In this document: piece after piece, positions 1 to 64,000 of the stretch | Position numbering within the stretch: position 1 is the stretch's first letter | Layout of the letters: the number at the start of each line of letters is the position of its first letter | Assembly: GCA_022792555.1 (NCBI GenBank) | Contig: JAAWBF010000086.1 | Location: 1-64,000 of the forward strand | Reading direction: 5' to 3' | Length of the DNA stretch: 64,000 nucleotides | Source: Oscillospiraceae bacterium | GTDB taxonomy: Bacteria > Bacillota > Clostridia > Oscillospirales > Oscillospiraceae | The notes under the pieces: model-generated | The model's input: only the letters and a program-made list of their open reading frames with translations | Databases searched by the model: none | What the model was told of the DNA's origin: nothing | Translations under genes and position numbers: made by a program

Positions 1-1
1 C

Positions 2-1300
2 ATCTTCCTGGTAATTCTAGGTGCCATTGTGTGCCTGATGAACAAGGCGGGCGGCTCGGCTGCCTTTGGCCGGTGGGCAAAAAACAACATCAAATCCCGC
101 GTAGGGGTTCAGCTGGCTTCCGTCGTTCTGGGTTGTCTGATCTTCATTGACGACTACTTCAACTGCCTGACGGTGGGCAGCGTCATGCGGCCCATCACCG
201 ACAAGCACAACGTCTCCCGGGCCAAGCTGGCTTACCTGATTGACGCAACGGCTGCTCCAGTGTGCATCATCGCTCCCATTTCCTCCTGGGCCGCCGCTGT
301 GGCCGGCTTTGCGGAGGAAGGTCAGGGCCTGAACCTGTTTATCCGTGCCATTCCCTACAACTATTACGCACTGCTGACCATTGTGATGATGGTGGGGATG
401 GTGCTTTTAAAGGCGGAATTCGGCCCAATGGCGAAGTTTGAGCGCAACGCCATTGACAAGGGCGACCTCTTCTCCGGCTCCAACCCCTATGCTGCGATGA
501 CAGAGGAGGCGGACGAGAGCAAGGGCTCCGTCCTGGATCTGGTCCTCCCCATTGCGGTCCTGGTCATCTCCTGCGTGATTGGCATGATCTACTCCGGCGG
601 CTTCTTCTCCGGCGCCGGTTTTGTAGAGGCCTTTTCCAACTCCGACGCGTCTATCGGCCTGATGTTTGGCTCTGCCTTTGGCCTGATCTTTACCCTGATC
701 TACTACTTCATTCGCCGGGCGATGTCCTTTAAGGATATGATGGCCTGTATCCCAGAGGGCTTTAAGGCCATGGTCCCTGCGATTATGATCCTCACCTTCG
801 CCTGGTCCCTCAAGGGGATGACCGATTCCCTGGGCGCCAAGTTCTTTGTCCGTGATTTTGTGCGTACCTCGGCAACGGGCGTACAGATGCTTCTCCCCGT
901 CATTGTCTTTGTCATCGGCTGTCTGCTGGCCTTTGCCACCGGCACCAGCTGGGGAACCTTCGGCATCCTGATCCCAATTGTCCAGAACGTGTTCTCCATG
1001 GACAACCCCCTGGCCATCATCTGTATCTCCGCCTGCATGGCTGGTGCCGTCTGCGGCGACCACTGCTCCCCCATCTCGGATACCACGATTATGGCCTCCG
1101 CTGGCGCCCAGTGCGACCACGTCAACCATGTATCTACCCAATTGCCCTATGCCATCTCCTGTGCTATAATCTCTGGAATCTCCTACCTGGTGGCGGGCGC
1201 CCTGGCCAGCGCAGGTCTGCCCGGCATTATCGGTCTGCCTGTTGGAATTATTCTTATGCTGTGCTTCCTGATGGTGGTAAAAAACAAAAAGATGGCATAA
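2..1300 (+). CDS. NhaC-family Na+/H+ antiporter (5' end outside window)
   Basis: The reading frame is open from base 2, so the gene starts before the window; about 432 codons are visible. The product is a polytopic membrane protein with many hydrophobic segments. The C-terminal half carries the family's signature: GTSWGTFGILIPI (about residue 310) and CGDHCSPISDTTIMAS (about residue 350), the polar transport-core segments of the NhaC antiporter family. Family members exchange Na+ for H+, sometimes coupled to organic acids (malate/lactate in MleN). The substrate cannot be read from sequence. A stem-loop lies 53 bp after the stop. The call is firm at family level only. Confidence 0.85.
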   Translation: MFLVILGAIVCLMNKAGGSAAFGRWAKNNIKSRVGVQLASVVLGCLIFIDDYFNCLTVGSVMRPITDKHNVSRAKLAYLIDATAAPVCIIAPISSWAAAVAGFAEEGQGLNLFIRAIPYNYYALLTIVMMVGMVLLKAEFGPMAKFERNAIDKGDLFSGSNPYAAMTEEADESKGSVLDLVLPIAVLVISCVIGMIYSGGFFSGAGFVEAFSNSDASIGLMFGSAFGLIFTLIYYFIRRAMSFKDMMACIPEGFKAMVPAIMILTFAWSLKGMTDSLGAKFFVRDFVRTSATGVQMLLPVIVFVIGCLLAFATGTSWGTFGILIPIVQNVFSMDNPLAIICISACMAGAVCGDHCSPISDTTIMASAGAQCDHVNHVSTQLPYAISCAIISGISYLVAGALASAGLPGIIGLPVGIILMLCFLMVVKNKKMA

Positions 1301-1352
1301 TTCAATCCAACAAAAAATCCCGCCATTGGGCGGCCTGACATAAGGAAGCCTG

Positions 1353-1388
1353 ACACCCGCTGAAAAGAAGTTGTTTTTCAGCGGGTGT
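1353..1388 (+). terminator. stem-loop after the antiporter gene
   Basis: A perfect 14-bp stem (ACACCCGCTGAAAA at 1353-1366 pairs with 1375-1388) has an 8-base loop and is followed by TCCTTAT. It sits 53 bp after the antiporter stop. The T-run is weak, so termination is probable rather than certain. Confidence 0.6.
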
Positions 1389-1550
1389 TCCTTATATCAT
1401 GATTTCGCCAACGAAGCTCGATTTATCGAAAATATGTTGTAATGTTAATTTGCGTTGCTTGCCGCAACGGGCTATTCTCTGTATGATAGCGAGGTATTTG
1501 AAACGCCTGTGAGCACACTGCTGCGGTCAGGGTAGCTCCCGTAAAGAAGC

Positions 1551-1590
1551 CAACACTCTCTGGAAAAAAGTTGCTTTTCAGAGGGCGTTG
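1551..1590. repeat. second copy of the stem-loop unit
   Basis: Imperfect arms CAACACTCTCTGGAAAA and TTTTCAGAGGGCGTTG resemble the hairpin at 1353-1388 in stem, loop and downstream sequence. It is probably a diverged duplicate. Confidence 0.45.
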
Positions 1591-1668
1591 CTTTATAATG
1601 AGCTCATCGACAAATCGGCATTTGCCGAACCGATACAATAAAGTGTCATAGTGGGTTATACAATATAA

Positions 1669-1705
1669 AAGGGCAGGACAGACCGCTGCGGCCTGTCCTG
1701 CCCTT
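1669..1705 (-). terminator. stem-loop terminator, probably for the nitroreductase transcript
   Basis: A 13-bp perfect stem (AAGGGCAGGACAG with its complement) is present. Read on the minus strand the stem is followed by TTTTATATTG, so it can end minus-strand transcripts coming from 1830. Confidence 0.6.
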
Positions 1706-1829
1706 AACTTCTTTATAAAGCCTTACCCTCTGTCTTGTCCTTGATTTCTTTATGAAGGCTTACCCTTGGCGAGTTTTTTTGATCCATTGGGCCAGGCCCA
1801 ATGATGTACAACCGTTATAAATATAGACG

Positions 1830-2348
1830 TTAAAACGCATTGTAATGGACGCGCTCGTCAAAGGCTTTTCTGGGCTTGGGTGCGCCAGTCTCAGCGGGAA
1901 CGCCCAGGGGCAGAATGGTACGCACGGTCTTCCCCTCCGGGACATTTAAAATCCTGCGGATCTCGGTGTTGACCTTGTCCGCCTTGGTCATACCGTCCAT
2001 CCAGACTGTGGCATAACCCAGGGCTGTGGCAGCCAGGAGCATGTTCTCCGTTGCAGCGGCGTAATCCTCTATCTCGAAAGGCTGTCCGCTGGGGGTGATC
2101 AGATATTCAGAGAGGACCACCAAAATGACTGGGGCAGTCTGTGTGGCGGGTGTGGAGAGTACATGGGAGATTTGACGGCGCAGTTCCGGATCCGTTACCA
2201 CCACAAAGGAGGTGGTCTGACAGTTCATGCCGGAAGGTGCCTGGATCCCGGCCTGAAGAATTTTGCGGACATCCTCATCGGGGACAGGTTGATCAGTAAA
2301 GGGAGTGCGGTGGCTGTAGCGGCGGTTGATGACATCAAAAAATTCCAT
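1830..2348 (-). CDS. nitroreductase-family protein
   Basis: This 172-residue protein belongs to the FMN-dependent nitroreductase family. The N-terminus MEFFDVINRRYSHR followed by RKILQAGIQAPSGMN is the family's FMN-phosphate binding start. The middle holds ENMLLAATALGYATVWMDG, the usual dimer/cofactor segment. Such enzymes use NAD(P)H to reduce quinones, flavins or nitro compounds in the cytoplasm; the natural substrate is unknown. The start is set by GAGGAGG eight bases before the ATG. It stands alone, downstream of rpsU on the same strand but separated from it by the rpsU terminator. Confidence 0.88.
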   Translation of the reverse strand: MEFFDVINRRYSHRTPFTDQPVPDEDVRKILQAGIQAPSGMNCQTTSFVVVTDPELRRQISHVLSTPATQTAPVILVVLSEYLITPSGQPFEIEDYAAATENMLLAATALGYATVWMDGMTKADKVNTEIRRILNVPEGKTVRTILPLGVPAETGAPKPRKAFDERVHYNAF

Positions 2349-2413
2349 AAATACGGCCTCCTCTATAAAATTTTACAGAGATTTCCCTTCGTAAGCCTAC
2401 AGGACCAACGAAA

Positions 2414-2439
2414 GCCCTGCGCTGGGTACAGCGCAGGGC
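2414..2439 (-). terminator. rpsU terminator
   Basis: An 11-bp perfect stem GCCCTGCGCTG with a four-base loop, followed by TTTCG on the minus strand, lies 15 bp after the rpsU stop. Confidence 0.8.
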
Positions 2440-2453
2440 CTGGTTGCAGGTAC

Positions 2454-2636
2454 TTAATAGAATTTCTTCTTATTTTTGCGGGCGGCCTCAGACTTTTTGC
2501 GGCGCTTGACGCTCGGGCTCTCATAATGCTCACGCTTGCGGACCTCGGCAAGAACACCCGACTTGGCACAGCTACGCTTAAAACGCTTGAGCGCGTTTTC
2601 CAAGGACTCACCGTCCTTTAAGCGGACTTCCGACAT
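2454..2636 (-). CDS. rpsU: 30S ribosomal protein bS21
   Basis: The 60-residue product is very basic and matches bS21 along its whole length: [19 protein letters not shown] at the N-terminus, then [16 protein letters not shown], ending in a lysine-rich tail. bS21 sits on the 30S platform near the anti-Shine-Dalgarno region. The frame extends 17 codons further upstream, but GGAGGGG seven bases before this ATG and the family length (58-70 residues) fix the start here. It has its own consensus promoter and terminator. Confidence 0.97.
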
Positions 2637-2710
2637 TGACTTCCCCTCCCTCCGAAGTGGCAGGGAAACCCGCCACGAAAGGGCCACATAGATATGGCTT
2701 TAACAGTAAT

Positions 2711-2739
2711 ATTATATGCAATTGCCAGGTACTTGTCAA
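2711..2739 (-). promoter_or_regulatory. sigma-A promoter of rpsU
   Basis: On the minus strand TTGACA (2739-2734), a 17-base spacer and TATAAT (2716-2711) give a full-consensus promoter about 75 bp upstream of the rpsU start, as expected for a highly expressed ribosomal gene. Confidence 0.9.
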
Positions 2740-2807
2740 GAGGCGTTTTGGCATAGATCATGCGATCCTAATTTCCCTCTGGCCGCCCCTGCCGCCTGCT
2801 TTTTCAA

Positions 2808-5231
2808 TCAGCGGGGCTTGACAATCAGATTGACCAGCTTGTTTTTGACATGGATGACCTTGACGATCTCCTTGTCCGCGGTGAACTTCTGGACCCTGGA
2901 GTCCTGGAGGGCGGCGGCTACCACGGTGTCTTGGTCGCTGTCTATGGGCACTACGATGGTCCCCCGGAGCTTGCCGCCCACCTGGACCGCCATGTTGACC
3001 TCGGCGTCCACCGTCTTACTGGCGTCGTAGACAGGCCAGGGCTGACAGCAGGCCATGCCGCGCTCTGCAAAGCCCAGGTGCTCCCACAGCTCCTCGGTAA
3101 TATGGGGGGCAAAGGGGGAGAGCATGAGCAGCAGGGCGGCGTAATCTCCCTTAGAACAGCCATTGGCGTAAAAGTCGTTGACCAGGGCCATGAGGGCGGC
3201 AATGGCGGTGTTGAACTTCATAGCCTCGATGTCCTCGGAGACCTTTTTGATGGTCTTGTGGACCGCGCTCTCATTGGCGGGGGAGTAGTCCAGACTACTG
3301 GTACACGAATCGGCCAGGTTCCACACCCGGTCCAGGAAGCGTTTGCAGCCCTTGACGGCCTTGGCCGACCAGGCGGCAGCTTTCTCAAAGTCCCCGATGA
3401 ACATGATATACAGTCGCATGGTGTCCGCGCCGTACTCGGCCACCACGTCATTGGGATTGACTACGTTTCCTCTGGACTTGGACATCTTCTCGCCGCCCTC
3501 GCCCAGGATCATGCCGTGGCTAGTACGCTTGGCGTAGGGCTCCTTGGTGGGGACCAGACCGATGTCATAGAGGAATTTATGCCAGAAGCGGGAGTAGAGC
3601 AGGTGGAGGGTGGTGTGCTCCATACCACCGTTGTACCAGTCTACCGGGGACCAGTAGTCCAGGGCCTCTTTGCTGGCCAGAGCCTTATCGTTGTGGGGGT
3701 CCATATAGCGCAGGAAGTACCAGGAGGAGCCCGCCCATTGGGGCATGGTGTCCGTCTCACGCTTGGCAGGGCCATGGCAGTGGGGACAGGTGGTGGTTAC
3801 CCAGTCGGTCATGTGGGCCAGGGGGGATTCGCCGTTGTCGGTGGGCTCGTAGGACTTCACATCGGGGAGGAGCAGAGGGAGCTGATCCTCCGGCAGGGGG
3901 ACCCAGCCGCACTTCTCACACCAGACCATGGGGATGGGCTCTCCCCAGTACCGCTGGCGGGAGAACACCCAGTCCCGCAGCTTATAGTTGATCTGCTGAT
4001 GGCCGATGCCCTGGTCGGTAAGCCACTGGGTAATGGCCGGGATAGCCTGTTTGACAGTCATACCGTCCAAAAAGCCGGAGTTGACCATGATCCCTGTGTC
4101 ATCCTTGAGGGTGAAGGCCTCTTTCTCCACGTCGCCCCCCTGGACCACCTCAATGATGGGCAGGCCGAACTTTTTGGCAAAGGCCCAGTCGCGGGTATCG
4201 TGGGCGGGGACGGCCATAATCGCGCCGGTGCCGTAGGAGGCCAGGACGTAGTCCGAGATAAAGATGGGGATCTCGGTGTTGTTGACCGGGTTGACGGCAC
4301 GAACGCCCTTGAGCTCTACGCCGGTTTTCTCCTTGTCGGCGGCCAGCTCAGTGCGCTCAAAGTCGGATTTTTTCGCGGCCTCGGCCACATAGGCGTTTAC
4401 CTCGTCCAGGTTGGTGAGCTTGTCGGCCCACTGCTTGACAAAGGCGTGCTCCGGGGAGATGACCATATAAGTCGCGCCGAAGAGGGTGTCGGGCCGGGTG
4501 GTGTAAATCACAATGTCGTCCCCGGTGGTGGCTTTGAAGGTCACTTCCGCGCCGGTAGAGCGGCCGATCCAGTTTTTCTGCTGGATCTTGACCCGCTCAA
4601 TGAAGTCCAGATCGTCCAGATCGTCAATGAGCCGCTGGGCGTAGGCGGTAATTTTCAGCATCCACTGGCTCTTTTCCTTGCGGACCACCGGGGCGCCGCA
4701 GCGCTCGCATACCCCGTCTACTACCTCCTCATTGGCCAGGACGCATTTGCAGGAGGTACACCAGTTCACCGGCATGGTGGACTTGTAGGCCAGGCCCTTT
4801 TTCCACAGCTGGAGGAAAATCCACTGGGTCCACTTGTAATAATTGGGGTCAGTGGTGTTGATCACCCGATCCCAGTCGAAGGAGTAGCCCAGCATCTGGA
4901 GCTGTCGGGTGAAATTTTTAATGTTGTCACGGGTCACATCGGCGGGATGGATGTGGTTTTTAATGGCGTAGTTCTCGGTGGGCAGACCGAAGGCATCGTA
5001 ACCCATGGGAAAGAGGACATTGTAGCCGTCCATGCGCTTTTTCCGGGCTACTACATCCATGGCGGTGTAGGGCCGGGCGTGGCCCACATGCAGGCCCTGG
5101 CCCGACGGATAGGGGAACTCCACCAGACCGTAGAACTTGGGCTTATCCCCGCCGTTTTCACAGTGGAAGGTCTGCTCCTCCAGCCACTTTTTCTGCCATT
5201 TGGGTTCAATGGACGCAAAATCGTACTTCAA
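2808..5231 (-). CDS. leuS: leucyl-tRNA synthetase
   Basis: An 807-residue class I aminoacyl-tRNA synthetase that attaches leucine to tRNA-Leu. Visible landmarks in order: the HIGH-type motif as [16 protein letters not shown] (about residue 42), the zinc/editing (CP1) region with paired Cys motifs near residues 160-180 and T-rich editing-pocket sequence, a C..C Zn-1 type segment around residue 440, [19 protein letters not shown] before the catalytic KMSKS loop ([13 protein letters not shown], about residue 575), and the C-terminal anticodon-binding and LeuRS-specific domains. Length is normal for a bacterial LeuRS. I found no T-box element in the short leader; transcription starts from a consensus promoter about 95 bp upstream. 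Confidence 0.98.
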
Positions 5232-5331
5232 TTCTTACACTTCCTTCATGCTCCCGGCGGAGCGGATGAATCCGCGCCTCCCGGCGCGCCGCAGGACGCG
5301 CATTGAAACGCTCCGCCTTAAAATCTCCACT

Positions 5332-5360
5332 ATTATACTGGAAGTAGTGCCAAATTGCAA
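5332..5360 (-). promoter_or_regulatory. sigma-A promoter of leuS
   Basis: Minus strand TTGCAA (5360-5355), 17 bases, TATAAT (5337-5332). The leader to the leuS ATG is only about 95 nt. It has a GC-rich inverted-repeat core (about 5255-5295) but lacks the length and conserved box of a T-box riboswitch. Confidence 0.8.
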
Positions 5361-5486
5361 GGATATTGAATGAGAAACAAAGTAGTCTAGAATTGCAAGT
5401 CTAATTTTTTGAGTTGCATAATCTCTTGGACTTTGCAGAAAGACACAGCTGCTTTTCGGTTTTTAATGCAATTTTTTATTTTGTAC
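5361..5486. other. AT-rich spacer between the divergent leuS and gdhA promoters
   Basis: No gene, RNA or clear operator is visible. It separates two back-to-back sigma-A promoters and may hold regulator sites that I cannot identify. Confidence 0.4.
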
Positions 5487-5515
5487 TTGCATATACAGGC
5501 GCTGTGCATTATAAT
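5487..5515 (+). promoter_or_regulatory. sigma-A promoter of gdhA
   Basis: TTGCAT (5487-5492), a 17-base spacer and TATAAT (5510-5515) lie about 140 bp upstream of the gdhA ATG, leaving a long untranslated leader. Confidence 0.8.
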
Positions 5516-5599
5516 AAAGCATTATTTGCAGGGCCGCTTACAGTGGTCTTACTGATTCAGGCGTCTGCGCGGGAGTTCCCCTCACCGCGTTCAGAATAG

Positions 5600-7006
<1,407 letters not shown>

Positions 7007-7033
7007 GCACACATCCATCTGGTGAAACACGAA

Positions 7034-7075
7034 ACCCTCCCATCACGCGGCGGCGTGGTGGGAGGGTAACTTTTT
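7034..7075 (+). terminator. gdhA terminator
   Basis: A 15-bp stem (ACCCTCCCATCACGC paired with 7053-7067) and a four-base loop are followed by AACTTTTT. It lies between convergent genes. Confidence 0.9.
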
Positions 7076-7098
7076 AGGGTGGATGAGGGGGATGCGAT

Positions 7099-7974
7099 CT
7101 ACTGGTTCAAAAGGAAAAAGAGCGGTTCCCCGTATTCTTCCACGCCATAGCTGCGGATGAGTTCGACGGCTTTCTCACTCTGCATCCAGGCGATAAAGGT
7201 ATTGGCGCCGTCAAAGTTGGTATCGGGCCACTTTTCGGGGGAGATGGCCAGCATGGAGTAGGTATTTTTCAGCTCGTCAGACTCCTCCAGCAGGAGCTTG
7301 AGGGTATCCCGCTGTTCGTGGGCCAGATAAGTCCCCTTGTCGGTGAGGCAGTAGGCCTGCTGCTGGCTGGCCAGGTTCAGACAGGCCCCCATCCCCTGCC
7401 CGGCGCTGATGTACCAGGTGTCCACAGCGGGGTCAGGGGCCAGGCCGGCGGCCTCCCAGATCTTAGTTTCGGCCTTGTGGGTCCCGGACTCGTCCCCACG
7501 GGAGATAAAGGGACTGCCGCTGGCGGCGATAGCCTGAAACGCCTGTGTGGCGTTGGCGGCAGAGGCGATCCCCGCCGGGTCGTCCGCTGGGCCGACAATC
7601 ACAAAGAAGTTGTACAGAAAGGGGACCCGTTCAGTGGCGTATCCCTCACCGATGAAGGCCTCCTCGGAGGCCTTGGCGTGGACCAAGAGACAGTCGGCGT
7701 CCCCGGTACGGCCCTTCTCAATGGCCGCGCCCGTCCCGGCGGAGGTGATCTCCAGTTGGTAACCGGTGTCCGCTTCAAAATAGGGCTGGAGGTAGGGCAG
7801 CAGGCCGGAGTCGTTGACCGAGGTGGTGGTAGACAGCCGGATCACCGGGTTATCTGAAACGGATATACCGGCAGAGGGAACCGGTGCGGTGGATGGAGCC
7901 GGCGTGGCAGCATTACAGGCAGAGAGTAGCATCAATAGGACAAGAGTGGACAGAATACCAATACGACGTTTCAT
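7099..7974 (-). CDS. tupA: TupA-like tungstate/molybdate-binding lipoprotein
   Basis: A 291-residue exported substrate-binding protein. The N-terminus has basic residues, a hydrophobic core and the lipobox LLSAC, so it is predicted to be lipid-anchored outside the membrane. The body matches the TupA/PF12849 group: TTTSVNDSGLLPYLQPYF, ITSAGTGAAIEKGRTGDAD, the YNFFVIVGP strand and FISRGDESGTHKAE, whose Thr/Ser/Arg loops bind the oxyanion in this family. AAGGA a few bases before this ATG supports the start over a longer in-frame one. The permease (tupB) and ATPase (tupC) normally beside it are absent; its neighbours are a VanW gene 55 bp upstream and gdhA converging. It may serve a transporter encoded elsewhere. 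Confidence 0.8.
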   Translation of the reverse strand: MKRRIGILSTLVLLMLLSACNAATPAPSTAPVPSAGISVSDNPVIRLSTTTSVNDSGLLPYLQPYFEADTGYQLEITSAGTGAAIEKGRTGDADCLLVHAKASEEAFIGEGYATERVPFLYNFFVIVGPADDPAGIASAANATQAFQAIAASGSPFISRGDESGTHKAETKIWEAAGLAPDPAVDTWYISAGQGMGACLNLASQQQAYCLTDKGTYLAHEQRDTLKLLLEESDELKNTYSMLAISPEKWPDTNFDGANTFIAWMQSEKAVELIRSYGVEEYGEPLFFLLNQ

Positions 7975-8029
7975 AAGACGTTTTCCTTTCTGTTTTGAAT
8001 GATCTCTCTCGATCCGCTCTATGGCCACC

Positions 8030-8860
8030 CTATCGGATGGACTCCTTTGGGATCAGCTGATAGTCGAACATCACCTCGGAGTGATTGTCTAAAACCAGCT
8101 GCATCTGCGTGGTTTCTCCGGTCTGCCGATCTACGGCCCGTTTATAAATCTGAGAAACTCTGTAATACTTGTCCCCTTCCTTATGGAAATGGTGGTTTTC
8201 CTCTACCAGCTCAAAGAACTGAGGGAATTGATATTCACTGCGCAGCTCACCGTACAGCGTCTCCTCATCACACCACACGAGCAGCTGAACATCTTGATCG
8301 GTATTGTTCCGAAATCTGTAGTCGATGTAATTATAGCTGACAGAGGTCCCAGAGCTGAAGGGGATTCGCTCCCCATGGTCTGGAGCCAGCGCGTCAGAGT
8401 GGCTGTGAAACTCCACCACCTCCAGCGGGCTGTGCAGCACCAGGCGGTGGATGACGTTGGACAGGTTGCACAGGCCGCCTCCAATACCGGGCTGAAGATG
8501 GCCGTACCGCAGAATTCGGCCGTCCTTATAGCCCTTTTCTGGCGTGGTTTTCCCTACCATTCTCCAAAAGGAGAAGAGCTCCCCTGGATGGATGACAATC
8601 CCGGTGATGGCGCTGCACGCCAGCCTGATATTCACCGCTTTATTCTCCTGGAGCCTGATGTCAATCCCCTTGGCCCGCTTGATCAGAGGCAGGTTCTGCT
8701 TGGACACCACGTTTGGTAGCCTGCCCTCCTGCCTTTGTCCGGCGAATACCGCCTCACTGCGCAGGTCCTGGAACTTCCGTTTTATGACCTCCTTTTGGGT
8801 GGAAAGCGCAAAGAACAGGGGACTCATTTCACAAAAAAGCCTTCGTTTCTTCTGTGCCAT
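8030..8860 (-). CDS. VanW-family protein
   Basis: About 276 residues. The C-terminal two thirds match the VanW domain: PGELFSFWRMVGKTTPEKGY, then GHLQPGIGGGLCNLSNVIHR and LEVVEFHSHSDALAPDHGER, followed by SGTSVSYNYIDYRFRNNTD. VanW occurs in some glycopeptide-resistance clusters, but most members, like this one, lie outside them and their role in the envelope is unknown. The frame is open much further upstream; I chose the ATG at 8860 (GAGG 12 bases before) because the longer extension runs into repetitive hairpin DNA. No vanA/vanH/vanX homologues are nearby. The tupA-like gene follows after 55 bp. Confidence 0.8.
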   Translation of the reverse strand: MAQKKRRLFCEMSPLFFALSTQKEVIKRKFQDLRSEAVFAGQRQEGRLPNVVSKQNLPLIKRAKGIDIRLQENKAVNIRLACSAITGIVIHPGELFSFWRMVGKTTPEKGYKDGRILRYGHLQPGIGGGLCNLSNVIHRLVLHSPLEVVEFHSHSDALAPDHGERIPFSSGTSVSYNYIDYRFRNNTDQDVQLLVWCDEETLYGELRSEYQFPQFFELVEENHHFHKEGDKYYRVSQIYKRAVDRQTGETTQMQLVLDNHSEVMFDYQLIPKESIR

Positions 8861-9156
8861 TGTGCTGATCAACCTCATCTCTCGTGGGACGGCGGTCCTC
8901 AAAGCTATTGATGCTGTCTGAGCATGTCGAAAAAGTGCTTGCCACTTTTTCGAGTCAAGCTGCGGCCCAACTGCGCGCACACACTGTCCGCCTTTGGCGG
9001 ACAGAACGTACACTTGTGGGCCAAGATATGTTTTCTCCGACGTACAGCCGCCGGAGAAAACGAATTTGACTTGTTTCGCGCCTGCGGGCGCGAACTCTGC
9101 GAGGCTTTTTTCGACAGTCTTGTCTCCGCCCCGGAGGGGGGAGACAAGGAAAAGCC
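8861..9156. repeat. hairpin-rich intergenic repeat region
   Basis: About 300 bp packed with dyads: TCGAAAAAGTG with its complement (8927-8953), GTCCGCC/GGCGGAC (near 8986-9002), TTTTCTCCG.../...CGGAGAAAA (9030-9059), CGCGCC/GGCGCG (about 9077-9092) and GTCTCC.../...GGAGAC (9122-9145). No believable gene is present. Related pieces recur at 10.5-10.8, 32.8, 51.9 and 56.3 kb, so this looks like an assembly of REP/MITE-type repeats. Confidence 0.65.
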
Positions 9157-9182
9157 CTATTGCGATTTCTGAGAATTGCTAT
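9111..9182. repeat. palindromic repeat, copy 1 (left end lost)
   Basis: Shares GTCTCC...GGAGACAAGGAAAAGC.CTATTG.GATTTCTGAGAATTGCTAT with the copies at 10506-10600 and 56309-56399 but lacks the left terminal inverted repeat. Its right end runs into yqeG and supplies that gene's last seven codons and stop. Confidence 0.7.
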
Positions 9183-9711
9183 GGGACACTTCGATCTCTC
9201 CCAGCCGGTTGTAATAGGAGGGACTGTGCCGGTAAAAATACAGAATGATACGCTCCAGCTGTCTGCGCTTTCCCAGCTTGGTCTCGTGGTCCAGGCGGAT
9301 GAATGGAACCAGAATACTGGCGAGCCCGCTTCGGTTTGCCCCCAGAATGTCGGTAAAAATCTGGTCCCCGATGCATAGGACCTCTTTTGGTTCCAGTTCC
9401 ATCAAGGCCATCGCCTTCCGATAGCCCCCCGGTTTTGGTTTGTCCGCCCCGCAGAGATACAGCGTGTCAATGTGTTTGATAAACCGCTTAACCCGTTCCT
9501 CGGAGTTGTTTGTCAGCAGGAGAGTTTTCAGGCCAATATGGTGCAGAAAACGGAACAGGTCGTCAACTTCTGCGGTAGAATCGTCTCCATGATGGACCAA
9601 TGTATTGTCAATGTCGAACAAGATCCCCCGGAAGCCCATCCTGTACAGCTTTCTGTAGTCAATGGAAAAGACGCTGCCAGCACAGGCATAGGGATAGAGG
9701 AAATGAAGCAT
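9157..9711 (-). CDS. yqeG: YqeG-family HAD phosphatase
   Basis: A 184-residue HAD-superfamily IIIA phosphatase. Motif I is FDIDNTLV with both catalytic aspartates (about residues 32-34); motif II is LLLTNNS (about 65); the motif III lysine lies in GADKPKPGGY (about 90-98); motif IV is GDQIFTDILGANRSG (about 117). The family is widespread in Firmicutes, is a predicted mitochondrial PGP phosphatase (GEP4) relative, and may dephosphorylate phosphatidylglycerophosphate; this is not shown for this protein. The last seven residues (SNSQKSQ) and the stop are encoded by the dispersed repeat at 9111-9182, so the original C-terminus was probably replaced. Confidence 0.9.
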   Translation of the reverse strand: MLHFLYPYACAGSVFSIDYRKLYRMGFRGILFDIDNTLVHHGDDSTAEVDDLFRFLHHIGLKTLLLTNNSEERVKRFIKHIDTLYLCGADKPKPGGYRKAMALMELEPKEVLCIGDQIFTDILGANRSGLASILVPFIRLDHETKLGKRRQLERIILYFYRHSPSYYNRLGEIEVSHSNSQKSQ

Positions 9712-9777
9712 CTAGCGCCCCGCCTTTCCAAAACAAAGCTGTCCCTTCTCTCCCGCCATGGCGGCGAGAAATGGGTC

Positions 9778-10443
9778 CTAACGTCTCATGTACGCCCATA
9801 CCCTGTCAATCTGTTCCCGGAAGCCGACACCGAACTTCTGTTCAAAGAAAGCGCCCCCGATGGTAAAGGCCCAAGGGGCGGTCTGTTTGAGCGCGTCGAG
9901 CCTGGAATAGCTGTCCACGCTTCCCGCAATACAGACCGGTCCAGGGGTCTGTGACACGACCACCCGGTTCAGCGCCGCCGCGTCCCCTGTATACCGATAG
10001 CCCAGCAGATCGACTCCATAGGCGCCCTTTTCCAGACAGCGGGCCGCCTCCGCCAGGATGCTGTCAACCGTTCCCTCTAACACAGAGGGGCGCCCTGTAA
10101 TGGTCCCGACAAAGGGCATATAATTGAGTGTGTGGTTTTTGCAAAATTTATTGACAGAGTCAAAAAACACCGTACCCATCAGGAGGTCACAGCCGCAGTC
10201 TGCCGCCCGTTTGGCGCCTGCGAGACAGGCCTCCTCCGTATAGGCCACCACTTCAAGGGCTGTCTTTTTTCCGCAGTCCCGCATGTAGGCATACAGCCGC
10301 TTCATCTCCTGGGGCGGGAGGGGTTCTTCCTTCATCCCCCAGAATTCCGCCTGGGCGTCTTTGGCCTGCTCAAAAATTTCAAAGGCATTCTCTACCGTTT
10401 TATCATGGTGTGTCAACATCACAATGAGTTTAGGCACGTCCAT
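9778..10443 (-). CDS. TIM-barrel protein of unknown function
   Basis: A 221-residue protein with alternating strand/helix pattern typical of a beta/alpha barrel. Near the end VCIAGSVDSYSRLDAL is followed by AFTIGGAFFEQKFG, the paired small-residue loops that bind a phosphate group in HisA/TrpF-like barrels. An acidic/metal-like stretch is not obvious. I cannot name a substrate. The start is either GTG at 10452 or ATG at 10443; AGAGG lies at a proper distance (about 10 bases) only from the ATG. It follows yqeG's start by about 70 bp on the same strand and may be cotranscribed with it. Confidence 0.65.
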   Translation of the reverse strand: MDVPKLIVMLTHHDKTVENAFEIFEQAKDAQAEFWGMKEEPLPPQEMKRLYAYMRDCGKKTALEVVAYTEEACLAGAKRAADCGCDLLMGTVFFDSVNKFCKNHTLNYMPFVGTITGRPSVLEGTVDSILAEAARCLEKGAYGVDLLGYRYTGDAAALNRVVVSQTPGPVCIAGSVDSYSRLDALKQTAPWAFTIGGAFFEQKFGVGFREQIDRVWAYMRR

Positions 10444-10505
10444 CCAAATCACGCCTCTTCCCTGTCACCAGCGGGCAGAATCGCCCCTTTGTTATACTGC
10501 ATCAT

Positions 10506-10600
10506 TATAGAACAGTTCTCAAAATTGCCAGTACTGTTTCCACCCTAGAAGAGGGCGAAGATAAGTAAAAATTCTATTGTGATTTCTGAGGACTGCTATA
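10506..10600. repeat. palindromic repeat, copy 2 (complete, 95 bp)
   Basis: Starts TATAGAACAGTTCTCAAAAT and ends ATTTCTGAGGACTGCTATA, imperfect terminal inverted repeats. Centre and right half match copies at 9111-9182 and 56309-56399. It carries no open frame; a MITE-like element is the best description. Confidence 0.75.
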
Positions 10601-10883
10601 AATAGAGTATCATTATATGCTAAAACTAGCAAGCACTTTTTGTGCGGGCGTGTCCGCTACGAAGCTCTATTTGCGTGTTTCCTCCGCCTCCGGCGGGGGA
10701 AACACAGAGAAAAACGCGGTGCTTGGGACACTGCCTTTTGTGCGGCTAGGCGGAAGAAAAAGCGGCAATATAATAGACAGCTGTAGGGTATCTTGACATC
10801 TGTCCTGTTCTGTGGTATCCTGATGCTGGCTATTTCCCCATGCTGAGGGATATCACGTTGACCTACAGACGGGAGGCGACTTT
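10601..10883. other. hairpin-rich upstream region of the TetR operon
   Basis: Contains a partial CAAGCACTTTTTGTGC repeat like the one at 8927, a GTGTTTCCTCC.../...GGGGGAAACAC dyad (about 10674-10707) and the TetR operon's upstream region, including ATCTTGACATC (10790-10800), a likely -35. I see no gene. Confidence 0.5.
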
Positions 10884-11501
10884 GTGAAAAAGTGCATACC
10901 AGAGGCAATAGAGGGAGATCTGCGGCAGCAGCGCACCCGAAAGCAGCTCATGACGGCGCTGCTGTCATGGCTGGAGGAGCGGCCCTTTCATGAGATCTCA
11001 GTGGTGGATATCTGCCGGCGGGCTATGGTCCACCGCACGACCTTTTATGCCCATTTTGACAGTAAGCAGGAGCTGCTACGCTACGCCGTCACCCAGCTTC
11101 AGTGCTCCCTGGAGGAGGCCTGCTGTGTGGGACGGACCTTCGCCACCCCCCACGAGTTCTATATGGCGCTGGCGGGACAGGTGCTCACCTTTATGCGGGA
11201 GCATCAGGCCCTTTACCGGACAGGGGCGGCAGGGTGCAATGGAATTGATTTGCAGATGCTGGAGACCCTGGTAGCAGGTGAGCTGGAGCAGCGGCTGAAA
11301 AAAACCGGTCTATGGGCGGACAATCCTGACCTGTACCCCCAGGTAGCCGCTCACTTTTACGCCGGTGCAATCCTCTCGCTGGTCCGGTGGTGGCTGGATC
11401 AGGAGATGCCGGTGCCGGAGGAGGTGCTCCTGCGCCATCTGGAAAAGCTGATTCCCCGGCTGGACTGGGGGAGGGAAGGAGTGGAGTCCGCCTGTGACTG
11501 A
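10884..11501 (+). CDS. TetR/AcrR-family transcriptional regulator
   Basis: 205 residues. The N-terminal helix-turn-helix is clear: RTRKQLMTALLSWLEERPFHEISVVDICRRAMVHRTTFYAHF, the canonical TetR layout (quoted here as residues 18-60; recognition helix HRTTFYAHF). The remainder is the helical ligand-binding half. It starts at GTG behind GGGAGG. Its 3' end overlaps the MMPL exporter gene by 8 bp, so it is the first gene of a four-gene operon and probably represses it in response to an exported compound. The ligand is unknown. Confidence 0.9.
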   Translation: MKKCIPEAIEGDLRQQRTRKQLMTALLSWLEERPFHEISVVDICRRAMVHRTTFYAHFDSKQELLRYAVTQLQCSLEEACCVGRTFATPHEFYMALAGQVLTFMREHQALYRTGAAGCNGIDLQMLETLVAGELEQRLKKTGLWADNPDLYPQVAAHFYAGAILSLVRWWLDQEMPVPEEVLLRHLEKLIPRLDWGREGVESACD

Positions 11502-13938
11502 CGAGAAAAAATCTGAGAATGTAATCACAAAGCTGGCCCGCTTTATTGTAGATAAACGCAAGGCCATCTATCTGGTGTTTCTGGCGGCGGTGATTTTCTG
11601 CGCCGCGTCTATCCACAAGGTCCAGGTCAACGACGATATTACCACCTATCTGCCGGCGGAGACCGAGACCCGCCGGGGCCTGTCCTTGATGGAGGAGGAG
11701 TTTACCACCCTGGGCAGCGCCCAGGTGATGGTATCCAACATCACCTATGGGGACGCCCAGGGTCTGGCAGACCGGATTGCGTCGGTGGACGGGGTCTCCG
11801 GCGTCACCTTTGACAATACAGAGGAGTCTTACAAAAACGCCTCCGCCCTGTTTGACATCTCGTTCTCCGGCGAAGTAGACGACCCAGAGACCGAGACCGC
11901 CATGGAGACCATCCGGGCGCTGACGGCGGAGTACGACTGCTATGTGAACACCGAAGTGGGGCTGGACCCCTCAGCCAACCTCCAAAAGGAGATGGGGAAC
12001 ATCCTGATCATCGCCGCAGTGGTCATTGTGGCGGTCCTCCTCTTCACCTCCAAGAGCTATTTAGAGGTGTTGGTCTTTTTAATTGTCTTCTCGGTGGCCG
12101 CTGTGCTCAACATGGGGACCAACTACTGGTTTGGCAGCGTCTCCTATATTACCAACGCCATTGCAGTGGTCCTTCAGCTGGCCCTGGCCATCGACTATGC
12201 CATTATCCTGTGCCACCGGTACATGGACGAGCGGGACGAGGGACTGGACGCCAGAGAGGCGGATATCGACGCGTTGAGCAAGGCCATTGTGGAGATCTCC
12301 TCCTCCAGCCTGACCACCATTTCCGGCCTGGTGGCCCTGATGCTCATGCAGCTGCGCATCGGCTTTGACATGGGGATTGTGCTGACCAAGGGGATTATTT
12401 TCAGTATGCTCACCGTGTTTCTGCTGATGCCCGGCCTGCTGATGCTCTTTAACCGGGGGATTGAAAAGACCCGGCACAAGAACCTGGTCCCGCAGATTAC
12501 CCTCTGGGGCAAGCTGGTGGTGGCCACCCGCTACATCCTGCCGGTTCTGTTCCTGATTGTCATGATTGGAGGGATTTTTCTCTCCAACCGCTGTGAATAT
12601 GTCTTCTCCCTCAACTCGGACAATTCGGGCAACAAGCCGGACTACCGCATCCAGCAGGAGCACATTGCACAGACCTTTGGGGAGAAAAACACCATCGCCA
12701 TGGTGGTCCCCAAGGGGAATTACGAGGCGGAAAAGGCGGTTTTGCGCCGGGTAGAGCGGCTGGACGGGATTCGATCCTCCACCGGCCTGGCGGGCATTGA
12801 GGTGGAGGAGGGCCGTATGCTCACCGACAAGACCACCCCCCGTCAGTTTGCCGAGCTGGCCGGGGTGGACATTGAGCTGGCCCGGCTGCTCTACCAGGCC
12901 TACGGACTGTCGGTGGAGGAGTACGGGGCGATCTTCCAAAACACCGACGACTACGCCGTCCCTCTGGTGGAGATCTTCCAGTTCCTCTTTGAACAGATGG
13001 ACAAAGGGGTGGTCAGCCTGGGCGAGGAGCAGCAGGAGACCATCGACGACCTGCGGGAGGAGCTGGAGACAGGGCTGGAGCAGCTCCAGGGGGAGAACTA
13101 CAACCGCATGGTCTTTATCTCCAGCTACCCGGAAGAGAGCGAAAAGACCTTCCTGCTCCTGGATCAGATGCGATCCATCGCGTCGGACTACTACGGCGAC
13201 GAGGTCCTTCTGGTGGGCAACTCCACCAATGCGCGGGATCTGGGGGATTCTTTCGCCCAGGACAACCTGAAAATCAGCATCTTAACTGTCCTCTTTGTCA
13301 TGGTAATCCTGCTCTTTACCTTTAAATCTGCCGGCCTGCCCGTTTTGCTGGTGCTCACCATCCAGGGCAGTATTTGGATCAACTTCTCTTTCCCATACCT
13401 GAACCATACGACCCTGTACTTCCTGAGCTATCTGATTGTCAGCTCCATTCAAATGGGGGCTACCATTGACTACGCTATTGTCATCACCAACCGGTATACC
13501 GAGCTGAAAAATGAGATGGACCACCGCGCCGCCGTGGTAGAGGCGCTGAACCAGTGCTTCCCGACGGTGTTCACCTCTGGCTCCATCATGACAGTGGCCG
13601 GATTTTTGATTGGCAAGCTGGCCACCGACACCAGCATTAGCTCCATCGGCAACACCCTAGGCCGGGGGACTTTGACCTCCATTATCCTGGTCATGACTGT
13701 CCTGCCTCAGTTTCTGATGCTGGGAGACACCCTGATTGAACGCACAGCAATCACCCTCAACCGCAACCGCAAGCAGCGCTTCAACAACGGGATTATGCGC
13801 CTGGACGGCCATGTGCGCGGCCATATCTCCGGCTTTGTGGACGGGGAGTTTAAGGGCGTTATGCGGGGCAGTGTGGATGCCCTGATTGAGAGCAAGCGCC
13901 AGGAACTGGAGCTGGAGGAAGAGGAGGGTGTGAAATGA
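11494..13938 (+). CDS. MMPL/RND-family exporter
   Basis: An 814-residue integral membrane protein with the RND/MMPL arrangement: an N-terminal membrane segment (YLVFLAAVIFC), a large outer loop, a block of five or six membrane segments containing VLQLALAIDYAIILCHRY (about residues 228-245), then a second copy of the same plan with SIQMGATIDYAIVITNRY (about 652-669). The repeated Asp-Tyr-Ala in both blocks is the proton-relay position of this family. Such pumps export lipids or hydrophobic drugs; the cargo here is unknown. It starts at GTG, overlaps the TetR gene by 8 bp, and overlaps the next gene by 4 bp, indicating translational coupling. Confidence 0.9.
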   Translation: MTDEKKSENVITKLARFIVDKRKAIYLVFLAAVIFCAASIHKVQVNDDITTYLPAETETRRGLSLMEEEFTTLGSAQVMVSNITYGDAQGLADRIASVDGVSGVTFDNTEESYKNASALFDISFSGEVDDPETETAMETIRALTAEYDCYVNTEVGLDPSANLQKEMGNILIIAAVVIVAVLLFTSKSYLEVLVFLIVFSVAAVLNMGTNYWFGSVSYITNAIAVVLQLALAIDYAIILCHRYMDERDEGLDAREADIDALSKAIVEISSSSLTTISGLVALMLMQLRIGFDMGIVLTKGIIFSMLTVFLLMPGLLMLFNRGIEKTRHKNLVPQITLWGKLVVATRYILPVLFLIVMIGGIFLSNRCEYVFSLNSDNSGNKPDYRIQQEHIAQTFGEKNTIAMVVPKGNYEAEKAVLRRVERLDGIRSSTGLAGIEVEEGRMLTDKTTPRQFAELAGVDIELARLLYQAYGLSVEEYGAIFQNTDDYAVPLVEIFQFLFEQMDKGVVSLGEEQQETIDDLREELETGLEQLQGENYNRMVFISSYPEESEKTFLLLDQMRSIASDYYGDEVLLVGNSTNARDLGDSFAQDNLKISILTVLFVMVILLFTFKSAGLPVLLVLTIQGSIWINFSFPYLNHTTLYFLSYLIVSSIQMGATIDYAIVITNRYTELKNEMDHRAAVVEALNQCFPTVFTSGSIMTVAGFLIGKLATDTSISSIGNTLGRGTLTSIILVMTVLPQFLMLGDTLIERTAITLNRNRKQRFNNGIMRLDGHVRGHISGFVDGEFKGVMRGSVDALIESKRQELELEEEEGVK

Positions 13939-16900
13939 GACAACACAGGACTGGGGCCCTGCTGCTCTGCCTGGCCCTGCTGGCCGGCCTTGTGCCAGCC
14001 CGGGCGGCGGAGGATCCCAACACCGTCACCATTACAAGCCCGGAGGAGCTCCAGGCGCTGGCCCAGCGCTGTATCCTGGACAGCGCCTCCCGCGGGCTGA
14101 CTGTGGAGCTGGAGGCCGACCTGGAGCTCTCCGGAGGCTTCACCCTCCCCGTGTTCTGCGGCACCTTTCACGGTAACGGACATACCATTACCTTGGGTTC
14201 CAGGGAGCGGGGGTCCCGGCAGGGCTTTTTCCGCAGTCTCCAGCCTGGAGCGCTGGTGGAGGAGCTCAACTTAACTATCACGCTGACCCCGGAGGGCTCC
14301 CGCTCCAGCGTGGGGGGCCTGGCGGGGGAGAACGAGGGGATGATCCGAAACTGCACGGTCTCCGGCGCGGTCACAGGGGAGACCGACGTGGGAGGAATTG
14401 CAGGGGTCAACCTGTCTTCCGGCGTGATAGAGGGGTGTACGAACCGGGCAAAAATTACTGGAACAGCCCAGACCGGCGGCATTGCAGGGCGCAACGAGGG
14501 GTATCTCTCCGGCTGTGTCAACGAGGGCGCGGTCAATCCCAGCGCCGGAGACCAGGAGGAGAATACCTCAGATTCCGGCCTGCTGGACGCGACCATAAAA
14601 GAGGCCTATAGCAACACCGGCGGTATCGCTGGTCAGTCCACAGGGACGATTGAGGGCTGTATCAACCAAGGGGAGATCGGCTACCCCCATGTGGGATACA
14701 ACACCGGTGGGATTGCAGGCATCCAGAATGGGACCGTACAAAACTGCATTAACGAGGGCCAAGTCTATGGCCGGAAGGATGTGGGAGGAATTGTGGGGCA
14801 GTTCGAGCCCGTCACCGCCACCACCTACGGCCAGGACCCCATTTTGCAGCTGGACAGCGCCTTGGCCGCCCTCCCCGCCCTGTTTACGCAGCTGGTGCGG
14901 GACGCGAATGGGTCGGTAGACAGCGCGTTGGCCAGCCTGGAGGCGGTCAACAGCGCCTTGGAGGTAGTACAGGATGTGGTGCATACCGAGACCGGCGCAG
15001 GCCGAGAGGATGCCCAGGCTCTCTTTGACAGTCTCTATGCCGATGCCCAGACGGTCAACAACGCGATGGATGGCCTGCTGGCCGCCTTGGACAGCTTCAG
15101 CGGCCCGGCCAGTGCAGACATCCGGGAGAGCCTGGAGGCCGTGGGAGAGCTGCGCCAGGGTGTCTCCCACGCCCTGATGAACGCGGGGGACGGAGGCGGT
15201 GAGGCGGTGGCCGCCGTCAATGACAGTATGGAGCAGATCGACCTGCGCACCCGCGATATCAGCAGTTCGATTGACCATATCTCTGCCTTTCTGGACCTCT
15301 ACCGCGCTTTGGCCAAGGCGGTCCCCCGCATTTTGGCCGGGGTGTATGACGAGGTAGATCCCCCCACCATGGACAACCCAGAGCCGGGGGGCGGCGATAA
15401 GCTCCATCCGGTGCGGATCCGAGTGCGGATCGAGGATTTGCAGGCGCTGCTGGAGGACTACCACAGCCGGTATACCCGCTGCCAGGACACCAACGGACGG
15501 GATATCCAGGCCGAGCTGGCCCACATTCGAGAGCAGACTACCGCCCTGACAGAGGACCTGCACCGGCTGACCGAGGAGCTGGAGCAGATCTATAACACGA
15601 CCGCCGGCGGGATTGACATCTCTATAGAGGAGGTCAATAGGGCCGCCAACCGGCTGGAGCTGCTGGCCGGGCACCTGAACGACGCGGCCAAGACGTTGAG
15701 CGACAGCACCACAAGCCAGCTGGGCGTGGTCAACCAGCAGGCCAGCCGAATGGAGCGCACCATCAAAAACTGGAGCACTGCTGCGGACGACCGCCTGAGC
15801 GATGCCTCGGAGCGCATCAACCGGGAGCTCAAAACCATCAACAGCAGCATTCAGGCACTGACTGCCGATGCCTCACGCAACAACGATACTCTCCAGGCCA
15901 CCACGGACGACATCATCCGCCAGCTAGACACTGTGCGGGAGGCGGCCAACTCCATTACCGAGCCGCCGGAGCGGACGGTCAGCGATATCTCAGATACCGG
16001 CGGCATGGCGGGGGGGCAGATCTTCGGCTGCCAGAACAGCGGATCGATCCAGGGGGACGCCAATGTGGGGGGCATCGTAGGGATCATGGCCCCTGAGCTG
16101 TTGGAGGACCCGGAACAGGATTTAGACCTGGATTGGGGGGAGGACCGCCTTTTGGTGGACGTAACCGTATTCCTCCAGGCTGCGGTCCGCGCCTGCACCG
16201 GCACCGGGGAAGTGGTCGCCCGGAATGACTGTGCAGGCGGTATTGCAGGCCGGTGTGAGGTGGGCGCGGTGACTGACTGTGTCAGCCAATGCGTGGTGTC
16301 CTCCACTGACGGCGGCACCTGCGGCGGCATTGTAGGTCTGTCCCACGCCGTTATACGCACCTGCGCCGCCCAGTGCGACCTGTCTGGCGGGGATAGTTTA
16401 GGGGGTATCGCCGGGCAGGGGAAGGACATCCAAGATTGCCGGGCCATGACGCGGATTGACAGCACCGGCGAGCGGCTGGGCGCCGTGGCCGGAGACGCGG
16501 ACGGCGTCCTGCAAAACAATTACTTTTTAGAAGAGGGACTCGGCGGCCTGGACGGAGTAAACTACGAAGGCCAGGCGCTCCCCCTGTCCTTCGAAGAATT
16601 TTCCGCCCTCTCCGGGGTTCCGGCGGAGTTTCTCACCTTTGCTGTCACCTTCCAGGCAGACGGGGAAGAGGTGGCTGTCCTGCCTGTGGAATACCGGGGT
16701 AGCCTCTCCCCCGCGGAGTTCCCCGCTGTGCCAGAGCACGGCGGAGACTATGGAGCTTGGGAGGAGTTCTCCTATGAGGAGATTACCCGCAATACGACAG
16801 TACACGCGGTGTACAGCGGCTGGGTGACCGCCCTGTCCTCCGGTGGGGCGCATCCGGCCCTCTTGGCCGAGGGGGCCTTCTCCCCTGAAGCGGTCCTCAC

Positions 16901-17321
16901 GGCGGACCCCTGGACACCGGAGCTCTCTCTGCCCGCAGGATACCGTCTGGCGGCGGGGTATACCTATCGCATTACCGACACAGCTCCCTTGCCGGAGCAG
17001 ATTTTACTGCGGGTTTCCACCCAGGGGGTGGAGGGAAACACCGCCGTGGCGGTACTGGAGGGGGAGGAGCTTGTCACCGTTGAGACCAGTACGGACGGCA
17101 GCTATCTGCTCCTGCCCGCCGGCCCTGCCGGCGCTGTGGTTCTGCTGGAGCAACCCACCGGACCGCTCTTCCTCCTGATTGGGTGCGCGGGCGTGGTCCT
17201 GGCCGCGGCTTTGATTCTGCTGGTCGTCCACATCCGCAGACATAAAAAGGACGGCGGCACACCGCCCCAGACAGCTCCGAAAGAGCCGCCAGAAGAGAAG
17301 ACAGGAGAGGAGCGCACATGA
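13935..17321 (+). CDS. large exported GLUG-repeat protein with coiled coil and C-terminal membrane anchor
   Basis: 1128 residues. A signal peptide (LLLCLALLAGLVPARA) is followed by two blocks of GLUG-type repeats, each built on GGIAG-x-N-x-G-x-I-x-x-C-x-N (about residues 90-300 and 680-870). Between them lies an about 380-residue helical, heptad-rich region. The last part has a beta-rich segment, a membrane helix (LFLLIGCAGVVLAAALILLV) and a basic tail. It should be anchored outside the membrane by its C-terminus. GLUG repeats occur in surface and adhesion proteins. ATGA overlaps with both neighbours tie it to the exporter, so a periplasm-like partner of the MMPL pump or a surface protein it helps to assemble are both possible. 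Confidence 0.75.
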   Translation: MRQHRTGALLLCLALLAGLVPARAAEDPNTVTITSPEELQALAQRCILDSASRGLTVELEADLELSGGFTLPVFCGTFHGNGHTITLGSRERGSRQGFFRSLQPGALVEELNLTITLTPEGSRSSVGGLAGENEGMIRNCTVSGAVTGETDVGGIAGVNLSSGVIEGCTNRAKITGTAQTGGIAGRNEGYLSGCVNEGAVNPSAGDQEENTSDSGLLDATIKEAYSNTGGIAGQSTGTIEGCINQGEIGYPHVGYNTGGIAGIQNGTVQNCINEGQVYGRKDVGGIVGQFEPVTATTYGQDPILQLDSALAALPALFTQLVRDANGSVDSALASLEAVNSALEVVQDVVHTETGAGREDAQALFDSLYADAQTVNNAMDGLLAALDSFSGPASADIRESLEAVGELRQGVSHALMNAGDGGGEAVAAVNDSMEQIDLRTRDISSSIDHISAFLDLYRALAKAVPRILAGVYDEVDPPTMDNPEPGGGDKLHPVRIRVRIEDLQALLEDYHSRYTRCQDTNGRDIQAELAHIREQTTALTEDLHRLTEELEQIYNTTAGGIDISIEEVNRAANRLELLAGHLNDAAKTLSDSTTSQLGVVNQQASRMERTIKNWSTAADDRLSDASERINRELKTINSSIQALTADASRNNDTLQATTDDIIRQLDTVREAANSITEPPERTVSDISDTGGMAGGQIFGCQNSGSIQGDANVGGIVGIMAPELLEDPEQDLDLDWGEDRLLVDVTVFLQAAVRACTGTGEVVARNDCAGGIAGRCEVGAVTDCVSQCVVSSTDGGTCGGIVGLSHAVIRTCAAQCDLSGGDSLGGIAGQGKDIQDCRAMTRIDSTGERLGAVAGDADGVLQNNYFLEEGLGGLDGVNYEGQALPLSFEEFSALSGVPAEFLTFAVTFQADGEEVAVLPVEYRGSLSPAEFPAVPEHGGDYGAWEEFSYEEITRNTTVHAVYSGWVTALSSGGAHPALLAEGAFSPEAVLTADPWTPELSLPAGYRLAAGYTYRITDTAPLPEQILLRVSTQGVEGNTAVAVLEGEELVTVETSTDGSYLLLPAGPAGAVVLLEQPTGPLFLLIGCAGVVLAAALILLVVHIRRHKKDGGTPPQTAPKEPPEEKTGEERT

Positions 17322-18904
17322 TACGCATACAGAATATCCCCCTGCCTCTGGACGGGACCCAGGCCCAGCTGCAAAAGAGAGCCGCCCGGCTGCTCGGCAT
17401 CCGGCCCGATGAGATACAGTCTCTCGCCCTGGTCCGGCAGTCAATAGATGCCCGGAAAAAGAATCAGATCCACTATGTCTGTACCGTCCATGTCACCACC
17501 GCCGGAGAGGACGCTCTGGTCCGCCGGGCGGGGAGCGGCAAAATCACCCTGGTTCAGGAGACCCCCTACGTCTTTCCTCCGGTCCGGCGCAGGCGGCCCC
17601 TGCGGCCTGTGGTGGCGGGCATGGGTCCGGCCGGTCTGTTCGCCGCCCTGTATCTGGCACGGAACGGGGTCCCCGTCCTCATCCTGGAGCGGGGGAGGGC
17701 GCTGGAGGAGCGGGTGGCCGATGTGGACCGGTTCTGGTCCACCGGCGATCTGGACCCCTGCTCCAATGTCCAGTTTGGCGAGGGGGGCGCGGGGACCTTC
17801 TCGGACGGAAAGCTCACCACCGGGATTCACGACCGCCGGGTGGGGACTGTTCTGGAGACCTTAGCCCAGGCGGGCGCCCCCCAGGACATCTGTTACCAGC
17901 ACAAACCCCATATCGGGACAGACCTGCTCCGCCAGGTAGTGCGGACAGTACGGACCGAGCTGCTGGCCCTGGGCTGTGAGATCCGGTTCTGCCACCGGCT
18001 GGACGGGCTCAAGCGACGGAATCAATCCCTGTCCGCCCTGTGTGTGACCGGTCCCCAGGGGCCCTATGAGGAGCCCTGCGACACCCTTATTCTGGCCCCA
18101 GGCCACAGCGCGCGGGACACCTTCTCCATGCTTCAGCGCTTCGGCGTTCCCCTGGCCGCCAAGCCTTTCGCCCTGGGGGTGCGCATCGAACACCCTCAGG
18201 CGCAGATCTCCTTCCAGCAGTACGGCGTGGCGTGGCAGGACCTCCCTGCCGCCGACTATAAACTCTCCTGCCACCTGCCCAATGGCCGCTCGGCCTACAC
18301 CTTCTGTGTCTGCCCCGGCGGGCAGGTGGTAGCCGCGGCCTCCGAACCGGGCCGCCTGGTGACAAACGGCATGAGCTGCCGGGCCAGAGATGGCGATACC
18401 ATCAACGGCGGCTTTTTGGTAGGGGTCTCTCCAGCTGATTTCAGCGACAGCGATCCCCTGGCCGGGATTACCTTTCAGGCCCGCTGGGAGGAGGCCGCTT
18501 TCCGCCTGGGCGGCGGACAGTTCCAGGCGCCGGTCCAGACGGTGGCGGACTTTTTAGCTGGGCGGGCCTCCGCCGGTTTGGGAGGAGTCCGGCCCACTTA
18601 CCGCCCCGGCGTCACCCCGGCGGATCTCTCCCGGTGTCTCCCCGGTTTTGTCACCGAGAGCCTTCGGGCCGCCCTCCCTCTCTTTGACCGCAAGCTCCAC
18701 GGCTTTGCAAGCCCTCAGGCGGTCCTCACTGGGGTGGAGACCCGGTCCTCCTCCCCGGTGCGCATCCTCCGGGATCCGGAGACCCTCCAGTCAGCCCTGA
18801 CCGGTCTCTACCCCTGCGGCGAAGGGGCGGGCTACGCCGGCGGCATTGTCAGCGCCGCCGTGGACGGCATCCGGGTGGCCGAGGCGGTGGCAAACACGAT
18901 ATAG
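17318..18904 (+). CDS. FAD-dependent oxidoreductase (COG2509 type)
   Basis: 528 residues. After an N-terminal alpha/beta extension of about 85 residues comes the Rossmann FAD motif VVAGMGPAGLFAALYLARNG (GxGxxG type, about residue 94), then FGEGGAGTFSDGKL (about 148) and a C-terminal GEGAGYAGGIVSAAVDG (about 500), the flavin-contacting loop of this uncharacterised dehydrogenase family. It is predicted to be soluble and its substrate is unknown. It overlaps the GLUG gene by ATGA and ends the operon; a terminator follows 14 bp later. Any functional link to the exporter is inferred only from the gene order. Confidence 0.85.
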   Translation: MIRIQNIPLPLDGTQAQLQKRAARLLGIRPDEIQSLALVRQSIDARKKNQIHYVCTVHVTTAGEDALVRRAGSGKITLVQETPYVFPPVRRRRPLRPVVAGMGPAGLFAALYLARNGVPVLILERGRALEERVADVDRFWSTGDLDPCSNVQFGEGGAGTFSDGKLTTGIHDRRVGTVLETLAQAGAPQDICYQHKPHIGTDLLRQVVRTVRTELLALGCEIRFCHRLDGLKRRNQSLSALCVTGPQGPYEEPCDTLILAPGHSARDTFSMLQRFGVPLAAKPFALGVRIEHPQAQISFQQYGVAWQDLPAADYKLSCHLPNGRSAYTFCVCPGGQVVAAASEPGRLVTNGMSCRARDGDTINGGFLVGVSPADFSDSDPLAGITFQARWEEAAFRLGGGQFQAPVQTVADFLAGRASAGLGGVRPTYRPGVTPADLSRCLPGFVTESLRAALPLFDRKLHGFASPQAVLTGVETRSSSPVRILRDPETLQSALTGLYPCGEGAGYAGGIVSAAVDGIRVAEAVANTI

Positions 18905-18917
18905 GCGTGCCAATCAG

Positions 18918-18957
18918 AATCCGTTTAAGGGCTTATCCCGCCCTTGGACGGATTTTG
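18918..18957 (+). terminator. terminator of the TetR-MMPL-GLUG operon
   Basis: A 15-bp stem with G-U pairs (AATCCGTTTAAGGGC with 18940-18954) is followed by TTTTGTTG. Confidence 0.8.
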
Positions 18958-19055
18958 TTGTCCCATTGGCGGGAGAATTTTTAGGTAATTTTTAGATTTT
19001 TATCGCGACATAAGAGGAGATCTATAGTATACTAATCACAGAAGGAGGCGTTTTT

Positions 19056-19904
19056 ATGCTGGAAGTGACTCGGCTTACCGAGAGCAACCTCCATTGGTTC
19101 CAGTCTATCCTCACACCCACCTGGATGGAGAAGCTGTACCACGATGCTAACACCACCGCCCTGGGCGCTGTGCGGGATGGAGCAGCCTGCGGCGTGCTGA
19201 TTTTCCATGAGATCGGTCCAGTGGCGGACATTGTCTACCTAACCGTCTCTGATTCCTACCGGCGGCAGGGGATCGCCACCGCCCTGGTCCAGTTTTTGTG
19301 CCGCTATGCCAACCAGAGCGTCACCCCTGTCACTTGTACCTTTCTGGCGGAGGACGACGATGACCCCATGCTAAACCTGTTTCGGGATTTACCCACCTTT
19401 ACGGTAACAGAGGAGGATGGCTACTGCTGTACCATCTCCTTTGCCCAGCTCCGCAAGCCCAACCGCCTGTCCCACCTGTGTGGACTGGCACAGAATGTTC
19501 GGCCCTTCTTCTCTCTGCCAGCCCTGGTCCAGCGGAATTTCCGGACCCATCTGGCCGCAGCCGGAGTTCCCTACCTGCGGGAGATGAGCACCGATCCCAA
19601 GGACTACGCCGCCGAGCTGTGCCTATGCTGCCTTACGCAGGACAGTGTGGACGCCGCCCTCTTTGTGGAGCCCGCAGAGGACGGGCTCTATCTGAGCTTG
19701 GCCTGGTGTCTGCCCGGAAAACAGCGCAGTCTGATGGGACTTTTGGCCCAGGCCTGCGGCAGGGTGGCTGCGGATGACAGCCAGGGAAACCTCCATCTTG
19801 CTGCCGTCACCCCCGCCGTCACCTCAATTGCAGAGAAGCTCTTCCCGGACCGGACGATCACCGGCCGCTTTTACCAGGCGGTATGGGATATGGTGGTAGA
19901 GTAA
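19056..19904 (+). CDS. GNAT-family acetyltransferase
   Basis: 282 residues. The N-terminal half carries the acetyl-CoA site SDSYRRQGIATALVQF (R/Q-x-x-G-x-A, about residues 66-81). The C-terminal 140 residues are a second region that looks like a degenerate GNAT fold without the motif. GAAGGAGG lies before the ATG. The acceptor is unknown. The kinase-like and AAA genes follow on the same strand after 68 bp. Confidence 0.8.
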   Translation: MLEVTRLTESNLHWFQSILTPTWMEKLYHDANTTALGAVRDGAACGVLIFHEIGPVADIVYLTVSDSYRRQGIATALVQFLCRYANQSVTPVTCTFLAEDDDDPMLNLFRDLPTFTVTEEDGYCCTISFAQLRKPNRLSHLCGLAQNVRPFFSLPALVQRNFRTHLAAAGVPYLREMSTDPKDYAAELCLCCLTQDSVDAALFVEPAEDGLYLSLAWCLPGKQRSLMGLLAQACGRVAADDSQGNLHLAAVTPAVTSIAEKLFPDRTITGRFYQAVWDMVVE

Positions 19905-19972
19905 CCGTCCCCTCCAGGCGTGGAGACAGGAAAGAACTGCTATCGGTTTAAAGAATCAGGAGGATTTGTCAT

Positions 19973-21691
19973 ATGCCAGAACCAGAGGAATTGATGAGAA
20001 AGGAGCACCAGCGGCAGCAGATCAACCGCTGGCGGGAACAGCTGATTGAACGGGTGGACAACGCGCAGAGGGTGCAGGAGCAGACCCGGTTTACACCGGC
20101 GTACCAGTATACACGGCGGATGGAAACTCCTCTGGCCCAGGGGATCCCAACGGACGGCGCCATTGTCCAGCAGGCGCCCCCAGCCCAGATCCACGAGAGC
20201 CGCCGGGCCCGGAAAAAGCGGGAGGAGCGGGAGAAGGCCATGGACTTGGCCAGGCTCCAGGAGCTCAAGGTTCAGCAAATGGAGGCCGACCTTACAGAAG
20301 ATCGGGAGGATATGGCCCTCAGTGCCTATTATGGTCAGGCCGCCGCCGATCTGATAGGCGAACCAGTCTCCAGGCCGGAGAGATTTCTGACCGAAGACCA
20401 CCTCAAAAAGGAACAGGCCCTGCTGAAAGAGCGGCTGACTGCCATTGACCTGTCGGAGACTGCCGCGTTAAAGGAGCTGGAGTCCCAAGGAAAAGTATCG
20501 GAGCGGGCCTCCAGAGAGCTGCGCTGGCGGGCCCAGCAGGATCGGGCCTCCGCCATGGGAGATTATGCCCGGCTGCTCCCCATCGGCTCTGCCCTCCGGC
20601 AGAAGGCCATGCTGGCCAAGGAGGCGCAGGAGATCAAGGCCGACAAGCTCCGCCGTCTGTACAAAGTGCTGGCCGATGAGACTATGAGCCAGGAGGAGCG
20701 GGCACGGGATGAGGCCACCATCGAACGCCACGCCAAGTACGATGCACTCAAGGCCATTTTCCGCAGCGACAACCCCCTGGCCCACGAGGACGCCACCTGG
20801 ACCAACCCCATCACCGGCGGAACGCTGATCAACGTGGGCCGGGCCTTTTTCGGCGGCACCAAGCCGATGTATATCTTTGAGGACCGCAGCCAGCCCATGG
20901 AGCGGGACGGCAAGACGGTATATAAACAGTATCTCTTCAAGGAGGCGGTGAACTGCATCGGCAAGTACAAGCCGGAGGGCGCCCTTGTCACCGAGGCCGC
21001 CGCGGCCCTCCAGCAGAGGATCTGCGGAGAATATGCCATCCCGGCCTTTGCCGCTGTCCAGACGATAGACGGCAAAGAGCGTATTTTAGGCTCTTTCCAG
21101 GAGCGCATCGAGCTGGGGGAGGGGCTGGATCTGTTCTCCTGGCAGGTCAATCCCACCGAAACGGAGGGGCTGACCGACCAGCTGAAAAGCGAAATCCTGC
21201 GGGAGCACACCCTGGACTGGCTGCTGTGCAACTTTGATACCAAGGGAGAGAATTTCCTCCACCGCACAGACGGACACCTCAGCTCCTTTGACAAGGAGGC
21301 CTCCTTCAGCTACCTCAAAAAGGAGGGGGCGGACACCATGAGCTACAGCTTTCAGCCCCACGCCAACAATACCCTCTATAACGCCCTCTTTTCCGCCTAT
21401 GCCCAGGGGAACATAGATCTGGATCTCTCGGCGGTCCAGGTCCAGATCGACCGGGCCAACGCCATCCCGGATGATGCGTACCTGGAGATGTTTGACCGGA
21501 TGCTCACCCAGAAGTATGGCCAGAAGGGCAGCAAAAAACGCAATGAGATCGAGGAACTGATTCTCTCCCGCAAGAACAACCTGGCCGCAGAGTATGAGCG
21601 CTTCTTCGGCGCCCTGCGGCAGGAGCGGCAGCGCAATCTGGAGACCCGTGTTCCAAACAGCGGCGCGGCCCCAGAGGCGGCCCCGTCATAA
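19973..21691 (+). CDS. putative kinase-like protein with long coiled-coil N-terminus
   Basis: 572 residues. Residues 1-260 are charged and helical (coiled coil, many Lys/Glu/Arg). The C-terminal 300 residues have the layout of the PI3/4-kinase and HipA-like atypical kinase fold: a lysine in YKQYLFKEA (K323) for ATP, EHTLDWLLCNFDTKGENFL (catalytic Asp 422, Asn 427), then SFDKEASF (D440) as metal-binding aspartate. There is no signal peptide. I assign this from motif spacing, not from a close family match. It sits between a GNAT gene and a CbxX-type AAA gene; a palindrome separates it from the latter. Protein or small-molecule targets are both possible. Confidence 0.5.
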   Translation: MPEPEELMRKEHQRQQINRWREQLIERVDNAQRVQEQTRFTPAYQYTRRMETPLAQGIPTDGAIVQQAPPAQIHESRRARKKREEREKAMDLARLQELKVQQMEADLTEDREDMALSAYYGQAAADLIGEPVSRPERFLTEDHLKKEQALLKERLTAIDLSETAALKELESQGKVSERASRELRWRAQQDRASAMGDYARLLPIGSALRQKAMLAKEAQEIKADKLRRLYKVLADETMSQEERARDEATIERHAKYDALKAIFRSDNPLAHEDATWTNPITGGTLINVGRAFFGGTKPMYIFEDRSQPMERDGKTVYKQYLFKEAVNCIGKYKPEGALVTEAAAALQQRICGEYAIPAFAAVQTIDGKERILGSFQERIELGEGLDLFSWQVNPTETEGLTDQLKSEILREHTLDWLLCNFDTKGENFLHRTDGHLSSFDKEASFSYLKKEGADTMSYSFQPHANNTLYNALFSAYAQGNIDLDLSAVQVQIDRANAIPDDAYLEMFDRMLTQKYGQKGSKKRNEIEELILSRKNNLAAEYERFFGALRQERQRNLETRVPNSGAAPEAAPS

Positions 21692-21704
21692 CCTGCCCCG
21701 TAGA

Positions 21705-21783
21705 GTCTGTTTGAAAACGGTCAATATACCCCAACAGCGGGTCTTTTTCCGCTGTTGGGCGTATTGCCAATTTTAAAACAGAC
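21705..21783. repeat. 79-bp near-perfect palindrome
   Basis: Arms of about 36 bases beginning GTCTGTTT and ending AAACAGAC fold into one long imperfect hairpin with loop GTCTTTTTCC. It fills the gap between the kinase-like and AAA genes. It could be a terminator for the first gene or a folded MITE. Confidence 0.7.
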
Positions 21784-21847
21784 TGGGCGGGGAAGCATTC
21801 CCGCTTTTCCTCTGCAAATACCAGCAATACCAAAGGAGTGAGACAGC

Positions 21848-23269
21848 TTGAAGGGTTCTATGTCCGCCGGGGCGGTGCATAAGCAGTACAGCGATGGGAT
21901 TTCCGCGTTTCAACGGCAGATCTCCGATCCGGCCCTCCGCCAGCGGTTTGGCCAGGAGGCGGACACATTCCTGCGCGGGTGTGCGCTTGGCGTCTGGGGG
22001 CGGGACGGCGCCGCCCTGACCCCCCGCCATGTGGAGTATTACAACGCCATCTATACACGGGGAAATCCCATTCCTTCCATCCTGTTCTGGGAGCTGTCAA
22101 CCGCCGTTGCAGACTACCCCGGCTTTCAGCCCCCGCCCTTTTTTAACCGGATGCGGGCCTGTGACAAGATCGCAGGCACCCATCTCTCCCGTCGGTTTAT
22201 CGACCTGATGACCCTGATGCTCCTGTTGTTTGCCGCAGTAGACGATGTGGTCAGCGAAGGGGAGGCGGGGTTTGTCAACCGCTGTGCGGAGACCCTGGGC
22301 GCGCTGTGTGAAAAGGACGGGCTTGGGGAGGACCGGGTACCACTGGATGTCAGCGAATTTGTCACCCGCCGCCCCGCCGCAGCGCCTTCCAATGGGGTAT
22401 CAGAGAAGGAAGAGGAGCAGACAGAACACCCGCCAGAGCCGGCCCCCAGTCTGGAGGAGCTGCTCTCCGAGCTGGACAGCCTGTGTGGACTCAAGCGGGT
22501 CAAGGAGGATGTCAAGGGATTGATCAATCTGGTCAAGGTGCGCAGGCTGCGTCAAGAGCATGAATTGCCGGTCCCTCCCATGTCGCTGCATCTGGTCTTT
22601 ATGGGGAATCCAGGGACCGGAAAGACCACCGTAGCCCGTCTGCTGGCCCAGATCTACCGCGCCATCGGGGTCCTGTCCAAGGGCCAGCTGGTGGAGGTGG
22701 ACCGATCCGGCCTCGTGGCTGGATTTGTGGGGCAGACCGCCATCAAGACCAATGAGGCCATTCAACGGGCCCTGGGCGGGGTCCTGTTCATCGACGAGGC
22801 CTACGCCCTGGCCAATCACGATTCCCCCAACGATTTTGGCCGGGAGGCCATCGAGGCTTTGCTCAAGGGGATGGAGGATCACAGAGCAGATTTGGTGGTC
22901 ATTGCGGCGGGCTACCCTGAGCTGATGGAGGGGTTTATCCAGGCCAATCCCGGCCTGGAGAGCCGGTTCAATAAATATATTGTTTTCGAGGACTATAACG
23001 GGGAAGAACTGATGGAGATTTTTAAGGCCATGTGCCAGAAAAACGGGTACACCCTGGATGAGGGAGCGGAACGTGCCGCGGCCTCGTACTTTCAAACCCT
23101 CTATGAAAACCGGGATGAAAACTTCGGCAATGCCCGAGATGTCCGCAATGTCTTTGAACGGACGATTGCCCGGCAGTCCAACCGGCTTGCCGCCCTGGAG
23201 CACCTGGACAAGGCAGATCTCATGGCCCTGCTGGTCTCTGATCTGGAGGACCCAAATTCCACCCGCTAG
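21848..23269 (+). CDS. CbxX/CfqX (SpoVK-like) AAA+ ATPase
   Basis: 473 residues. The N-terminal 170 residues include LMTLMLLLFAAVDDVVSEGE (about 120-139), resembling TerB-like acidic helical domains. A proline-rich linker (about 175-200) leads to the AAA+ module: Walker A GNPGTGKT (253-260), Walker B VLFIDEA (312-318), sensor-1 VIAAGYPE, and arginine-finger region LESRFNKY. CbxX ATPases remodel proteins, e.g. Rubisco activase in its namesakes and ESX secretion EccA. Translation probably starts at TTG 21848, nine bases after AAGGAG. Its closest functional partner is likely the kinase-like protein upstream. Confidence 0.85.
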   Translation: MKGSMSAGAVHKQYSDGISAFQRQISDPALRQRFGQEADTFLRGCALGVWGRDGAALTPRHVEYYNAIYTRGNPIPSILFWELSTAVADYPGFQPPPFFNRMRACDKIAGTHLSRRFIDLMTLMLLLFAAVDDVVSEGEAGFVNRCAETLGALCEKDGLGEDRVPLDVSEFVTRRPAAAPSNGVSEKEEEQTEHPPEPAPSLEELLSELDSLCGLKRVKEDVKGLINLVKVRRLRQEHELPVPPMSLHLVFMGNPGTGKTTVARLLAQIYRAIGVLSKGQLVEVDRSGLVAGFVGQTAIKTNEAIQRALGGVLFIDEAYALANHDSPNDFGREAIEALLKGMEDHRADLVVIAAGYPELMEGFIQANPGLESRFNKYIVFEDYNGEELMEIFKAMCQKNGYTLDEGAERAAASYFQTLYENRDENFGNARDVRNVFERTIARQSNRLAALEHLDKADLMALLVSDLEDPNSTR

Positions 23270-23621
23270 AAAAACACAACCCCCCGGTCATCCAACGTGA
23301 CCGGGGGGTTACACCTGTCCTTGAAGTTCAGTCAATGATTTCTACCTCGTACTTTCTATCAGATAAAATTCCCAGCATCCGCTTTTCAGTCTACACCATC
23401 CTGTATGTACAGTTCTTTCAAAACACACGCCTACGGCTCACATTCTATTGATATCCGAATCTGCCGTATCCTTTCCCAATGGGGAACTGTTTGGTCGCTG
23501 TACTGCGTTGGAGTTGAAGCTTTACCTGCAAGGGATCCATGGGGGTGGGGTTGTGTGCCGGTTCTTGGAAAGCGACACACCTTTCTAGCACATGGGACTC
23601 ACTCCTCTCTTCTTGTTTTCT
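23270..23621 (-). ncRNA. candidate structured non-coding RNA, about 350 nt
   Basis: On the minus strand a full-consensus promoter (TTGACA-17-TATAAT) drives a region that ends in a perfect 13-bp terminator hairpin followed by GTGTTTTT. Between them no long frame exists. Only a 48-codon frame with a GTG start and GGAG is possible (about 23590-23445). The sequence has internal dyads such as GTGTG...CACAC (about 23575-23545). Size and structure fit the large clostridial RNAs (for example the raiA motif), but I could not match it to tmRNA, RNase P, 6S or SRP RNA signatures. A short-protein gene remains possible. Confidence 0.55.
23278..23310 (-). terminator. terminator of the minus-strand RNA
   Basis: A perfect 13-bp stem (AACCCCCCGGTCA) with a seven-base loop. 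The T-run exists only on the minus-strand side (GTGTTTTT), so it mainly ends the transcript from 23621, although it also lies just after the AAA gene. Confidence 0.85.
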
Positions 23622-23627
23622 GACCAT

Positions 23628-23656
23628 ATTATACATGACGATTCTATATTTGTCAA
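23628..23656 (-). promoter_or_regulatory. consensus sigma-A promoter of the candidate RNA
   Basis: Minus strand TTGACA (23656-23651), 17 bases, TATAAT (23633-23628): 12 of 12 consensus bases. Confidence 0.9.
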
Positions 23657-23717
23657 GAGGTTTTGTGAGAAAAAACGAGACTGCTGCGTTTACCTATTTA
23701 TGATAGGAGGGCTTATT

Positions 23718-23827
23718 GTGAAGTGTGAAGGAGTGACGGCAAACCAAATCACAGCATTTGGGGACTACCTACAGGAACATGATGGAATTGAATTTGTGGA
23801 TGGCGAGATGGTGTTTAACGGCACAGC
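23718..23827 (+). pseudogene. 5' fragment of a broken gene
   Basis: A GTG start with AGGAGGG six bases upstream opens a protein-like frame (MKCEGVTANQITAFGDYLQ, about 37 residues) that then runs straight into the antisense of the histidine kinase 3' end. The N-terminal part looks real (strong ribosome site, ordinary composition) and the rest does not. A recombination joint near 23825 has probably removed the remainder. Confidence 0.5.
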
Positions 23828-24703
23828 TTATGTGTGCAGAAAAGACAGCCTGATTTCCAGCCTATTGCCGATTATCTGCGCGGACACCTGCCCGGCCATC
23901 CGCTCCATCAGCTCCTGTACAATGGAGAGACCCAGACCGGCCCCGCCCCTGAATCGGGCGGGGCTGCTTTGGTAGAAGCGGTCAAAAAGGTGCTCCGGGT
24001 CTGGCCTGGGGCTGGGAAGCAGTTCGTTAGAAAAACAAATCTCCCCATCTCGCCCGGAGACCATCAGACCCCCGCCGCCGTGGTGCAGCGCGTTGGCGAT
24101 CAGGTTTCGGTATACCCGGCCCAGGGCTTCGGGGCTGGCCCAAACCGTCAGATCCTCCCGGTCAAACCGCAGTTCCGGTTCCACCCCTGCCTCCTCTAGC
24201 CGGGGATAAAACTCCGCCAGTGCATCCCACAGGGGCGGCAGAGCAGCTATGTTCCCACACTCCAGCGGCAAGGAGCCGCCCTGTAGGCGGGTGTAAAGAA
24301 ACAGCTCCTCTAAAAGTTCTTCCAGCTCCTCCAGCCGCTTCTGCACGATGCCCAGGTACTCCGTCTGCCGGTTTGGTTCTCCTTCCAGCAGCTGCAAATA
24401 GCCCATGGCCCCAGCCAGAGGGGTGCGAATGTCGTGGGAGATACAAGCCATGGTGTATTTCAGTTCCTGCTCCCTTTTCTGAGTTTCAAGACGAAGCTGC
24501 CGTCCCTCCTCCAGCCGCTTGTTGACCGCTTTACACAGCCGCCGGGGGCCCGTGCCGGACATCCTCACGGTCAGGCGCAGATTGCTCTCTGCGGGGGTCT
24601 CCTCCAATATCCGGGCCATTTCCAGAAGCTGGGCATGGTAAGCCCACAGGCGCAGTACCGCAATTCCCAGGGCAGAAAGGGCTAAAATCAGGGCAGGTAG
24701 CAT
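23828..24703 (-). CDS. sensor histidine kinase of an ABC-linked two-component system
   Basis: 291 residues. A short N-terminal membrane helix (LILALSALGIAVLRLWAY) and almost no outer domain precede the dimerisation/phosphoacceptor helix CISHDIRTPLAGAMGYLQLL (His at about residue 99), an N-box in YRNLIANALHHG (about 208) and the G2 box GGAGLGLSIVQEL (about 258). Kinases of this intramembrane type usually sense through their partner ABC transporter. It is the last gene of a regulator-ATPase-permease-kinase operon. AAGGGGGGA precedes the ATG. A broken gene abuts its 3' end. Confidence 0.9.
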   Translation of the reverse strand: MLPALILALSALGIAVLRLWAYHAQLLEMARILEETPAESNLRLTVRMSGTGPRRLCKAVNKRLEEGRQLRLETQKREQELKYTMACISHDIRTPLAGAMGYLQLLEGEPNRQTEYLGIVQKRLEELEELLEELFLYTRLQGGSLPLECGNIAALPPLWDALAEFYPRLEEAGVEPELRFDREDLTVWASPEALGRVYRNLIANALHHGGGGLMVSGRDGEICFSNELLPSPRPDPEHLFDRFYQSSPARFRGGAGLGLSIVQELMERMAGQVSAQIIGNRLEIRLSFLHT

Positions 24704-24715
24704 AAAAATCCCCCC

Positions 24716-25522
24716 TTAAATGTCCCGCTTCTCCATAGACAGCAGGCTTCCGATTCCATAAAGGGCGGCCCAAGCGATGGTGCAGGCTAGAACCATTCCA
24801 ATCGGAGTGATTCCGTTCTCAGGCGTATAGACGCCCTTTACCACAGCAGCAAGAAGATACTGCTCCAGAGGAGGCCAGCGCAGCAGCTTGCCCAGCATTC
24901 CCACCAGAGCGACCGTCAGCCCGCTCCCGGCTACTAGGGACAGGACGATGCCCAGCGTGGTGTTTCTGGTCAGCAGGACCAGGGCCAGAGCCATTAGGCC
25001 AAACGCCCAGTGGGGCAGCCACATCCAAAGGACATACCGTAAAATATGCGAAATCGAATCCGGCGCCGGGTACATATGAATCAGCACAGGGGACAACAGC
25101 ATCAACAGGACGGATAAAACGGTAATCATTCCGCTGTAGACGCCCGCCAGCAGGATTTTTGACAACACATATTCCCAGCGGCGGGGCCTGGCAGAACAGA
25201 TATTTTTGATAAAGCCACTGGAGAAATCGCCGTTGACAAACAGCGTCATCCCAATCCCGGTCATAACCAGCAAAAAGCCGCTGCCCAGTGTTTCGTGTAT
25301 GAGGTCTAACTGTGACATGTTGTGGATATACTCGCTCATCATACGGTCAGACTCTGTGATCTCCGCCCCCTGGGCTTCCATGGCGTCCATCATTTCCGGG
25401 TCCGCGACAGCGTACGCCATGACAGTCACCATAATCAGCAGCACAGCTGTCACGCCCAGGATAATAGAAAAGCTCCGGCTCTTGAACAGTCGCCGCAGGT
25501 CCATACGCAGCATATTAAACAT
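24716..25522 (-). CDS. ABC-2 type transporter permease
   Basis: 268 residues with about six hydrophobic segments: an N-terminal cytoplasmic stretch MFNMLRMDLRRLFKSRSF, a first membrane helix, a 50-residue acidic outer loop, then five helices. This is the plan of ABC-2 permeases that pair with BcrA-type ATPases for peptide-antibiotic (lantibiotic/bacitracin) self-protection. The start is fixed by GGGAGG before the ATG at 25522; it overlaps the ATPase gene by 8 bp. The substrate is not readable. Confidence 0.85.
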   Translation of the reverse strand: MFNMLRMDLRRLFKSRSFSIILGVTAVLLIMVTVMAYAVADPEMMDAMEAQGAEITESDRMMSEYIHNMSQLDLIHETLGSGFLLVMTGIGMTLFVNGDFSSGFIKNICSARPRRWEYVLSKILLAGVYSGMITVLSVLLMLLSPVLIHMYPAPDSISHILRYVLWMWLPHWAFGLMALALVLLTRNTTLGIVLSLVAGSGLTVALVGMLGKLLRWPPLEQYLLAAVVKGVYTPENGITPIGMVLACTIAWAALYGIGSLLSMEKRDI

Positions 25523-26426
25523 GATCGCTTCCTCCCATCTGCTCCAGAAAATAGCCCTCCAGGTCCTGCTGGTGCAGGCCCATTTCCTCCACCGCGACAC
25601 CCGCTTGGGCAAGAGTCTGTCCCACAGCCTTGGCGTCCACAGCTTCGTAAATTCGGATTTCCCCCTCCGGCCGCATTTCCCAGCGTTTGAGATGAAGTTT
25701 CTGTTCCAAGAGTGCCGCCACTTTTTGCGGCTGGTCCGCTTTCAGGTGCAGATAGTCGGTACACTTCTGCTCCAGCTCGGCGGCGGTAATCTGCTCCACC
25801 AGCCGTCCTTCCTGAATGATACCGTATCGGGTGGCGATTTTACTTAGCTCACCTAGGATGTGGGAACTTACGAGAATGGTCAGCCCCCGCTCGCGGTTCA
25901 GCCGCAGCAACAGCTCCCGCATCTCCCGGATGCCCTCTGGGTCCAGGCCGTTGATGGGCTCATCCAACAGTAGCAGGTCTGGCCCGCCCAGCAGGGCCAA
26001 ACCTACACCAAGCCGCTGCTTCATACCCATGGAGTAGTGGCGCATCGGCTTTTTTTCTTTGGGGAACAGTCCCACGGTCTCCAAGATTTCATCCACCTGC
26101 TGTTCCGGGCTGTCCAGCCCCAGCAGAGCGGCGTACAGCCGTAGATTCTCCCACCCGCTCAGATCCGGGTAGAGACCTGGCTGCTCAATGAGCGATCCCA
26201 CCCGGCGGCAGGCCACTGCGTCCCAGATGGGCTTCTCGAAAATCAGGGCCTCCCCCTGTGTGGGCCGGGCCAGCCCACACAAGAGCTTTAGGGTGGTGGA
26301 CTTGCCTGCGCCGTTCTGGCCAATGAAGCCGTAAATGTCCCCCTGCTCCACCCGCAGGTCCAAGTGGTCCACCGCCCATCTGTCTCTATAGCGTTTGGAC
26401 AGGCCCATTGTCTGTATGACTGCCAT
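25515..26426 (-). CDS. ABC transporter ATP-binding protein (BcrA-like)
   Basis: 303 residues. Walker A GQNGAGKST (about residue 38), Q-loop in GSLIEQPGLYPDLSG (about 79), signature YSMGMKQRLGVGLAL (about 131; SMGMKQR is typical of BcrA/antibiotic-resistance ATPases), Walker B LLLLDEPINGLDPEG (about 151) and the H-loop SSHILGEL (about 185). A C-terminal extension of about 80 residues follows, as in drug-export members. AGGAGG lies seven bases before the ATG. It works with the permease directly downstream; export of, or immunity to, an antimicrobial peptide is the likely role. Confidence 0.92.
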   Translation of the reverse strand: MAVIQTMGLSKRYRDRWAVDHLDLRVEQGDIYGFIGQNGAGKSTTLKLLCGLARPTQGEALIFEKPIWDAVACRRVGSLIEQPGLYPDLSGWENLRLYAALLGLDSPEQQVDEILETVGLFPKEKKPMRHYSMGMKQRLGVGLALLGGPDLLLLDEPINGLDPEGIREMRELLLRLNRERGLTILVSSHILGELSKIATRYGIIQEGRLVEQITAAELEQKCTDYLHLKADQPQKVAALLEQKLHLKRWEMRPEGEIRIYEAVDAKAVGQTLAQAGVAVEEMGLHQQDLEGYFLEQMGGSDHV

Positions 26427-26588
26427 AGGAAAACCTCCTTCTTTCTACTCCAGGTTTTCTGCGGCGTCCCGCCTCAGAGGAGCGGGAGGTTGAAAAAACC
26501 AGGAGTTCTCATTTACAGGCTCAGTCTAACAGACAAGCGCCCAGACATCGCAAAGGAAGGGTAAAGAAAGTGCAAAGTTTACTTGCCG

Positions 26589-27278
26589 TCACGCTTGCCT
26601 TGGCTGCGCCTCTGCCAGCTTAAATCCAATTCCCCATACAGTCTGGATGTAGCTGTCTGTGCCGCTGGGACGCAGCTTGGCACGGATGTTGCTGATATGG
26701 ACCGTTATGGTCTTGTCCTCCACGGCGTATTCCTCCTGCCAGACCGCCTCGTAGATCTGCTGCTTGGTAAAGACACGCTTGGGGCGGCTCGCCAGCAGCT
26801 CCACGATCTTGAACTCGTGGGCGGTGAGATTGATTGGCTGGCCGGCGGCGGTCAGGGTCATCTCGTCCAGATTCAGTACCCAGTCTCGGTGGCGCAGAAA
26901 GGCCCCCGTGGGCGCGGCGCTGGCATGGCGCAGCTGCACCAGTATCCTGGCCCATAGCTCTTCCAGCTGATAGGGCTTGGTCAGGTAGTCGTCCGCCCCC
27001 AGGCCCAGCAGCTCCACCTTGTCGGACAGCTCTGTCTTAGCCGACAGGACGATGATCGGCGTTTGGCTGGTTTTACGAATCTCCGCAATCAAGTCACTGC
27101 CAGACAGGCCAGGAAGCATCAGGTCTACCAGCAGCAGATCAATACTGTCCGCCTGCCAGAGCAGCCGGCCCTCGGTGCCGGAAAACGCCTGCAAGCACTC
27201 GCAGCCCTGCCGGCACAGGTACTGAGCGGTAGCGTTGTTAATATCGGTATCATCTTCAACAATCAGGATGCGGGGCAT
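26589..27278 (-). CDS. OmpR-family response regulator
   Basis: 229 residues. The receiver domain has the acidic pair in VEDD (residues 7-10), phosphoacceptor Asp in LLLVDLMLPG (about 51) and the lysine in DDYLTKPYQ (about 101). The winged-helix C-terminus has LTAHEFKIVELL and VWGIGFKL. It is the first gene of the operon with the ABC transporter and histidine kinase downstream and probably controls its own operon. There is a 162-bp gap before the ATPase gene. Confidence 0.93.
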   Translation of the reverse strand: MPRILIVEDDTDINNATAQYLCRQGCECLQAFSGTEGRLLWQADSIDLLLVDLMLPGLSGSDLIAEIRKTSQTPIIVLSAKTELSDKVELLGLGADDYLTKPYQLEELWARILVQLRHASAAPTGAFLRHRDWVLNLDEMTLTAAGQPINLTAHEFKIVELLASRPKRVFTKQQIYEAVWQEEYAVEDKTITVHISNIRAKLRPSGTDSYIQTVWGIGFKLAEAQPRQA

Positions 27279-27407
27279 AGGACAGCCTCCTTTGTCAGTT
27301 TTGAAAATTATACCGCAATCAGGATTTTAAGAAAATACCTCTGCGGCAAAATCTTTACTGGAGGTTATGGAGTATCCCGCCCAGTACCTATACTGCGTAT
27401 TAATTCG

Positions 27408-27692
27408 TTATTGACGATCTTCGATCACAACATGAAGCATATCGCCATCCTTTTTCCCAAGCTGTTTCCGGATTGATTTTAGTACCCCAATAATATAGAG
27501 AATATTACCATTACTATCTTTTAAACCCATATTTACAATGCTGCCATCATAAGAAATACCATCAAATTCGGCGTGAACCTTTACGCGACCTTTTCCAAAC
27601 TCCTCCCGAATATTCCAAGGGAAAATCACATACGCACCGCCTTTATCTGGAACTTCACAGAGAACCGTATCGTATTCAAATCTTTTGATCAT
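27408..27692 (-). CDS. DUF1905-domain protein
   Basis: 94 residues, nearly the whole of a DUF1905 domain: IFPWNIREEFGKGRVKVHAEFDG and LYIIGVLKSIRKQLGKKDGD (quoted in parts, residues 23-85) are its typical beta-strand pattern, ending in DMLHVVIEDRQ. Function is unknown; it is often found alone or fused to YdeI-type regions. GGAGGT precedes the ATG. It is a single gene, with a short gap to the regulator gene downstream. Confidence 0.8.
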   Translation of the reverse strand: MIKRFEYDTVLCEVPDKGGAYVIFPWNIREEFGKGRVKVHAEFDGISYDGSIVNMGLKDSNGNILYIIGVLKSIRKQLGKKDGDMLHVVIEDRQ

Positions 27693-27807
27693 TCAGACCT
27701 CCACAATATGACTTTGGGGTATTATATTATGTGCATGGGAGCAGGACAAGATGATCCAGACAGTTTCGACACGCTGAAGCCAGAAGATAATCCTCCTGGC
27801 TTAATTC

Positions 27808-27836
27808 TTGCCATCTAAAAGAGGCTATGCTATAAT
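27808..27836 (+). promoter_or_regulatory. sigma-A promoter of the AgrC/LytTR pair
   Basis: TTGCCA (27808-27813), 17 bases, TATAAT (27831-27836), with the kinase start 45 bp downstream. Confidence 0.8.
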
Positions 27837-27880
27837 AACTGCGTCAAAATGAAACTATATGGAAAGAGATTTATCATAGT

Positions 27881-29194
27881 ATGCCTTCATTAAGCGATCT
27901 TTTCATTGGATTTTTGGACAGCCTGACAGGACACTTGGCACTAACAGTCTATCTGCTGGCGGTGACAGACGAGCGTGCGGTGTGGAGGCGGTTGATAAAA
28001 TTGCCATTTCTGTTTCTGTCCCCGCTTATTTATATCCTGCTTTCTGTTGGACTGTATACCATTCCAGAATTGCTGATGTTCCAATATTACATAAGCTCTT
28101 TCAGTATTCTTGTCATGTGTACCTTATGGGTACGGTGGACATGGCAATGGGGATTCTGGCAGGCCTTTGCCGCCACCTGTATGGCGGCAATTTTTCAGGT
28201 GGCGGATGCTATTCTGTCTATGAAGGTACCGCTCCCATTCGCCACGGCAATCTTGGTGCACCTGGGCATCAGCATTGCCGTTTCCCTGCTGCTCTACAAA
28301 CTGCGGTTTGGAAGGTGGTTTCGCCTGTTGTTGGACAACAAATCCACACTGTGGCGGATTGCCCTCCTTGTGTTTGCTCTGGAAGCGACGATGGAGATGC
28401 TTCTCCGATTGGCATTTGGCATTCAGACCCACTTTCTGATGTTCTACTACCTGCTGGTACTGGCGATGGTCGTCCTGATGGCTGTGCTGATTGTCTACTT
28501 GGCCCAGCGGCTCGATATCGCCCAAAAAATGCAGGTCCAGCAGGATATTATCGCCCAACAGCGGCTCTACGAACAAGACTTGGAGATGATCCGCCGTGAG
28601 GTGCGCACATTCCGCCACGACTATAAAAATCTGCTGGCAGGCCTGTCCCAGCAGGCAGGAGAAGGGGAACTGGAGGGACTGCGCCATACTTTGTCTGAAT
28701 TGGATGCTGGGTTTGATCTGAGGATCGGAAATAAAATCCAGACATCCAACCAAATCGGAAATTTACAGGTTCCAGAGGTGAGAGGCCTCTTTTTAAGCAA
28801 ACTCACAGTCATGCAGGAGAGGGGCGTGGAGTGCCATCTGGAGGTGCTTTATCCTGTTGTGGCGGTGGATATGGACATATGGGATTTTGTCCGCTGTCTG
28901 GGCATTCTGGTGGATAATGCTATGGAAGCTGCACTGGACACAGAACAGCCTTGGGTTGAGATTATTTTGTTGGCCCAGGGTGGACAAGTGTTTTTTCGGG
29001 TGGCAAATCCATACACAAATACAATTGAACCAGGAAAAATGTGGGATAATGGCTGGTCTACCAAGGGATTGGGTCGGGGATTGGGCCTATCCAGCTATCA
29101 GCACATTTTGGAGAGCTACTCCAATGTCTTCACCTGTACCAGTTGGGAGAACAGCGTATTTGTGCAGGAGATGACGGTGGAGGGCAGGTCGTGA
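27881..29194 (+). CDS. AgrC-like GHKL sensor kinase
   Basis: 437 residues. The N-terminal half (about 1-215) has six or seven membrane helices, the peptide-sensing plan of AgrC/ComD/BlpH kinases. The cytoplasmic part has the phosphoacceptor box EVRTFRHDYKNLLAGL (HDYKN type, about 252), the N-box LGILVDNAMEAALDT (about 345) and the glycine box STKGLGRGLGLSSYQ (about 393). These kinases sense secreted peptides or act as orphan cell-density sensors. No agrB/agrD-like peptide or processing gene is visible next to it. The gene overlaps its response regulator by 4 bp (GTGA). Confidence 0.9.
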   Translation: MPSLSDLFIGFLDSLTGHLALTVYLLAVTDERAVWRRLIKLPFLFLSPLIYILLSVGLYTIPELLMFQYYISSFSILVMCTLWVRWTWQWGFWQAFAATCMAAIFQVADAILSMKVPLPFATAILVHLGISIAVSLLLYKLRFGRWFRLLLDNKSTLWRIALLVFALEATMEMLLRLAFGIQTHFLMFYYLLVLAMVVLMAVLIVYLAQRLDIAQKMQVQQDIIAQQRLYEQDLEMIRREVRTFRHDYKNLLAGLSQQAGEGELEGLRHTLSELDAGFDLRIGNKIQTSNQIGNLQVPEVRGLFLSKLTVMQERGVECHLEVLYPVVAVDMDIWDFVRCLGILVDNAMEAALDTEQPWVEIILLAQGGQVFFRVANPYTNTIEPGKMWDNGWSTKGLGRGLGLSSYQHILESYSNVFTCTSWENSVFVQEMTVEGRS

Positions 29195-29928
29195 TTGGAA
29201 TTTATTTGTGCGATGACGAGGAAGCGGTCCGTCACCAAATTCAGGCTGCCTTGGAGCGGAAGATTTTTGTTGAAAACTATGATATGAAGGTTGTGTGCAG
29301 CGCCGCCAATGCCCAGGAATTGCTGGCCGCAGCGGAAGGCGAAAAACGCGGAATTTACTTCTTGGATGTGGAGTTAAAGGATGAAGAATGGGACGGTTTC
29401 CGGCTGGGGCAGGAACTGCGGCGGCGGGACCCCCACTGTACGCTGGTTTACATCACCAGCTATGGCGATCTGGCCTGGCGCACCTTCCAATATCATCTGG
29501 AGGCGTTTGACTACATCGTAAAAGAACGGTCGCAGATTGGGTCATCAGTATCACAGTGCTTGGGCGAGATACAGACGCGCTTGTTGGCGCAGCGCCAGGA
29601 CCCGGCGGAAATATTTACACTGCGGACAGGAGAAACAGTGCGCCATATCCCATTGCGCGATATTTTCTTTTTTGAAACGGCCTCCATCTCCCACCATGTT
29701 TTACTCCATACATCCAATAGCTGTATGGATTTTTTAGGAAATCTCTATGAGCTGGAAATTCAGTTGGGAGACCGCTTTATCCGCACACACCGGTCCTATT
29801 TGGTGGCGGTAGATAAGATTGAAACGGTAGAATTGAACCACAATAAGTTGTGGGTTGGCGGCCATGTGTGCCTGCTTTCCCGCGCCGGCAAAACAGAACT
29901 TCGCAGAAAAATGAGAGGGAACCAGTGA
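29191..29928 (+). CDS. LytTR-family response regulator (AgrA-like)
   Basis: About 245 residues from the GTG at 29191 (GGAGGG before it). The receiver domain has IYLCDDEEAVR (acidic pair), phosphoacceptor Asp in YFLDVEL (about 60) and Lys in FDYIVKER (about 111). The C-terminal LytTR DNA-binding domain has IFFFETASISHHVLLHT and FIRTHRSYLVAVDKI. It forms a two-component pair with the preceding kinase and is probably an activator of a peptide or surface gene set. A strong terminator begins within its last codons. Confidence 0.92.
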   Translation: MIGIYLCDDEEAVRHQIQAALERKIFVENYDMKVVCSAANAQELLAAAEGEKRGIYFLDVELKDEEWDGFRLGQELRRRDPHCTLVYITSYGDLAWRTFQYHLEAFDYIVKERSQIGSSVSQCLGEIQTRLLAQRQDPAEIFTLRTGETVRHIPLRDIFFFETASISHHVLLHTSNSCMDFLGNLYELEIQLGDRFIRTHRSYLVAVDKIETVELNHNKLWVGGHVCLLSRAGKTELRRKMRGNQ

Positions 29929-29947
29929 GGTTCCCTCTCATTCCATT
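29910..29947 (+). terminator. terminator of the AgrC/LytTR operon
   Basis: A 14-bp perfect stem (AATGAGAGGGAACC with 29929-29942) with a short loop overlaps the last codons of the regulator and is followed by CCATTT. Confidence 0.8.
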
Positions 29948-30087
29948 TAGGAAGATTTTCTGCTCATTCGGGAAATTACGGTCATCTGTCTTCGTGGGTA
30001 TGGTATGTTAATGTCCGCAATCAGCAAGAGACTGTCAAGCGGCGTGGAGAAACTTTGAACCAAGCATTCAAAATGGAGGAATGAAAT

Positions 30088-30492
30088 GTGAAGTCGAATG
30101 TTACCTTAAAGGAAATGGTGGGAACAAAGATCATTTATGCGGTACTCCTTGTCTGCTATTATTGGATGTGGGCAAGACGGGATTGGCATAATTATTATGA
30201 GGTGATCCAGAATACAATTTTCACTTTCACCATTTTGTTTTTTGCAATGCAGGCAAACCGCATTTATAAGTACAGCAAAGAAAAAAAGGACCAGCAGGCA
30301 ATTCAAAATCTATGCAAAATAGATGCAATCGGATTAAAGATTATGGTGATTATTGCGATTATCATTGCCTTCGCGTCTGCCGTCACATTCATAGATGGAA
30401 GAATGGCGGGCTATGCACTTGTTGGAACGATATTCGCATTAGCGGTTCTACGCTTCATCCTATTTTGCTCGATGAACAGAAAAGAAAACTGA
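30088..30492 (+). CDS. small membrane protein of unknown function
   Basis: 134 residues with four predicted membrane helices in two pairs (about 14-30, 42-55, 80-100 and 107-125), a short cytoplasmic KYSKEKKDQQ loop and a basic tail. I recognise no family. The GTG start has GGAGG nine bases before it. It lies 160 bp after the LytTR operon on the same strand and could be one of its targets, but nothing in the sequence proves that. A stem-loop-rich gap follows. Confidence 0.65.
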   Translation: MKSNVTLKEMVGTKIIYAVLLVCYYWMWARRDWHNYYEVIQNTIFTFTILFFAMQANRIYKYSKEKKDQQAIQNLCKIDAIGLKIMVIIAIIIAFASAVTFIDGRMAGYALVGTIFALAVLRFILFCSMNRKEN

Positions 30493-30689
30493 CAAGAAAG
30501 TTAAAGTAGGTAAAGGCATTTCTTTTTGTTCTGTGAAAATAGCCTGTTGTACGATGGAAAAAGAGGAAGCTGTCGTACAATAAGCCGGCATCATCATAAA
30601 CGGGCGGTTCAATCCCTTGCCTCCTTTTTATAGCTCTTAGCAGGAGAAACCGCTATAAAAGGGCCCGATGATAAGAAGATATTATCTGC
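30493..30689. other. intergenic stretch with two inverted repeats
   Basis: Contains TTGTACGA...TCGTACAA (about 30547-30581), an 8-bp dyad, and TTTATAGC...GCTATAAA (30628-30659), which may form terminators between convergent genes. No gene is seen. Confidence 0.5.
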
Positions 30690-31802
30690 TCAATCGTAAA
30701 TGGACTCTCTTTCATATGCCAGCACTGCGCCGCTGTAAGCGTCAATCACGCATTCATATTCCCAGGTTCCAGATACAAATTCTATTTCATACACCCAACG
30801 GCCATCATCATAGTCCAATTCAGCCTTAACAAATATAACTTGGCTTCCGCTCAGTCCAGCGTGGTTTACAGCAATTGTTTTGGCTTTATCGATCCCGATT
30901 TGGGATGCGTTTGTGTTTTGCTGTGTGACAGACCAATCCTCAATATCATAGTCAAATTTCAATATTGCGCCCGTGAGAGCATCAATCTTATAGTCATACT
31001 CCTGATGGCTGGCGGTGTAGAATTCCACATCGTATTCCCAACGGCCATCATCAAAGTCAAGCTTTGCTTTGATAAAAGTGACTTGGCTTTCCGTCAGTCC
31101 AGCATGATTCAACGCAATACTTTTCGCTTTTTCCTCGCCAATATAGGCACCTGCGCCGTTTCCAGGTACGTTTGTCTGAGGGGGTGTCTGTGCAGTACCC
31201 GGAACTTTCCCAAAGCTGTCAGCATCCGTGACAAGGTTTCCGCTACTGGAGAGGCTGGCGGTGCGTGTTGCGGCGTCCCAGCTCACTGTTTTCCCCATCA
31301 GCTCACCGACTGCCCGGAGAGGCAGATAAGTTGTTCCGTTGTATAGCATCGGATATACAGTTTTTCCCTGAGTATCGGTAAAGGTACGGGATACGCCGTC
31401 CACCACAATGGTAAAATCCGGGCGGAGCTGCGCTTGGATGGCCTGCTGCACGGGATTTACGTCGCGGACGCCTGTTGTGGCAGGTGCAGTTCGAGTTCCA
31501 GAAAGAGTCACCGTTAAAGTGGACTGGTCCCAGTTTACATTCTTGTTCATCAGTTCACCTATCGCCCGAAGAGGCAGATAGGTAGTGCTATTATAGATTA
31601 CCGGGTAGACCTGTGTGCCGTCTGCTACAAAGAAAGTCTGAATTTTGCCGTCCACCTTGACGGTAATATCTGGGGAAATGGTTGCGCTAACCGTACTGGC
31701 CTGAGCCGCCGCAGCGCTGACAGAAAACGCGCCCACCAGCGTCAGAGCGCACATCAAAATGGACGCCCATCGGATAAAACGTGTCTTTGTTCTTGTGTTC
31801 AT
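30690..31802 (-). CDS. exported protein with two copper-amine-oxidase N-domains and two PepSY domains
   Basis: 370 residues from the ATG at 31802 (GGAGG nine bases before). A signal peptide (WASILMCALTLVGAFSVSAAA) is followed by two copies of the CuAO N-terminal-like stalk domain: VYPVIYNSTTYLPLRAIGELM (about 70-90) and VYPMLYNGTTYLPLRAVGELM (about 155-175). Two PepSY repeats follow, each with AL/VNHAGL...DDGRW.Y..EF and D/GA. PepSY domains bind or restrain peptidases and small molecules at the cell surface. It ends an operon with a PepSY lipoprotein and a two-component system, which probably regulates both. Confidence 0.85.
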   Translation of the reverse strand: MNTRTKTRFIRWASILMCALTLVGAFSVSAAAAQASTVSATISPDITVKVDGKIQTFFVADGTQVYPVIYNSTTYLPLRAIGELMNKNVNWDQSTLTVTLSGTRTAPATTGVRDVNPVQQAIQAQLRPDFTIVVDGVSRTFTDTQGKTVYPMLYNGTTYLPLRAVGELMGKTVSWDAATRTASLSSSGNLVTDADSFGKVPGTAQTPPQTNVPGNGAGAYIGEEKAKSIALNHAGLTESQVTFIKAKLDFDDGRWEYDVEFYTASHQEYDYKIDALTGAILKFDYDIEDWSVTQQNTNASQIGIDKAKTIAVNHAGLSGSQVIFVKAELDYDDGRWVYEIEFVSGTWEYECVIDAYSGAVLAYERESIYD

Positions 31803-31833
31803 GGCATAACGCCTCCTAAATAAAAATGATAAA

Positions 31834-32706
31834 TTATCGGGCGAAGGGTTCAGCTGACCATTCTCGGATCGTCCCGCTGTAAGCGTCAATCTCAAACTTA
31901 TACTCCATGCCGTTATAGATAATTTTTCCTTCGTACAGAAGAATCCCATCGTCAGTATCAATTTTAAACTTTCGAATATCGCTCTCAGCCGCACCGGGGA
32001 CTTGGGCAAGGGCCAGCTGCTGGGCCTGCTCCGTTGTGATGGTGCTGGAGCCTCCGGTCTGCGGCGAATAGTACTCCGCATCATAATCGAAGCTGATGAC
32101 CGCCCCAGTATATGCGTCAATTTCGTAGTCGTACTCCACATAATCCGCGGTATAAAACTCTACGTCATACTCCCAGTGTCCATCATCAAATTCTAAAAAA
32201 GAAGAGACAAATGTAACCTGGTTTTCCGCCAATCCCGCGTGTTCCAGGGCAATGCGCCGGGCCTCCTCTTCCCCGATATAGCCGTCTGTACCGGAGCTAG
32301 GCGCGGCCGGAGCTGTCGTTCCGACAGGCTGATGATTGAGGGAAGCTGTACCAGAACCTGAATGTTCCGGTCCTTGTGGTCCGCTCGGTTCGGATTGTCC
32401 AGATTGAATGCCGCTGATACCAGCGGCTCCCTCCGCGCTGATCACCACGCCGGTAAGCGCGTCGACATCATACTGGTAGCTCTGATTACCCACCTCAAAG
32501 CAAACCTGGTAATAATCCAGCCCATCACGCGTGCTCATATCCGTACTAATGGAGCTTACTTCCTGCTCTGACAGCGAGGCTGCTTCCAAAGCCGTTTGCT
32601 TTGCCGCTTCCGCACCAATATAGCTCATCTGGCTCTGCTGCTGGGAACAGCCGGTAAGCAGCACCGCAATCAGTCCCACGATGTATAAAGGTGTTTTTCG
32701 TCTCAT
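31834..32706 (-). CDS. PepSY-domain lipoprotein
   Basis: 290 residues with a lipoprotein signal ending in the lipobox LLTGC (Cys 20), so it is anchored on the outside of the membrane. It carries three PepSY repeats: about 28-95, 140-215 and 220-290, each ending in a YDVDALTG/YEIDAYTG/FEIDAYSG turn. A Ser/Gly/Pro-rich linker separates the first two. AAGGAG lies before the ATG. The related exported PepSY/CuAO protein follows 31 bp later. Together they resemble envelope-stress proteins controlled by the two-component system just upstream. Function is inferred. Confidence 0.85.
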   Translation of the reverse strand: MRRKTPLYIVGLIAVLLTGCSQQQSQMSYIGAEAAKQTALEAASLSEQEVSSISTDMSTRDGLDYYQVCFEVGNQSYQYDVDALTGVVISAEGAAGISGIQSGQSEPSGPQGPEHSGSGTASLNHQPVGTTAPAAPSSGTDGYIGEEEARRIALEHAGLAENQVTFVSSFLEFDDGHWEYDVEFYTADYVEYDYEIDAYTGAVISFDYDAEYYSPQTGGSSTITTEQAQQLALAQVPGAAESDIRKFKIDTDDGILLYEGKIIYNGMEYKFEIDAYSGTIREWSAEPFAR

Positions 32707-32743
32707 AGCAATCTCCTTTCTGTGTTCAGTCTAATACGCCAAT

Positions 32744-32761
32744 ATGAAATCTACATGAAAT
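32744..32761 (-). promoter_or_regulatory. direct-repeat operator before the PepSY operon
   Basis: On the minus strand, ATTTCAT occurs twice with an 11-bp period (ATTTCATGTAGATTTCAT), 38 bp upstream of the lipoprotein start. One-turn direct repeats are the usual binding sites of OmpR-family regulators, and such a regulator is encoded at 34202-34891. The identification is an inference from spacing. Confidence 0.5.
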
Positions 32762-32843
32762 TCCAAGAGAAATTTTTCAAAAGAATCGCGCAGGGAAGTG
32801 CTTGTCACTTTTTCGACACCCGGAGGCTTATAAGATGGAAGCA

Positions 32844-34205
32844 TTATGCGTCCATCGCCGTTGAAGCTTCTGTGGCAGGCAGATGGAGGGTAAAGGCGCT
32901 GCCCACCTGCGGAATGCTCTCCAACGTCATATACCCGCCGTGAATCTGGGCAATTTGCTGAACGATAGACAACCCCAGCCCTGTACCGCCCTCGCTGCGG
33001 GCCGGGTCTGCCCGGTAAAACCGCTGCCAGATTTTATCCTGCTGCTCAGAGGGGATTCCAATTCCGTTATCCCGCACTTCCAGCACGATCTCATCCTCCT
33101 TCCGGCGGGCGGATATCCACACGCAGCCATCCGGCTTACCGTACTTGAAGGCGTTCTCTGCCAGATTTCGCACCAGTCTGGACAACAGCGCCGGGTCGGC
33201 AAAAGCGGTTATTTTTTCTTGAATCTCTAAAATCAGGCGTTGGGGATTATATGCCAATTCCTCGCAGAGAGAATGCAGCAGCCTGCTCAAATCGACAGGC
33301 TCCAGTTTGGTCAGCTCTGTTCCCTGTTCCAGCCGGGTCATACTTAGCAGCTGGGAGATAAGCTGGGACATTTTGTCCGCTTGGCGATGAATCATGGCAA
33401 TGGTCTCCCGCCGCTCCTCCAGGGTTTCATCGTACCTCTCCGCATATTCGCAGGCACCGGTAATAATGGACACCGGGGTGCGCAGTTCATGGGAGGCGTC
33501 CGCTGTAAACTGTTTTTCCGCTTCAAAGGATTTCTCCAGCCGCTGAAACAGCTGGTCGAAGGCGGCGGCAAGCTGAGAAAATTCGTCTTGGCCCGGCGGC
33601 AGTCCAATGCGGCGGGACAGGTCCTGCGCCTCGTTAATGGACGCCGCCGTCGCTGTAATGCTGTCCAAGGGGCGAAACGCTCTCCTCGCAATCCAATAGC
33701 TGCCCAAGGCGGCTAATGCCATAAACACCGGCATGATGATAAGTGTCACACGCAGCAGATTATGCGTAAGCTGGCGGTTTTCGGGGGCTTCCATTATACC
33801 TCGGAGCCATACGCCGTTTTCCCATCCCATAGAAAGCCACAGGTCCAGCACAAGATACCGCTCATTTCCGGCACTTACCATGCGGGTCAATCCGTTCTGA
33901 AAGCTTTCCTCCATCGTGAAGGATGCCGGAAGCCGGCCAGCCAGCAGCGCCTTCTCCCGGCTGTAAATTAAAGTAGACACTCCGTTTTGGTAAAAATTAA
34001 AGTCATCTCCCAGTTCTAAGCGTCCGTTGGACATGGCAGTCTGGGCCAAGTTGCTTCGGACGGTCTGGGACAGCTGGGATATGGCGGTTTGGGCGGCGAC
34101 CACACTGCTGATAGACAGCATGAACGCCAGAAGCAGCCCGGCCAGTGCGCCTGTCAGCAGCGTAAGCCATATGGCAATCCGGGCTTTTACAGAGAGTTTC
34201 TTCAT
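32844..34205 (-). CDS. sensor histidine kinase
   Basis: 453 residues. Membrane helix (about 10-35), outer sensor region of about 125 residues, a second helix (LIIMPVFMALAALGSYWIARR, about 165-183), HAMP segment with R.L..I..TA, phosphoacceptor box FTADASHELRTPVSIITGACEY (His about residue 242, shortened here), N-box LVRNLAENAFKYG (about 343), F/G boxes GIGIPSEQQDKIWQRFYR and GGTGLGLSIVQQI (about 404). CssS/BaeS-like organisation. ATGA overlap with the regulator gene shows translational coupling. It is predicted to control the PepSY genes downstream. Confidence 0.93.
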   Translation of the reverse strand: MKKLSVKARIAIWLTLLTGALAGLLLAFMLSISSVVAAQTAISQLSQTVRSNLAQTAMSNGRLELGDDFNFYQNGVSTLIYSREKALLAGRLPASFTMEESFQNGLTRMVSAGNERYLVLDLWLSMGWENGVWLRGIMEAPENRQLTHNLLRVTLIIMPVFMALAALGSYWIARRAFRPLDSITATAASINEAQDLSRRIGLPPGQDEFSQLAAAFDQLFQRLEKSFEAEKQFTADASHELRTPVSIITGACEYAERYDETLEERRETIAMIHRQADKMSQLISQLLSMTRLEQGTELTKLEPVDLSRLLHSLCEELAYNPQRLILEIQEKITAFADPALLSRLVRNLAENAFKYGKPDGCVWISARRKEDEIVLEVRDNGIGIPSEQQDKIWQRFYRADPARSEGGTGLGLSIVQQIAQIHGGYMTLESIPQVGSAFTLHLPATEASTAMDA

Positions 34206-34891
34206 GATAGCTCCCTAGCTTCATCTGTCTTCAGTACCCAGCCGACGCCCCGGATGGTGTGGAGCAGCCTGGGTTGATTCCCGGCATCAATTTTCTTTCT
34301 CAGCCGGCTGATATATACGTCTATGTTGTTGGAGCTGCCAGAAAATTCATAATTCCATATCTGATTTTCCAACTGTTCGCGGGACAGAACGACACCCTGA
34401 TTGCGGATTAAGCACTCCAGAAGAGAAAATTCCTTGGGGATGAGGGTAATTTCCTTTCCGCCTCGAAAGACTGTGCGTCGATCAATATCTACAGTTAAGT
34501 CGGCAATCGAGAATTGGTTTTTGCGGTTTCCGGTGCGCTTCCGTGTCATGGCTCGAATCCGGGCCAAGAGTTCGTCGAATGCGAAGGGCTTGACCAAATA
34601 ATCGTCCGCTCCCAGGTCTAGCCCTTTTACTCGGTCGGCCACAGCGTCCTTAGCGGTGAGAAATAGCACAGGAGTTTCAAAATTTCTGTCTCGAAGCTGT
34701 TTCAGCAAGGAGTAGCCGTCAAGCTTCGGCATCATCACGTCCAGCAGGACAGCATCGTATTCTACACCCAGCAGGTAGTTCAGGGCCTCCTCGCCATCAA
34801 AGCAGCAATCCACACTGTATCCGGCCTTTTCTAGCGTTTTTTCAATCAGGCGGTTCATGTCCCGCGCATCTTCAACTACCAGAATTCTCAA
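34202..34891 (-). CDS. OmpR-family response regulator
   Basis: 229 residues. The receiver has VVEDARD (acidic pocket), phosphoacceptor Asp in AVLLDVMMPKLDG (about 51) and Lys in DDYLVKPFAFDEL (about 101). The winged helix has LTVDIDRRTVFRGGKEI, LIPKEFSLLECLI and HTIRGVGWVL. The start is a TTG (34891) eight bases after GGGAGG; the frame runs 13 codons further but without a ribosome site. It forms an operon with the histidine kinase (4-bp overlap). Confidence 0.93.
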   Translation of the reverse strand: MRILVVEDARDMNRLIEKTLEKAGYSVDCCFDGEEALNYLLGVEYDAVLLDVMMPKLDGYSLLKQLRDRNFETPVLFLTAKDAVADRVKGLDLGADDYLVKPFAFDELLARIRAMTRKRTGNRKNQFSIADLTVDIDRRTVFRGGKEITLIPKEFSLLECLIRNQGVVLSREQLENQIWNYEFSGSSNNIDVYISRLRKKIDAGNQPRLLHTIRGVGWVLKTDEARELS

Positions 34892-35039
34892 ACAAGATAC
34901 CTCCCAGCAATAACAAAAGCTCCTGCTCATTTGTTGGATTCCCGGCAGTTCAATTATACCCGCAAATGAGCAATTTGCAAGCCCTGTTCTGATGTCCGGG
35001 TGCCGCCGCCTGGGCCAGCATAGAACAGCGGAACATTGT

Positions 35040-35067
35040 ACTCCCGCCAGTGAAAACTGGCGGGAGT
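35040..35067 (-). terminator. stem-loop after the collagen-like genes
   Basis: An 11-bp perfect stem ACTCCCGCCAG with a six-base loop, 18 bp after the stop of the collagen-like gene. The T-run is poor, so its strength is uncertain. Confidence 0.6.
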
Positions 35068-35084
35068 TCGTGCTTTGACTGTAT

Positions 35085-36197
35085 TCAGCTCAACCGGATG
35101 ATGGTCAGGGAGGCCCCTGTGCCGCCGCCCACAAGAACAGCGGTTCCGACAATCGCGGTGAAGAGTTGCAGTGTAATGGTGGAGTTTGCGGGCAGGTTGA
35201 CTTTGATTTGGTTTTCAAAATTGGATGTGGATACCACCGGATTGATGGTAGAGGGGACGTTGTTCGCCCCATTAATCACCAGCCGGGTCCCCATCAGCAG
35301 GGCCAGGGTGGTATTTACATGGTAGGAAATCTGATAGGTGCCCGCTTCAGCCACGGTGAATACCGTATTCCCGGCGTTGACCGTAATATCGGGGGACAGG
35401 ACCTGGGCGTTGGGCAGAGCGATGGGAGTTCCAGCCGGTGCAACCAAGATACTGCTTCCCTGGGTGTTGGCTGCAAAGGCAGCGGTGGCGGTGGGATTAG
35501 GACCAGAGGCCCCTGTCGGGCCGGTGGGTCCGGTTGCACCAGTGGCGCCCGCTGCGCCGGCCGCGCCTACAATCCCGGCTAATCCTGCCGCGCCGTCCGG
35601 TCCAGTGGGTCCGGTTGCCCCAGTGGCTCCAATTGCTCCGTCTGGACCGGTGGGTCCGGCTGCCCCGGTGACACCAACAGCCCCAATGGGCCCCGCAGTG
35701 CCGGCAGGACCAACCGCGCCGTCCGGTCCAGTGGGTCCGGTAAGGCCCTGGGCGCCAGTGGGGCCCGTTGCACCAGTAGGACCGGTGGCGCCCGCTGCAC
35801 CAGCCGGACCGTCTGCCCCAGTGGGACCAGTGGTGCCAGTGGGACCAGTAGGGCCTTCAGCAGGGCCAGTGGGACCGGTAGGACCGATAGGACCGGTGGA
35901 ACCGATCGAAATCGGGGCGTTCATGGCCGCACTCAGCTTGGCGGTTAGCAGCGTCTGCTGTTCCATAATATTGGACAGCGTATTCTGCACACTCTGGTTG
36001 ACCTGCATAACCTCATCAAAGGCAGCAGCCTCCTCAAGGCCTGGCAGAGTGCCCAGGACATATTGCAGTTTTTCTCCCTCGGCGTTGAGGATGTGGCTTA
36101 GACTGAGTTCCTCTGCGGCAATGGACGCGATAATCTCATTGAGACTCCCCTCTCTGGTCAGAGGTGGATCGATTTTGGGAAACGTAGGAAGTGACAT
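35085..36197 (-). CDS. collagen-like (BclA-type) surface protein 1
   Basis: 370 residues in three parts. The N-terminal about 95 residues include [20 protein letters not shown], shared with the two neighbouring proteins. Residues about 100-230 are a G-x-y collagen repeat rich in GPT/GAT/GPA triplets. The C-terminal about 135 residues are a beta-rich globular domain of the BclA C-terminal/TNF-like type ([19 protein letters not shown]). Such proteins form hair-like filaments on spores (exosporium) or cells. GGAGGG precedes the ATG. The paralogue lies 13 bp upstream on the same strand. Surface location is inferred from the family. Confidence 0.88.
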
Positions 36198-36210
36198 GAG
36201 ACATCCCTCC

Positions 36211-37323
36211 TCAGCTCAGACGGGTGATGGTCAAAGATGCGCCAGCAGAGCCGGGCAGCAGCGTGGCCACAGAGGCGATGCCAAACATCTGTAGGGAAAC
36301 CGTATCTCCGGCGTTCAGGTCCAGCAGGATCTCGTTGGAAAAGTGACTGAGGGATACCAGAGGGGCCACAGTGGAGGCCGTATTGGCCACACCGTTGATC
36401 AAAAGCCGGGTACCGCTGGCCAGGGCCACGGTTGTGTTGATGTCGTAGGTTAGTTGGTAGCGTCCAGCTGTATTTACCGTAAACACCGTGTTTGCCCCAT
36501 TAACCGTGATATCGGGAGACAGGAGCTGGCTGTCTGGCAGAGGAACCAGAGTACCTGCCAGGATGACGGTCAACACAATGCCGCTGGTGTTGGCCGCAAA
36601 GGCGGAGGTGGCGGTGACGTTAGGGCCAGTGGGACCGGTTGGGCCAGTTACGCCAGCGATGCCGGTAGGTCCGGTGGCACCGGTGGCCCCAGTCGCGCCG
36701 GTGGCACCCACGGCACCGGCAGGGCCGGTGGCGCCAGTCGCGCCAGTTGCCCCAGTCGCGCCAGTAGGTCCGGTGGCACCGGTGGCCCCAGTCGCGCCGG
36801 TCACACCAGCAATACCAGCAGGACCGGTGGGGCCGGTCGCGCCAGTTGCACCGGCAGGACCGATGGCGCCGGCAGCGCCAGCAGCACCGTCAGCACCAGT
36901 GGGCCCAGTGGGCCCAGTTACACCAGTTGCACCGGTGGGACCGGTTGCACCAGTAGGCCCGGTGGCCCCAATGGGTCCTCCGGCAGGGCCAGTTGCCCCA
37001 GTAGGACCAGTGGGCCCGGTGGGACCCTGCATAGGAGAGGCCGTCAGAGCGCCCTGCATTTTCGCTTTCAGGAAGAGTTGGTTTTGTACCGCAGTCTCCA
37101 GCATACTGCGGACGCTCTCGTTGGCGGAGAGTACATCGCTGACCGTGGCGGGAGGGCCGCTAAGGCCAGGCAGGGTTCCGAGAATATATTGCAATTTCTC
37201 ACCCTCAGCGTTGAGGATGTGGCTCAATCCGAGCTCCTCCATGGCAATGGAGGAGAGAATTTGATTTACCGCGTCTTCCCGCTGGATAGGCGGATCAACA
37301 GTGGGAAAGCTGGGCAGAGACAT
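36211..37323 (-). CDS. collagen-like (BclA-type) surface protein 2
   Basis: 370 residues, the same length and plan as its downstream neighbour: N-terminal domain with [20 protein letters not shown], a longer uninterrupted G-x-y region dominated by [12 protein letters not shown] (about 100-235), and a C-terminal globular domain ending [16 protein letters not shown]; the neighbour ends [15 protein letters not shown] tandem duplication is evident. AAGGAG lies before the ATG. The repetitive DNA makes copy-number change by slippage likely. It is probably an exosporium/spore-surface protein. Confidence 0.88.
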
Positions 37324-37557
37324 AATGAGAATCTCCTTTCAGATAAGAAGCACACGCCAAAAGCGCGTCGGTGAGGCGCAGCGGAAGAGAAGCATGCTTC
37401 GCGGCGCAGCGCCTGGGATATCCTATGTACCCACCGTCTGACTGGTTCCGATTGGAACCGACTGCTCTGATCGTCATAAGATAGAACGGCGGCTTGGATA
37501 CCCTGCCGTACATCTCCGTCCTGGCCAATACCGGGACGCACTATGGAGTTTTCAACT

Positions 37558-38412
37558 ATGTCTATGCCTTCCTTTCCCCCCAACGGAGCGGACATGACCC
37601 GGGAGGACGCGCTAACAATGATCCTTGCCTCCATTGCCATGGAAGAGCTTGCTCTGAGCCATATCCTCAACGCTGAGGGTGAGAAATTGCAATATATCCT
37701 TGGAACCCTGACAGGTTCGAATTCCTGCGCAGGTCCAGAGGATGTGCTGGCGGTCAACAAGAGCGTCACTGCCCTCGTTGAAGTGGTAAACCAGAACCAG
37801 ATGCTGTTAAAAAACAAATTGGACCAAGTGTTGGAATTCTGCCCGCCCCCGCCCATACCTCCGCCCTGCAGACCGGAACCAGGACCCGCACCCTGTCCCC
37901 CGCCCTGCCCGCCTGCTCCTCCACCTTGTCAGCCACGGTGCTGTCCGCTGTCCCATCCAATAGCGTGTAACGTATTCCGCGATGAAAAAAGCGCCCTCCA
38001 GCTGACAGGTCAGCGGGAGGGGATATTATGGAACCCAGGCTGCTGCCTGTCCTGGCAGCAGCAAAGCCGTTTGGGAAAAGAGATCCGTTGGGATGAACGT
38101 ACCAAAACCCAGATCCTGCTGAATCCAAAAAAGGCCTACACAGTCCGATACACACTCAATGTCTATGCCACCCCCCAAGCAACGGGAATGGGGTCAATTC
38201 TTCTCCGGCAGTCGCCCTGCGGCGTATTAACGGACACACTGCCCGTGTATTTTTCCATGGAGCGTCTGACACGCGGTCCCCGAACCCTTCAATACACCAC
38301 GGTACTGTATCCACGCATCAGCAGTGGATATGAGGTAGGACTGTCTCTGATGCTGAATGCTAAGAGCCCTCTATGTGTAGAAAGGGCAGTCATGGACGTT
38401 GCGGTGCTTTAG
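37558..38412 (+). CDS. surface protein sharing the collagen-protein N-terminus but lacking collagen repeats
   Basis: 284 residues. The first 55 residues (MSMPSFPPNGADMTRED, then [18 protein letters not shown]) are clearly homologous to the two collagen-like proteins transcribed away from it. In place of G-x-y repeats it has a Pro/Cys-rich stretch (PPPPIPPPCRPEPGPAPC, about 98-140). The remaining 145 residues are a beta-rich domain I do not recognise. The shared N-terminus may direct all three to one structure, such as the exosporium. GGAG lies nine bases before the ATG at 37558; an in-frame ATG at 37543 has no ribosome site. Confidence 0.75.
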   Translation: MSMPSFPPNGADMTREDALTMILASIAMEELALSHILNAEGEKLQYILGTLTGSNSCAGPEDVLAVNKSVTALVEVVNQNQMLLKNKLDQVLEFCPPPPIPPPCRPEPGPAPCPPPCPPAPPPCQPRCCPLSHPIACNVFRDEKSALQLTGQREGILWNPGCCLSWQQQSRLGKEIRWDERTKTQILLNPKKAYTVRYTLNVYATPQATGMGSILLRQSPCGVLTDTLPVYFSMERLTRGPRTLQYTTVLYPRISSGYEVGLSLMLNAKSPLCVERAVMDVAVL

Positions 38413-38479
38413 GTCATATAACAGCCGTGGCGGTGCTGATTTTGATACTGAGACAGCGTTTTGATCCATCCATGTCCCG

Positions 38480-39232
38480 CTACTCCGCCGCCCTTTTGAG
38501 GAACACATCGTGATCCTCTGTTGACTGCTCCGGCTGGAACCGGTATCCCAGACGGTCAAAGGCCCGAATGTCCGCCCGGTTTATAACACGGTTCTCTGCC
38601 AGCCAACGCACCATCTCCCCGCGCACCATCTTGCATATGACACCTTTTTCTGTGATACTTCCATCTTTCCACACACCGAAGGTGCAGGTAAGGAAACGGA
38701 CGGACTTGGGCAGGTGAGGTTCCACCGCCCTGCTGTACTCTTTGGAAGAAAGATTCAGCACAAAGTCTGTCTCGCCGGCCAAATGTTGGGCCAGGCGGTC
38801 ACCCCAGAACGCATACAGATCCTGGAACCCGTCCACCGAAAGTTTGGCCTGCATCTCCAGCCGGTAGGGTGTCACACCGTCAAAGGGACGCAATAAGCCA
38901 TAAAAGCCGGATAGAATACGCAGATGCTCCCGAAGATATGCTAGCTGGGCTGTCTCCATTACCCCTGGAGCGATGTAGCGGTACTGGATACCATTATAAG
39001 CAAGGATGGCAGGGGTGAGGCAGCGGTATAGATCCATGTTGGCCAGACGTTCTACATTCAGCTTCGCAATGGCGTCATTGCACTTCCAAAGGGTTTGCAA
39101 TTCTTTGGAGGACATTCTCTGCAAGGCAGTTTTTAGCTGTTCTGTCTGCGCCAGAAAAGCGGGCAAATCCTCCACCGGGAAGCTGTCCGTGTCCACTGCC
39201 ATTTTCTTGGCAGGAGCGATGATGATACGCAT
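38480..39232 (-). CDS. yaaA: YaaA-family peroxide-stress protein
   Basis: 250 residues. The start MRIIIAPAKKM and the middle segments ARLNVERL-like AKLNVERL, LRILSGFYGLLRPFDGVTPYRLEM and VLNLSSKEYSRAV are the diagnostic parts of the YaaA (DUF328) family. In E. coli YaaA lowers free iron and DNA damage during peroxide stress. It is the last gene of a tightly packed group: peptide deformylase ends 2 bp upstream. Confidence 0.93.
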   Translation of the reverse strand: MRIIIAPAKKMAVDTDSFPVEDLPAFLAQTEQLKTALQRMSSKELQTLWKCNDAIAKLNVERLANMDLYRCLTPAILAYNGIQYRYIAPGVMETAQLAYLREHLRILSGFYGLLRPFDGVTPYRLEMQAKLSVDGFQDLYAFWGDRLAQHLAGETDFVLNLSSKEYSRAVEPHLPKSVRFLTCTFGVWKDGSITEKGVICKMVRGEMVRWLAENRVINRADIRAFDRLGYRFQPEQSTEDHDVFLKRAAE

Positions 39233-39234
39233 GG

Positions 39235-39645
39235 TCAGATCAGCACCCCTTCGCAGTGGTTGATTTCGTGCTGGATGATTTGCGCTGTCCAGCCGGTAAA
39301 CGTTTTGAACCTGAGCTGAAACCTCTCGTTTTGATACCGCACTTTAATTGACTTCCAGCGCCGGGCCATACGAGTACCGGGGAGGGATAGACACCCCTCC
39401 TCCACCTCATATGGCCCAGATTTTTTGACGATTTCAGGATTGAACATGACCAGATAGGTCCCCTCATTGTCAAAAGCAATGATACGTTTATTCACGCCGA
39501 TCATATTGGCTGCCATACCCACACAGCCAGTCTTGTGGGCGGCCAATGTGTCCAACAGGTCCTGTGCTATATCCAGATCGTCTGGTACAGCAGGCTCCGC
39601 TTTTTGCGCTAAAAACACCTCATCCCGTATGATTTCTCGTACCAT
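39235..39645 (-). CDS. def: peptide deformylase (atypical motif 1)
   Basis: 136 residues, removes the N-formyl group of new proteins. Motif 2 EGCLSLPG (metal Cys, about residue 83) and motif 3 QHEINHCEGVLI (HExxH metal ligands, about 125) are intact. Motif 1 reads GMAANMIG in place of the usual GLAAxQxG, so the conserved Gln that contacts the formyl group is Met. The length is short (usual 150-170) because the protein ends right after motif 3. It may be a second, specialised deformylase. Gene order: thioesterase, this gene 5 bp later, yaaA 2 bp later. Confidence 0.85.
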   Translation of the reverse strand: MVREIIRDEVFLAQKAEPAVPDDLDIAQDLLDTLAAHKTGCVGMAANMIGVNKRIIAFDNEGTYLVMFNPEIVKKSGPYEVEEGCLSLPGTRMARRWKSIKVRYQNERFQLRFKTFTGWTAQIIQHEINHCEGVLI

Positions 39646-39650
39646 AGTTT

Positions 39651-40040
39651 CTAGTTCTTACGCTGTGCAGCCTTGGCCAGAAACCGGTCTACTGTGATGA
39701 GGAACCGCTCGTGGGTCCCGCTACCTATGGGGCCTGCCTCGTCAAAGGCGCGAACAGAAAAGGTGAACTTCTTACCCGATACCTCAGTGAGCTCTGCTTC
39801 AGCCCACACCTTGAGACCGATAGGGGAGGCCGCGTCGTGTGATACATTTAAATGGGTGCCCACAGTCCCCTGTCCCTCCTCTAGATAGGGGGTCAGAGCA
39901 TTCACGGCGGCGTTCTCCATCAGGGCCAGCATATAGGGTGTAGCAAACACGGGAACTAGACCGCTGCCTATCGCCGCAGCAGTATTCTGCTCTGTGACCA
40001 TGGTCTCGGACCGCCCCTTACATCCAATATTAATTGACAT
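39651..40040 (-). CDS. FlK-like hotdog-fold thioesterase
   Basis: 129 residues of the thioesterase superfamily in its fluoroacetyl-CoA thioesterase-like group: VFATPYMLALMENAAVNAL (long hotdog helix with catalytic Glu), TVGTHLNVSHDAASPIG and IGSGTHERFLITVDRF with the conserved His. These enzymes hydrolyse acyl-CoA thioesters, often as housekeeping. GGAGGG precedes the ATG. First gene of the thioesterase-def-yaaA group. Confidence 0.88.
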   Translation of the reverse strand: MSINIGCKGRSETMVTEQNTAAAIGSGLVPVFATPYMLALMENAAVNALTPYLEEGQGTVGTHLNVSHDAASPIGLKVWAEAELTEVSGKKFTFSVRAFDEAGPIGSGTHERFLITVDRFLAKAAQRKN

Positions 40041-40289
40041 GGAACCCTCCTGTCCCGGTGGCCTATTTTGTTATGGCCATCCGAATCAAATTATGATTTA
40101 TTGTACATCGAAAGTCCCGCCAACGCAAGCACCTCAAAGACAAGATGGAGCTTTCTCAAATAAATCGGGAAATAAACCTTTATTTAGAAACCGTTTAAGA
40201 TAGAATCTATTTATATAAGAGAAAAAATGGCTAAAATCGGATCTAAAATTAGAAGAAACGTCAAAATTCTATAAAGTGTCCATCAGGGA
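40041..40289. other. AT-rich intergenic region between divergent genes
   Basis: About 250 bp without a gene. It separates the thioesterase group from the Na/Pi gene; no repeat or operator is clear apart from the promoter at 40290-40319. Confidence 0.4.
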
Positions 40290-40319
40290 TTTACGAATTA
40301 GGATGAATTGTATTATAAT
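40290..40319 (+). promoter_or_regulatory. sigma-A promoter of the Na/Pi cotransporter gene
   Basis: TTTACG (40290-40295), an 18-base spacer and TATAAT (40314-40319). No clear Pho box is visible. Confidence 0.65.
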
Positions 40320-40391
40320 GATCGCGGTTGAAAAGAAAGAACTGATATGGGGCTTGAAGAGATACGCCGATGACAGATATGGGGGACGATT

Positions 40392-42190
40392 GTGAGTATT
40401 GCAGATGTAGTCTCTATGCTGGGTGCCATCGCAACATTTCTATTCGGTATGACCACGATGTCTGATGGTCTGGAAAAGCTCTCTAGCGGCCGGCTGGAGG
40501 GGATTTTAGAGCGGTTAACCAGCAATGTGCTGAGAGGGGTACTTCTGGGTGCGTTGGTTACAGGACTCATCCAAAGCTCGGCAGCTACTACAGTAATGTG
40601 TGTCGGCTTTGTCAACGCCGGAATTATGAAACTCAACCAGACCGTAGGCATCATCATGGGCGCCAACATTGGAACGACTGTCACAGCCCAACTTCTGCGT
40701 CTTGGTGATCTCTCCACGGACAATGTGATGCTGATGTTTCTCCAACCCTCTTTTTTAGGTCCCATTCTAGTGGCAATAGGGATTCTCTTTTACATGTTTA
40801 TCAAGAGCGGCAGGAAGAAAACAGCAGGACAAATCATGCTCGGCCTAGGGCTCCTTTTCATCGGAATGCAGACCATGTCTAACGCAGTTGCCCCGCTTCA
40901 GGAGCTGCCCCAGTTTCAGACCATCTTTACCGCCTTCTCTAACCCGATACTGGGGATTCTGGCTGGTGCAGCTGTCACCGCCTTGCTTCAAAGCTCTTCT
41001 GCTTCCATGGGAATCCTACAGGCCATCAGCACGACCGGCGTTGTCACCTTCCATACCGCGTTCCCGCTGATCATGGGTCAGAGAATATCGGCACTTGTTT
41101 CACCGCCCTTCTCTCCGGCATTGGAGCCAGTAAGAACGCCAAGCGGACTGCCCTAGTCCATCTGTTCTTTAATGTTTTGGGCTCCCTATTTTATCTGGTG
41201 CTTCTGTATGCAGGCAATGCGATCTTCCACTTTCCGTTCTGGACCAACACCATGAATATGGGCAGTATTGCAAATCTGCATCTGTGCTTCAATGCAGGCT
41301 GCACGCTGGCGCTCCTCCCCTTTAACAATCTGCTGGTGCGGCTGGTAGAATATGTGGTGCCTGGCGATGCCGACGAGCGGGCTTTCTCGGTGTTGGATGA
41401 TCGTTTCCTCTCCTCCCCCTCTCTGGCTTTGGAAAAGGCCCATGACGCTGTGATTCAAATGGGTGGATTCGCCCTGGAGAACTATCGAAATGCTGTATCC
41501 CTGCTGAACCGCTATGATGTGAAAAAGCTGGAACACCTCCATGAGACCGAGGTAACGCTGGATCAGATGGAAAGCGCCTTGAATAATTACCTGGTCAAGC
41601 TCACCGACCGCGCCCTGACCACGGAGGAGAGCAAGGATGTCTCCGACCTTCTCCATGCGGTCTCTGACTTTGAACGGATCGGGGACTACGCAATCAATGT
41701 ATCCGAAAGCGCTACCATGCTCCGGGAACGGAGTATGTCGTTCTCTACTGCTGCAAAGAGCGAGCTGACTGCTATGACTGGGGCAGTAGAGGAGACCTTG
41801 GAAAAAACGCTGGCATGTTATACCACCCGTTCATCTGCCGCTGCTAGCGAGGTGGAGCCCCTGGAGGAAGTGGTGGATCTACTGCGGGACGAGCTGCGCG
41901 GCAGGCATATTGAGCGCCTGAAATGCGGAAGCTGTACCGTCGATCTCGGCAGCCAGTTCCTAGAGCTGCTTATCAACCTGGAGCGCATTTCCGACCACTG
42001 TTCCAACATCGCCCTTAATGTTCTTAAACGGGCTGCTTCCAAGGATGATCTGATTCTCTCTGACACCCACGCCTATACCCGCGCGCTCCACCGCGGAGAG
42101 GACCAGACCTTCGACGCCATGTTTGAGGCCTACCGTCAAAAATATTTTGTCCCCATCAACCCCCCATCAGATCTGCAAGGCCAGCCATAA
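40392..42190 (+). pseudogene. Na+/phosphate cotransporter with PhoU-like domain, broken by a 2-base insertion
   Basis: The N-terminal frame (from GTG 40392) encodes two QSS-type repeats of the NptA/PNaS family: GLIQSSAATTVMCVGFVNAG and ALLQSSSASMGILQAIST, the phosphate-binding core. At 41081-41086 the sequence CAGAGAATATCGGC should read CAGAATATCGGC to keep GQNIGTCFTALLSGIG; the extra AG shifts the frame and a stop follows at 41156. The correct frame then continues to 42190 with the last membrane segments and a PhoU-like helical domain (about 220 residues). Both halves are otherwise intact, so this is a recent mutation, a phase-variable slip or a sequencing error. Confidence 0.85.
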
Positions 42191-42204
42191 AAATATGGCT
42201 GGCC
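42179..42204. terminator. stem-loop between convergent genes
   Basis: A 10-bp perfect stem GGCCAGCCAT with loop AAAAAT overlaps the end of the Na/Pi gene and lies 50 bp from the end of the phosphonopyruvate decarboxylase gene. Confidence 0.65.
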
Positions 42205-42253
42205 TCAGTTCGTCCCCGGCAGTGGTTGTGGGTATGCGGGCCGCATCGTGCGC

Positions 42254-43378
42254 TCATTCGCCGCGCTCCAGTCCGGCCATGAAGGCCGCCTTGTTCTCCT
42301 GGGGCGTGGTGCTGGGACGGCCCAAATCGTCTCGCGCCCCCAGTGCGCACTTTACCTCGATAAAAGTAAGCTCATAGGACGCTTTTGCCGCCTCTAGCGC
42401 CTCGTCCAATCCCTCTAGGCTGTCCACGGACAAGGCGGAGGGATAGCCGCAGGCCCGGGCGATGGCGGACAGGTCCACAGCCCCCGCCGCCGTGGGCATA
42501 CCGCCCACCGACTCGTGGGCTTGATTGTTCAGCACGATGTGAATCAGGTTGGCGGTCTTATTCACCCCAATGAGCGCCATAGCCCCCATGTGCATCAGCG
42601 CCGCGCCATCCCCGTCCAGACACCACACCCGGCGCTCCGGCCTCTGCAGGGCGATGCCCAGGGCGATGGACGAGCTGTGGCCCATGGAACCCACCGTCAG
42701 GAAGTCATGGCCGTGGCCCTGGCTTCCAGCCTCCCTCAGCTCGTACACCTCCCGGCTGGCCTTGCCCGTAGTGGATATCACCAGGTCGTCTCCAGAGGAC
42801 GCTAAAATGTGCCCGATGGCCTCTTCCCGGCCCATGGGATGCCCGTTGGCGGGATTTGGCCTGCTCTTGTAGTCCAACGCACCCTTGCGTACCACAAAGG
42901 CCGCCTGCCTGCCCTGGGCCAGCAGGGCGCGGTACTCGTCCAGCTTGGCGGCAACCTGCTCTGCGGCAGTGGTCTTGTCGATGACAAAGGCAGGAATGTC
43001 CAGATTGTCCAGCAGGGGCAGGGTGATCTCCCCCTGGAATATGTGCTGGGGCTCGTCATGCACCCCCGGCTCCCCCCGCCAGCCCACGACGAACAGGCAG
43101 GGAATGCCGTACACCTTTTCGTTGAGCAGAGACGCCACCGGGTTCACCATGTTTCCCAGGCCGCTGTTTTGCAGATAGACCACCGGGGTTTTCCCCGTGG
43201 CCAGGTGATAGCCCGCCGCAAGGCCCACAGCGTTCCCCTCGTTGGCCGCAATGATGTGGTGGACGGGGTCGGTACCGTACACGTCCATCAGATAATTACA
43301 CAACGCCTTCAGTTGGGAATCCGGCACGCCGGCGTAAAAATCCGCGCCCAAAAGCCCTACAAAGTCTTCGATCTTCAA
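42254..43378 (-). CDS. aepY: phosphonopyruvate decarboxylase
   Basis: 374 residues, thiamine-diphosphate enzyme that converts phosphonopyruvate to phosphonoacetaldehyde, the step that pulls C-P bond formation forward. N-terminus: FYAGVPDSQLKALCNYL and HIIAANEGNAVGLAAGYHLA (catalytic Glu region), then YLQNSGLGNMVNPVASL. The ThDP/Mg site is GDGAALMHMGAMALIG with NNQAHESVGGMPT (about residues 230-275). Start is TTG 43378 with GGGGA seven bases before. It is the last gene of the AEP pathway block; the PEP mutase gene ends 23 bp upstream. Confidence 0.94.
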   Translation of the reverse strand: MKIEDFVGLLGADFYAGVPDSQLKALCNYLMDVYGTDPVHHIIAANEGNAVGLAAGYHLATGKTPVVYLQNSGLGNMVNPVASLLNEKVYGIPCLFVVGWRGEPGVHDEPQHIFQGEITLPLLDNLDIPAFVIDKTTAAEQVAAKLDEYRALLAQGRQAAFVVRKGALDYKSRPNPANGHPMGREEAIGHILASSGDDLVISTTGKASREVYELREAGSQGHGHDFLTVGSMGHSSSIALGIALQRPERRVWCLDGDGAALMHMGAMALIGVNKTANLIHIVLNNQAHESVGGMPTAAGAVDLSAIARACGYPSALSVDSLEGLDEALEAAKASYELTFIEVKCALGARDDLGRPSTTPQENKAAFMAGLERGE

Positions 43379-43401
43379 AGGCAGGTCCCCCTCTGTCTGT
43401 T

Positions 43402-44697
43402 TTACAGCTCATCAATCAGGCTAATGATCTCCTTAACGGGCATCAGCCGGTCGTCCACCTCCTTCGCCCGGTGGTAGCGCAGGATGTCCTCTGCGGTCCG
43501 CTGCATGGCCGGGAAGGCGCTGCGGGTGAGCTGGTTGGCATAGATGACGATGTTTACCCCATGGGCGGCCAACATATCCTCCGTGACGGCGTTGAAGGAG
43601 GTGGGCACCACCACGATGGGCGTGTGCTTGTCCCCAGCCCGAAACCGGTCGCAGAACTCCAAAATCTCCGCCGGGTCTTTTTTCCGGCTGTGGATCATGA
43701 TGCCGTCCGCCCCCGCCTCCACAAAAGCGGAGGCCCGCCCCAGCGCATCCTCCATCCCCCGCTCCAGAATCAGGCTCTCAATCCGGGCGATGATCATAAA
43801 GTCGTCGGTGAGCTGGGCCCGCTTCCCCGCCCGGATTTTTTCGCTGAAGCTCTCGATATCGTCCTGGGTCTGCTCCACCTCGGTACCGAACAGGCTGTTC
43901 TTTTTCAGCCCCTTTTTGTCCTCGATAATCACGGCGGACACCCCCATGCGCTCCAGTGTGCGCACGTTATACATAAAGTGCTCCGCCAGCCCTCCGGTGT
44001 CTCCGTCTAGGATAATGGGCTTTGTCGTGACCTCCATGATATCGTCGATGGTGCGCAGCCGGGAGGACAGGTCTACCAGCTCAATGTCTGGCTTGCCCTT
44101 GGCGGTGGAGTCGCACAAACTGCTCACCCACATGGCGTCGAATTGGTCCAGTCGGCCGTCCTGGGCCACCACCGTTTTCTCTGCGATAAGCCCTGTTAGG
44201 CCGCTGTGGGTCTCCAGCGCCTTAACAACCGGGCGCAGACCGAGAAGCTGACGCAGCCGCTTCCGGCGGTACTCCGGCATGGCCAGCTTCTCCCGCAGCT
44301 GTTGGTCCACCTTTCTAACCTGCTCGCTGCTGGTATAGGGCACCTCAATGAGCTGTCCGCCCATGGCCTCCAGCTTTTCCTTCACTTGGGCCCGGATGAC
44401 AGACTCCGGCCCGGTCCGCCAGTTATCCCCGTGGATGACGTAATCCGGGCGGATGAGGGCCAGCACATCCTCATAGAGCATATCATCCTGAATAACCACA
44501 TTAGTAACTCCATCCAGCCTGCGATAGAGCCGGACCCGCTCATCCTGGGGGATGGTGGGGAAGCGGTTGTAGCGGATCAACGCCTGGTCGGACAGCGCAC
44601 CCACAATGACCTTGCCATAACGCTGGGCCGCCCGGATGATATTTAGGTGCCCCTCGTGGATGACCTCAGTGCAGAAGCAGGTATATACGGTTTCCAT
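43402..44697 (-). CDS. aepX: phosphoenolpyruvate mutase fused to an N-terminal cytidylyltransferase-like domain
   Basis: 431 residues. Residues about 1-130 are a TagD/GCT-type nucleotidyltransferase: VIHEGHLNIIRAA (HxGH) and a TSSEQVRK motif resembling ISSTxxR. Residues about 145-431 are PEP mutase of the isocitrate-lyase superfamily: VVAQDGRLDQFDAMWVSS, ILDGDTGG (metal Asp) and the diagnostic EDKKGLKKNSLFG (EDKxxxKxNS, about 275). It makes phosphonopyruvate from PEP, the entry to all known C-P biosynthesis. The fused domain suggests coupling to nucleotide activation of the product. GGAGGG precedes the ATG; phnW lies 12 bp upstream. Confidence 0.93.
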   Translation of the reverse strand: METVYTCFCTEVIHEGHLNIIRAAQRYGKVIVGALSDQALIRYNRFPTIPQDERVRLYRRLDGVTNVVIQDDMLYEDVLALIRPDYVIHGDNWRTGPESVIRAQVKEKLEAMGGQLIEVPYTSSEQVRKVDQQLREKLAMPEYRRKRLRQLLGLRPVVKALETHSGLTGLIAEKTVVAQDGRLDQFDAMWVSSLCDSTAKGKPDIELVDLSSRLRTIDDIMEVTTKPIILDGDTGGLAEHFMYNVRTLERMGVSAVIIEDKKGLKKNSLFGTEVEQTQDDIESFSEKIRAGKRAQLTDDFMIIARIESLILERGMEDALGRASAFVEAGADGIMIHSRKKDPAEILEFCDRFRAGDKHTPIVVVPTSFNAVTEDMLAAHGVNIVIYANQLTRSAFPAMQRTAEDILRYHRAKEVDDRLMPVKEIISLIDEL

Positions 44698-44709
44698 GGC
44701 CGTCCCTCC

Positions 44710-45840
44710 TCAACTGTCATACCGGACGGGCACGGCCACGCCGTATTCGTCCAGCGCCTGACGGAATACCTTAAAAAACGCTTGGATGTCCGGCGCGTCG
44801 ATGGCGCCCAGGGCGCACAGGCGGAAGGTCCCCGCCGTGCCCACCTTGCCGGGGTAGATGGTGAAGCCCCGCGCATAGCAGTAGTCGTGGACCCGTTGGA
44901 AATCCCAGTTGGGGTCGCCGGGATTGCGTACCGCCGCCACAAGGCCCACCTGCCAGTCCCGCCGGATGCTCTCTTGAAAGCCCAACGCCTCCAGTCCGGC
45001 GTGGATGGCGTCCATGGTCCGGGTGTGCCGGGCCCACTTGGCCTGCTCCCCCTCTGCCCAGTACTCCTTCATGGCCTGGATGGCGGCGTATACTGTCTGC
45101 ACTGGAGGGGTGAACTCCATCTCCCCGGTGCGCTCAAAGCAGTCGTACTGGCGGAACAGGTTGGCGTAGTAGGAGCGGCGGGGGTAGTCCTTAGAAATTT
45201 TCACGAGCTCCCGCCGTCCGATTACAAAGGACAAACCTGTCATGGCCATCAGCCCCTTCTGGGCGGAGGCCATGCAGAAGTCGATGTTGTCCGCCTCGAT
45301 ATCAATGGGCCGCATGGCATAGGTGCTGGTAGTGTCGGTGACAAAAACCGCTCCATATTGATGGACCAGCGCCCCCAGTTCCCGGATGGGGTTAAGTAGG
45401 CCGGCTCCTGTCTCGCTGTGGGTGGCGTATACCAGGGCGGTATCCGGGTTGGCCCGCAGGGCCTTATCCACCGCCTCCAGGTCCGCCGGGCAGTCATAGG
45501 GCAGCTTCAGCTCCACGTGGGGCAGGCAGTAGGCCCGACAGATCTCCACAGCCCGGGCGCTGTACGCCCCGTTGTGGATGATGAGTGCCTTCTTCCCCCC
45601 TGGCAGCAGGGAGTTGAGGCACACGTCCATGCACAGCGTCCCCGACCCGCAGAACAGTACCGAGGTGTACCGCTCTGGGTTCCCATGGACTACCCGTACC
45701 AAATCCTCCCGCAGGCCCGCCATCATATTGGCAAATTCCTTTTCCCGGGGGCAGATGTCTGGTGTCACCTGGGCCAGCTTTACTGTGTCCGTGGTAGTGG
45801 CGGGACCGGGATTAAGAAGAATATTCCGTTTGATATCCAT
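44710..45840 (-). CDS. phnW: 2-aminoethylphosphonate:pyruvate transaminase
   Basis: 376 residues, class V PLP aminotransferase. N-terminus NILLNPGPATTTDTVKLAQ is the family start; the PLP lysine lies in FCMASAQKGLMAMTGLSFVIG (about residue 195); TDTTSTYAM holds the cofactor Asp region. In this context it runs toward AEP: phosphonoacetaldehyde from AepY is aminated to 2-aminoethylphosphonate. The lack of phnX or degradation genes supports synthesis. GGAGG precedes the ATG; the cytidylyltransferase gene ends 17 bp upstream. Confidence 0.95.
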   Translation of the reverse strand: MDIKRNILLNPGPATTTDTVKLAQVTPDICPREKEFANMMAGLREDLVRVVHGNPERYTSVLFCGSGTLCMDVCLNSLLPGGKKALIIHNGAYSARAVEICRAYCLPHVELKLPYDCPADLEAVDKALRANPDTALVYATHSETGAGLLNPIRELGALVHQYGAVFVTDTTSTYAMRPIDIEADNIDFCMASAQKGLMAMTGLSFVIGRRELVKISKDYPRRSYYANLFRQYDCFERTGEMEFTPPVQTVYAAIQAMKEYWAEGEQAKWARHTRTMDAIHAGLEALGFQESIRRDWQVGLVAAVRNPGDPNWDFQRVHDYCYARGFTIYPGKVGTAGTFRLCALGAIDAPDIQAFFKVFRQALDEYGVAVPVRYDS

Positions 45841-45857
45841 ACAGATTCCTCCTTCGT

Positions 45858-46724
45858 TCAGCCGATATCGTAGCTCCTGTCTAACTCCTTCAGCTCGCGG
45901 AAAGTATCGATCTCGGTGACATCCCTGTCCTCACAGGAACGCACAGCCACGCGGTAGTTCTCCCGGCAAAATACCAGCGGTACCTGCTCCCAGTACCGCT
46001 CCCGCCCGCCAGGTTGCTCATAGACCTCTTTGAGGTCCTGGGCCAGCTTTTCCCCGTCCACTCCATTCCAGTAGGAGATACCTACCATCTGCCAGCAGCG
46101 CTCACCGCCAATTTTTTCCTGGGTAATGACGCCATCGGACACCTCGAAGCACCAGTCGTCGGTACGCTCCTTGGGGATGGCCAGAAAGTTGGAGCGGTAC
46201 TGGTAAGGCTGGATGAGCCAGGGCGAATAGAGCACCAAATCGGCCTCCAGCACATAGGCGTTGGACATCAGATGCCGGGCGCACATGGCGGAGGAGATGT
46301 TGTTGGTCTCGTTGTAGACCGGGTTTTCCAGGAATCGAATCATGGGGTATTGGTAGAGGAGCTGGTCGAACTGCTCCGCCAGATAGCCCCGGACCAGATA
46401 GATCTCCTCAATTCCGGCGGCCAGACAGGCGTCCAGCAGGCTGTCAATGATGCGTTTGCCGTGAACCCGTACCAGGGGCTTAGGGGTGTTGAAGGTGATG
46501 GGGGCCAGACGGCTGCCAAAGCCCGCCGCCAGAAACACCGCCCGCTTGACCTGGTAGGGCTCCATGGCAGCCCGTCCCGCCGGGGTGGGCTGGCCGTGAG
46601 CCAGATAGCCCATTGTCTCCAATTCCTGGGCTGCGGCAGAGTTCAGCCAGGGGGCAGGTCCGCCAGCGGGGGCGATCAGCTCCAGAAGTAGTTCAAACTG
46701 CGGTTTGGTCAGAGTGCGCGGCAT
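45858..46724 (-). CDS. CTP-type nucleotidyltransferase, probable AEP cytidylyltransferase (PntC/LicC-like)
   Basis: 288 residues. Residues about 1-55 form a small winged-helix-like domain (TKPQFELLLELI, AAAQELETMGYLAHG). The rest is a LicC-type sugar/choline nucleotidyltransferase: VFLAAGFGSRLAPITFNTPKPLV (signature loop), YNETNNISSAMCARHL (LicC/PntC-like substrate loop) and VLEADLVLYSP (metal Asp). PntC enzymes make CMP-AEP, which donates AEP to glycans or lipids; the phnW-aepX-aepY genes directly downstream argue for AEP over phosphocholine. ATG at 46724 has GGAGGG eight bases before. Substrate is inferred from context. Confidence 0.8.
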   Translation of the reverse strand: MPRTLTKPQFELLLELIAPAGGPAPWLNSAAAQELETMGYLAHGQPTPAGRAAMEPYQVKRAVFLAAGFGSRLAPITFNTPKPLVRVHGKRIIDSLLDACLAAGIEEIYLVRGYLAEQFDQLLYQYPMIRFLENPVYNETNNISSAMCARHLMSNAYVLEADLVLYSPWLIQPYQYRSNFLAIPKERTDDWCFEVSDGVITQEKIGGERCWQMVGISYWNGVDGEKLAQDLKEVYEQPGGRERYWEQVPLVFCRENYRVAVRSCEDRDVTEIDTFRELKELDRSYDIG

Positions 46725-46897
46725 AGGTACATCCCTCCCCACATGGATGTGTGACCACTAAAATCTGTCAGCTTTTGTACAAATAGCAGTCAAAATAGAA
46801 TTGGTTATTCCAGTAATCCGGCATATCCACCGGGCAGATGAATGGATAGCCGCTTCCAGTTATTTTCTCTCGTTGTTGGTAGCATCTCTGTTTGTCT

Positions 46898-47413
46898 TTA
46901 GGTAAGGCCAAACTGCTTTTCCAGCCGTGTTACAATGGCCTCTGGAGTCTCTTGTCCATCGTTTTCCACTACAACATCCGGGGTCTTGGGCTCGTCATAG
47001 GGCAGGTCCACCCCGACTACCTCCTTTGCGCCGGAGGAGTAGAGCTGCTTCTGATCCCGGCGGTAGAGGGTTTCCTGGGTTACCTTGATGTAAATTTCCT
47101 TGTAATGCTCGATGTTGGCCCGGTTCCAGTCCCGGATCTCGTCATACATGGAAATGCTGCACATCACCACATCAATCCCCTGTTGGGCCAGGGCGCGGCA
47201 CAGATAAAACTGCTGTTTGGCGTCCTTTAGCCGGGCGGCGGTGGAGTACCCTGTGCGTTTGAATACGCCGTCCATGGCATCCCCGTCCATACAGAACACA
47301 TTGGCCTTTTTCGCCCTGAGCCGCCGGTAAAACAGCCCTCCAATGGTGGTCTTTCCCGCCCCAGCAAGGCCGGTGAAAAAATAGACGGTGCCTGTTTTGT
47401 TTTTTTCCTCCAA
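46898..47413 (-). CDS. APS-kinase-like protein (CysC family)
   Basis: 171 residues from a TTG start (47413) eight bases after GAGGAGG. P-loop FTGLAGAGKTT (about 10-20), FCMDGDAMDGVFK (family DGD motif), then LYSSGAKEVVGVDLPYDEP, matching the C-terminal LYKKA...GIDSPYE(A/P) of adenylylsulfate kinase. CysC makes the sulfate donor PAPS. No ATP sulfurylase is visible in the window. It lies between a sulfotransferase-like gene (13 bp upstream) and the AEP block (173-bp gap), which suggests it feeds the sulfotransferase. Other small-molecule kinase roles are possible. Confidence 0.8.
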   Translation of the reverse strand: MEEKNKTGTVYFFTGLAGAGKTTIGGLFYRRLRAKKANVFCMDGDAMDGVFKRTGYSTAARLKDAKQQFYLCRALAQQGIDVVMCSISMYDEIRDWNRANIEHYKEIYIKVTQETLYRRDQKQLYSSGAKEVVGVDLPYDEPKTPDVVVENDGQETPEAIVTRLEKQFGLT

Positions 47414-47426
47414 AATGGTGTCCTCC

Positions 47427-49442
47427 TCAGTGGTACAGGGGTTGATCCAGAAGCGCCGGATCAAGCTCCAGCTTGGGCATCATGCGCAGAGGCTGGCCGT
47501 TCTTGTTGATGAAATAGAGGCCATCGATCATCGCCTTGCCGATACGCAGGCGGATGGTGTCATTTTTCTTGCAGATTTGATCTAAAATTTTTTGTCTTAC
47601 TGTTTCATCCACTTCTTTTGATACATGTTCCCCTTCTACACTCACTCCAAATTTATCATCAGATAAAACATTATTTCTCCAACTCGTAGCGATGCGGCCA
47701 TTGATATTGGTGAAACCCTTCATCCATTCTTCCAACTGCTTCTCATCCACAGAACCTCCGTCATAATAGTGGAAATCGTAGCCATAGAATTGATAAGCAT
47801 CCCGAAGACAGAATTCAATATAGGCCCGTTCCTCGTCGGTGGCGTATTCATCATAAGTGCGGTACACCGTAGCAGTATCGAATCCCACCACATTGCCCTC
47901 CGCCGTCTCCACATCGTGGACGCCCTTCTCCGAGCAGTAGGTCATGCTCTCGGTATAGGGGAGATCCAAAAACGCCGCCAGGGCAGTAAAGGTAGCACGG
48001 GGATTGGTTTTGCCGTCCTCAAAACGCACCAGCACACTGTCTTTAAATAACCGATCTTCCGGGTCGATCATGAAGCTGCGGTTAGCCACCCGGTCTACCG
48101 TCAGGTCGGAGGTCACAACCATCTTTCCGTCCAACTCCTTGACATGGCTTCGCTTTTCCACTTGCCATCGTATGGTGGCTGCATAGCTGGTGGTCACCCG
48201 GCGTAAGGGGCTGAAGGTCTTGATATATTTGAACGCCTTGAACACGGAGGAGTTACGGATCCTATCATACTGATCTGACGTCAGTGTTGTTCGCCCTTTT
48301 TCGTCAGGGAACAGGTCATAGTCGATGTTGGAAAAGTGGGGCTGGAAGAATAGGGCGGGGTAGATCCGGGTGGCATGATCCAGACCACCTATATAGGTGT
48401 CCTGACTGAGAAAAACCGTTGTTAAAATGTCCTTATCCGAGCGACTGCCGCTCCAGTATAGCTTTTCCGCCAGCTTATTGTTGAAGGAAATACCAGTGGT
48501 GCCAGAGGTGCGCAGTTTATCCGCCCGGTCAAACTCCGACTTGTAGCTCTGGATGACCTCCTCAATATCGTCAAGCATAACAGAGGGCATACACAGCAGA
48601 TTTGGGTGGTTGTCGAATACCTCATTGAAAAAATCGCCGCCGTTGTCCGAAGACAGCTGGGTATGCCAGATAAGCCGTTGAACATCCTGGACACCAATGG
48701 GTTTCACCGGATATTGGCTGTAGTCAACGCCGTACTCCGCCTTGAAGTCAATCGGATAGCGGCTGATTTCTTGTCCAAATAGAAAGACAATTTTCTTTTT
48801 CTCTAAAATACGCCGAATGTTCAGCACCTGCAAATGGGCACAGAAAGTCTCCCAGCTGGCGTAGTGGAGATACAGGTGGTTCTCCCGTCCGATATCCTCG
48901 CTGGGGCGCACGTTGTCGTATAAATATTCCAGTTCATATTGTGAATAAACATCCTGGGCCAGGATGGGATTCTCTAAATCTTTGAAGAAATTCCGACTGA
49001 TTACCGGGTGGTTGAAATTTATATATTCTCCGAATTTTTGCCCCGCCAGGTCGAAGGGCAGATAGCCGTTGTCGTCGAAGGGATAGAAATGTAAAGGCAG
49101 GTCCTCAAATTTTGGAAAGTTTGTCTGGAACAAGTATGGATATTTGGCAAGAGCCGCGCAGTTTTTCTCATATCGAGTTTTCATTAGTTTGATATTGGGC
49201 GTGTAGAACGCATCTGTCATGATGTCCAGGCACTCGGCCTTGAACTGCCCCTCATGGTAGAGCTGGTTAAACTGGGTGTAAGCGACCTTGTAGTCTCCAC
49301 CCATCCGCAGCAGGTAGACGGCGGCCTCCAGCCGCTCCTCCGGATCCAATCCACCCTGATGCAGAGCCAATGTAAAGGCGTTACAAGCATCTGCGGTAAC
49401 ACCCAATTGTGCGCACCGGCGGGCAATGTCAATGGTTTGCAT
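47427..49442 (-). CDS. sulfotransferase-like protein downstream of flagellin
   Basis: 671 residues, cytoplasmic by composition. Residues about 1-90 are helical and TPR-like. HTQLSSDNGGDFFNEVFDNHP (about 258-278, shortened) and LVRFEDGKTNPRATFTALAAF (about 462-480) resemble the 5'- and 3'-phosphosulfate binding segments of sulfotransferases (the second is close to RYEDL...P..T...I..FLG). The remaining parts match no family I can name. It follows flagellin after the flagellin terminator and precedes the APS-kinase-like gene, so sulfation (or a related transfer) of flagellin or its glycan is the best guess. AAAGGA precedes the ATG. Confidence 0.55.
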   Translation of the reverse strand: MQTIDIARRCAQLGVTADACNAFTLALHQGGLDPEERLEAAVYLLRMGGDYKVAYTQFNQLYHEGQFKAECLDIMTDAFYTPNIKLMKTRYEKNCAALAKYPYLFQTNFPKFEDLPLHFYPFDDNGYLPFDLAGQKFGEYINFNHPVISRNFFKDLENPILAQDVYSQYELEYLYDNVRPSEDIGRENHLYLHYASWETFCAHLQVLNIRRILEKKKIVFLFGQEISRYPIDFKAEYGVDYSQYPVKPIGVQDVQRLIWHTQLSSDNGGDFFNEVFDNHPNLLCMPSVMLDDIEEVIQSYKSEFDRADKLRTSGTTGISFNNKLAEKLYWSGSRSDKDILTTVFLSQDTYIGGLDHATRIYPALFFQPHFSNIDYDLFPDEKGRTTLTSDQYDRIRNSSVFKAFKYIKTFSPLRRVTTSYAATIRWQVEKRSHVKELDGKMVVTSDLTVDRVANRSFMIDPEDRLFKDSVLVRFEDGKTNPRATFTALAAFLDLPYTESMTYCSEKGVHDVETAEGNVVGFDTATVYRTYDEYATDEERAYIEFCLRDAYQFYGYDFHYYDGGSVDEKQLEEWMKGFTNINGRIATSWRNNVLSDDKFGVSVEGEHVSKEVDETVRQKILDQICKKNDTIRLRIGKAMIDGLYFINKNGQPLRMMPKLELDPALLDQPLYH

Positions 49443-49477
49443 GGCGCGGCTTCCTTTCGTGTTTAATCAAAAGGAGA

Positions 49478-49494
49478 GCGGGCCGAAGCCCGCC
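49478..49494 (-). terminator. flagellin terminator
   Basis: GCGGGC-TTCG-GCCCGC followed by TCTCCTTTT on the minus strand, 44 bp after the flagellin stop. It should limit read-through into the modification genes. Confidence 0.8.
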
Positions 49495-49537
49495 CCCCCG
49501 GTTTGGGTTATGTGATTTTGCCGGAGTCTATTCCAAA

Positions 49538-51232
49538 TTACTGGAGGAGCTGGAGAACACCCTGGGGAACCTGGTTCGCCTGGGCCAGCATGGCCTGAGC
49601 GGACTGGATCAGGATGTTGTTTTTGGTGTAAGCCATCATCTCCTCGGCCACGTCGGTGTCGCGGATGGTGGACTCGGCGTCCTGGATGTTCTCGGTCATG
49701 ACGGACAGGTTGTTGATAGTGTGGTCCAAACGGTTCTGGGTGGCACCCAGAGTACCGCGGACATCGGACACTTGGTTAATGGCAGCCTTGATCTTGGCAA
49801 TGGCCTCCACTGCGCCATCCTGAGTGCCAATATTAATTTTATCAATACCAAGGGCAGCGCAATGCATATCACCAATATCTACCTTCAGTTGGTTGAAGGA
49901 GTCAGCGGTATCGCCGATCTGGAGCTGCAGGCTCTTGCCGGTAGCGGCACCGGGAGCGCCGATCTGAACAATGGCTTCGGAGGTCTTTAGGTTCTTCCAA
50001 GTGGCGTCGGTAGCGGTGGAGGTTGGACCGGTCAGATCCCACTCGCTGTAGTCCTTCAGGGCACCCTTCTTCTCAGTCAGATATACTTTTCCACTATTAC
50101 CATCGGCGGTGATGTCAAACAGCTTGTTGTTCTTCTGGCTCAGCAGCTTGGCCGCCTCGGTAGCCAGAGATGCGTAGGTTTCCTCGTACATGGACAGGTC
50201 GATGACGGTGCCGCCGCCGCCCACGCCATCCTTACCGATCTTGAAGGAGTAGGTCTCGTTGCCAATCTTGATGGTAGTGCCGTCTTTGAGTCCAGACAGA
50301 GTGAAGTTGCCCTGGGCTAGTTTTTCGTCGCCAGCGGCGGCCACAGGCTTGTCGTGGTGGACGGCCAGGTCATAGCCGTTGTTACTGGTGACGTCAGTAG
50401 ACGCCGGGTCAATGCCACCAGTAAGCGCGGTCGCGTAGAAGGTTTCCTCCGCATCGGTGGTGGGCACCACCTTGCCAGTCAGCTTGATTTTGCCGTCGCC
50501 GGCGTCGCTGACGGTAAAGGTGAGACTGTTGATAGTGACTTCGCCGGCGGTCAGGGACAAGGTGAGGTCAGAGAAACTGACTGTCTCTCCCTTGCTGACC
50601 GTACCATTGAGGGTACCAAGCGTCACACCAGCCACAGTGATCGTGGCCACCGTAGCATTAGCTATGGAAGTGCCGGTGGCTGCCAGCTTCAGAACCAGAT
50701 CGCCTACATCAATGGTGAGTTCGCCCTTCTCGCCAGCTCCAGTGCCACGTAGGCCATCTTCTGTTTTGGTAATAGTCGCATCAGTGAACTCAACAGCGCC
50801 CTTGCCGCTCATAGAGCCGTCCAATAGCTGGATACCGTTAAAGTTGGAGGAGTCGGCGATACGGTTGATCTCGCTGCGGAGCTGATCCACTTCCTTCTGG
50901 AGCTGGGCGCGGTCAGTGGTATCCTCATAGGTGCCGTTAGCGGACTGGGTAGCCAGCTCCACCATACGGTTGAGCATGTCATGGACCTCAGTCAGAGCGC
51001 CCTCGGCGGTCTGCACGAGAGAAATGCCGTCCTTCGCGTTCTTCTGGGCAGTCTCCAGGCCGGTGATCTGGGCGCGCATCTTCTCAGAAATGGCCAGACC
51101 AGCGGCGTCGTCACCGGCGCGGTTGATCTTGTAACCGGAAGAGAGCTTCTCCAGGTTCTTCTTCATGGCGGAGACGTTGTTGGTGTAGTTGCGATAGGCC
51201 GACATAGCCATTATATTGTGTTGAATCCTCAT
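49538..51232 (-). CDS. fliC: flagellin
   Basis: 564 residues. N-terminal D0/D1: MRIQHNIMAMSAYRNYTNN, LEKLSSGYKINRAGDDAAGLAISEKMRAQ and LVQTAEGALTEVHDMLNRMVELATQSANGTY (quoted in parts). C-terminal D1/D0: LGATQNRLDHTINNLSVMTENIQDAESTIRDTDVAEEM, ending in LAQANQVPQGVLQLLQ. The about 280-residue variable centre (about 140-430) is Thr/Gly/Lys-rich, a possible target for glycan or sulfate modification. The ATG at 51232 has GGAGG eight bases before. The csrA gene lies 158 bp upstream; I found no convincing promoter between them, so it may be cotranscribed. Confidence 0.96.
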   Translation of the reverse strand: MRIQHNIMAMSAYRNYTNNVSAMKKNLEKLSSGYKINRAGDDAAGLAISEKMRAQITGLETAQKNAKDGISLVQTAEGALTEVHDMLNRMVELATQSANGTYEDTTDRAQLQKEVDQLRSEINRIADSSNFNGIQLLDGSMSGKGAVEFTDATITKTEDGLRGTGAGEKGELTIDVGDLVLKLAATGTSIANATVATITVAGVTLGTLNGTVSKGETVSFSDLTLSLTAGEVTINSLTFTVSDAGDGKIKLTGKVVPTTDAEETFYATALTGGIDPASTDVTSNNGYDLAVHHDKPVAAAGDEKLAQGNFTLSGLKDGTTIKIGNETYSFKIGKDGVGGGGTVIDLSMYEETYASLATEAAKLLSQKNNKLFDITADGNSGKVYLTEKKGALKDYSEWDLTGPTSTATDATWKNLKTSEAIVQIGAPGAATGKSLQLQIGDTADSFNQLKVDIGDMHCAALGIDKINIGTQDGAVEAIAKIKAAINQVSDVRGTLGATQNRLDHTINNLSVMTENIQDAESTIRDTDVAEEMMAYTKNNILIQSAQAMLAQANQVPQGVLQLLQ

Positions 51233-51242
51233 TGTATTTGCC

Positions 51243-51276
51243 TCCCTAGCAAAATTTTCTGTGTTTGAACTATCCT
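51243..51276 (-). promoter_or_regulatory. possible CsrA sites in the flagellin leader
   Basis: On the minus strand GGA occurs in CGAAGGATAG (about 51276-51271) and in CTAGGGAGG (51249-51241), the latter overlapping the ribosome site, about 30 nt apart. In Bacillus hag mRNA, CsrA blocks the ribosome site through a similar pair. This is inference from motif and spacing only. Confidence 0.35.
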
Positions 51277-51390
51277 TCGTTCTCCCACAACAGTTAGGTG
51301 GAGCGCCGCCCGTTCTGTCTGCTGTGGCCACAGCGTTCAAAACCTTTGGCGCGGGTACTATTTCATCCAGCTCGTCAGCCGATATGAAAT

Positions 51391-51756
51391 CTAACGAGTC
51401 GGCTCTGCTGCGTTCTCTTCCGATCCCGGCGGGAATATGTGGTTTAACTGCCGACGCAGGGCTTTTACATCATCATCCCTGCCGTCCATCTTGGACAACA
51501 ACGTCCGCATGGCGGCAAGGGCCTGTGCCTTGCTCCGGTTCCATGGGATTTCCGGCCTGTGCCAGCGGGTAGCGTCAAACACACAGTCAGGGCGTTTTCC
51601 GCCTGCGCGCTCCAGGACCTCCCCCCGCACAACGGGGATCTCTCTGGGGGCCTGGATTAGGAGTTTACAGTGGTCTCCCGACATTCGGTCGAACTGGAGC
51701 ACGACATCACTGCCGACGGTCACATATTCTCCTGGCGCAAGAGATAAGCAGAGCAT
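51391..51756 (-). CDS. csrA: CsrA-family RNA-binding regulator with C-terminal extension
   Basis: 121 residues. The first 52 match CsrA: MLCLSLAPGEYVTVGSDVVL, then IQAPREIPVVRGEVLERAG, including the key Arg of the last strand (PVxRxE). The two N-terminal arginines of E. coli CsrA (R6, R7) are absent. The remaining 65 residues are an unusual Arg/Asp-rich tail. Ordinary CsrA is 60-75 residues. It lies directly upstream of flagellin, as in Bacillus csrA-hag, and probably represses flagellin translation. FliW, its usual antagonist, is not in the window. AGGAG lies ten bases before the ATG. Confidence 0.8.
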   Translation of the reverse strand: MLCLSLAPGEYVTVGSDVVLQFDRMSGDHCKLLIQAPREIPVVRGEVLERAGGKRPDCVFDATRWHRPEIPWNRSKAQALAAMRTLLSKMDGRDDDVKALRRQLNHIFPPGSEENAAEPTR

Positions 51757-51963
51757 CGCATTTCAACTCCTTTTACAGTTCAGCGGTACGACAATCCCTT
51801 CTCCCGCTCTCAAAAGCCGCTCTCTGCGGCGTAGACGAAACAGTTCATCGTCATAATATTGGGGACACCCGCCACTGCCTGGCCCACGCAGTACAGGCGT
51901 TGGATTCTGGCAGAACGGCGCGCTTCCAGCGTGCGCACACACTGTCTCGTTTCCCACCCTTTG
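51757..51963. other. spacer between csrA and the guide-RNA-like region
   Basis: About 200 bp. It has an imperfect CGCGC...GCGTGCGCACACACTGTC block (about 51925-51950), also present near 8971-8990, and should hold the csrA promoter, but I cannot identify a good sigma-A or sigma-28 site. Confidence 0.4.
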
Positions 51964-52102
51964 GCCCGGTGAACGCTAATTGATACGGAATCCCTCGATT
52001 GCGCATCAATCAACGCTCCCGCAGCCGGAAAATGGGCGCTGACCGGCGTCCCAACCGGCGAGGCGGCGTCAGCCGCCGGTTCTAAGAAACTGTTTCAATC
52101 GA
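51964..52102 (-). ncRNA. candidate guide RNA (omega/reRNA-like) of the TnpB-like protein
   Basis: It starts at the end of the tldR-like gene (and probably overlaps its last codons) and is on the same strand, the standard place for TnpB guide RNAs. Predicted parts: a GC hairpin (ACCGGCG...CGCCGGT, 52080-52054), then GGCTGCGG at about 52025, a 13-bp stem closed entirely by Watson-Crick and G-U pairs (about 52016-51973) and a scaffold end at TATCAA (51985-51980). GGCTGCGG and a (T/A)TCAA end recur in the same order in the IS605 remnant at 54490-54680. The predicted guide then begins TTAGCGTTCACCGGG (51979-51965). The exact boundary is inferred. Confidence 0.5.
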
Positions 52103-53281
52103 TCAAGCGCTTTCTCGCTGCGCCTGTGTCCTGAAATATTGGTGCAGGCCCTGGGCCTTGATATTTTTGGCGGCGTTGACCTCCCGATTGTGGGCTGTAC
52201 CGCACTTGGGACAGGTCCAGGCAGTTTCCCTGGCGCCCAGCTCCTCCCGGACCAGTCCACAGACCGAACAGGTCCGCGTGGTGGGGACATAGCGGTCCAC
52301 CACGAGGAACTGCTTCCCCTGCCGGGCCAGCTTGTATTGTAAGCATGTTCGGAATGCCCCAAATCCACCCTCCAACGTGTTCCCGCGCTTGACACGCTGG
52401 GACATCGCCTGAATGGAATCACCTCTCACACATATGGCGTCCCAGACGTTGGCTATCCGCCGGGATTCCTTATGAAGGAAGTCCTTTCGCTGATTGGCGA
52501 TGTGTTCATGGAGCAGACGGTATTTTTGAACCGCCTCTTGATAGTTCTTGGAACCGGGCTGCATCCGGGAGAGCTTTTGCTGGAGCTTGGTCAGCTTCTC
52601 CTGTGACTGCTTCAGCCAGCGGGGCGGATCGGCCATGGACCCATCGTCAGCCACATAAAAGTGCTGCATGGAGTATTTCAGACCGGCTGTCGTTTCTTCT
52701 GTTGGCACAACCGCTTGTGGCTTTTTGACCGCGCACTCGTACAGAATGGCACAGGTATATTTGCCGGTTCGAGTCTTTTCCACGGTGATGCGCTTGAGCT
52801 TCCACCAGGCTTGGGGGCGGCGGGAGAACTTCGCTTTCACAATCCCCGCCTTGGTCATGCGGATACCATCCTCTGTAATATAGATGGTGGGCCCAGATTC
52901 GAACTCATGATTGCACGCCGTAAACGAACTGTGGTCTGTTTTCTTTTTCTTAAATCTGGGATATCCAAAGGACTCCGGATTTTTGAAAAATACCCGGAAC
53001 GCCTGGGAGAGCTTATTGTGCTCCTGGATGAGGGCCTGATTGTCTACCTCCCTCAGAAATGGAGCGCCATTTTTATACTTGGCTGGGGTTGGAATGAAGT
53101 GCTTCCCCGTGGCGAGGTAAAAGTATTTCTGGTCTGAAAGCATTTGGTTCCAGATATACCGGCAGCAGCCGAAGGTCCTTTCAAACAGTTCTGTCTGAGC
53201 CTTATTCGGATAGAGCCGGACTTTGATGGTGTTATACTGGAGTATTTTGCCGTCTGCGACAGCAGCTTTCTTCCATGCCAT
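52103..53281 (-). CDS. tldR: nuclease-dead TnpB homologue (TldR-like RNA-guided repressor)
   Basis: 392 residues of the IS200/IS605 TnpB family, with the helical N-terminal part (about 15-110) and the WED/REC-like region intact. All three RuvC catalytic positions are changed: GLDYS to GLKYS (K202), VEDL to VRGD (R286), and HDRDVNAA to HNREVNAA (E367). The zinc ribbon (Cys 338, 341, 357, 360) is kept. The frame is open and undamaged, so selection has preserved a binding protein without cleavage. Such TnpB-like nuclease-dead repressors (TldR) are known, and one clade sits beside flagellin genes in enterobacterial prophages. ATG 53281 follows GGGAG by nine bases, and the invertible segment begins 19 bp upstream. 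Confidence 0.85.
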   Translation of the reverse strand: MAWKKAAVADGKILQYNTIKVRLYPNKAQTELFERTFGCCRYIWNQMLSDQKYFYLATGKHFIPTPAKYKNGAPFLREVDNQALIQEHNKLSQAFRVFFKNPESFGYPRFKKKKTDHSSFTACNHEFESGPTIYITEDGIRMTKAGIVKAKFSRRPQAWWKLKRITVEKTRTGKYTCAILYECAVKKPQAVVPTEETTAGLKYSMQHFYVADDGSMADPPRWLKQSQEKLTKLQQKLSRMQPGSKNYQEAVQKYRLLHEHIANQRKDFLHKESRRIANVWDAICVRGDSIQAMSQRVKRGNTLEGGFGAFRTCLQYKLARQGKQFLVVDRYVPTTRTCSVCGLVREELGARETAWTCPKCGTAHNREVNAAKNIKAQGLHQYFRTQAQRESA

Positions 53282-53299
53282 GTCGTCCCGCTCCCCTCC

Positions 53300-53330
53300 G
53301 GGCCACGCAAAAGGTATGGGTTTTGCGTGG
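53300..53330 (-). repeat. left inverted repeat of the invertible segment (hix-like)
   Basis: 31 bp, exact inverse copy of 53419-53449. It contains a 28-bp dyad with 10-bp perfect arms CCACGCAAAA around an 8-bp centre. Hin/Gin-type crossover sites have the same form: 26-bp palindromes with AAAACC-like half sites next to a two-base core. Confidence 0.8.
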
Positions 53331-53418
53331 ACGGCTGAAAGGATAAATTTTTTTGAAATGGGGCTTAATTTTGCCTAATAAATGTCCGATACAAAGGGTG
53401 AACACAGTGGAAATAAGG
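53331..53418. other. invertible segment carrying an outward promoter
   Basis: 88 bp between the exact inverted repeats. In the given orientation its promoter-like signals read on the plus strand, away from the tldR-like gene. Flipping would point them at it, with the start about 70 nt upstream of its ATG. No convincing promoter faces the gene in the present orientation. Confidence 0.7.
53353..53392 (+). promoter_or_regulatory. promoter signals inside the invertible segment
   Basis: Two overlapping readings. A sigma-28 type site: TAAT (53366-53369), 15 bases, TCCGATAC (53385-53392), close to TAAA-N15-GCCGATAA. A sigma-A type site: TTGAAA (53353-53358), 17 bases, TAATAA (53376-53381), with a weak -10. 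A sigma-28 site would tie the switch to the flagellar regulon. Confidence 0.5.
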
Positions 53419-53449
53419 CCACGCAAAACCCATACCTTTTGCGTGGCCC
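53419..53449 (+). repeat. right inverted repeat of the invertible segment (hix-like)
   Basis: Exact inverse of 53300-53330 over 31 bp; begins 37 bp from the end of the invertase gene. The close linkage of site pair and invertase is typical of Hin/Gin-type switches. Confidence 0.8.
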
Positions 53450-53485
53450 TATTGCTGCATTTTATATTTCTGTCTTTTGTGGCGT

Positions 53486-54121
53486 TTAAGTCTTCAAACC
53501 GCCTTTCGGCACCGTTTCAAGACTTGCGCAATATTCCCGTGCCCTGCGCAGGAACGTATCGCGGGACATATTCAGTTTCTCAGCTGCGGTGCTGGCGGAA
53601 ATACCGCCCTCTCGCCACAGTTGAGCCATATTCCGAAACCCGGACGGCGGCGTCAAACGCTCCCGCCCAAACCGCACGCCCCTGGCCTTCGCCGCTGCGA
53701 TTCCCTCTGCCTGCCGCTGGCGGATGTTTTCCCGCTCCGTCTGGGCCACATAGCTGAGGAGCTGGAGCACAATGTCGGCAATCAGCGTTCCGATTAGGTC
53801 GCGTCCCTGCCGGGTGTCCAGCAGAGGCATATCCAGAACCACAATGGATGCTTTGCGTTCCTTGGTGATGTAAGCCCACTGCTCCAAAATTTCCTCGTAA
53901 TTGCGCCCCAACCGGTCAATGCTTTTCACCACCAGCACATCCTCCATCCCCAGCCCTTTTACCAAACGCTGATAGAGAGGACGGTTGAAATTCTTCCCGG
54001 AGAGCTTTTCTGTAACGATATTTTCTTCCAATACCCCAAACTCCCGCATCGCAGCCAGCTGCCGCGCTTCGTTCTGCTCCCGGGTGGACACCCGTATGTA
54101 GCCGTAAGTATTGCCATCCAT
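53486..54121 (-). CDS. Hin/resolvase-family serine recombinase, probable DNA invertase
   Basis: 211 residues. Small serine recombinase: nucleophile Ser in GYIRVSTREQN (residue 12), conserved Arg in VVKSIDRLGRNYEEI (about 68-71), TERENIRQRQAEGIAAAKARG on the dimer helix (about 128-148), and a C-terminal helix-turn-helix (GISASTAAEKLNMSRDTFLRRA, shortened). The size fits invertases/resolvases (180-210), not the large integrases. The paired hix-like sites lie 37-186 bp downstream. GGAGG lies eight bases before the ATG. It may flip the promoter segment that controls the TnpB-like gene. No Fis-type enhancer is identifiable. Confidence 0.88.
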   Translation of the reverse strand: MDGNTYGYIRVSTREQNEARQLAAMREFGVLEENIVTEKLSGKNFNRPLYQRLVKGLGMEDVLVVKSIDRLGRNYEEILEQWAYITKERKASIVVLDMPLLDTRQGRDLIGTLIADIVLQLLSYVAQTERENIRQRQAEGIAAAKARGVRFGRERLTPPSGFRNMAQLWREGGISASTAAEKLNMSRDTFLRRAREYCASLETVPKGGLKT

Positions 54122-54140
54122 GGCTTCGGCCTCCTTCTAC

Positions 54141-54186
54141 AAAATGGTATCCTTCCATTTTACAGAGAAACCGGCCTATAGAGCAA
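54141..54186 (-). promoter_or_regulatory. promoter and operator of the invertase gene
   Basis: Minus strand TTGCTC (54186-54181), 18 bases, TAAAAT (54162-54157). A dyad AAAATGG.../...CCATTTT (54141-54161) covers the -10 and start region and may be an autoregulatory site of the recombinase. Confidence 0.55.
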
Positions 54187-54261
54187 TTAATCGCGCAGAT
54201 GCTTTTTTATCGGAAACGATCTGGTTGGGAATACCAAATCTGCTGCCATGCTCTGCTAAAA

Positions 54262-54304
54262 AAACGCCGCCGCCTGTGTATACAAGACAGGTGGTGGCGT
54301 TTTG
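54262..54304. terminator. bidirectional terminator upstream of the invertase
   Basis: A 17-bp stem (AAAACGCCGCCGCCTGT with 54288-54304, two G-U-compatible mismatches), T-run on one side and A-run on the other. It insulates the invertase from the remnant DNA upstream. Confidence 0.8.
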
Positions 54305-54355
54305 TCATTACCTAAAAAACCGCCCTCCAAGCGGGGGCGGCGGGAAGAAGGAAGT

Positions 54356-54489
54356 CAAAGCAGGTCTCCAAGGATGTCTTCCAAACCGATGTTTAAGTCG
54401 GGAAAAAGATGACACGGAAACTCCAGCACTAGGAGGGACTTTTCCTCTTCGTTCATCTCTGCGATTTCACTGTCAGAATGATAGAATTG
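54356..54489 (-). pseudogene. 3' fragment of an interrupted gene
   Basis: About 44 codons in one frame (FYHSDSEIAEMNEEEKSLL then LEFPCHLFPDLNIGLEDIL) end at a stop at 54356. The frame is open up to the right end of the IS605 remnant, which appears to have inserted into or replaced its upstream part. I do not recognise the family. Confidence 0.4.
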
Positions 54490-54680
54490 ACACTCCCCAC
54501 GGCTAAAGCCGGGGGATTCTCAGTTCAGCGACCGCAGCCTACACCAGCGAGGTCTTATATGGTCTCCACGAGCGTTCGGTTCCGGTGTGTCCCACCGTAC
54601 CATATGTACCGGCTACGCCAGCTTCATAAGCTCGGCGTGGCGGGCCATGCGTAACTGGACAGCAAAACTCGTCTATGATG
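54490..54680 (-). mobile_element. right-end (omega-RNA) remnant of another IS200/IS605 element
   Basis: On the minus strand the sequence ends with GCTGAACTGAGAATCCCC, a hairpin CCCCGGCTTTAGCCGTGGGG and GTGTCAA, the typical right end of IS200/IS605 tnpB elements, preceded by about 150 bp of scaffold-like dyads (CACCAGCGAGG, ACGAGCG). No tnpB gene is attached. The element is therefore a solo end or orphan guide-RNA gene; the base after the end (54489 downward, TTCTATCATTCTG) would be its guide. Confidence 0.65.
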
Positions 54681-54744
54681 TCACAAGGGAAAAGAGAGTG
54701 AGCTGCTGTTTAATTTTGGACTTCCATTTGTTTATTTCGTATGT

Positions 54745-54763
54745 TATAATAGGCTCTTAAATT
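54745..54763 (+). promoter_or_regulatory. extended -10 promoter of the cupin regulator gene
   Basis: ATGTTATAAT (TGnTATAAT, -10 at 54745-54750) lies about 38 bp upstream of the ATG. No good -35 is present, as expected for extended -10 promoters. Confidence 0.6.
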
Positions 54764-54787
54764 GTGAAAACATACGGGGTGGGCAAA

Positions 54788-55345
54788 ATGGAATCCATAC
54801 ATTTGAGAATTGGCGAGAAGCTGAAAAGGCTCCGCGTGGCCCGCACGCTTTCCCTTGATGATGCTGCAGCGCTGACCGGCGTAAGCAAGCCCATGTTAGG
54901 ACAGATTGAGCGCGGCCAGTCCATCCCGACAGTGACCACCCTGTGGAAGATCGCTACAGGATTTAAAACGCCCCTTTCCTCTTTCCTGGATGAACCACAG
55001 ATGGAATACTATGTTGCCCGTCCAGATGAGGCAGCCGTGATTTTGGGGGATGGCGGCAAAATGAGGGCATACCCTCTGTTTCCCTATGAGCCCGTGCGGA
55101 GCGTGGAAACCTTCTACATTGAGTTTGACCCGGACTGCCGCCATTCCTCGGACAAGCACAATGATGGTGTGGAGGAGCACCTTTTTGTCCTCCAGGGAAC
55201 ACTGCGGCTTGTGCTGGGGGACAGGCAGGTAGAGGTCGGCGAGAAGCAGGCCATTCGCTTTCGGGCAGACATTCCCCATGCCTATCAGAATGTGACGGGG
55301 GACAAATGCAAAGTCTACAATACCATATTTTATCCCCGGCATTGA
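54788..55345 (+). CDS. XRE-family regulator with C-terminal cupin
   Basis: 185 residues from ATG 54788. The N-terminal helix-turn-helix: IGEKLKRLRVARTLSLDDAA, then LTGVSKPMLGQIERGQSIPT (about residues 6-50). The C-terminal half is a cupin: VEEHLFVLQGTLRLVLGD and FRADIPHAYQN supply the two cupin motifs. Regulators of this type (PuuR-like) sense small metabolites. The metallo-hydrolase gene follows 15 bp later and is probably its partner. An in-frame GTG at 54764 lacks a ribosome site. Confidence 0.9.
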   Translation: MESIHLRIGEKLKRLRVARTLSLDDAAALTGVSKPMLGQIERGQSIPTVTTLWKIATGFKTPLSSFLDEPQMEYYVARPDEAAVILGDGGKMRAYPLFPYEPVRSVETFYIEFDPDCRHSSDKHNDGVEEHLFVLQGTLRLVLGDRQVEVGEKQAIRFRADIPHAYQNVTGDKCKVYNTIFYPRH

Positions 55346-55360
55346 AGGAGGACATTGATT

Positions 55361-56239
55361 TTGTACGAACTGATCCAAGTTTCAGAACAGAGCTATTACA
55401 TCCAAAGCCCGGCAAAAATTGGGTTAGTGCGGCTGGAGGGGCAGGACGTCTGCCTGATTGACAGCGGCAATGACAAGGATGCTGGACGCAAAGTCCGTCA
55501 GCTTTTGGACGCCAACGGCTGGCGGCTCACCGCTATTTACAACACCCACTCCAACGCCGATCATATTGGCGGCAACAAGTATTTGCAGGGGCAGACCGGA
55601 TGCAAAATCTACGCACCGGGGATCGACTGCGCCTTTACCCGTTATCCCGTCCTGGAACCGTCCTTTTTGTACGGCGGCTGCCCGTGCAAAGAGCTGCGGC
55701 ACAAATTTCTCATGGCCCAGGAGAGCGACGCCCAGGAATTGACAAAGGAATGTCTTCCAAAGGGGTTCTCTATCATCCCCCTGCCGGGACACTTCTTTGA
55801 TATGGTGGGCTTTCGGACGCCTGATGATGTGGTCTATCTGGCGGATTGCCTGTCCAGCCAGGAGACGCTGGATAAATATCAGATCGGCTTTCTCTACGAT
55901 GTGGCCGCTTATCTGAACACGCTGGAGATGGTGAAGTCTCTGCAAGCGAGACGATTCATCCCCGCCCATGCGGAGGCGGCAGAGGACGTGACCGGCCTCG
56001 CACAGTATAACATTGACAAGGTGCTGGAAATTGCGGATAAGATCACTGGCATCTGTCAGGAGCCGCTTTGCTTTGAGACGATTCTGCAAAGGCTGTTCAC
56101 AGACTACGGACTGACCATGAATTTTGAGCAATATGTCCTGGTGGGCAGCACGGTCCGCTCTTATCTGGCGTGGCTGAAGGACACAAACAGAGTGGACGCT
56201 CTGTTTGAACACAATATGCTGCTCTGGCAGCGAACATAG
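55361..56239 (+). CDS. metallo-beta-lactamase-fold hydrolase
   Basis: 292 residues. The metal motif THSNADHIGGN (HxNxDH variant of HxHxDH, about residues 62-72) keeps the Asp and last His but has Asn in place of the second His. Further ligands are in LPGHFFDMVGF (about 142) and YLADCLSS (about 164), with a final His in FIPAHAEA (about 205). The fold is that of glyoxalase II-like enzymes; the reaction is unknown. Start TTG 55361 lies eight bases after GAAGGAGG; a TTG at 55355 would be too close. It follows the cupin regulator in an operon, and a truncated gene comes next. Confidence 0.82.
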   Translation: MYELIQVSEQSYYIQSPAKIGLVRLEGQDVCLIDSGNDKDAGRKVRQLLDANGWRLTAIYNTHSNADHIGGNKYLQGQTGCKIYAPGIDCAFTRYPVLEPSFLYGGCPCKELRHKFLMAQESDAQELTKECLPKGFSIIPLPGHFFDMVGFRTPDDVVYLADCLSSQETLDKYQIGFLYDVAAYLNTLEMVKSLQARRFIPAHAEAAEDVTGLAQYNIDKVLEIADKITGICQEPLCFETILQRLFTDYGLTMNFEQYVLVGSTVRSYLAWLKDTNRVDALFEHNMLLWQRT

Positions 56240-56249
56240 GGAGGACACT

Positions 56250-56288
56250 ATGAATCATCGAGAAAAAATCATCAGCTTGTGGTTCTAA
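56250..56288 (+). pseudogene. 12-codon stub of a truncated gene
   Basis: GGGAGG with a six-base spacing precedes ATG and MNHREKIISLWF, then a stop. The perfect ribosome site and operon position after the hydrolase gene suggest the start of a gene whose body was lost, probably when the repeat at 56309-56399 arrived. Confidence 0.4.
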
Positions 56289-56308
56289 AATCAAACAGGA
56301 TAAAGTTC

Positions 56309-56399
56309 AGAGCAGTTCTCAAAATTGCTGATGTTGTCTCCACCCCTCCGGGGGCGGAGACAAGGAAAAGCTCTATTGTTATTCCTGAGAACGGTTATA
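56309..56399. repeat. palindromic repeat, copy 3
   Basis: Starts GCAGTTCTCAAAATTGC and ends ATTCCTGAGAACGGTTATA, with the inner GTCTCCACCCC...GGAGACAAGGAAAAGCTCTATTG block shared with copies at 9111 and 10506. Its right end abuts the ribosome site (AGGAGG) of the next gene. Confidence 0.75.
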
Positions 56400-56411
56400 G
56401 GAGGATTTATT

Positions 56412-56891
56412 GTGTCTATTGAAAAAGTTAGAGCATACTTCAACCAATACGGTATTGCAGACAGGATACAGGAATTTGAAGTGTCCAGCGCCACAGTAGA
56501 GCTGGCGGCCCAGGCGTTGAACTGTGCGTCCTGCCGGATCGCAAAGACGCTCTCATTCATGGTGAACGGCCGCGCCATTCTGATTGTCACGGCTGGCGAC
56601 GCTAAAATTGACAACCCCAAATATAAAGCCCAATTCGGGACAAAGGCGAAAATGCTTACCCCCGATGAAGCGGACAGGCTAACCGGCCACGCAGTGGGCG
56701 GCGTATGCCCGTTTGCAGTGAACGAGGGGGTGACAGTCTACCTGGACAATTCTCTAAAGCGGTTTGAAACGGTTTTTCCCGCCTGCGGCAGCAGCAATAG
56801 CGCCATTGAGCTGACCATTGCGGAACTAGAGAACTATTCCGGCTTTATCTCCTGGGTGGACGTGTGCAAAGGGTGGGGCATATCTCTATAA
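56412..56891 (+). CDS. YbaK/ProX-type aminoacyl-tRNA deacylase
   Basis: 159 residues. YbaK/EbsC domain: VSSATVELAAQALNCASCRIAKTL (shortened), catalytic-lysine region, then LTPDEADRLTGHAVGGVCPFA (about residues 95-115) and SNSAIELTIAELENYSG near the end. These trans-editing enzymes hydrolyse mischarged aminoacyl-tRNAs (Cys- or Ala-tRNA-Pro). Start GTG 56412, six bases after AGGAGGA that abuts the repeat. Probably a single gene. Confidence 0.9.
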   Translation: MSIEKVRAYFNQYGIADRIQEFEVSSATVELAAQALNCASCRIAKTLSFMVNGRAILIVTAGDAKIDNPKYKAQFGTKAKMLTPDEADRLTGHAVGGVCPFAVNEGVTVYLDNSLKRFETVFPACGSSNSAIELTIAELENYSGFISWVDVCKGWGISL

Positions 56892-56938
56892 CCTGTTCAC
56901 TATATAACACTGTGCTCTAAAATAGAAATTTCATCAAA

Positions 56939-56979
56939 AAATTGCGGAGATTTGCTATCACTGCAAATCTCCGCAATTT
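56939..56979 (-). terminator. terminator of the CoA-transferase gene (bidirectional)
   Basis: A 17-bp perfect stem (AAATTGCGGAGATTTGC with 56963-56979) has a seven-base loop and T-runs on both sides. It lies 4 bp past the CoA-transferase stop. Confidence 0.92.
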
Positions 56980-56982
56980 CTT

Positions 56983-58326
56983 TTAGCGCTTGTTAGACTT
57001 ACGCCAAATGTGCATTTTATCGGCAGCGGCGATGAGCTCGTCGCGGAAGTCCGGATGGGCAACAGAGATAATTTTCTCTGCTTTCTGCCAAGTAGCCAAG
57101 CCCTTGAGATTGACCATGCCGTACTCTGTCACCAGGTAGTGAACATTGGCTCTTGTATCTGTGACGATGGAGCCGTCGCTGAGGGTGGGACGGATCCGGG
57201 ACTGGAGCTTGCCGTCCTTGCCCTTGAGGGTGGAGGAGCAGCAGATGAAGCTCTTGCCGCCCTTGGACAGGTAGGCGCCCATGACGAAATCCAACTGTCC
57301 GCCAGCGCCGGAAATCTGACGGGTTCCAGCAGACTCGGCGTTTATCTGGCCAAACAGGTCCAGATCCACGATATTGTTAATGGAGATGAAGTTGTCCAGC
57401 TGGGCGATAACCCGCACATCGTTGGTATACTCTACGGGGGCAGCCATGCACTCAGGATTGTCGTTTAAGTAGTCATACAGCTTTTGGGTACCGGCGGCAA
57501 AGGCGTAAGCCTGCCGGCCTGGGTCGATAGATTTCTTAGCGCCGGTAATCCGGCCAGCCATGGCCATGTCGACAAAGGCGTCGACGTACATCTCGGTATG
57601 AACACCCAGATCCTTGAGATCGGATGCGGCAATCATGGCGCCTACGGCGTTAGGCATTCCGCCGATGCCCAGCTGGAGACAGGCGCCGTTGGGAATTTCG
57701 GGGACGATCAGGTTTGCGACTGCTTTATCCACTTCAGAAGGCTCACCGCCGGCGCCCAGCTCCCACATGGGAGGGTTCTCGCCCTCGACGATACCGGTGA
57801 TTTGAGAGATATGTATTTTCTCGTTAAAGCCGCCCAAGCAGCGCGGCATATTTTGGTTGACCTCCACAAAGATCAGTTCGGCAGCATCACATACGTCTTT
57901 CATATGAGAGGCGTTGGGACCAAAGCTGAAAAAGCCAAAGGGATCCATTGGAGATACCTGGAAGAAGGCAACTTTAAAGGACTTGATCACATCCCGGTAG
58001 AAACCGTTGAGCTCAGAATAGCGCATCGGGCAGTAGAAGGTGCTGCCATCAGCAATCATCTTGCGCTCTACACCGGACATATGCCAGGAGTTCCAGGTAA
58101 AGTGTTCGGTCACATTGGGAACTGACATAACGGCGGGCTTCTCAAAAAGAATGCCGCCGTGGATGTTGACATCGGTCAGCTCCTGATACCGGGCGGCCAG
58201 CGCTTTGTCAATGGCGCGGGGTGTAGCAGTACACCAGCCGTAGTCAATCCAGTCCCCAGACTGTACGGTCTTGGCTGCCGCTTCGGCAGTCGTCAGCTTC
58301 TTTTGATATTCAGCTTGATAGTCCAT
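56983..58326 (-). CDS. butyryl-CoA:acetate-type CoA-transferase
   Basis: 447 residues of the acetyl-CoA hydrolase/transferase family. [15 protein letters not shown] and the [18 protein letters not shown] segment (about residue 130) are typical of the butyrate-forming (But) and 4-hydroxybutyrate CoA-transferase branch; the loop [13 protein letters not shown] (about 220) precedes the catalytic Glu in [11 protein letters not shown] (about 245). It moves CoA from butyryl-CoA to acetate, the last step of butyrate formation, or acts on a related acid. ATG 58326 lies eight bases after AAGGAG. A single gene with a strong terminator. The acid substrate is uncertain. Confidence 0.88.
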
Positions 58327-58491
58327 GGTATACACTCCTTCGCATAAAAATCACACGCACCGGGGGCCGATCTCTCCCCCTCTGTTTCCTCTTCCATGAT
58401 AATCGTCTCTACCTGGTTATGTCAAGTAAAAGCGGGACAAAAATTGTAATATTCACTAAAACGAGCAGTTTTATACTCGATAGTATAGAAA

Positions 58492-58950
58492 TTAGTGCTG
58501 TTCGGAGGAGACGCGCCGGACTGCCTTTGCAATCAGAGCCTGTCCCTCCGGCGACTTGAGGGTTTCCAAAACCACTTCTCGCAGGGCTGTCTGAACCTGC
58601 TTGTTGTTCAACAGGGCATTCCACATGGCGCCAGAAGCATCACTGGAATCCTCGTGGGCTCGCTTGGCGTTCGGTACAGGATTGGGTATAGGCGTTTCTT
58701 TCTCCTCTGGATAGGAGGTGTTCATCCAGTCCTCCTGGCGGGTGCGGTCGCTGCTCTCCCCCCGCAAATAGAAGAGAGAGACGCCAAAATAGCCTGCGAT
58801 CTTTTCCTGCTGTTCTTTTGTTGGGGTCTGTCGGCCGGTCTCAAACTTCTCAACAGCCCCTTTGGACAGCCCCAATGCTGCGGACAGCGCAGGCCGGCTC
58901 AGTCCCCGTTCGTTCCGCAGTACTTCAATTCGCTGTGCGATAGTTGTCAT
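58492..58950 (-). CDS. XRE-family transcriptional regulator
   Basis: 152 residues. Helix-turn-helix: IAQRIEVLRNERGLSRPALS, then AALGLSKGAVEKFETGRQTP (about residues 4-45) and IAGYFGVSLFYLRGES. The rest is a charged linker and a helical tail. It lies between the CoA-transferase gene and the IF3 operon on the same strand, but with its own GGAGGGG ribosome site and after the IF3-operon terminator. Target unknown. Confidence 0.88.
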   Translation of the reverse strand: MTTIAQRIEVLRNERGLSRPALSAALGLSKGAVEKFETGRQTPTKEQQEKIAGYFGVSLFYLRGESSDRTRQEDWMNTSYPEEKETPIPNPVPNAKRAHEDSSDASGAMWNALLNNKQVQTALREVVLETLKSPEGQALIAKAVRRVSSEQH

Positions 58951-58979
58951 ATGTTGCTCCCCTCCTTAGAAAATGGAAA

Positions 58980-59011
58980 CAGTTCCCTTCTCCAACCGGA
59001 GAGGGGAACTG
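58980..59011 (-). terminator. terminator of the IF3-L35-L20 operon
   Basis: A 14-bp stem (CAGTTCCC.TCTCC type, one mismatch) with a four-base loop, T-run TTTCC on the minus strand, 14 bp after rplT. Confidence 0.82.
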
Positions 59012-59025
59012 AGTTTGCAGAGGCC

Positions 59026-59382
59026 CTAAGCCAGCTTGGCCTTGGCCATATCGGTAAGGGCGGTAAAGGCGGTTTTGTCGTTGACTGCCAGCTCGGCCAG
59101 CATTTTACGATTGATCTCCACACCAGACTTTTTCAGGCCATTCATGAACGTGGAGTAGTTCATACCGTTGAGCTTGCAGGCGGCGCTGATCCGGGTGATC
59201 CACAGGGAGCGGAAATCACGCTTTTTCAGGCGGCGGCCAGTATAGGCGTAGGTCAGCGATTTCATGACCTGCTCGTTCGCCATCTTAAAATGCTTCGACT
59301 TGGCGCCCCAATAGCCCTTTGCCAGCTTGAGGACTTTATTTCTTCTCTTGCGCGTCATCATTGCGCCTTTTACTCTAGCCAT
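59026..59382 (-). CDS. rplT: 50S ribosomal protein bL20
   Basis: 118 residues, typical: [32 protein letters not shown] (shortened), [19 protein letters not shown]. bL20 is an early 23S assembly protein and also represses its own operon by binding the leader. GGAGG precedes the ATG. Last gene of infC-rpmI-rplT. Confidence 0.98.
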
Positions 59383-59456
59383 GGATTGGAAACCTCCTAT
59401 TTGTCAGTAAAGTGCATACCTGCCGCCCAGCAAGGTGATGCGGCTGGTGCAGAAGC

Positions 59457-59660
59457 TTATTTATAGGGAATCATGCGCTTGATGGCGGGGGCGTTGGTCT
59501 TATCCGCATAGGCACCGGCGCGCAGGCCGCGCTTACGCTTGGTATCCTTGCCATGGCCATTGAGGAGGTGTGACTTAAAGGCATGCGCTCTCTTCACCTT
59601 GCCGTTTTTGGTGAGATTAAATCTCTTCTTTGCGCCGCTGTGGGTTTTCAATTTAGGCAT
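59457..59660 (-). CDS. rpmI: 50S ribosomal protein bL35
   Basis: 67 residues, very basic: [47 protein letters not shown] (in parts). Full match to bL35. AAGGAG before the ATG. Second gene of the operon. Confidence 0.98.
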
Positions 59661-59723
59661 AGTTGTGAACTCCTTTACGATTAACTCTGCGGACCCGCCG
59701 GACCGCGCGTAGAACTTCCATTC

Positions 59724-60254
59724 TCACTTTTTTGCTTCCTTGGCGATCTTAGGGGAGAGGAAGATGGACATATGCCGTCCGTCCAGCTTGGGGTCCTTAT
59801 CCAACGTGGCCACTTCGCTACATTCCTCGGCAAACTTGAGCAGAAGGCCGCGTCCAATATCGGTGTGGGCCATCTCACGTCCGCGGAAGCGGACGGTTAC
59901 CTTTACCCGGTTCCCCTCGGAGAGGAACTTCTGCGCATTACGGAGCTTGACGTTGAAGTCGTTTACGTCGATACCAGGCGACATGCGTACTTCCTTAATT
60001 TCGACGACGTGCTGGTTTTTCTTGGCCTCCTTCTCCCGCTTGGTCTGCTCAAACTTGAACTTACCATAGTCCATGAGCTTACAGACAGGGGGAGTGGCAG
60101 TAGGCGAAATCTTGACGAGATCCAAATCCAGCGCTACAGCCTTTTCCAAAGCCTCCCTGGCGGACATGATGCCAAGCTGTTCGCCGCTGGCAGAAACCAG
60201 ACGGACCTCTCTGTCACGGATTTCCTCGTTGATCTGATGACCCTTGCTACTGAT
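59724..60254 (-). CDS. infC: translation initiation factor IF-3 (probable AUC start)
   Basis: 176 residues. N-terminal domain HQINEEIRDREVRLVSASGEQLGI (shortened), linker, C-terminal domain with KVTVRFRGREMAHTDIG. IF3 checks start codons and separates ribosomal subunits. No ATG, GTG or TTG lies at a proper distance after GGAGGT; nine bases downstream is ATC, giving I-S-S-K-G-H-Q-I-N-E-E, the normal IF3 N-terminus. infC genes often use rare starts (AUU in E. coli) for self-control, so an AUC start is the best choice. An upstream in-frame ATG at 60290 lacks a ribosome site and would lengthen the protein by 12 residues. Confidence 0.93.
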   Translation of the reverse strand: MSSKGHQINEEIRDREVRLVSASGEQLGIMSAREALEKAVALDLDLVKISPTATPPVCKLMDYGKFKFEQTKREKEAKKNQHVVEIKEVRMSPGIDVNDFNVKLRNAQKFLSEGNRVKVTVRFRGREMAHTDIGRGLLLKFAEECSEVATLDKDPKLDGRHMSIFLSPKIAKEAKK

Positions 60255-60424
60255 ACAAAAGCACCTCCAATTCACATAACACAAACACAAAAATGCGGCT
60301 ACCCTCCTGGCACCCGCAATTCCACACTGAATTACGCCGGACTTCTCCGGCGTATCTCAACCATGTAAACCTCTTTGCCAGTGGCTTGAGGTGAGGAAGG
60401 GGGTACCCAACCTTCTTTTTTGTG
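60255..60424 (-). promoter_or_regulatory. leader of the IF3 operon (probable L20-type leader)
   Basis: A 170-nt untranslated leader with a GCCGG-AGAAGT-CCGGC stem (about 60335-60352) and other dyads. Operons of this type are self-regulated by L20 in Firmicutes. I infer the role from position; the exact fold is not computed. Confidence 0.5.
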
Positions 60425-60431
60425 CGTCATT

Positions 60432-60460
60432 ATCTTACCAAGAGATGTTGCATTTGTCAA
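60432..60460 (-). promoter_or_regulatory. sigma-A promoter of the IF3 operon
   Basis: Minus strand TTGACA (60460-60455), 17 bases, TAAGAT (60437-60432). Confidence 0.88.
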
Positions 60461-60496
60461 GCGAAAGTTTTGTCCAATATTTTTTAGAAAAAGTCA

Positions 60497-60525
60497 TTGA
60501 CAAACTGAGCTGTTTTGAGTATAAT
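60497..60525 (+). promoter_or_regulatory. sigma-A promoter of tRNA-Val
   Basis: TTGACA (60497-60502), 17 bases, TATAAT (60520-60525), full consensus. Confidence 0.92.
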
Positions 60526-60547
60526 ACATCTTGTCCTTTGGACCTCT

Positions 60548-60623
60548 GGACGATTAGCTCAGCTGGTAGAGCATCCGCTTGACGTGCGGGAGGTCACAGG
60601 TTCAAGTCCTGTATCGTCCACCA
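60548..60623 (+). tRNA. tRNA-Val (GAC)
   Basis: 76 nt cloverleaf with encoded CCA. Acceptor stem GGACGAT/ATCGTCC, D arm GCTC..GAGC, anticodon stem TCCGC/GCGGG with loop TTGACGT (anticodon GAC at positions 34-36, reading GUC/GUU), and T arm ACAGG-TTCAAGT-CCTGT. Confidence 0.97.
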
Positions 60624-60637
60624 CTTTTCAAAGCAGA

Positions 60638-60674
60638 AAAGCACTGAAAACGATTGTTTTCGGTGCTTTTTCTT
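60638..60674 (+). terminator. tRNA-Val terminator
   Basis: A 14-bp stem (AAAGCACTGAAAAC with 60656-60669, one G-U), loop GATT, followed by TTTTTCTT. Confidence 0.88.
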
Positions 60675-60797
60675 ATTTTCTGGCGCACTTTGAAAAAGCG
60701 GATTTTTCGGAAAAACGGTTGGACAACAATTTGGACAACAAGCTACCGGAAAAGCGTTGGTAACACCACAGAAAGGATGTTATCAACAGAATTACAA
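60675..60797. other. tRNA-flanking remnant sequence
   Basis: A stretch downstream of tRNA-Val with the repeated GGACAACA motif (TTGGACAACAATTTGGACAACAAG, shown here only in part) resembling DNA beside tyrosine-integrase attachment sites. No integrase gene remains. Listed as possible island scar. Confidence 0.35.
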
Positions 60798-60903
60798 TCC
60801 AATACTCCCGCACCCCTGCCCGCTGGTACAGGTCTAGCTTGACCAGCCGGTCATGACGCTGTGTGGAGGGGAACAGAATCTCTATCATCAGGTCGGGCCG
60901 CAC
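60798..60903 (-). pseudogene. Uma2/DUF820-type nuclease fragment
   Basis: About 35 codons encode RPDLMIEILFPSTQRHDRL and YQRAGVREYWIV, the conserved centre of Uma2 (DUF820) proteins with Asp and Glu of the PD-(D/E)xK core. It is cut before the final catalytic region (ILLITSF is unrelated) and has no proper upstream part. A remnant of mobile DNA. Confidence 0.65.
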
Positions 60904-60990
60904 CTGTGCACCCGTGTTTGTCTATCTTGTTCTTGTCGCATACGACGGATATATCTGGTTCAACCATCGTGTGCCTCTGCGTGGGCTAGG

Positions 60991-61140
60991 CTATTCCTGG
61001 GCTTTGGCCTCTGCGATTGTATCTAGCAGGTCACACAGTTCTTGCACCGTGTAGCTGTCTTTGCCGCTGTTTTTAATCAGTCGCCGCAGCTCGTAAAGTA
61101 TAGCCTGTTGTGTGTCCTTGCGCTCGTTCTCAGTTCCCAC
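60991..61140 (-). CDS. small protein paired with the RHH protein
   Basis: 49 residues, start GTG 61140 with AAGGA about ten bases before, overlapping the upstream gene by 11 bp. Helical, charged: ERKDTQQAILYELRRLIKNS, DSYTVQELCDLLDTIAEAK. No recognised family. Operon overlap with the RHH-like gene suggests a two-gene mobile-element or plasmid-type cassette. Confidence 0.5.
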   Translation of the reverse strand: MGTENERKDTQQAILYELRRLIKNSGKDSYTVQELCDLLDTIAEAKAQE

Positions 61141-61333
61141 TTTGTTCACATCCTTCTTTATCCCGCTCCATTTTTTCATCTATGGCGGAATTGATGAAAC
61201 CGTTGACGCTTTGTCCGTGGGCTTTGATAATCTCTTTCTGCCCCTTTTTCACCTGTAACCGCACATCATCATACGCTTTTTTGGCGTAATCATTTTTGAT
61301 TTGTGCGGTTGTTTTTGTTTTTGGCCGAGCCAT
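61130..61333 (-). CDS. small ribbon-helix-helix-like protein
   Basis: 67 residues from ATG 61333 (AGAGGTG before): MARPKTKTTAQIKNDYAKKA, YDDVRLQVKKGQKEIIKAHG, QSVNGFINSAIDEKMERD. The beta-strand plus helix pattern DVRLQVKKGQK...SVNGFINSAI is that of Arc/MetJ-type DNA-binding proteins of mobile elements and antitoxins. No toxin is recognisable beside it. Confidence 0.65.
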   Translation of the reverse strand: MARPKTKTTAQIKNDYAKKAYDDVRLQVKKGQKEIIKAHGQSVNGFINSAIDEKMERDKEGCEQSGN

Positions 61334-61645
61334 AGCTTCACCTCTTGTTGTTATTATACCATATAATAACAATCAGTGTACGTGTATTTTGTCTAATCTG
61401 TTTATTGAAATACATGCATGTTATGAATCATGTCAGGAGGGCAGAGCCCAAACGACAAAAAAATAGCCGCCCTGGTGGTTGCATCATCGGAACGGCAGAA
61501 AGGAGGCCAACATGAAACGCATAAATGGCGAAAGACGCAGTGGAGCGGCATCCAAATCATGGTAACACCCAAGGGCCGGGAGATCTTTAAGCTGCTGTTT
61601 GAAAAATAGGCTTTAGCCCTAACCAACGGCCACCGTCTTTACCTC
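61334..61645. pseudogene. degraded mobile DNA with short gene stubs
   Basis: Contains a 17-codon frame with strong AGGAGG (61511 onward, MKRINGERRSGAASKSW) that stops, and an overlapping frame with MVTPKGREIFKLLFEK (about 61558-61608): two pieces of a frameshifted small gene. No other genes are seen. Confidence 0.45.
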
Positions 61646-61674
61646 TTGACAAAACGGGGACTGTCAGGTATCAT
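61646..61674 (+). promoter_or_regulatory. sigma-A promoter of the structured leader
   Basis: TTGACA (61646-61651), 17 bases, TATCAT (61669-61674). Confidence 0.85.
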
Positions 61675-61680
61675 AAATAT

Positions 61681-61877
61681 AAAGAGGGCGCTGTTACTGG
61701 CAGTTGGCCCATTAGGTGATCAATTTTTTAGGTTGACCGTCCGGGGGGCTACCGGGCGGTCAACACGCTTTTGGAGGGAGATATGCCAGCCGCCTAGGCC
61801 TTGTTTGACATTTTTCAAGCAAGGCCTAATATGTAACAGCGTCCTTCTGACCCGCCGAAAGAGGTGGGCTTTTTCAT
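61681..61877 (+). ncRNA. structured leader or small RNA with internal terminator
   Basis: Downstream of the promoter come two strong stems: GTTGACCGTCCGG/CCGGGCGGTCAAC (61732-61764) and a 14-bp TAGGCCTTGTTTGA/TCAAGCAAGGCCTA (61795-61828), then a terminator CCCGCC/GGTGGG followed by CTTTTTC (61851-61875). GGAGGGAGATATGCCAGCCGCCTAG contains a four-codon frame M-P-A-A (61783-61797; the quoted motif is split here for length). An attenuator ahead of the histidine kinase gene, or an independent small RNA, are both possible. Confidence 0.55.
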
Positions 61878-61922
61878 GATACCCCCCACCCCTCCTGGGG
61901 GGGGAATTGGGAGGTCGGTTGT

Positions 61923-62801
61923 ATGTTAGCGGTACTGCTAGGGCTTATCTGCCTGCTGCTCGGCCTGCGTATTTATACGGTGGAGCGGGCTCTGCGGGGG
62001 GCGGCGCGGCAGCTAAAGGAGGGCGGGAAGATCGCCCGGCTGCGGATGGAGACCCCCAACCGTTCAGCAGAGATCCTGATTGCCGCGGTGAATACCCTGC
62101 TGGAGGACCAGGCCAAGGAGGAGACCCAACACCACAACAGAGAGCGGGATCTCCGCCGTCAGATTGCCAATGTCTCCCATGACCTGCGCACCCCCCTCAC
62201 CTCTATTTTGGGCTATCTCCAGCTCCTGGAGGACGATGATCTTTTCCAGGAGGAGCGGCAGAACTATCTGGGCGTCGTGAAGAGCAGGGCCAAGGCCCTC
62301 CAGAGCCTGATCACCAGCTTTTATGACCTGTCCCGGCTGGAGAGCGGAGAATTTCCCCTGATTCGGGAGCCGGTGGATCTGGAGAAGGTCCTCAGCGGTC
62401 TGCTGGCCGCCTTTTACGACGATCTCACCCACGCCGGATTTGAGGTCCAGGTGGAGCTGGCCCCGGCACTCCCCCCAATTTATGGGGATTCCAACGCGGT
62501 GCTGCGGATCTTTACCAATCTCATCCGAAACACCCTGGACCACGGGTCGGGCCTGCTGGAGATCCGCCTGTTCCAGGAGGACGGCCATGTGGTCAGTAGC
62601 TTTGCCAACGATGCCGGAGGGATGACCGATGCGGAGATTGTCCATGTCTTTGACCGGTTTTTTACCACCGACAAGGTGCGTACCGGCCGGAATACTGGCC
62701 TGGGTCTGGCCATTGTCAAGGCGCTGGCCGATCAGATGGGCTGCCGGGCTGAGGCCCTGTTGGAGGAGGGCCGTTTCCTCATTCGGATTGTGTGGAGCTG
62801 A
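61923..62801 (+). CDS. orphan sensor histidine kinase
   Basis: 292 residues: one N-terminal membrane helix (LLGLICLLLGLRIYTVE), phosphoacceptor box ANVSHDLRTPLTSILGYLQLL (His about 83, shortened), N-box FTNLIRNTLDHG (about 203), GTGLGL-type NTGLGLAIVKAL (about 262). It is of the same short intramembrane type as the kinase at 23828, which normally follows a response regulator and precedes or follows an ABC transporter. Here none is present; the leader and terminator lie directly upstream. GGGAGG eight bases before the ATG. Confidence 0.88.
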   Translation: MLAVLLGLICLLLGLRIYTVERALRGAARQLKEGGKIARLRMETPNRSAEILIAAVNTLLEDQAKEETQHHNRERDLRRQIANVSHDLRTPLTSILGYLQLLEDDDLFQEERQNYLGVVKSRAKALQSLITSFYDLSRLESGEFPLIREPVDLEKVLSGLLAAFYDDLTHAGFEVQVELAPALPPIYGDSNAVLRIFTNLIRNTLDHGSGLLEIRLFQEDGHVVSSFANDAGGMTDAEIVHVFDRFFTTDKVRTGRNTGLGLAIVKALADQMGCRAEALLEEGRFLIRIVWS

Positions 62802-62837
62802 CCAGAACCGTTTTATAGATTTGTTACTTCTGCCAGC

Positions 62838-62867
62838 TTGACAAAGGAACTTCTGCAAATGTAGAAT
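62838..62867 (+). promoter_or_regulatory. promoter of the blaI-blaR1 operon
   Basis: TTGACA (62838-62843), 18 bases, TAGAAT (62862-62867). Confidence 0.75.
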
Positions 62868-62897
62868 AAGAACACAGAAACTTCTGCAAATGCAAAA
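62851..62897 (+). promoter_or_regulatory. two probable BlaI operators
   Basis: TTCTGCAAATGTAGAA (62851-62866) and TTCTGCAAATGCAAAA (62882-62897) are palindromic boxes 31 bp apart, one over the -10 and the other between the promoter and the ribosome site. BlaI/MecI repressors bind paired dyads of this kind at their own promoters. Confidence 0.65.
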
Positions 62898-62909
62898 GGA
62901 GGAGTTCTC

Positions 62910-63293
62910 ATGACAGAAGAAATCCGCCGCCTGCCGCCGTCTGAGCTGGACATTATGCTGGTCATCTGGGGGCTCAAGCCGCCGGTGACAGCGCCCCAGA
63001 TCTTGTCCGGCATGGGCCGGGCCCTGACCGCAAGCGCCCTGCACAGCTACCTCAAGCGGCTGGAGGAGAAGGGGTTTCTCTCCTGCCGGAAGGTGGGAAA
63101 GACCAATGGCTACACCCCGCTCATCACCAGGGAGACCTATCAGGCCCTGGAGGGCCGCATCCTGTTAGACAAGCTCTACCGCCGGTCCTTAAAGAACTTT
63201 GCCGCCGCTCTTTACGACGGCGGGGCGCTGGATCGGCAGGAGGTGGCCGAGCTGCGGGCCTATCTGGACGAGCTGGAACAGGAGATGGATTGA
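62910..63293 (+). CDS. BlaI/MecI/CopY-family repressor
   Basis: 127 residues. Winged helix: LPPSELDIMLVIWGLKPPVTA, then TASALHSYLKRLEEKGFLSC (recognition helix and wing, about residues 8-63) and a C-terminal dimer helix. The proteolysis-sensitive segment of BlaI should lie in the C-terminal part. AAAGGAGG precedes the ATG. It overlaps the start region of the membrane peptidase gene, typical of blaI-blaR1. No beta-lactamase is in the window. Confidence 0.92.
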   Translation: MTEEIRRLPPSELDIMLVIWGLKPPVTAPQILSGMGRALTASALHSYLKRLEEKGFLSCRKVGKTNGYTPLITRETYQALEGRILLDKLYRRSLKNFAAALYDGGALDRQEVAELRAYLDELEQEMD

Positions 63294-63294
63294 G

Positions 63295-64000
63295 ATGGAG
63301 GGACTGTTTCTGCGGATTGCCGTCCTTTCCCTGTCCACCTCGGCGGTGCTGCTGCCGCTACTTCTCTGCCTGCCCCAGATCCGGCGCCGCTGGGCAGAAC
63401 AGACCTGCTATATTCTGTGGCTGTTCCTGGCCCTACGGCTGATCGTGCCTGTTCAATGGGCCCTGCCGCATCCAGTGATCCAGATGGAGGTTCCAAGGCA
63501 GACAGCTGTGTTTCCCGTTCAGTGGGGACACCCCATCGTAAGTCCGGAGGAGGAACTCGCCCCATCCGCCCACGCGTCGGAAGTGTCAGACAAGGCTCCA
63601 GCCGCGTCAATTGCCCCCAAGCTCACCCCAGGTGCTCTGATGGCTTGGATTTGGCTGGCGGGCATGGCAGGGGTTTTGCTGTGGCACGGCGGGAGCTATC
63701 TGCTGGCCCGGCGGCGCCTGTTAAAACGGGCCAGCCTTCAGGAGGGGAGAGAACGGGATGTACTGCTCCAACAGTGCCGGGTACTGGGTTTGAAAAAAAC
63801 CGTTCAGCTGTACCATACGACTGAGGTAGTCTCCCCTATGACTCTGGGCTTCTTCCGGCCTGTGATTGTCTTGCCAGAGGGAGTGCGCTCTGGAACCGCC
63901 TTTAATATGGTTCTGCGCCACGAGCTGATCCACCTCAAGCGGCGGGATGTGGGCTGTCAGGCGCTTTTCCTGCTGTGCTGTGGGGGCCACTGGTTCAATC
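63295..64000 (+). CDS. BlaR1/MecR1-type M56 membrane peptidase (3' end outside window)
   Basis: 235 residues visible. Membrane helices at the N-terminus (FLRIAVLSLSTSAVLLPLLL, CYILWLFLALRLIVPVQW), an about 80-residue loop, a third helix (LMAWIWLAGMAGVLLWH), then the zinc peptidase site RHELIHLKRRDVG (HExxH, about residue 208) and a following hydrophobic stretch. BlaR1-type proteins sense a signal (beta-lactam in the named members) and cleave BlaI. ATG 63295 starts one base after the blaI stop; the C-terminus is cut off by the window end, so a sensor domain cannot be judged. Confidence 0.9.
   Translation, partial: MEGLFLRIAVLSLSTSAVLLPLLLCLPQIRRRWAEQTCYILWLFLALRLIVPVQWALPHPVIQMEVPRQTAVFPVQWGHPIVSPEEELAPSAHASEVSDKAPAASIAPKLTPGALMAWIWLAGMAGVLLWHGGSYLLARRRLLKRASLQEGRERDVLLQQCRVLGLKKTVQLYHTTEVVSPMTLGFFRPVIVLPEGVRSGTAFNMVLRHELIHLKRRDVGCQALFLLCCGGHWFN

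Follow-up and report, generated by a model that had tools for sequence, protein, structure and literature searches.

A probable Hin-type promoter inverton upstream of tldR, csrA and a flagellin gene in an Oscillospiraceae bacterium

Positions 53300-53449 of a 64,000-nucleotide stretch of DNA from an Oscillospiraceae bacterium (the whole stretch is hereafter called the window) very probably constitute a Hin-type promoter inverton, whose ON state would drive tldR, a guide RNA, csrA and the flagellin gene fliC and thereby bring about flagellin phase variation. The hin-csrA-tldR switch was first described in 2026 by Walker et al. (PMC13418256). As far as the accessible text of that paper goes, the window matches the published arrangement feature by feature and therefore belongs to an already described module. 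Here we add evidence of flipping in relatives, ON and OFF paralogues within the same genome, and a possible rule for the spacing of the recombination sites.

The segment is bounded by a tldR-proximal site (53300-53330) and a hin-proximal site (53419-53449), which are 31-nt arms with 100% complementarity separated by an interior of 88 bp (53331-53418); the exact 31-bp inverted copies reported in an earlier note on this DNA were thus confirmed, as was the 28-bp dyad in each arm (53303-53330 and 53419-53446). The dyad has the form CCACGCAAAA-GGTATGGG-TTTTGCGTGG with exact 10-bp half-sites, and its two copies lie 116 bp apart from centre to centre, or 11 helical turns. In the 2.75-Mb genome, with up to three mismatches allowed, the pattern was found at the two arms only, and a search of IMG/VR with the exact arm pattern returned zero matches. 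The pair scored 24/24 matches within the 31-bp exact arm, while no pair from shuffled upstream regions got as far as 19/24, so that a chance origin of the arms is negligible. The dyad centre, AT, is a palindromic dinucleotide, which alone would not enforce inversion over deletion. The start codon of tldR is at 53281, with 18 bp between the ATG and the proximal arm; the distance of 19 bp given in the earlier note is corrected accordingly. The description of the sites as hix-like holds for their layout (a dyad with a 2-bp centre); they are probably not hix sites proper, and each paralogous locus has a sequence of its own.

The interior carries a sigma-28 (FliA)-like promoter motif, TAAT-N15-TCCGATAC (53366-53392, + strand), with TAAT at 53366-53369 and TCCGATAC at 53385-53392. 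As tldR is encoded on the - strand, the motif points away from the gene, as was claimed before, and the orientation in the window is OFF. A FliA-like -10 element occurs within 30/34 site pairs, a figure somewhat inflated by a choice of site pairs that favoured motif-bearing ones, and in 10% of shuffled interiors (rate 0.10). A sigma-70 consensus scan of the segment gave no sigma-A-like site, and the second promoter proposed earlier is therefore unsupported.

The order of transcription on the - strand is serine recombinase, inverton, tldR, guide RNA, csrA and fliC, with csrA and fliC directly downstream of tldR. The recombinase gene (53486-54121, - strand; PF00239, 2e-28) encodes a hin-like serine recombinase of 211 aa, in which R10, S12, D69, R70 and R73 are invariant across 14 relatives, with an N-terminal Resolvase domain and a C-terminal helix-turn-helix. 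By sequence, its best matches among solved structures in the PDB are Sin and Tn552 Bin3, with Gin further down. The adjacent invertase gene that was held to complete the set is thus a real recombinase gene with conserved catalytic residues, and its role as an invertase is predicted.

An alignment with the structures of ISDra2 TnpB covers most of the TnpB-like protein (52103-53281, - strand; PF07282, PF01385, PF12323). In its RuvC domain, K202, R286 and E367 stand in place of D191, E278 and D361, respectively, the catalytic residues of ISDra2 TnpB. The K and R positions are kept in 17 relatives (64-79% identity), which fits a domesticated, nuclease-dead TldR; the dead TnpB of the earlier note is borne out by the loss of the RuvC triad, and TldR (RNA-guided repressor) is the better term. 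Downstream follow a predicted guide RNA (51843-52102, - strand, boundaries inferred) with a scaffold ending in the guide-like CCCAATATTATGACGATGAA (about 51844-51863), csrA (51391-51756, - strand; PF02599, 1.5e-13) and the flagellin gene of the module, fliC (49538-51226, - strand; PF00669, PF00700), which encodes 562 aa from an ATG at 51226.

The conserved region after tldR has a guide-like 3' end, CCAATATTATGACGATGAA, similar to fliC codons 5-11. When compared with the flagellins of its own genome, this sequence scored 15/20 against the flagellin on contig C49, 14/20 against the adjacent fliC and 12 against that on contig C168, differences so small that the choice of target is only a suggestion. 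No perfect guide target was found in this genome, a metagenome-assembled genome (MAG) in which just one complete flagellin and two partial ones are present. Judged from sequence, the C49 flagellin is put forward as a candidate for repression by TldR, and a flagellin as guide target agrees with the published targeting of alternative fliC ORFs by TldR, as given in the accessible text. A guide starting right after GGGAAACGAGA was considered and dropped, as a conserved stem-loop occupies that position and the guide-like sequence is located closer to the 3' end. An Rfam search of 49-57 kb gave no credible match. The C49 flagellin gene, truncated where its contig ends, is preceded by a FliA-like site (TAAA-N15-GACGATAG) and stands alone, without a neighbouring hin, tldR or csrA.

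Scanning of genome contigs yielded 35 loci with TldR, almost all from Oscillospiraceae, and a strong match was present in 18/401 genomes of a family-wide search. The order hin-site-tldR-csrA-fliC is kept in most of the 35 loci, as judged from those long enough. At 34 distinct loci, the window included, tldR is preceded by an inverted site pair, and orientation by motif was OFF in 20, ON in 8 and ambiguous in 2.

The clearest evidence for flipping comes from a single locus sampled in two metagenomes, once in a MAG (L038, OFF) and once on an IMG/VR contig (L070, ON), whose flanks are collinear and approximately 95% identical. Over a stretch of 180 bp the two differ by 72 mismatches when compared directly and by 0/180 once L038 is inverted between the dyad centres; all best breakpoints fall in one 10-bp interval that includes the dyad centre, and the half-sites are swapped as predicted by strand exchange at the centre. 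In a cultured isolate of Oscillibacter, the loci L040 and L068 are 99.5% identical from -71 into tldR and carry the inverton in opposite orientations at 94% identity. Between species, a site-bounded segment is inverted within collinear flanks in L043/L051, L053/L055, L004/L059, L052/L079 and others. The window compared with L054 is a weaker case, with the homologous interior inverted at 61% identity (E 2e-8). The window copy is known in one orientation, from a MAG consensus, and its genus is represented by this genome alone; its own flipping is proposed by analogy. The earlier reading of an invertible promoter is supported by relatives that carry the segment in either orientation between collinear flanks, by the half-site exchange and by the conserved sigma-28-like motif.

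Two paralogous invertons occur in the genome of the window. Contig C168 carries hin-inverton-tldR-csrA-fliC with sites TTTGTAAA... that are 115 bp apart, in the ON orientation, and contig C36 carries a divergently oriented hin with sites GCACAGAA... that are 126 bp apart, in the OFF orientation, and a tldR truncated by the contig end. The locus-specific site sequences suggest that each recombinase may serve its own sites. Contigs C133 and C182 of the same genome encode two further hin-like recombinases, near which neither a tldR nor a clear site pair was found.

The distances between site centres are quantised. In the 34 loci registered by their dyads they are 114-116, 124-127 or 136-138 bp, and 25 further pairs, obtained in a blind scan that allowed spacings of 80-160 bp or 50-400 bp, gave 95, 114-116, 126-127 and 135-139 bp. 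Taken together, the 59 site pairs group into classes (95, 114-116, 124-127 and 135-139 bp) that correspond to integer numbers of helical turns. A V-test on the held-out 25 pairs, for which the period was set to 10.5 and the phase came from the 34-locus set, gave V = 0.82 and p = 3.6e-9, a p-value that overstates independence because the loci are related. The spacing classes are common to different site types, and sampling one per class was still significant over 20,000 draws. These distances suggest that the two sites have to be aligned on the same DNA face and that synapsis is by direct loop closure. We lean, with some reserve, towards a general rule for short Hin-type invertons of gut Firmicutes, namely that the centres lie 9, 11, 12 or 13 turns apart and that a loop of 95-139 bp is closed directly, with both sites on one DNA face and without the remote-enhancer geometry of Salmonella Hin. 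Phasing of the enhancer is known from Salmonella (PMC3798978), and the accessible text of Walker et al. (PMC13418256) mentions neither hix nor helical phasing and contains no site sequences or spacing rule. If upheld, the rule would offer a simple and quantitative way to examine how sites closer than DNA stiffness easily allows are joined by serine invertases, and would aid in finding such switches in other genomes.

TnpB-like proteins derive from IS605/IS607-type elements, dyads are known at the ends of such elements, and the recombinase in the window is of the serine type, as in IS607. The dyads might on these grounds belong to a transposable element around tnpB, as its ends or as remnants of it, and play no part in inversion, an explanation we regard as extremely improbable: the two dyads are on the same side of tldR, no TnpA ORF is found next to tnpB, the genome contains no other copy of the dyad when three mismatches are allowed, the domain order of the recombinase is the reverse of that in IS607 TnpA, and inversion between the sites is seen in relatives. 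The inverted interiors, together with the half-site exchange and the quantised spacing, are also left unexplained if the hairpins serve only as RNA structures, one as a terminator after hin and the other as a leader hairpin before the Shine-Dalgarno sequence of tldR. This is very improbable as a full account, even though a strong hairpin is predicted for the tldR leader (-29.9 kcal/mol, z -2.5) and the distal arm is overlapped on the + strand by a weak terminator-like site; a role of the hairpins in RNA may be a secondary effect rather than an alternative.

It is likewise improbable, if somewhat less so, that the window holds a former inverton locked OFF, in which the sites persist and the copy no longer flips. 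The ON form of the window copy has never been seen and OFF is the commoner orientation among relatives, but the recombinase is intact and retains the conserved residues of catalysis, the arms are still identical over 31 bp and better kept than in most relatives, and tldR, csrA and fliC are all open.

As a functional Hin-type promoter inverton, the region would operate as follows. The adjacent serine recombinase would bind the two dyad sites, join them by closure of the short loop, cut at the central 2 bp and invert the segment. In the OFF state read here the sigma-28-like promoter is directed away from tldR, and after inversion it would drive tldR, the guide RNA, csrA and, by transcription through the module, the local fliC when flagellar genes are expressed. 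As the local fliC is produced, guide-bound TldR would act at the start of the ORF of another flagellin and repress it, resulting in flagellin phase variation. Such a switch would join DNA inversion to an RNA-guided repressor, and in gut commensals a single inversion could swap flagellins at the levels of transcription and translation at once.

According to the accessible text of Walker et al. (PMC13418256), Flavonifractor plautii and Oscillibacter carry hin directly upstream of csrA-tldR with a linked fliC, the invertons consist of an inversion of approximately 120 bp with a FliA-dependent promoter, the guide is aimed inside fliC ORFs, and several hin-csrA-tldR loci occur per genome; one strain of Oscillibacter has four loci with csrA-tldR. 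The window copy differs from these in species, in its 116-bp site spacing, in its exact 31-bp arms and in the half-site CCACGCAAAA. It resembles Salmonella Hin/hix (fljBA-fliC) in having a serine recombinase, inverted dyad sites with a 2-bp centre and an invertible flagellar promoter, and in the expression of a repressor of the other flagellin along with the alternative flagellin. Unlike that system, the segment is approximately 116 bp rather than approximately 1 kb, hin lies outside it, the promoter is sigma-28-like, the repressor is RNA-guided TldR with CsrA, and the site sequence is probably distinct; the two systems are similar in layout. The Enterobacter prophage fliCP-TldR (Wiegand et al. 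2024; PMC13418256) shares a nuclease-dead TnpB, a guide RNA and an adjoining flagellin gene with the window; in contrast, it is phage-encoded and apparently constitutive in the laboratory, and the accessible text describes no tldR inverton for it.

Some further features were observed among the related loci. The central dinucleotide of the site pairs is mostly AT or GT and apparently tracks two hin sequence groups. Two hin-like loci, L121 and L125, have three dyad sites each, at 127+127 bp and 94+95 bp, and nested invertons are possible there. A second short ORF lies between the inverton and tldR in L035 (-409..-80 relative to tldR), L036 (-441..-40), L038 and L070 (-505..-56) and, in decayed form, L041; it corresponds to the C-terminal half of Hin only (a long helix plus helix-turn-helix), without the catalytic domain. 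As the inverton lies upstream of this ORF in L035, L036 and L038/L070, the ON promoter would drive it, and its product might regulate the switch by binding DNA.
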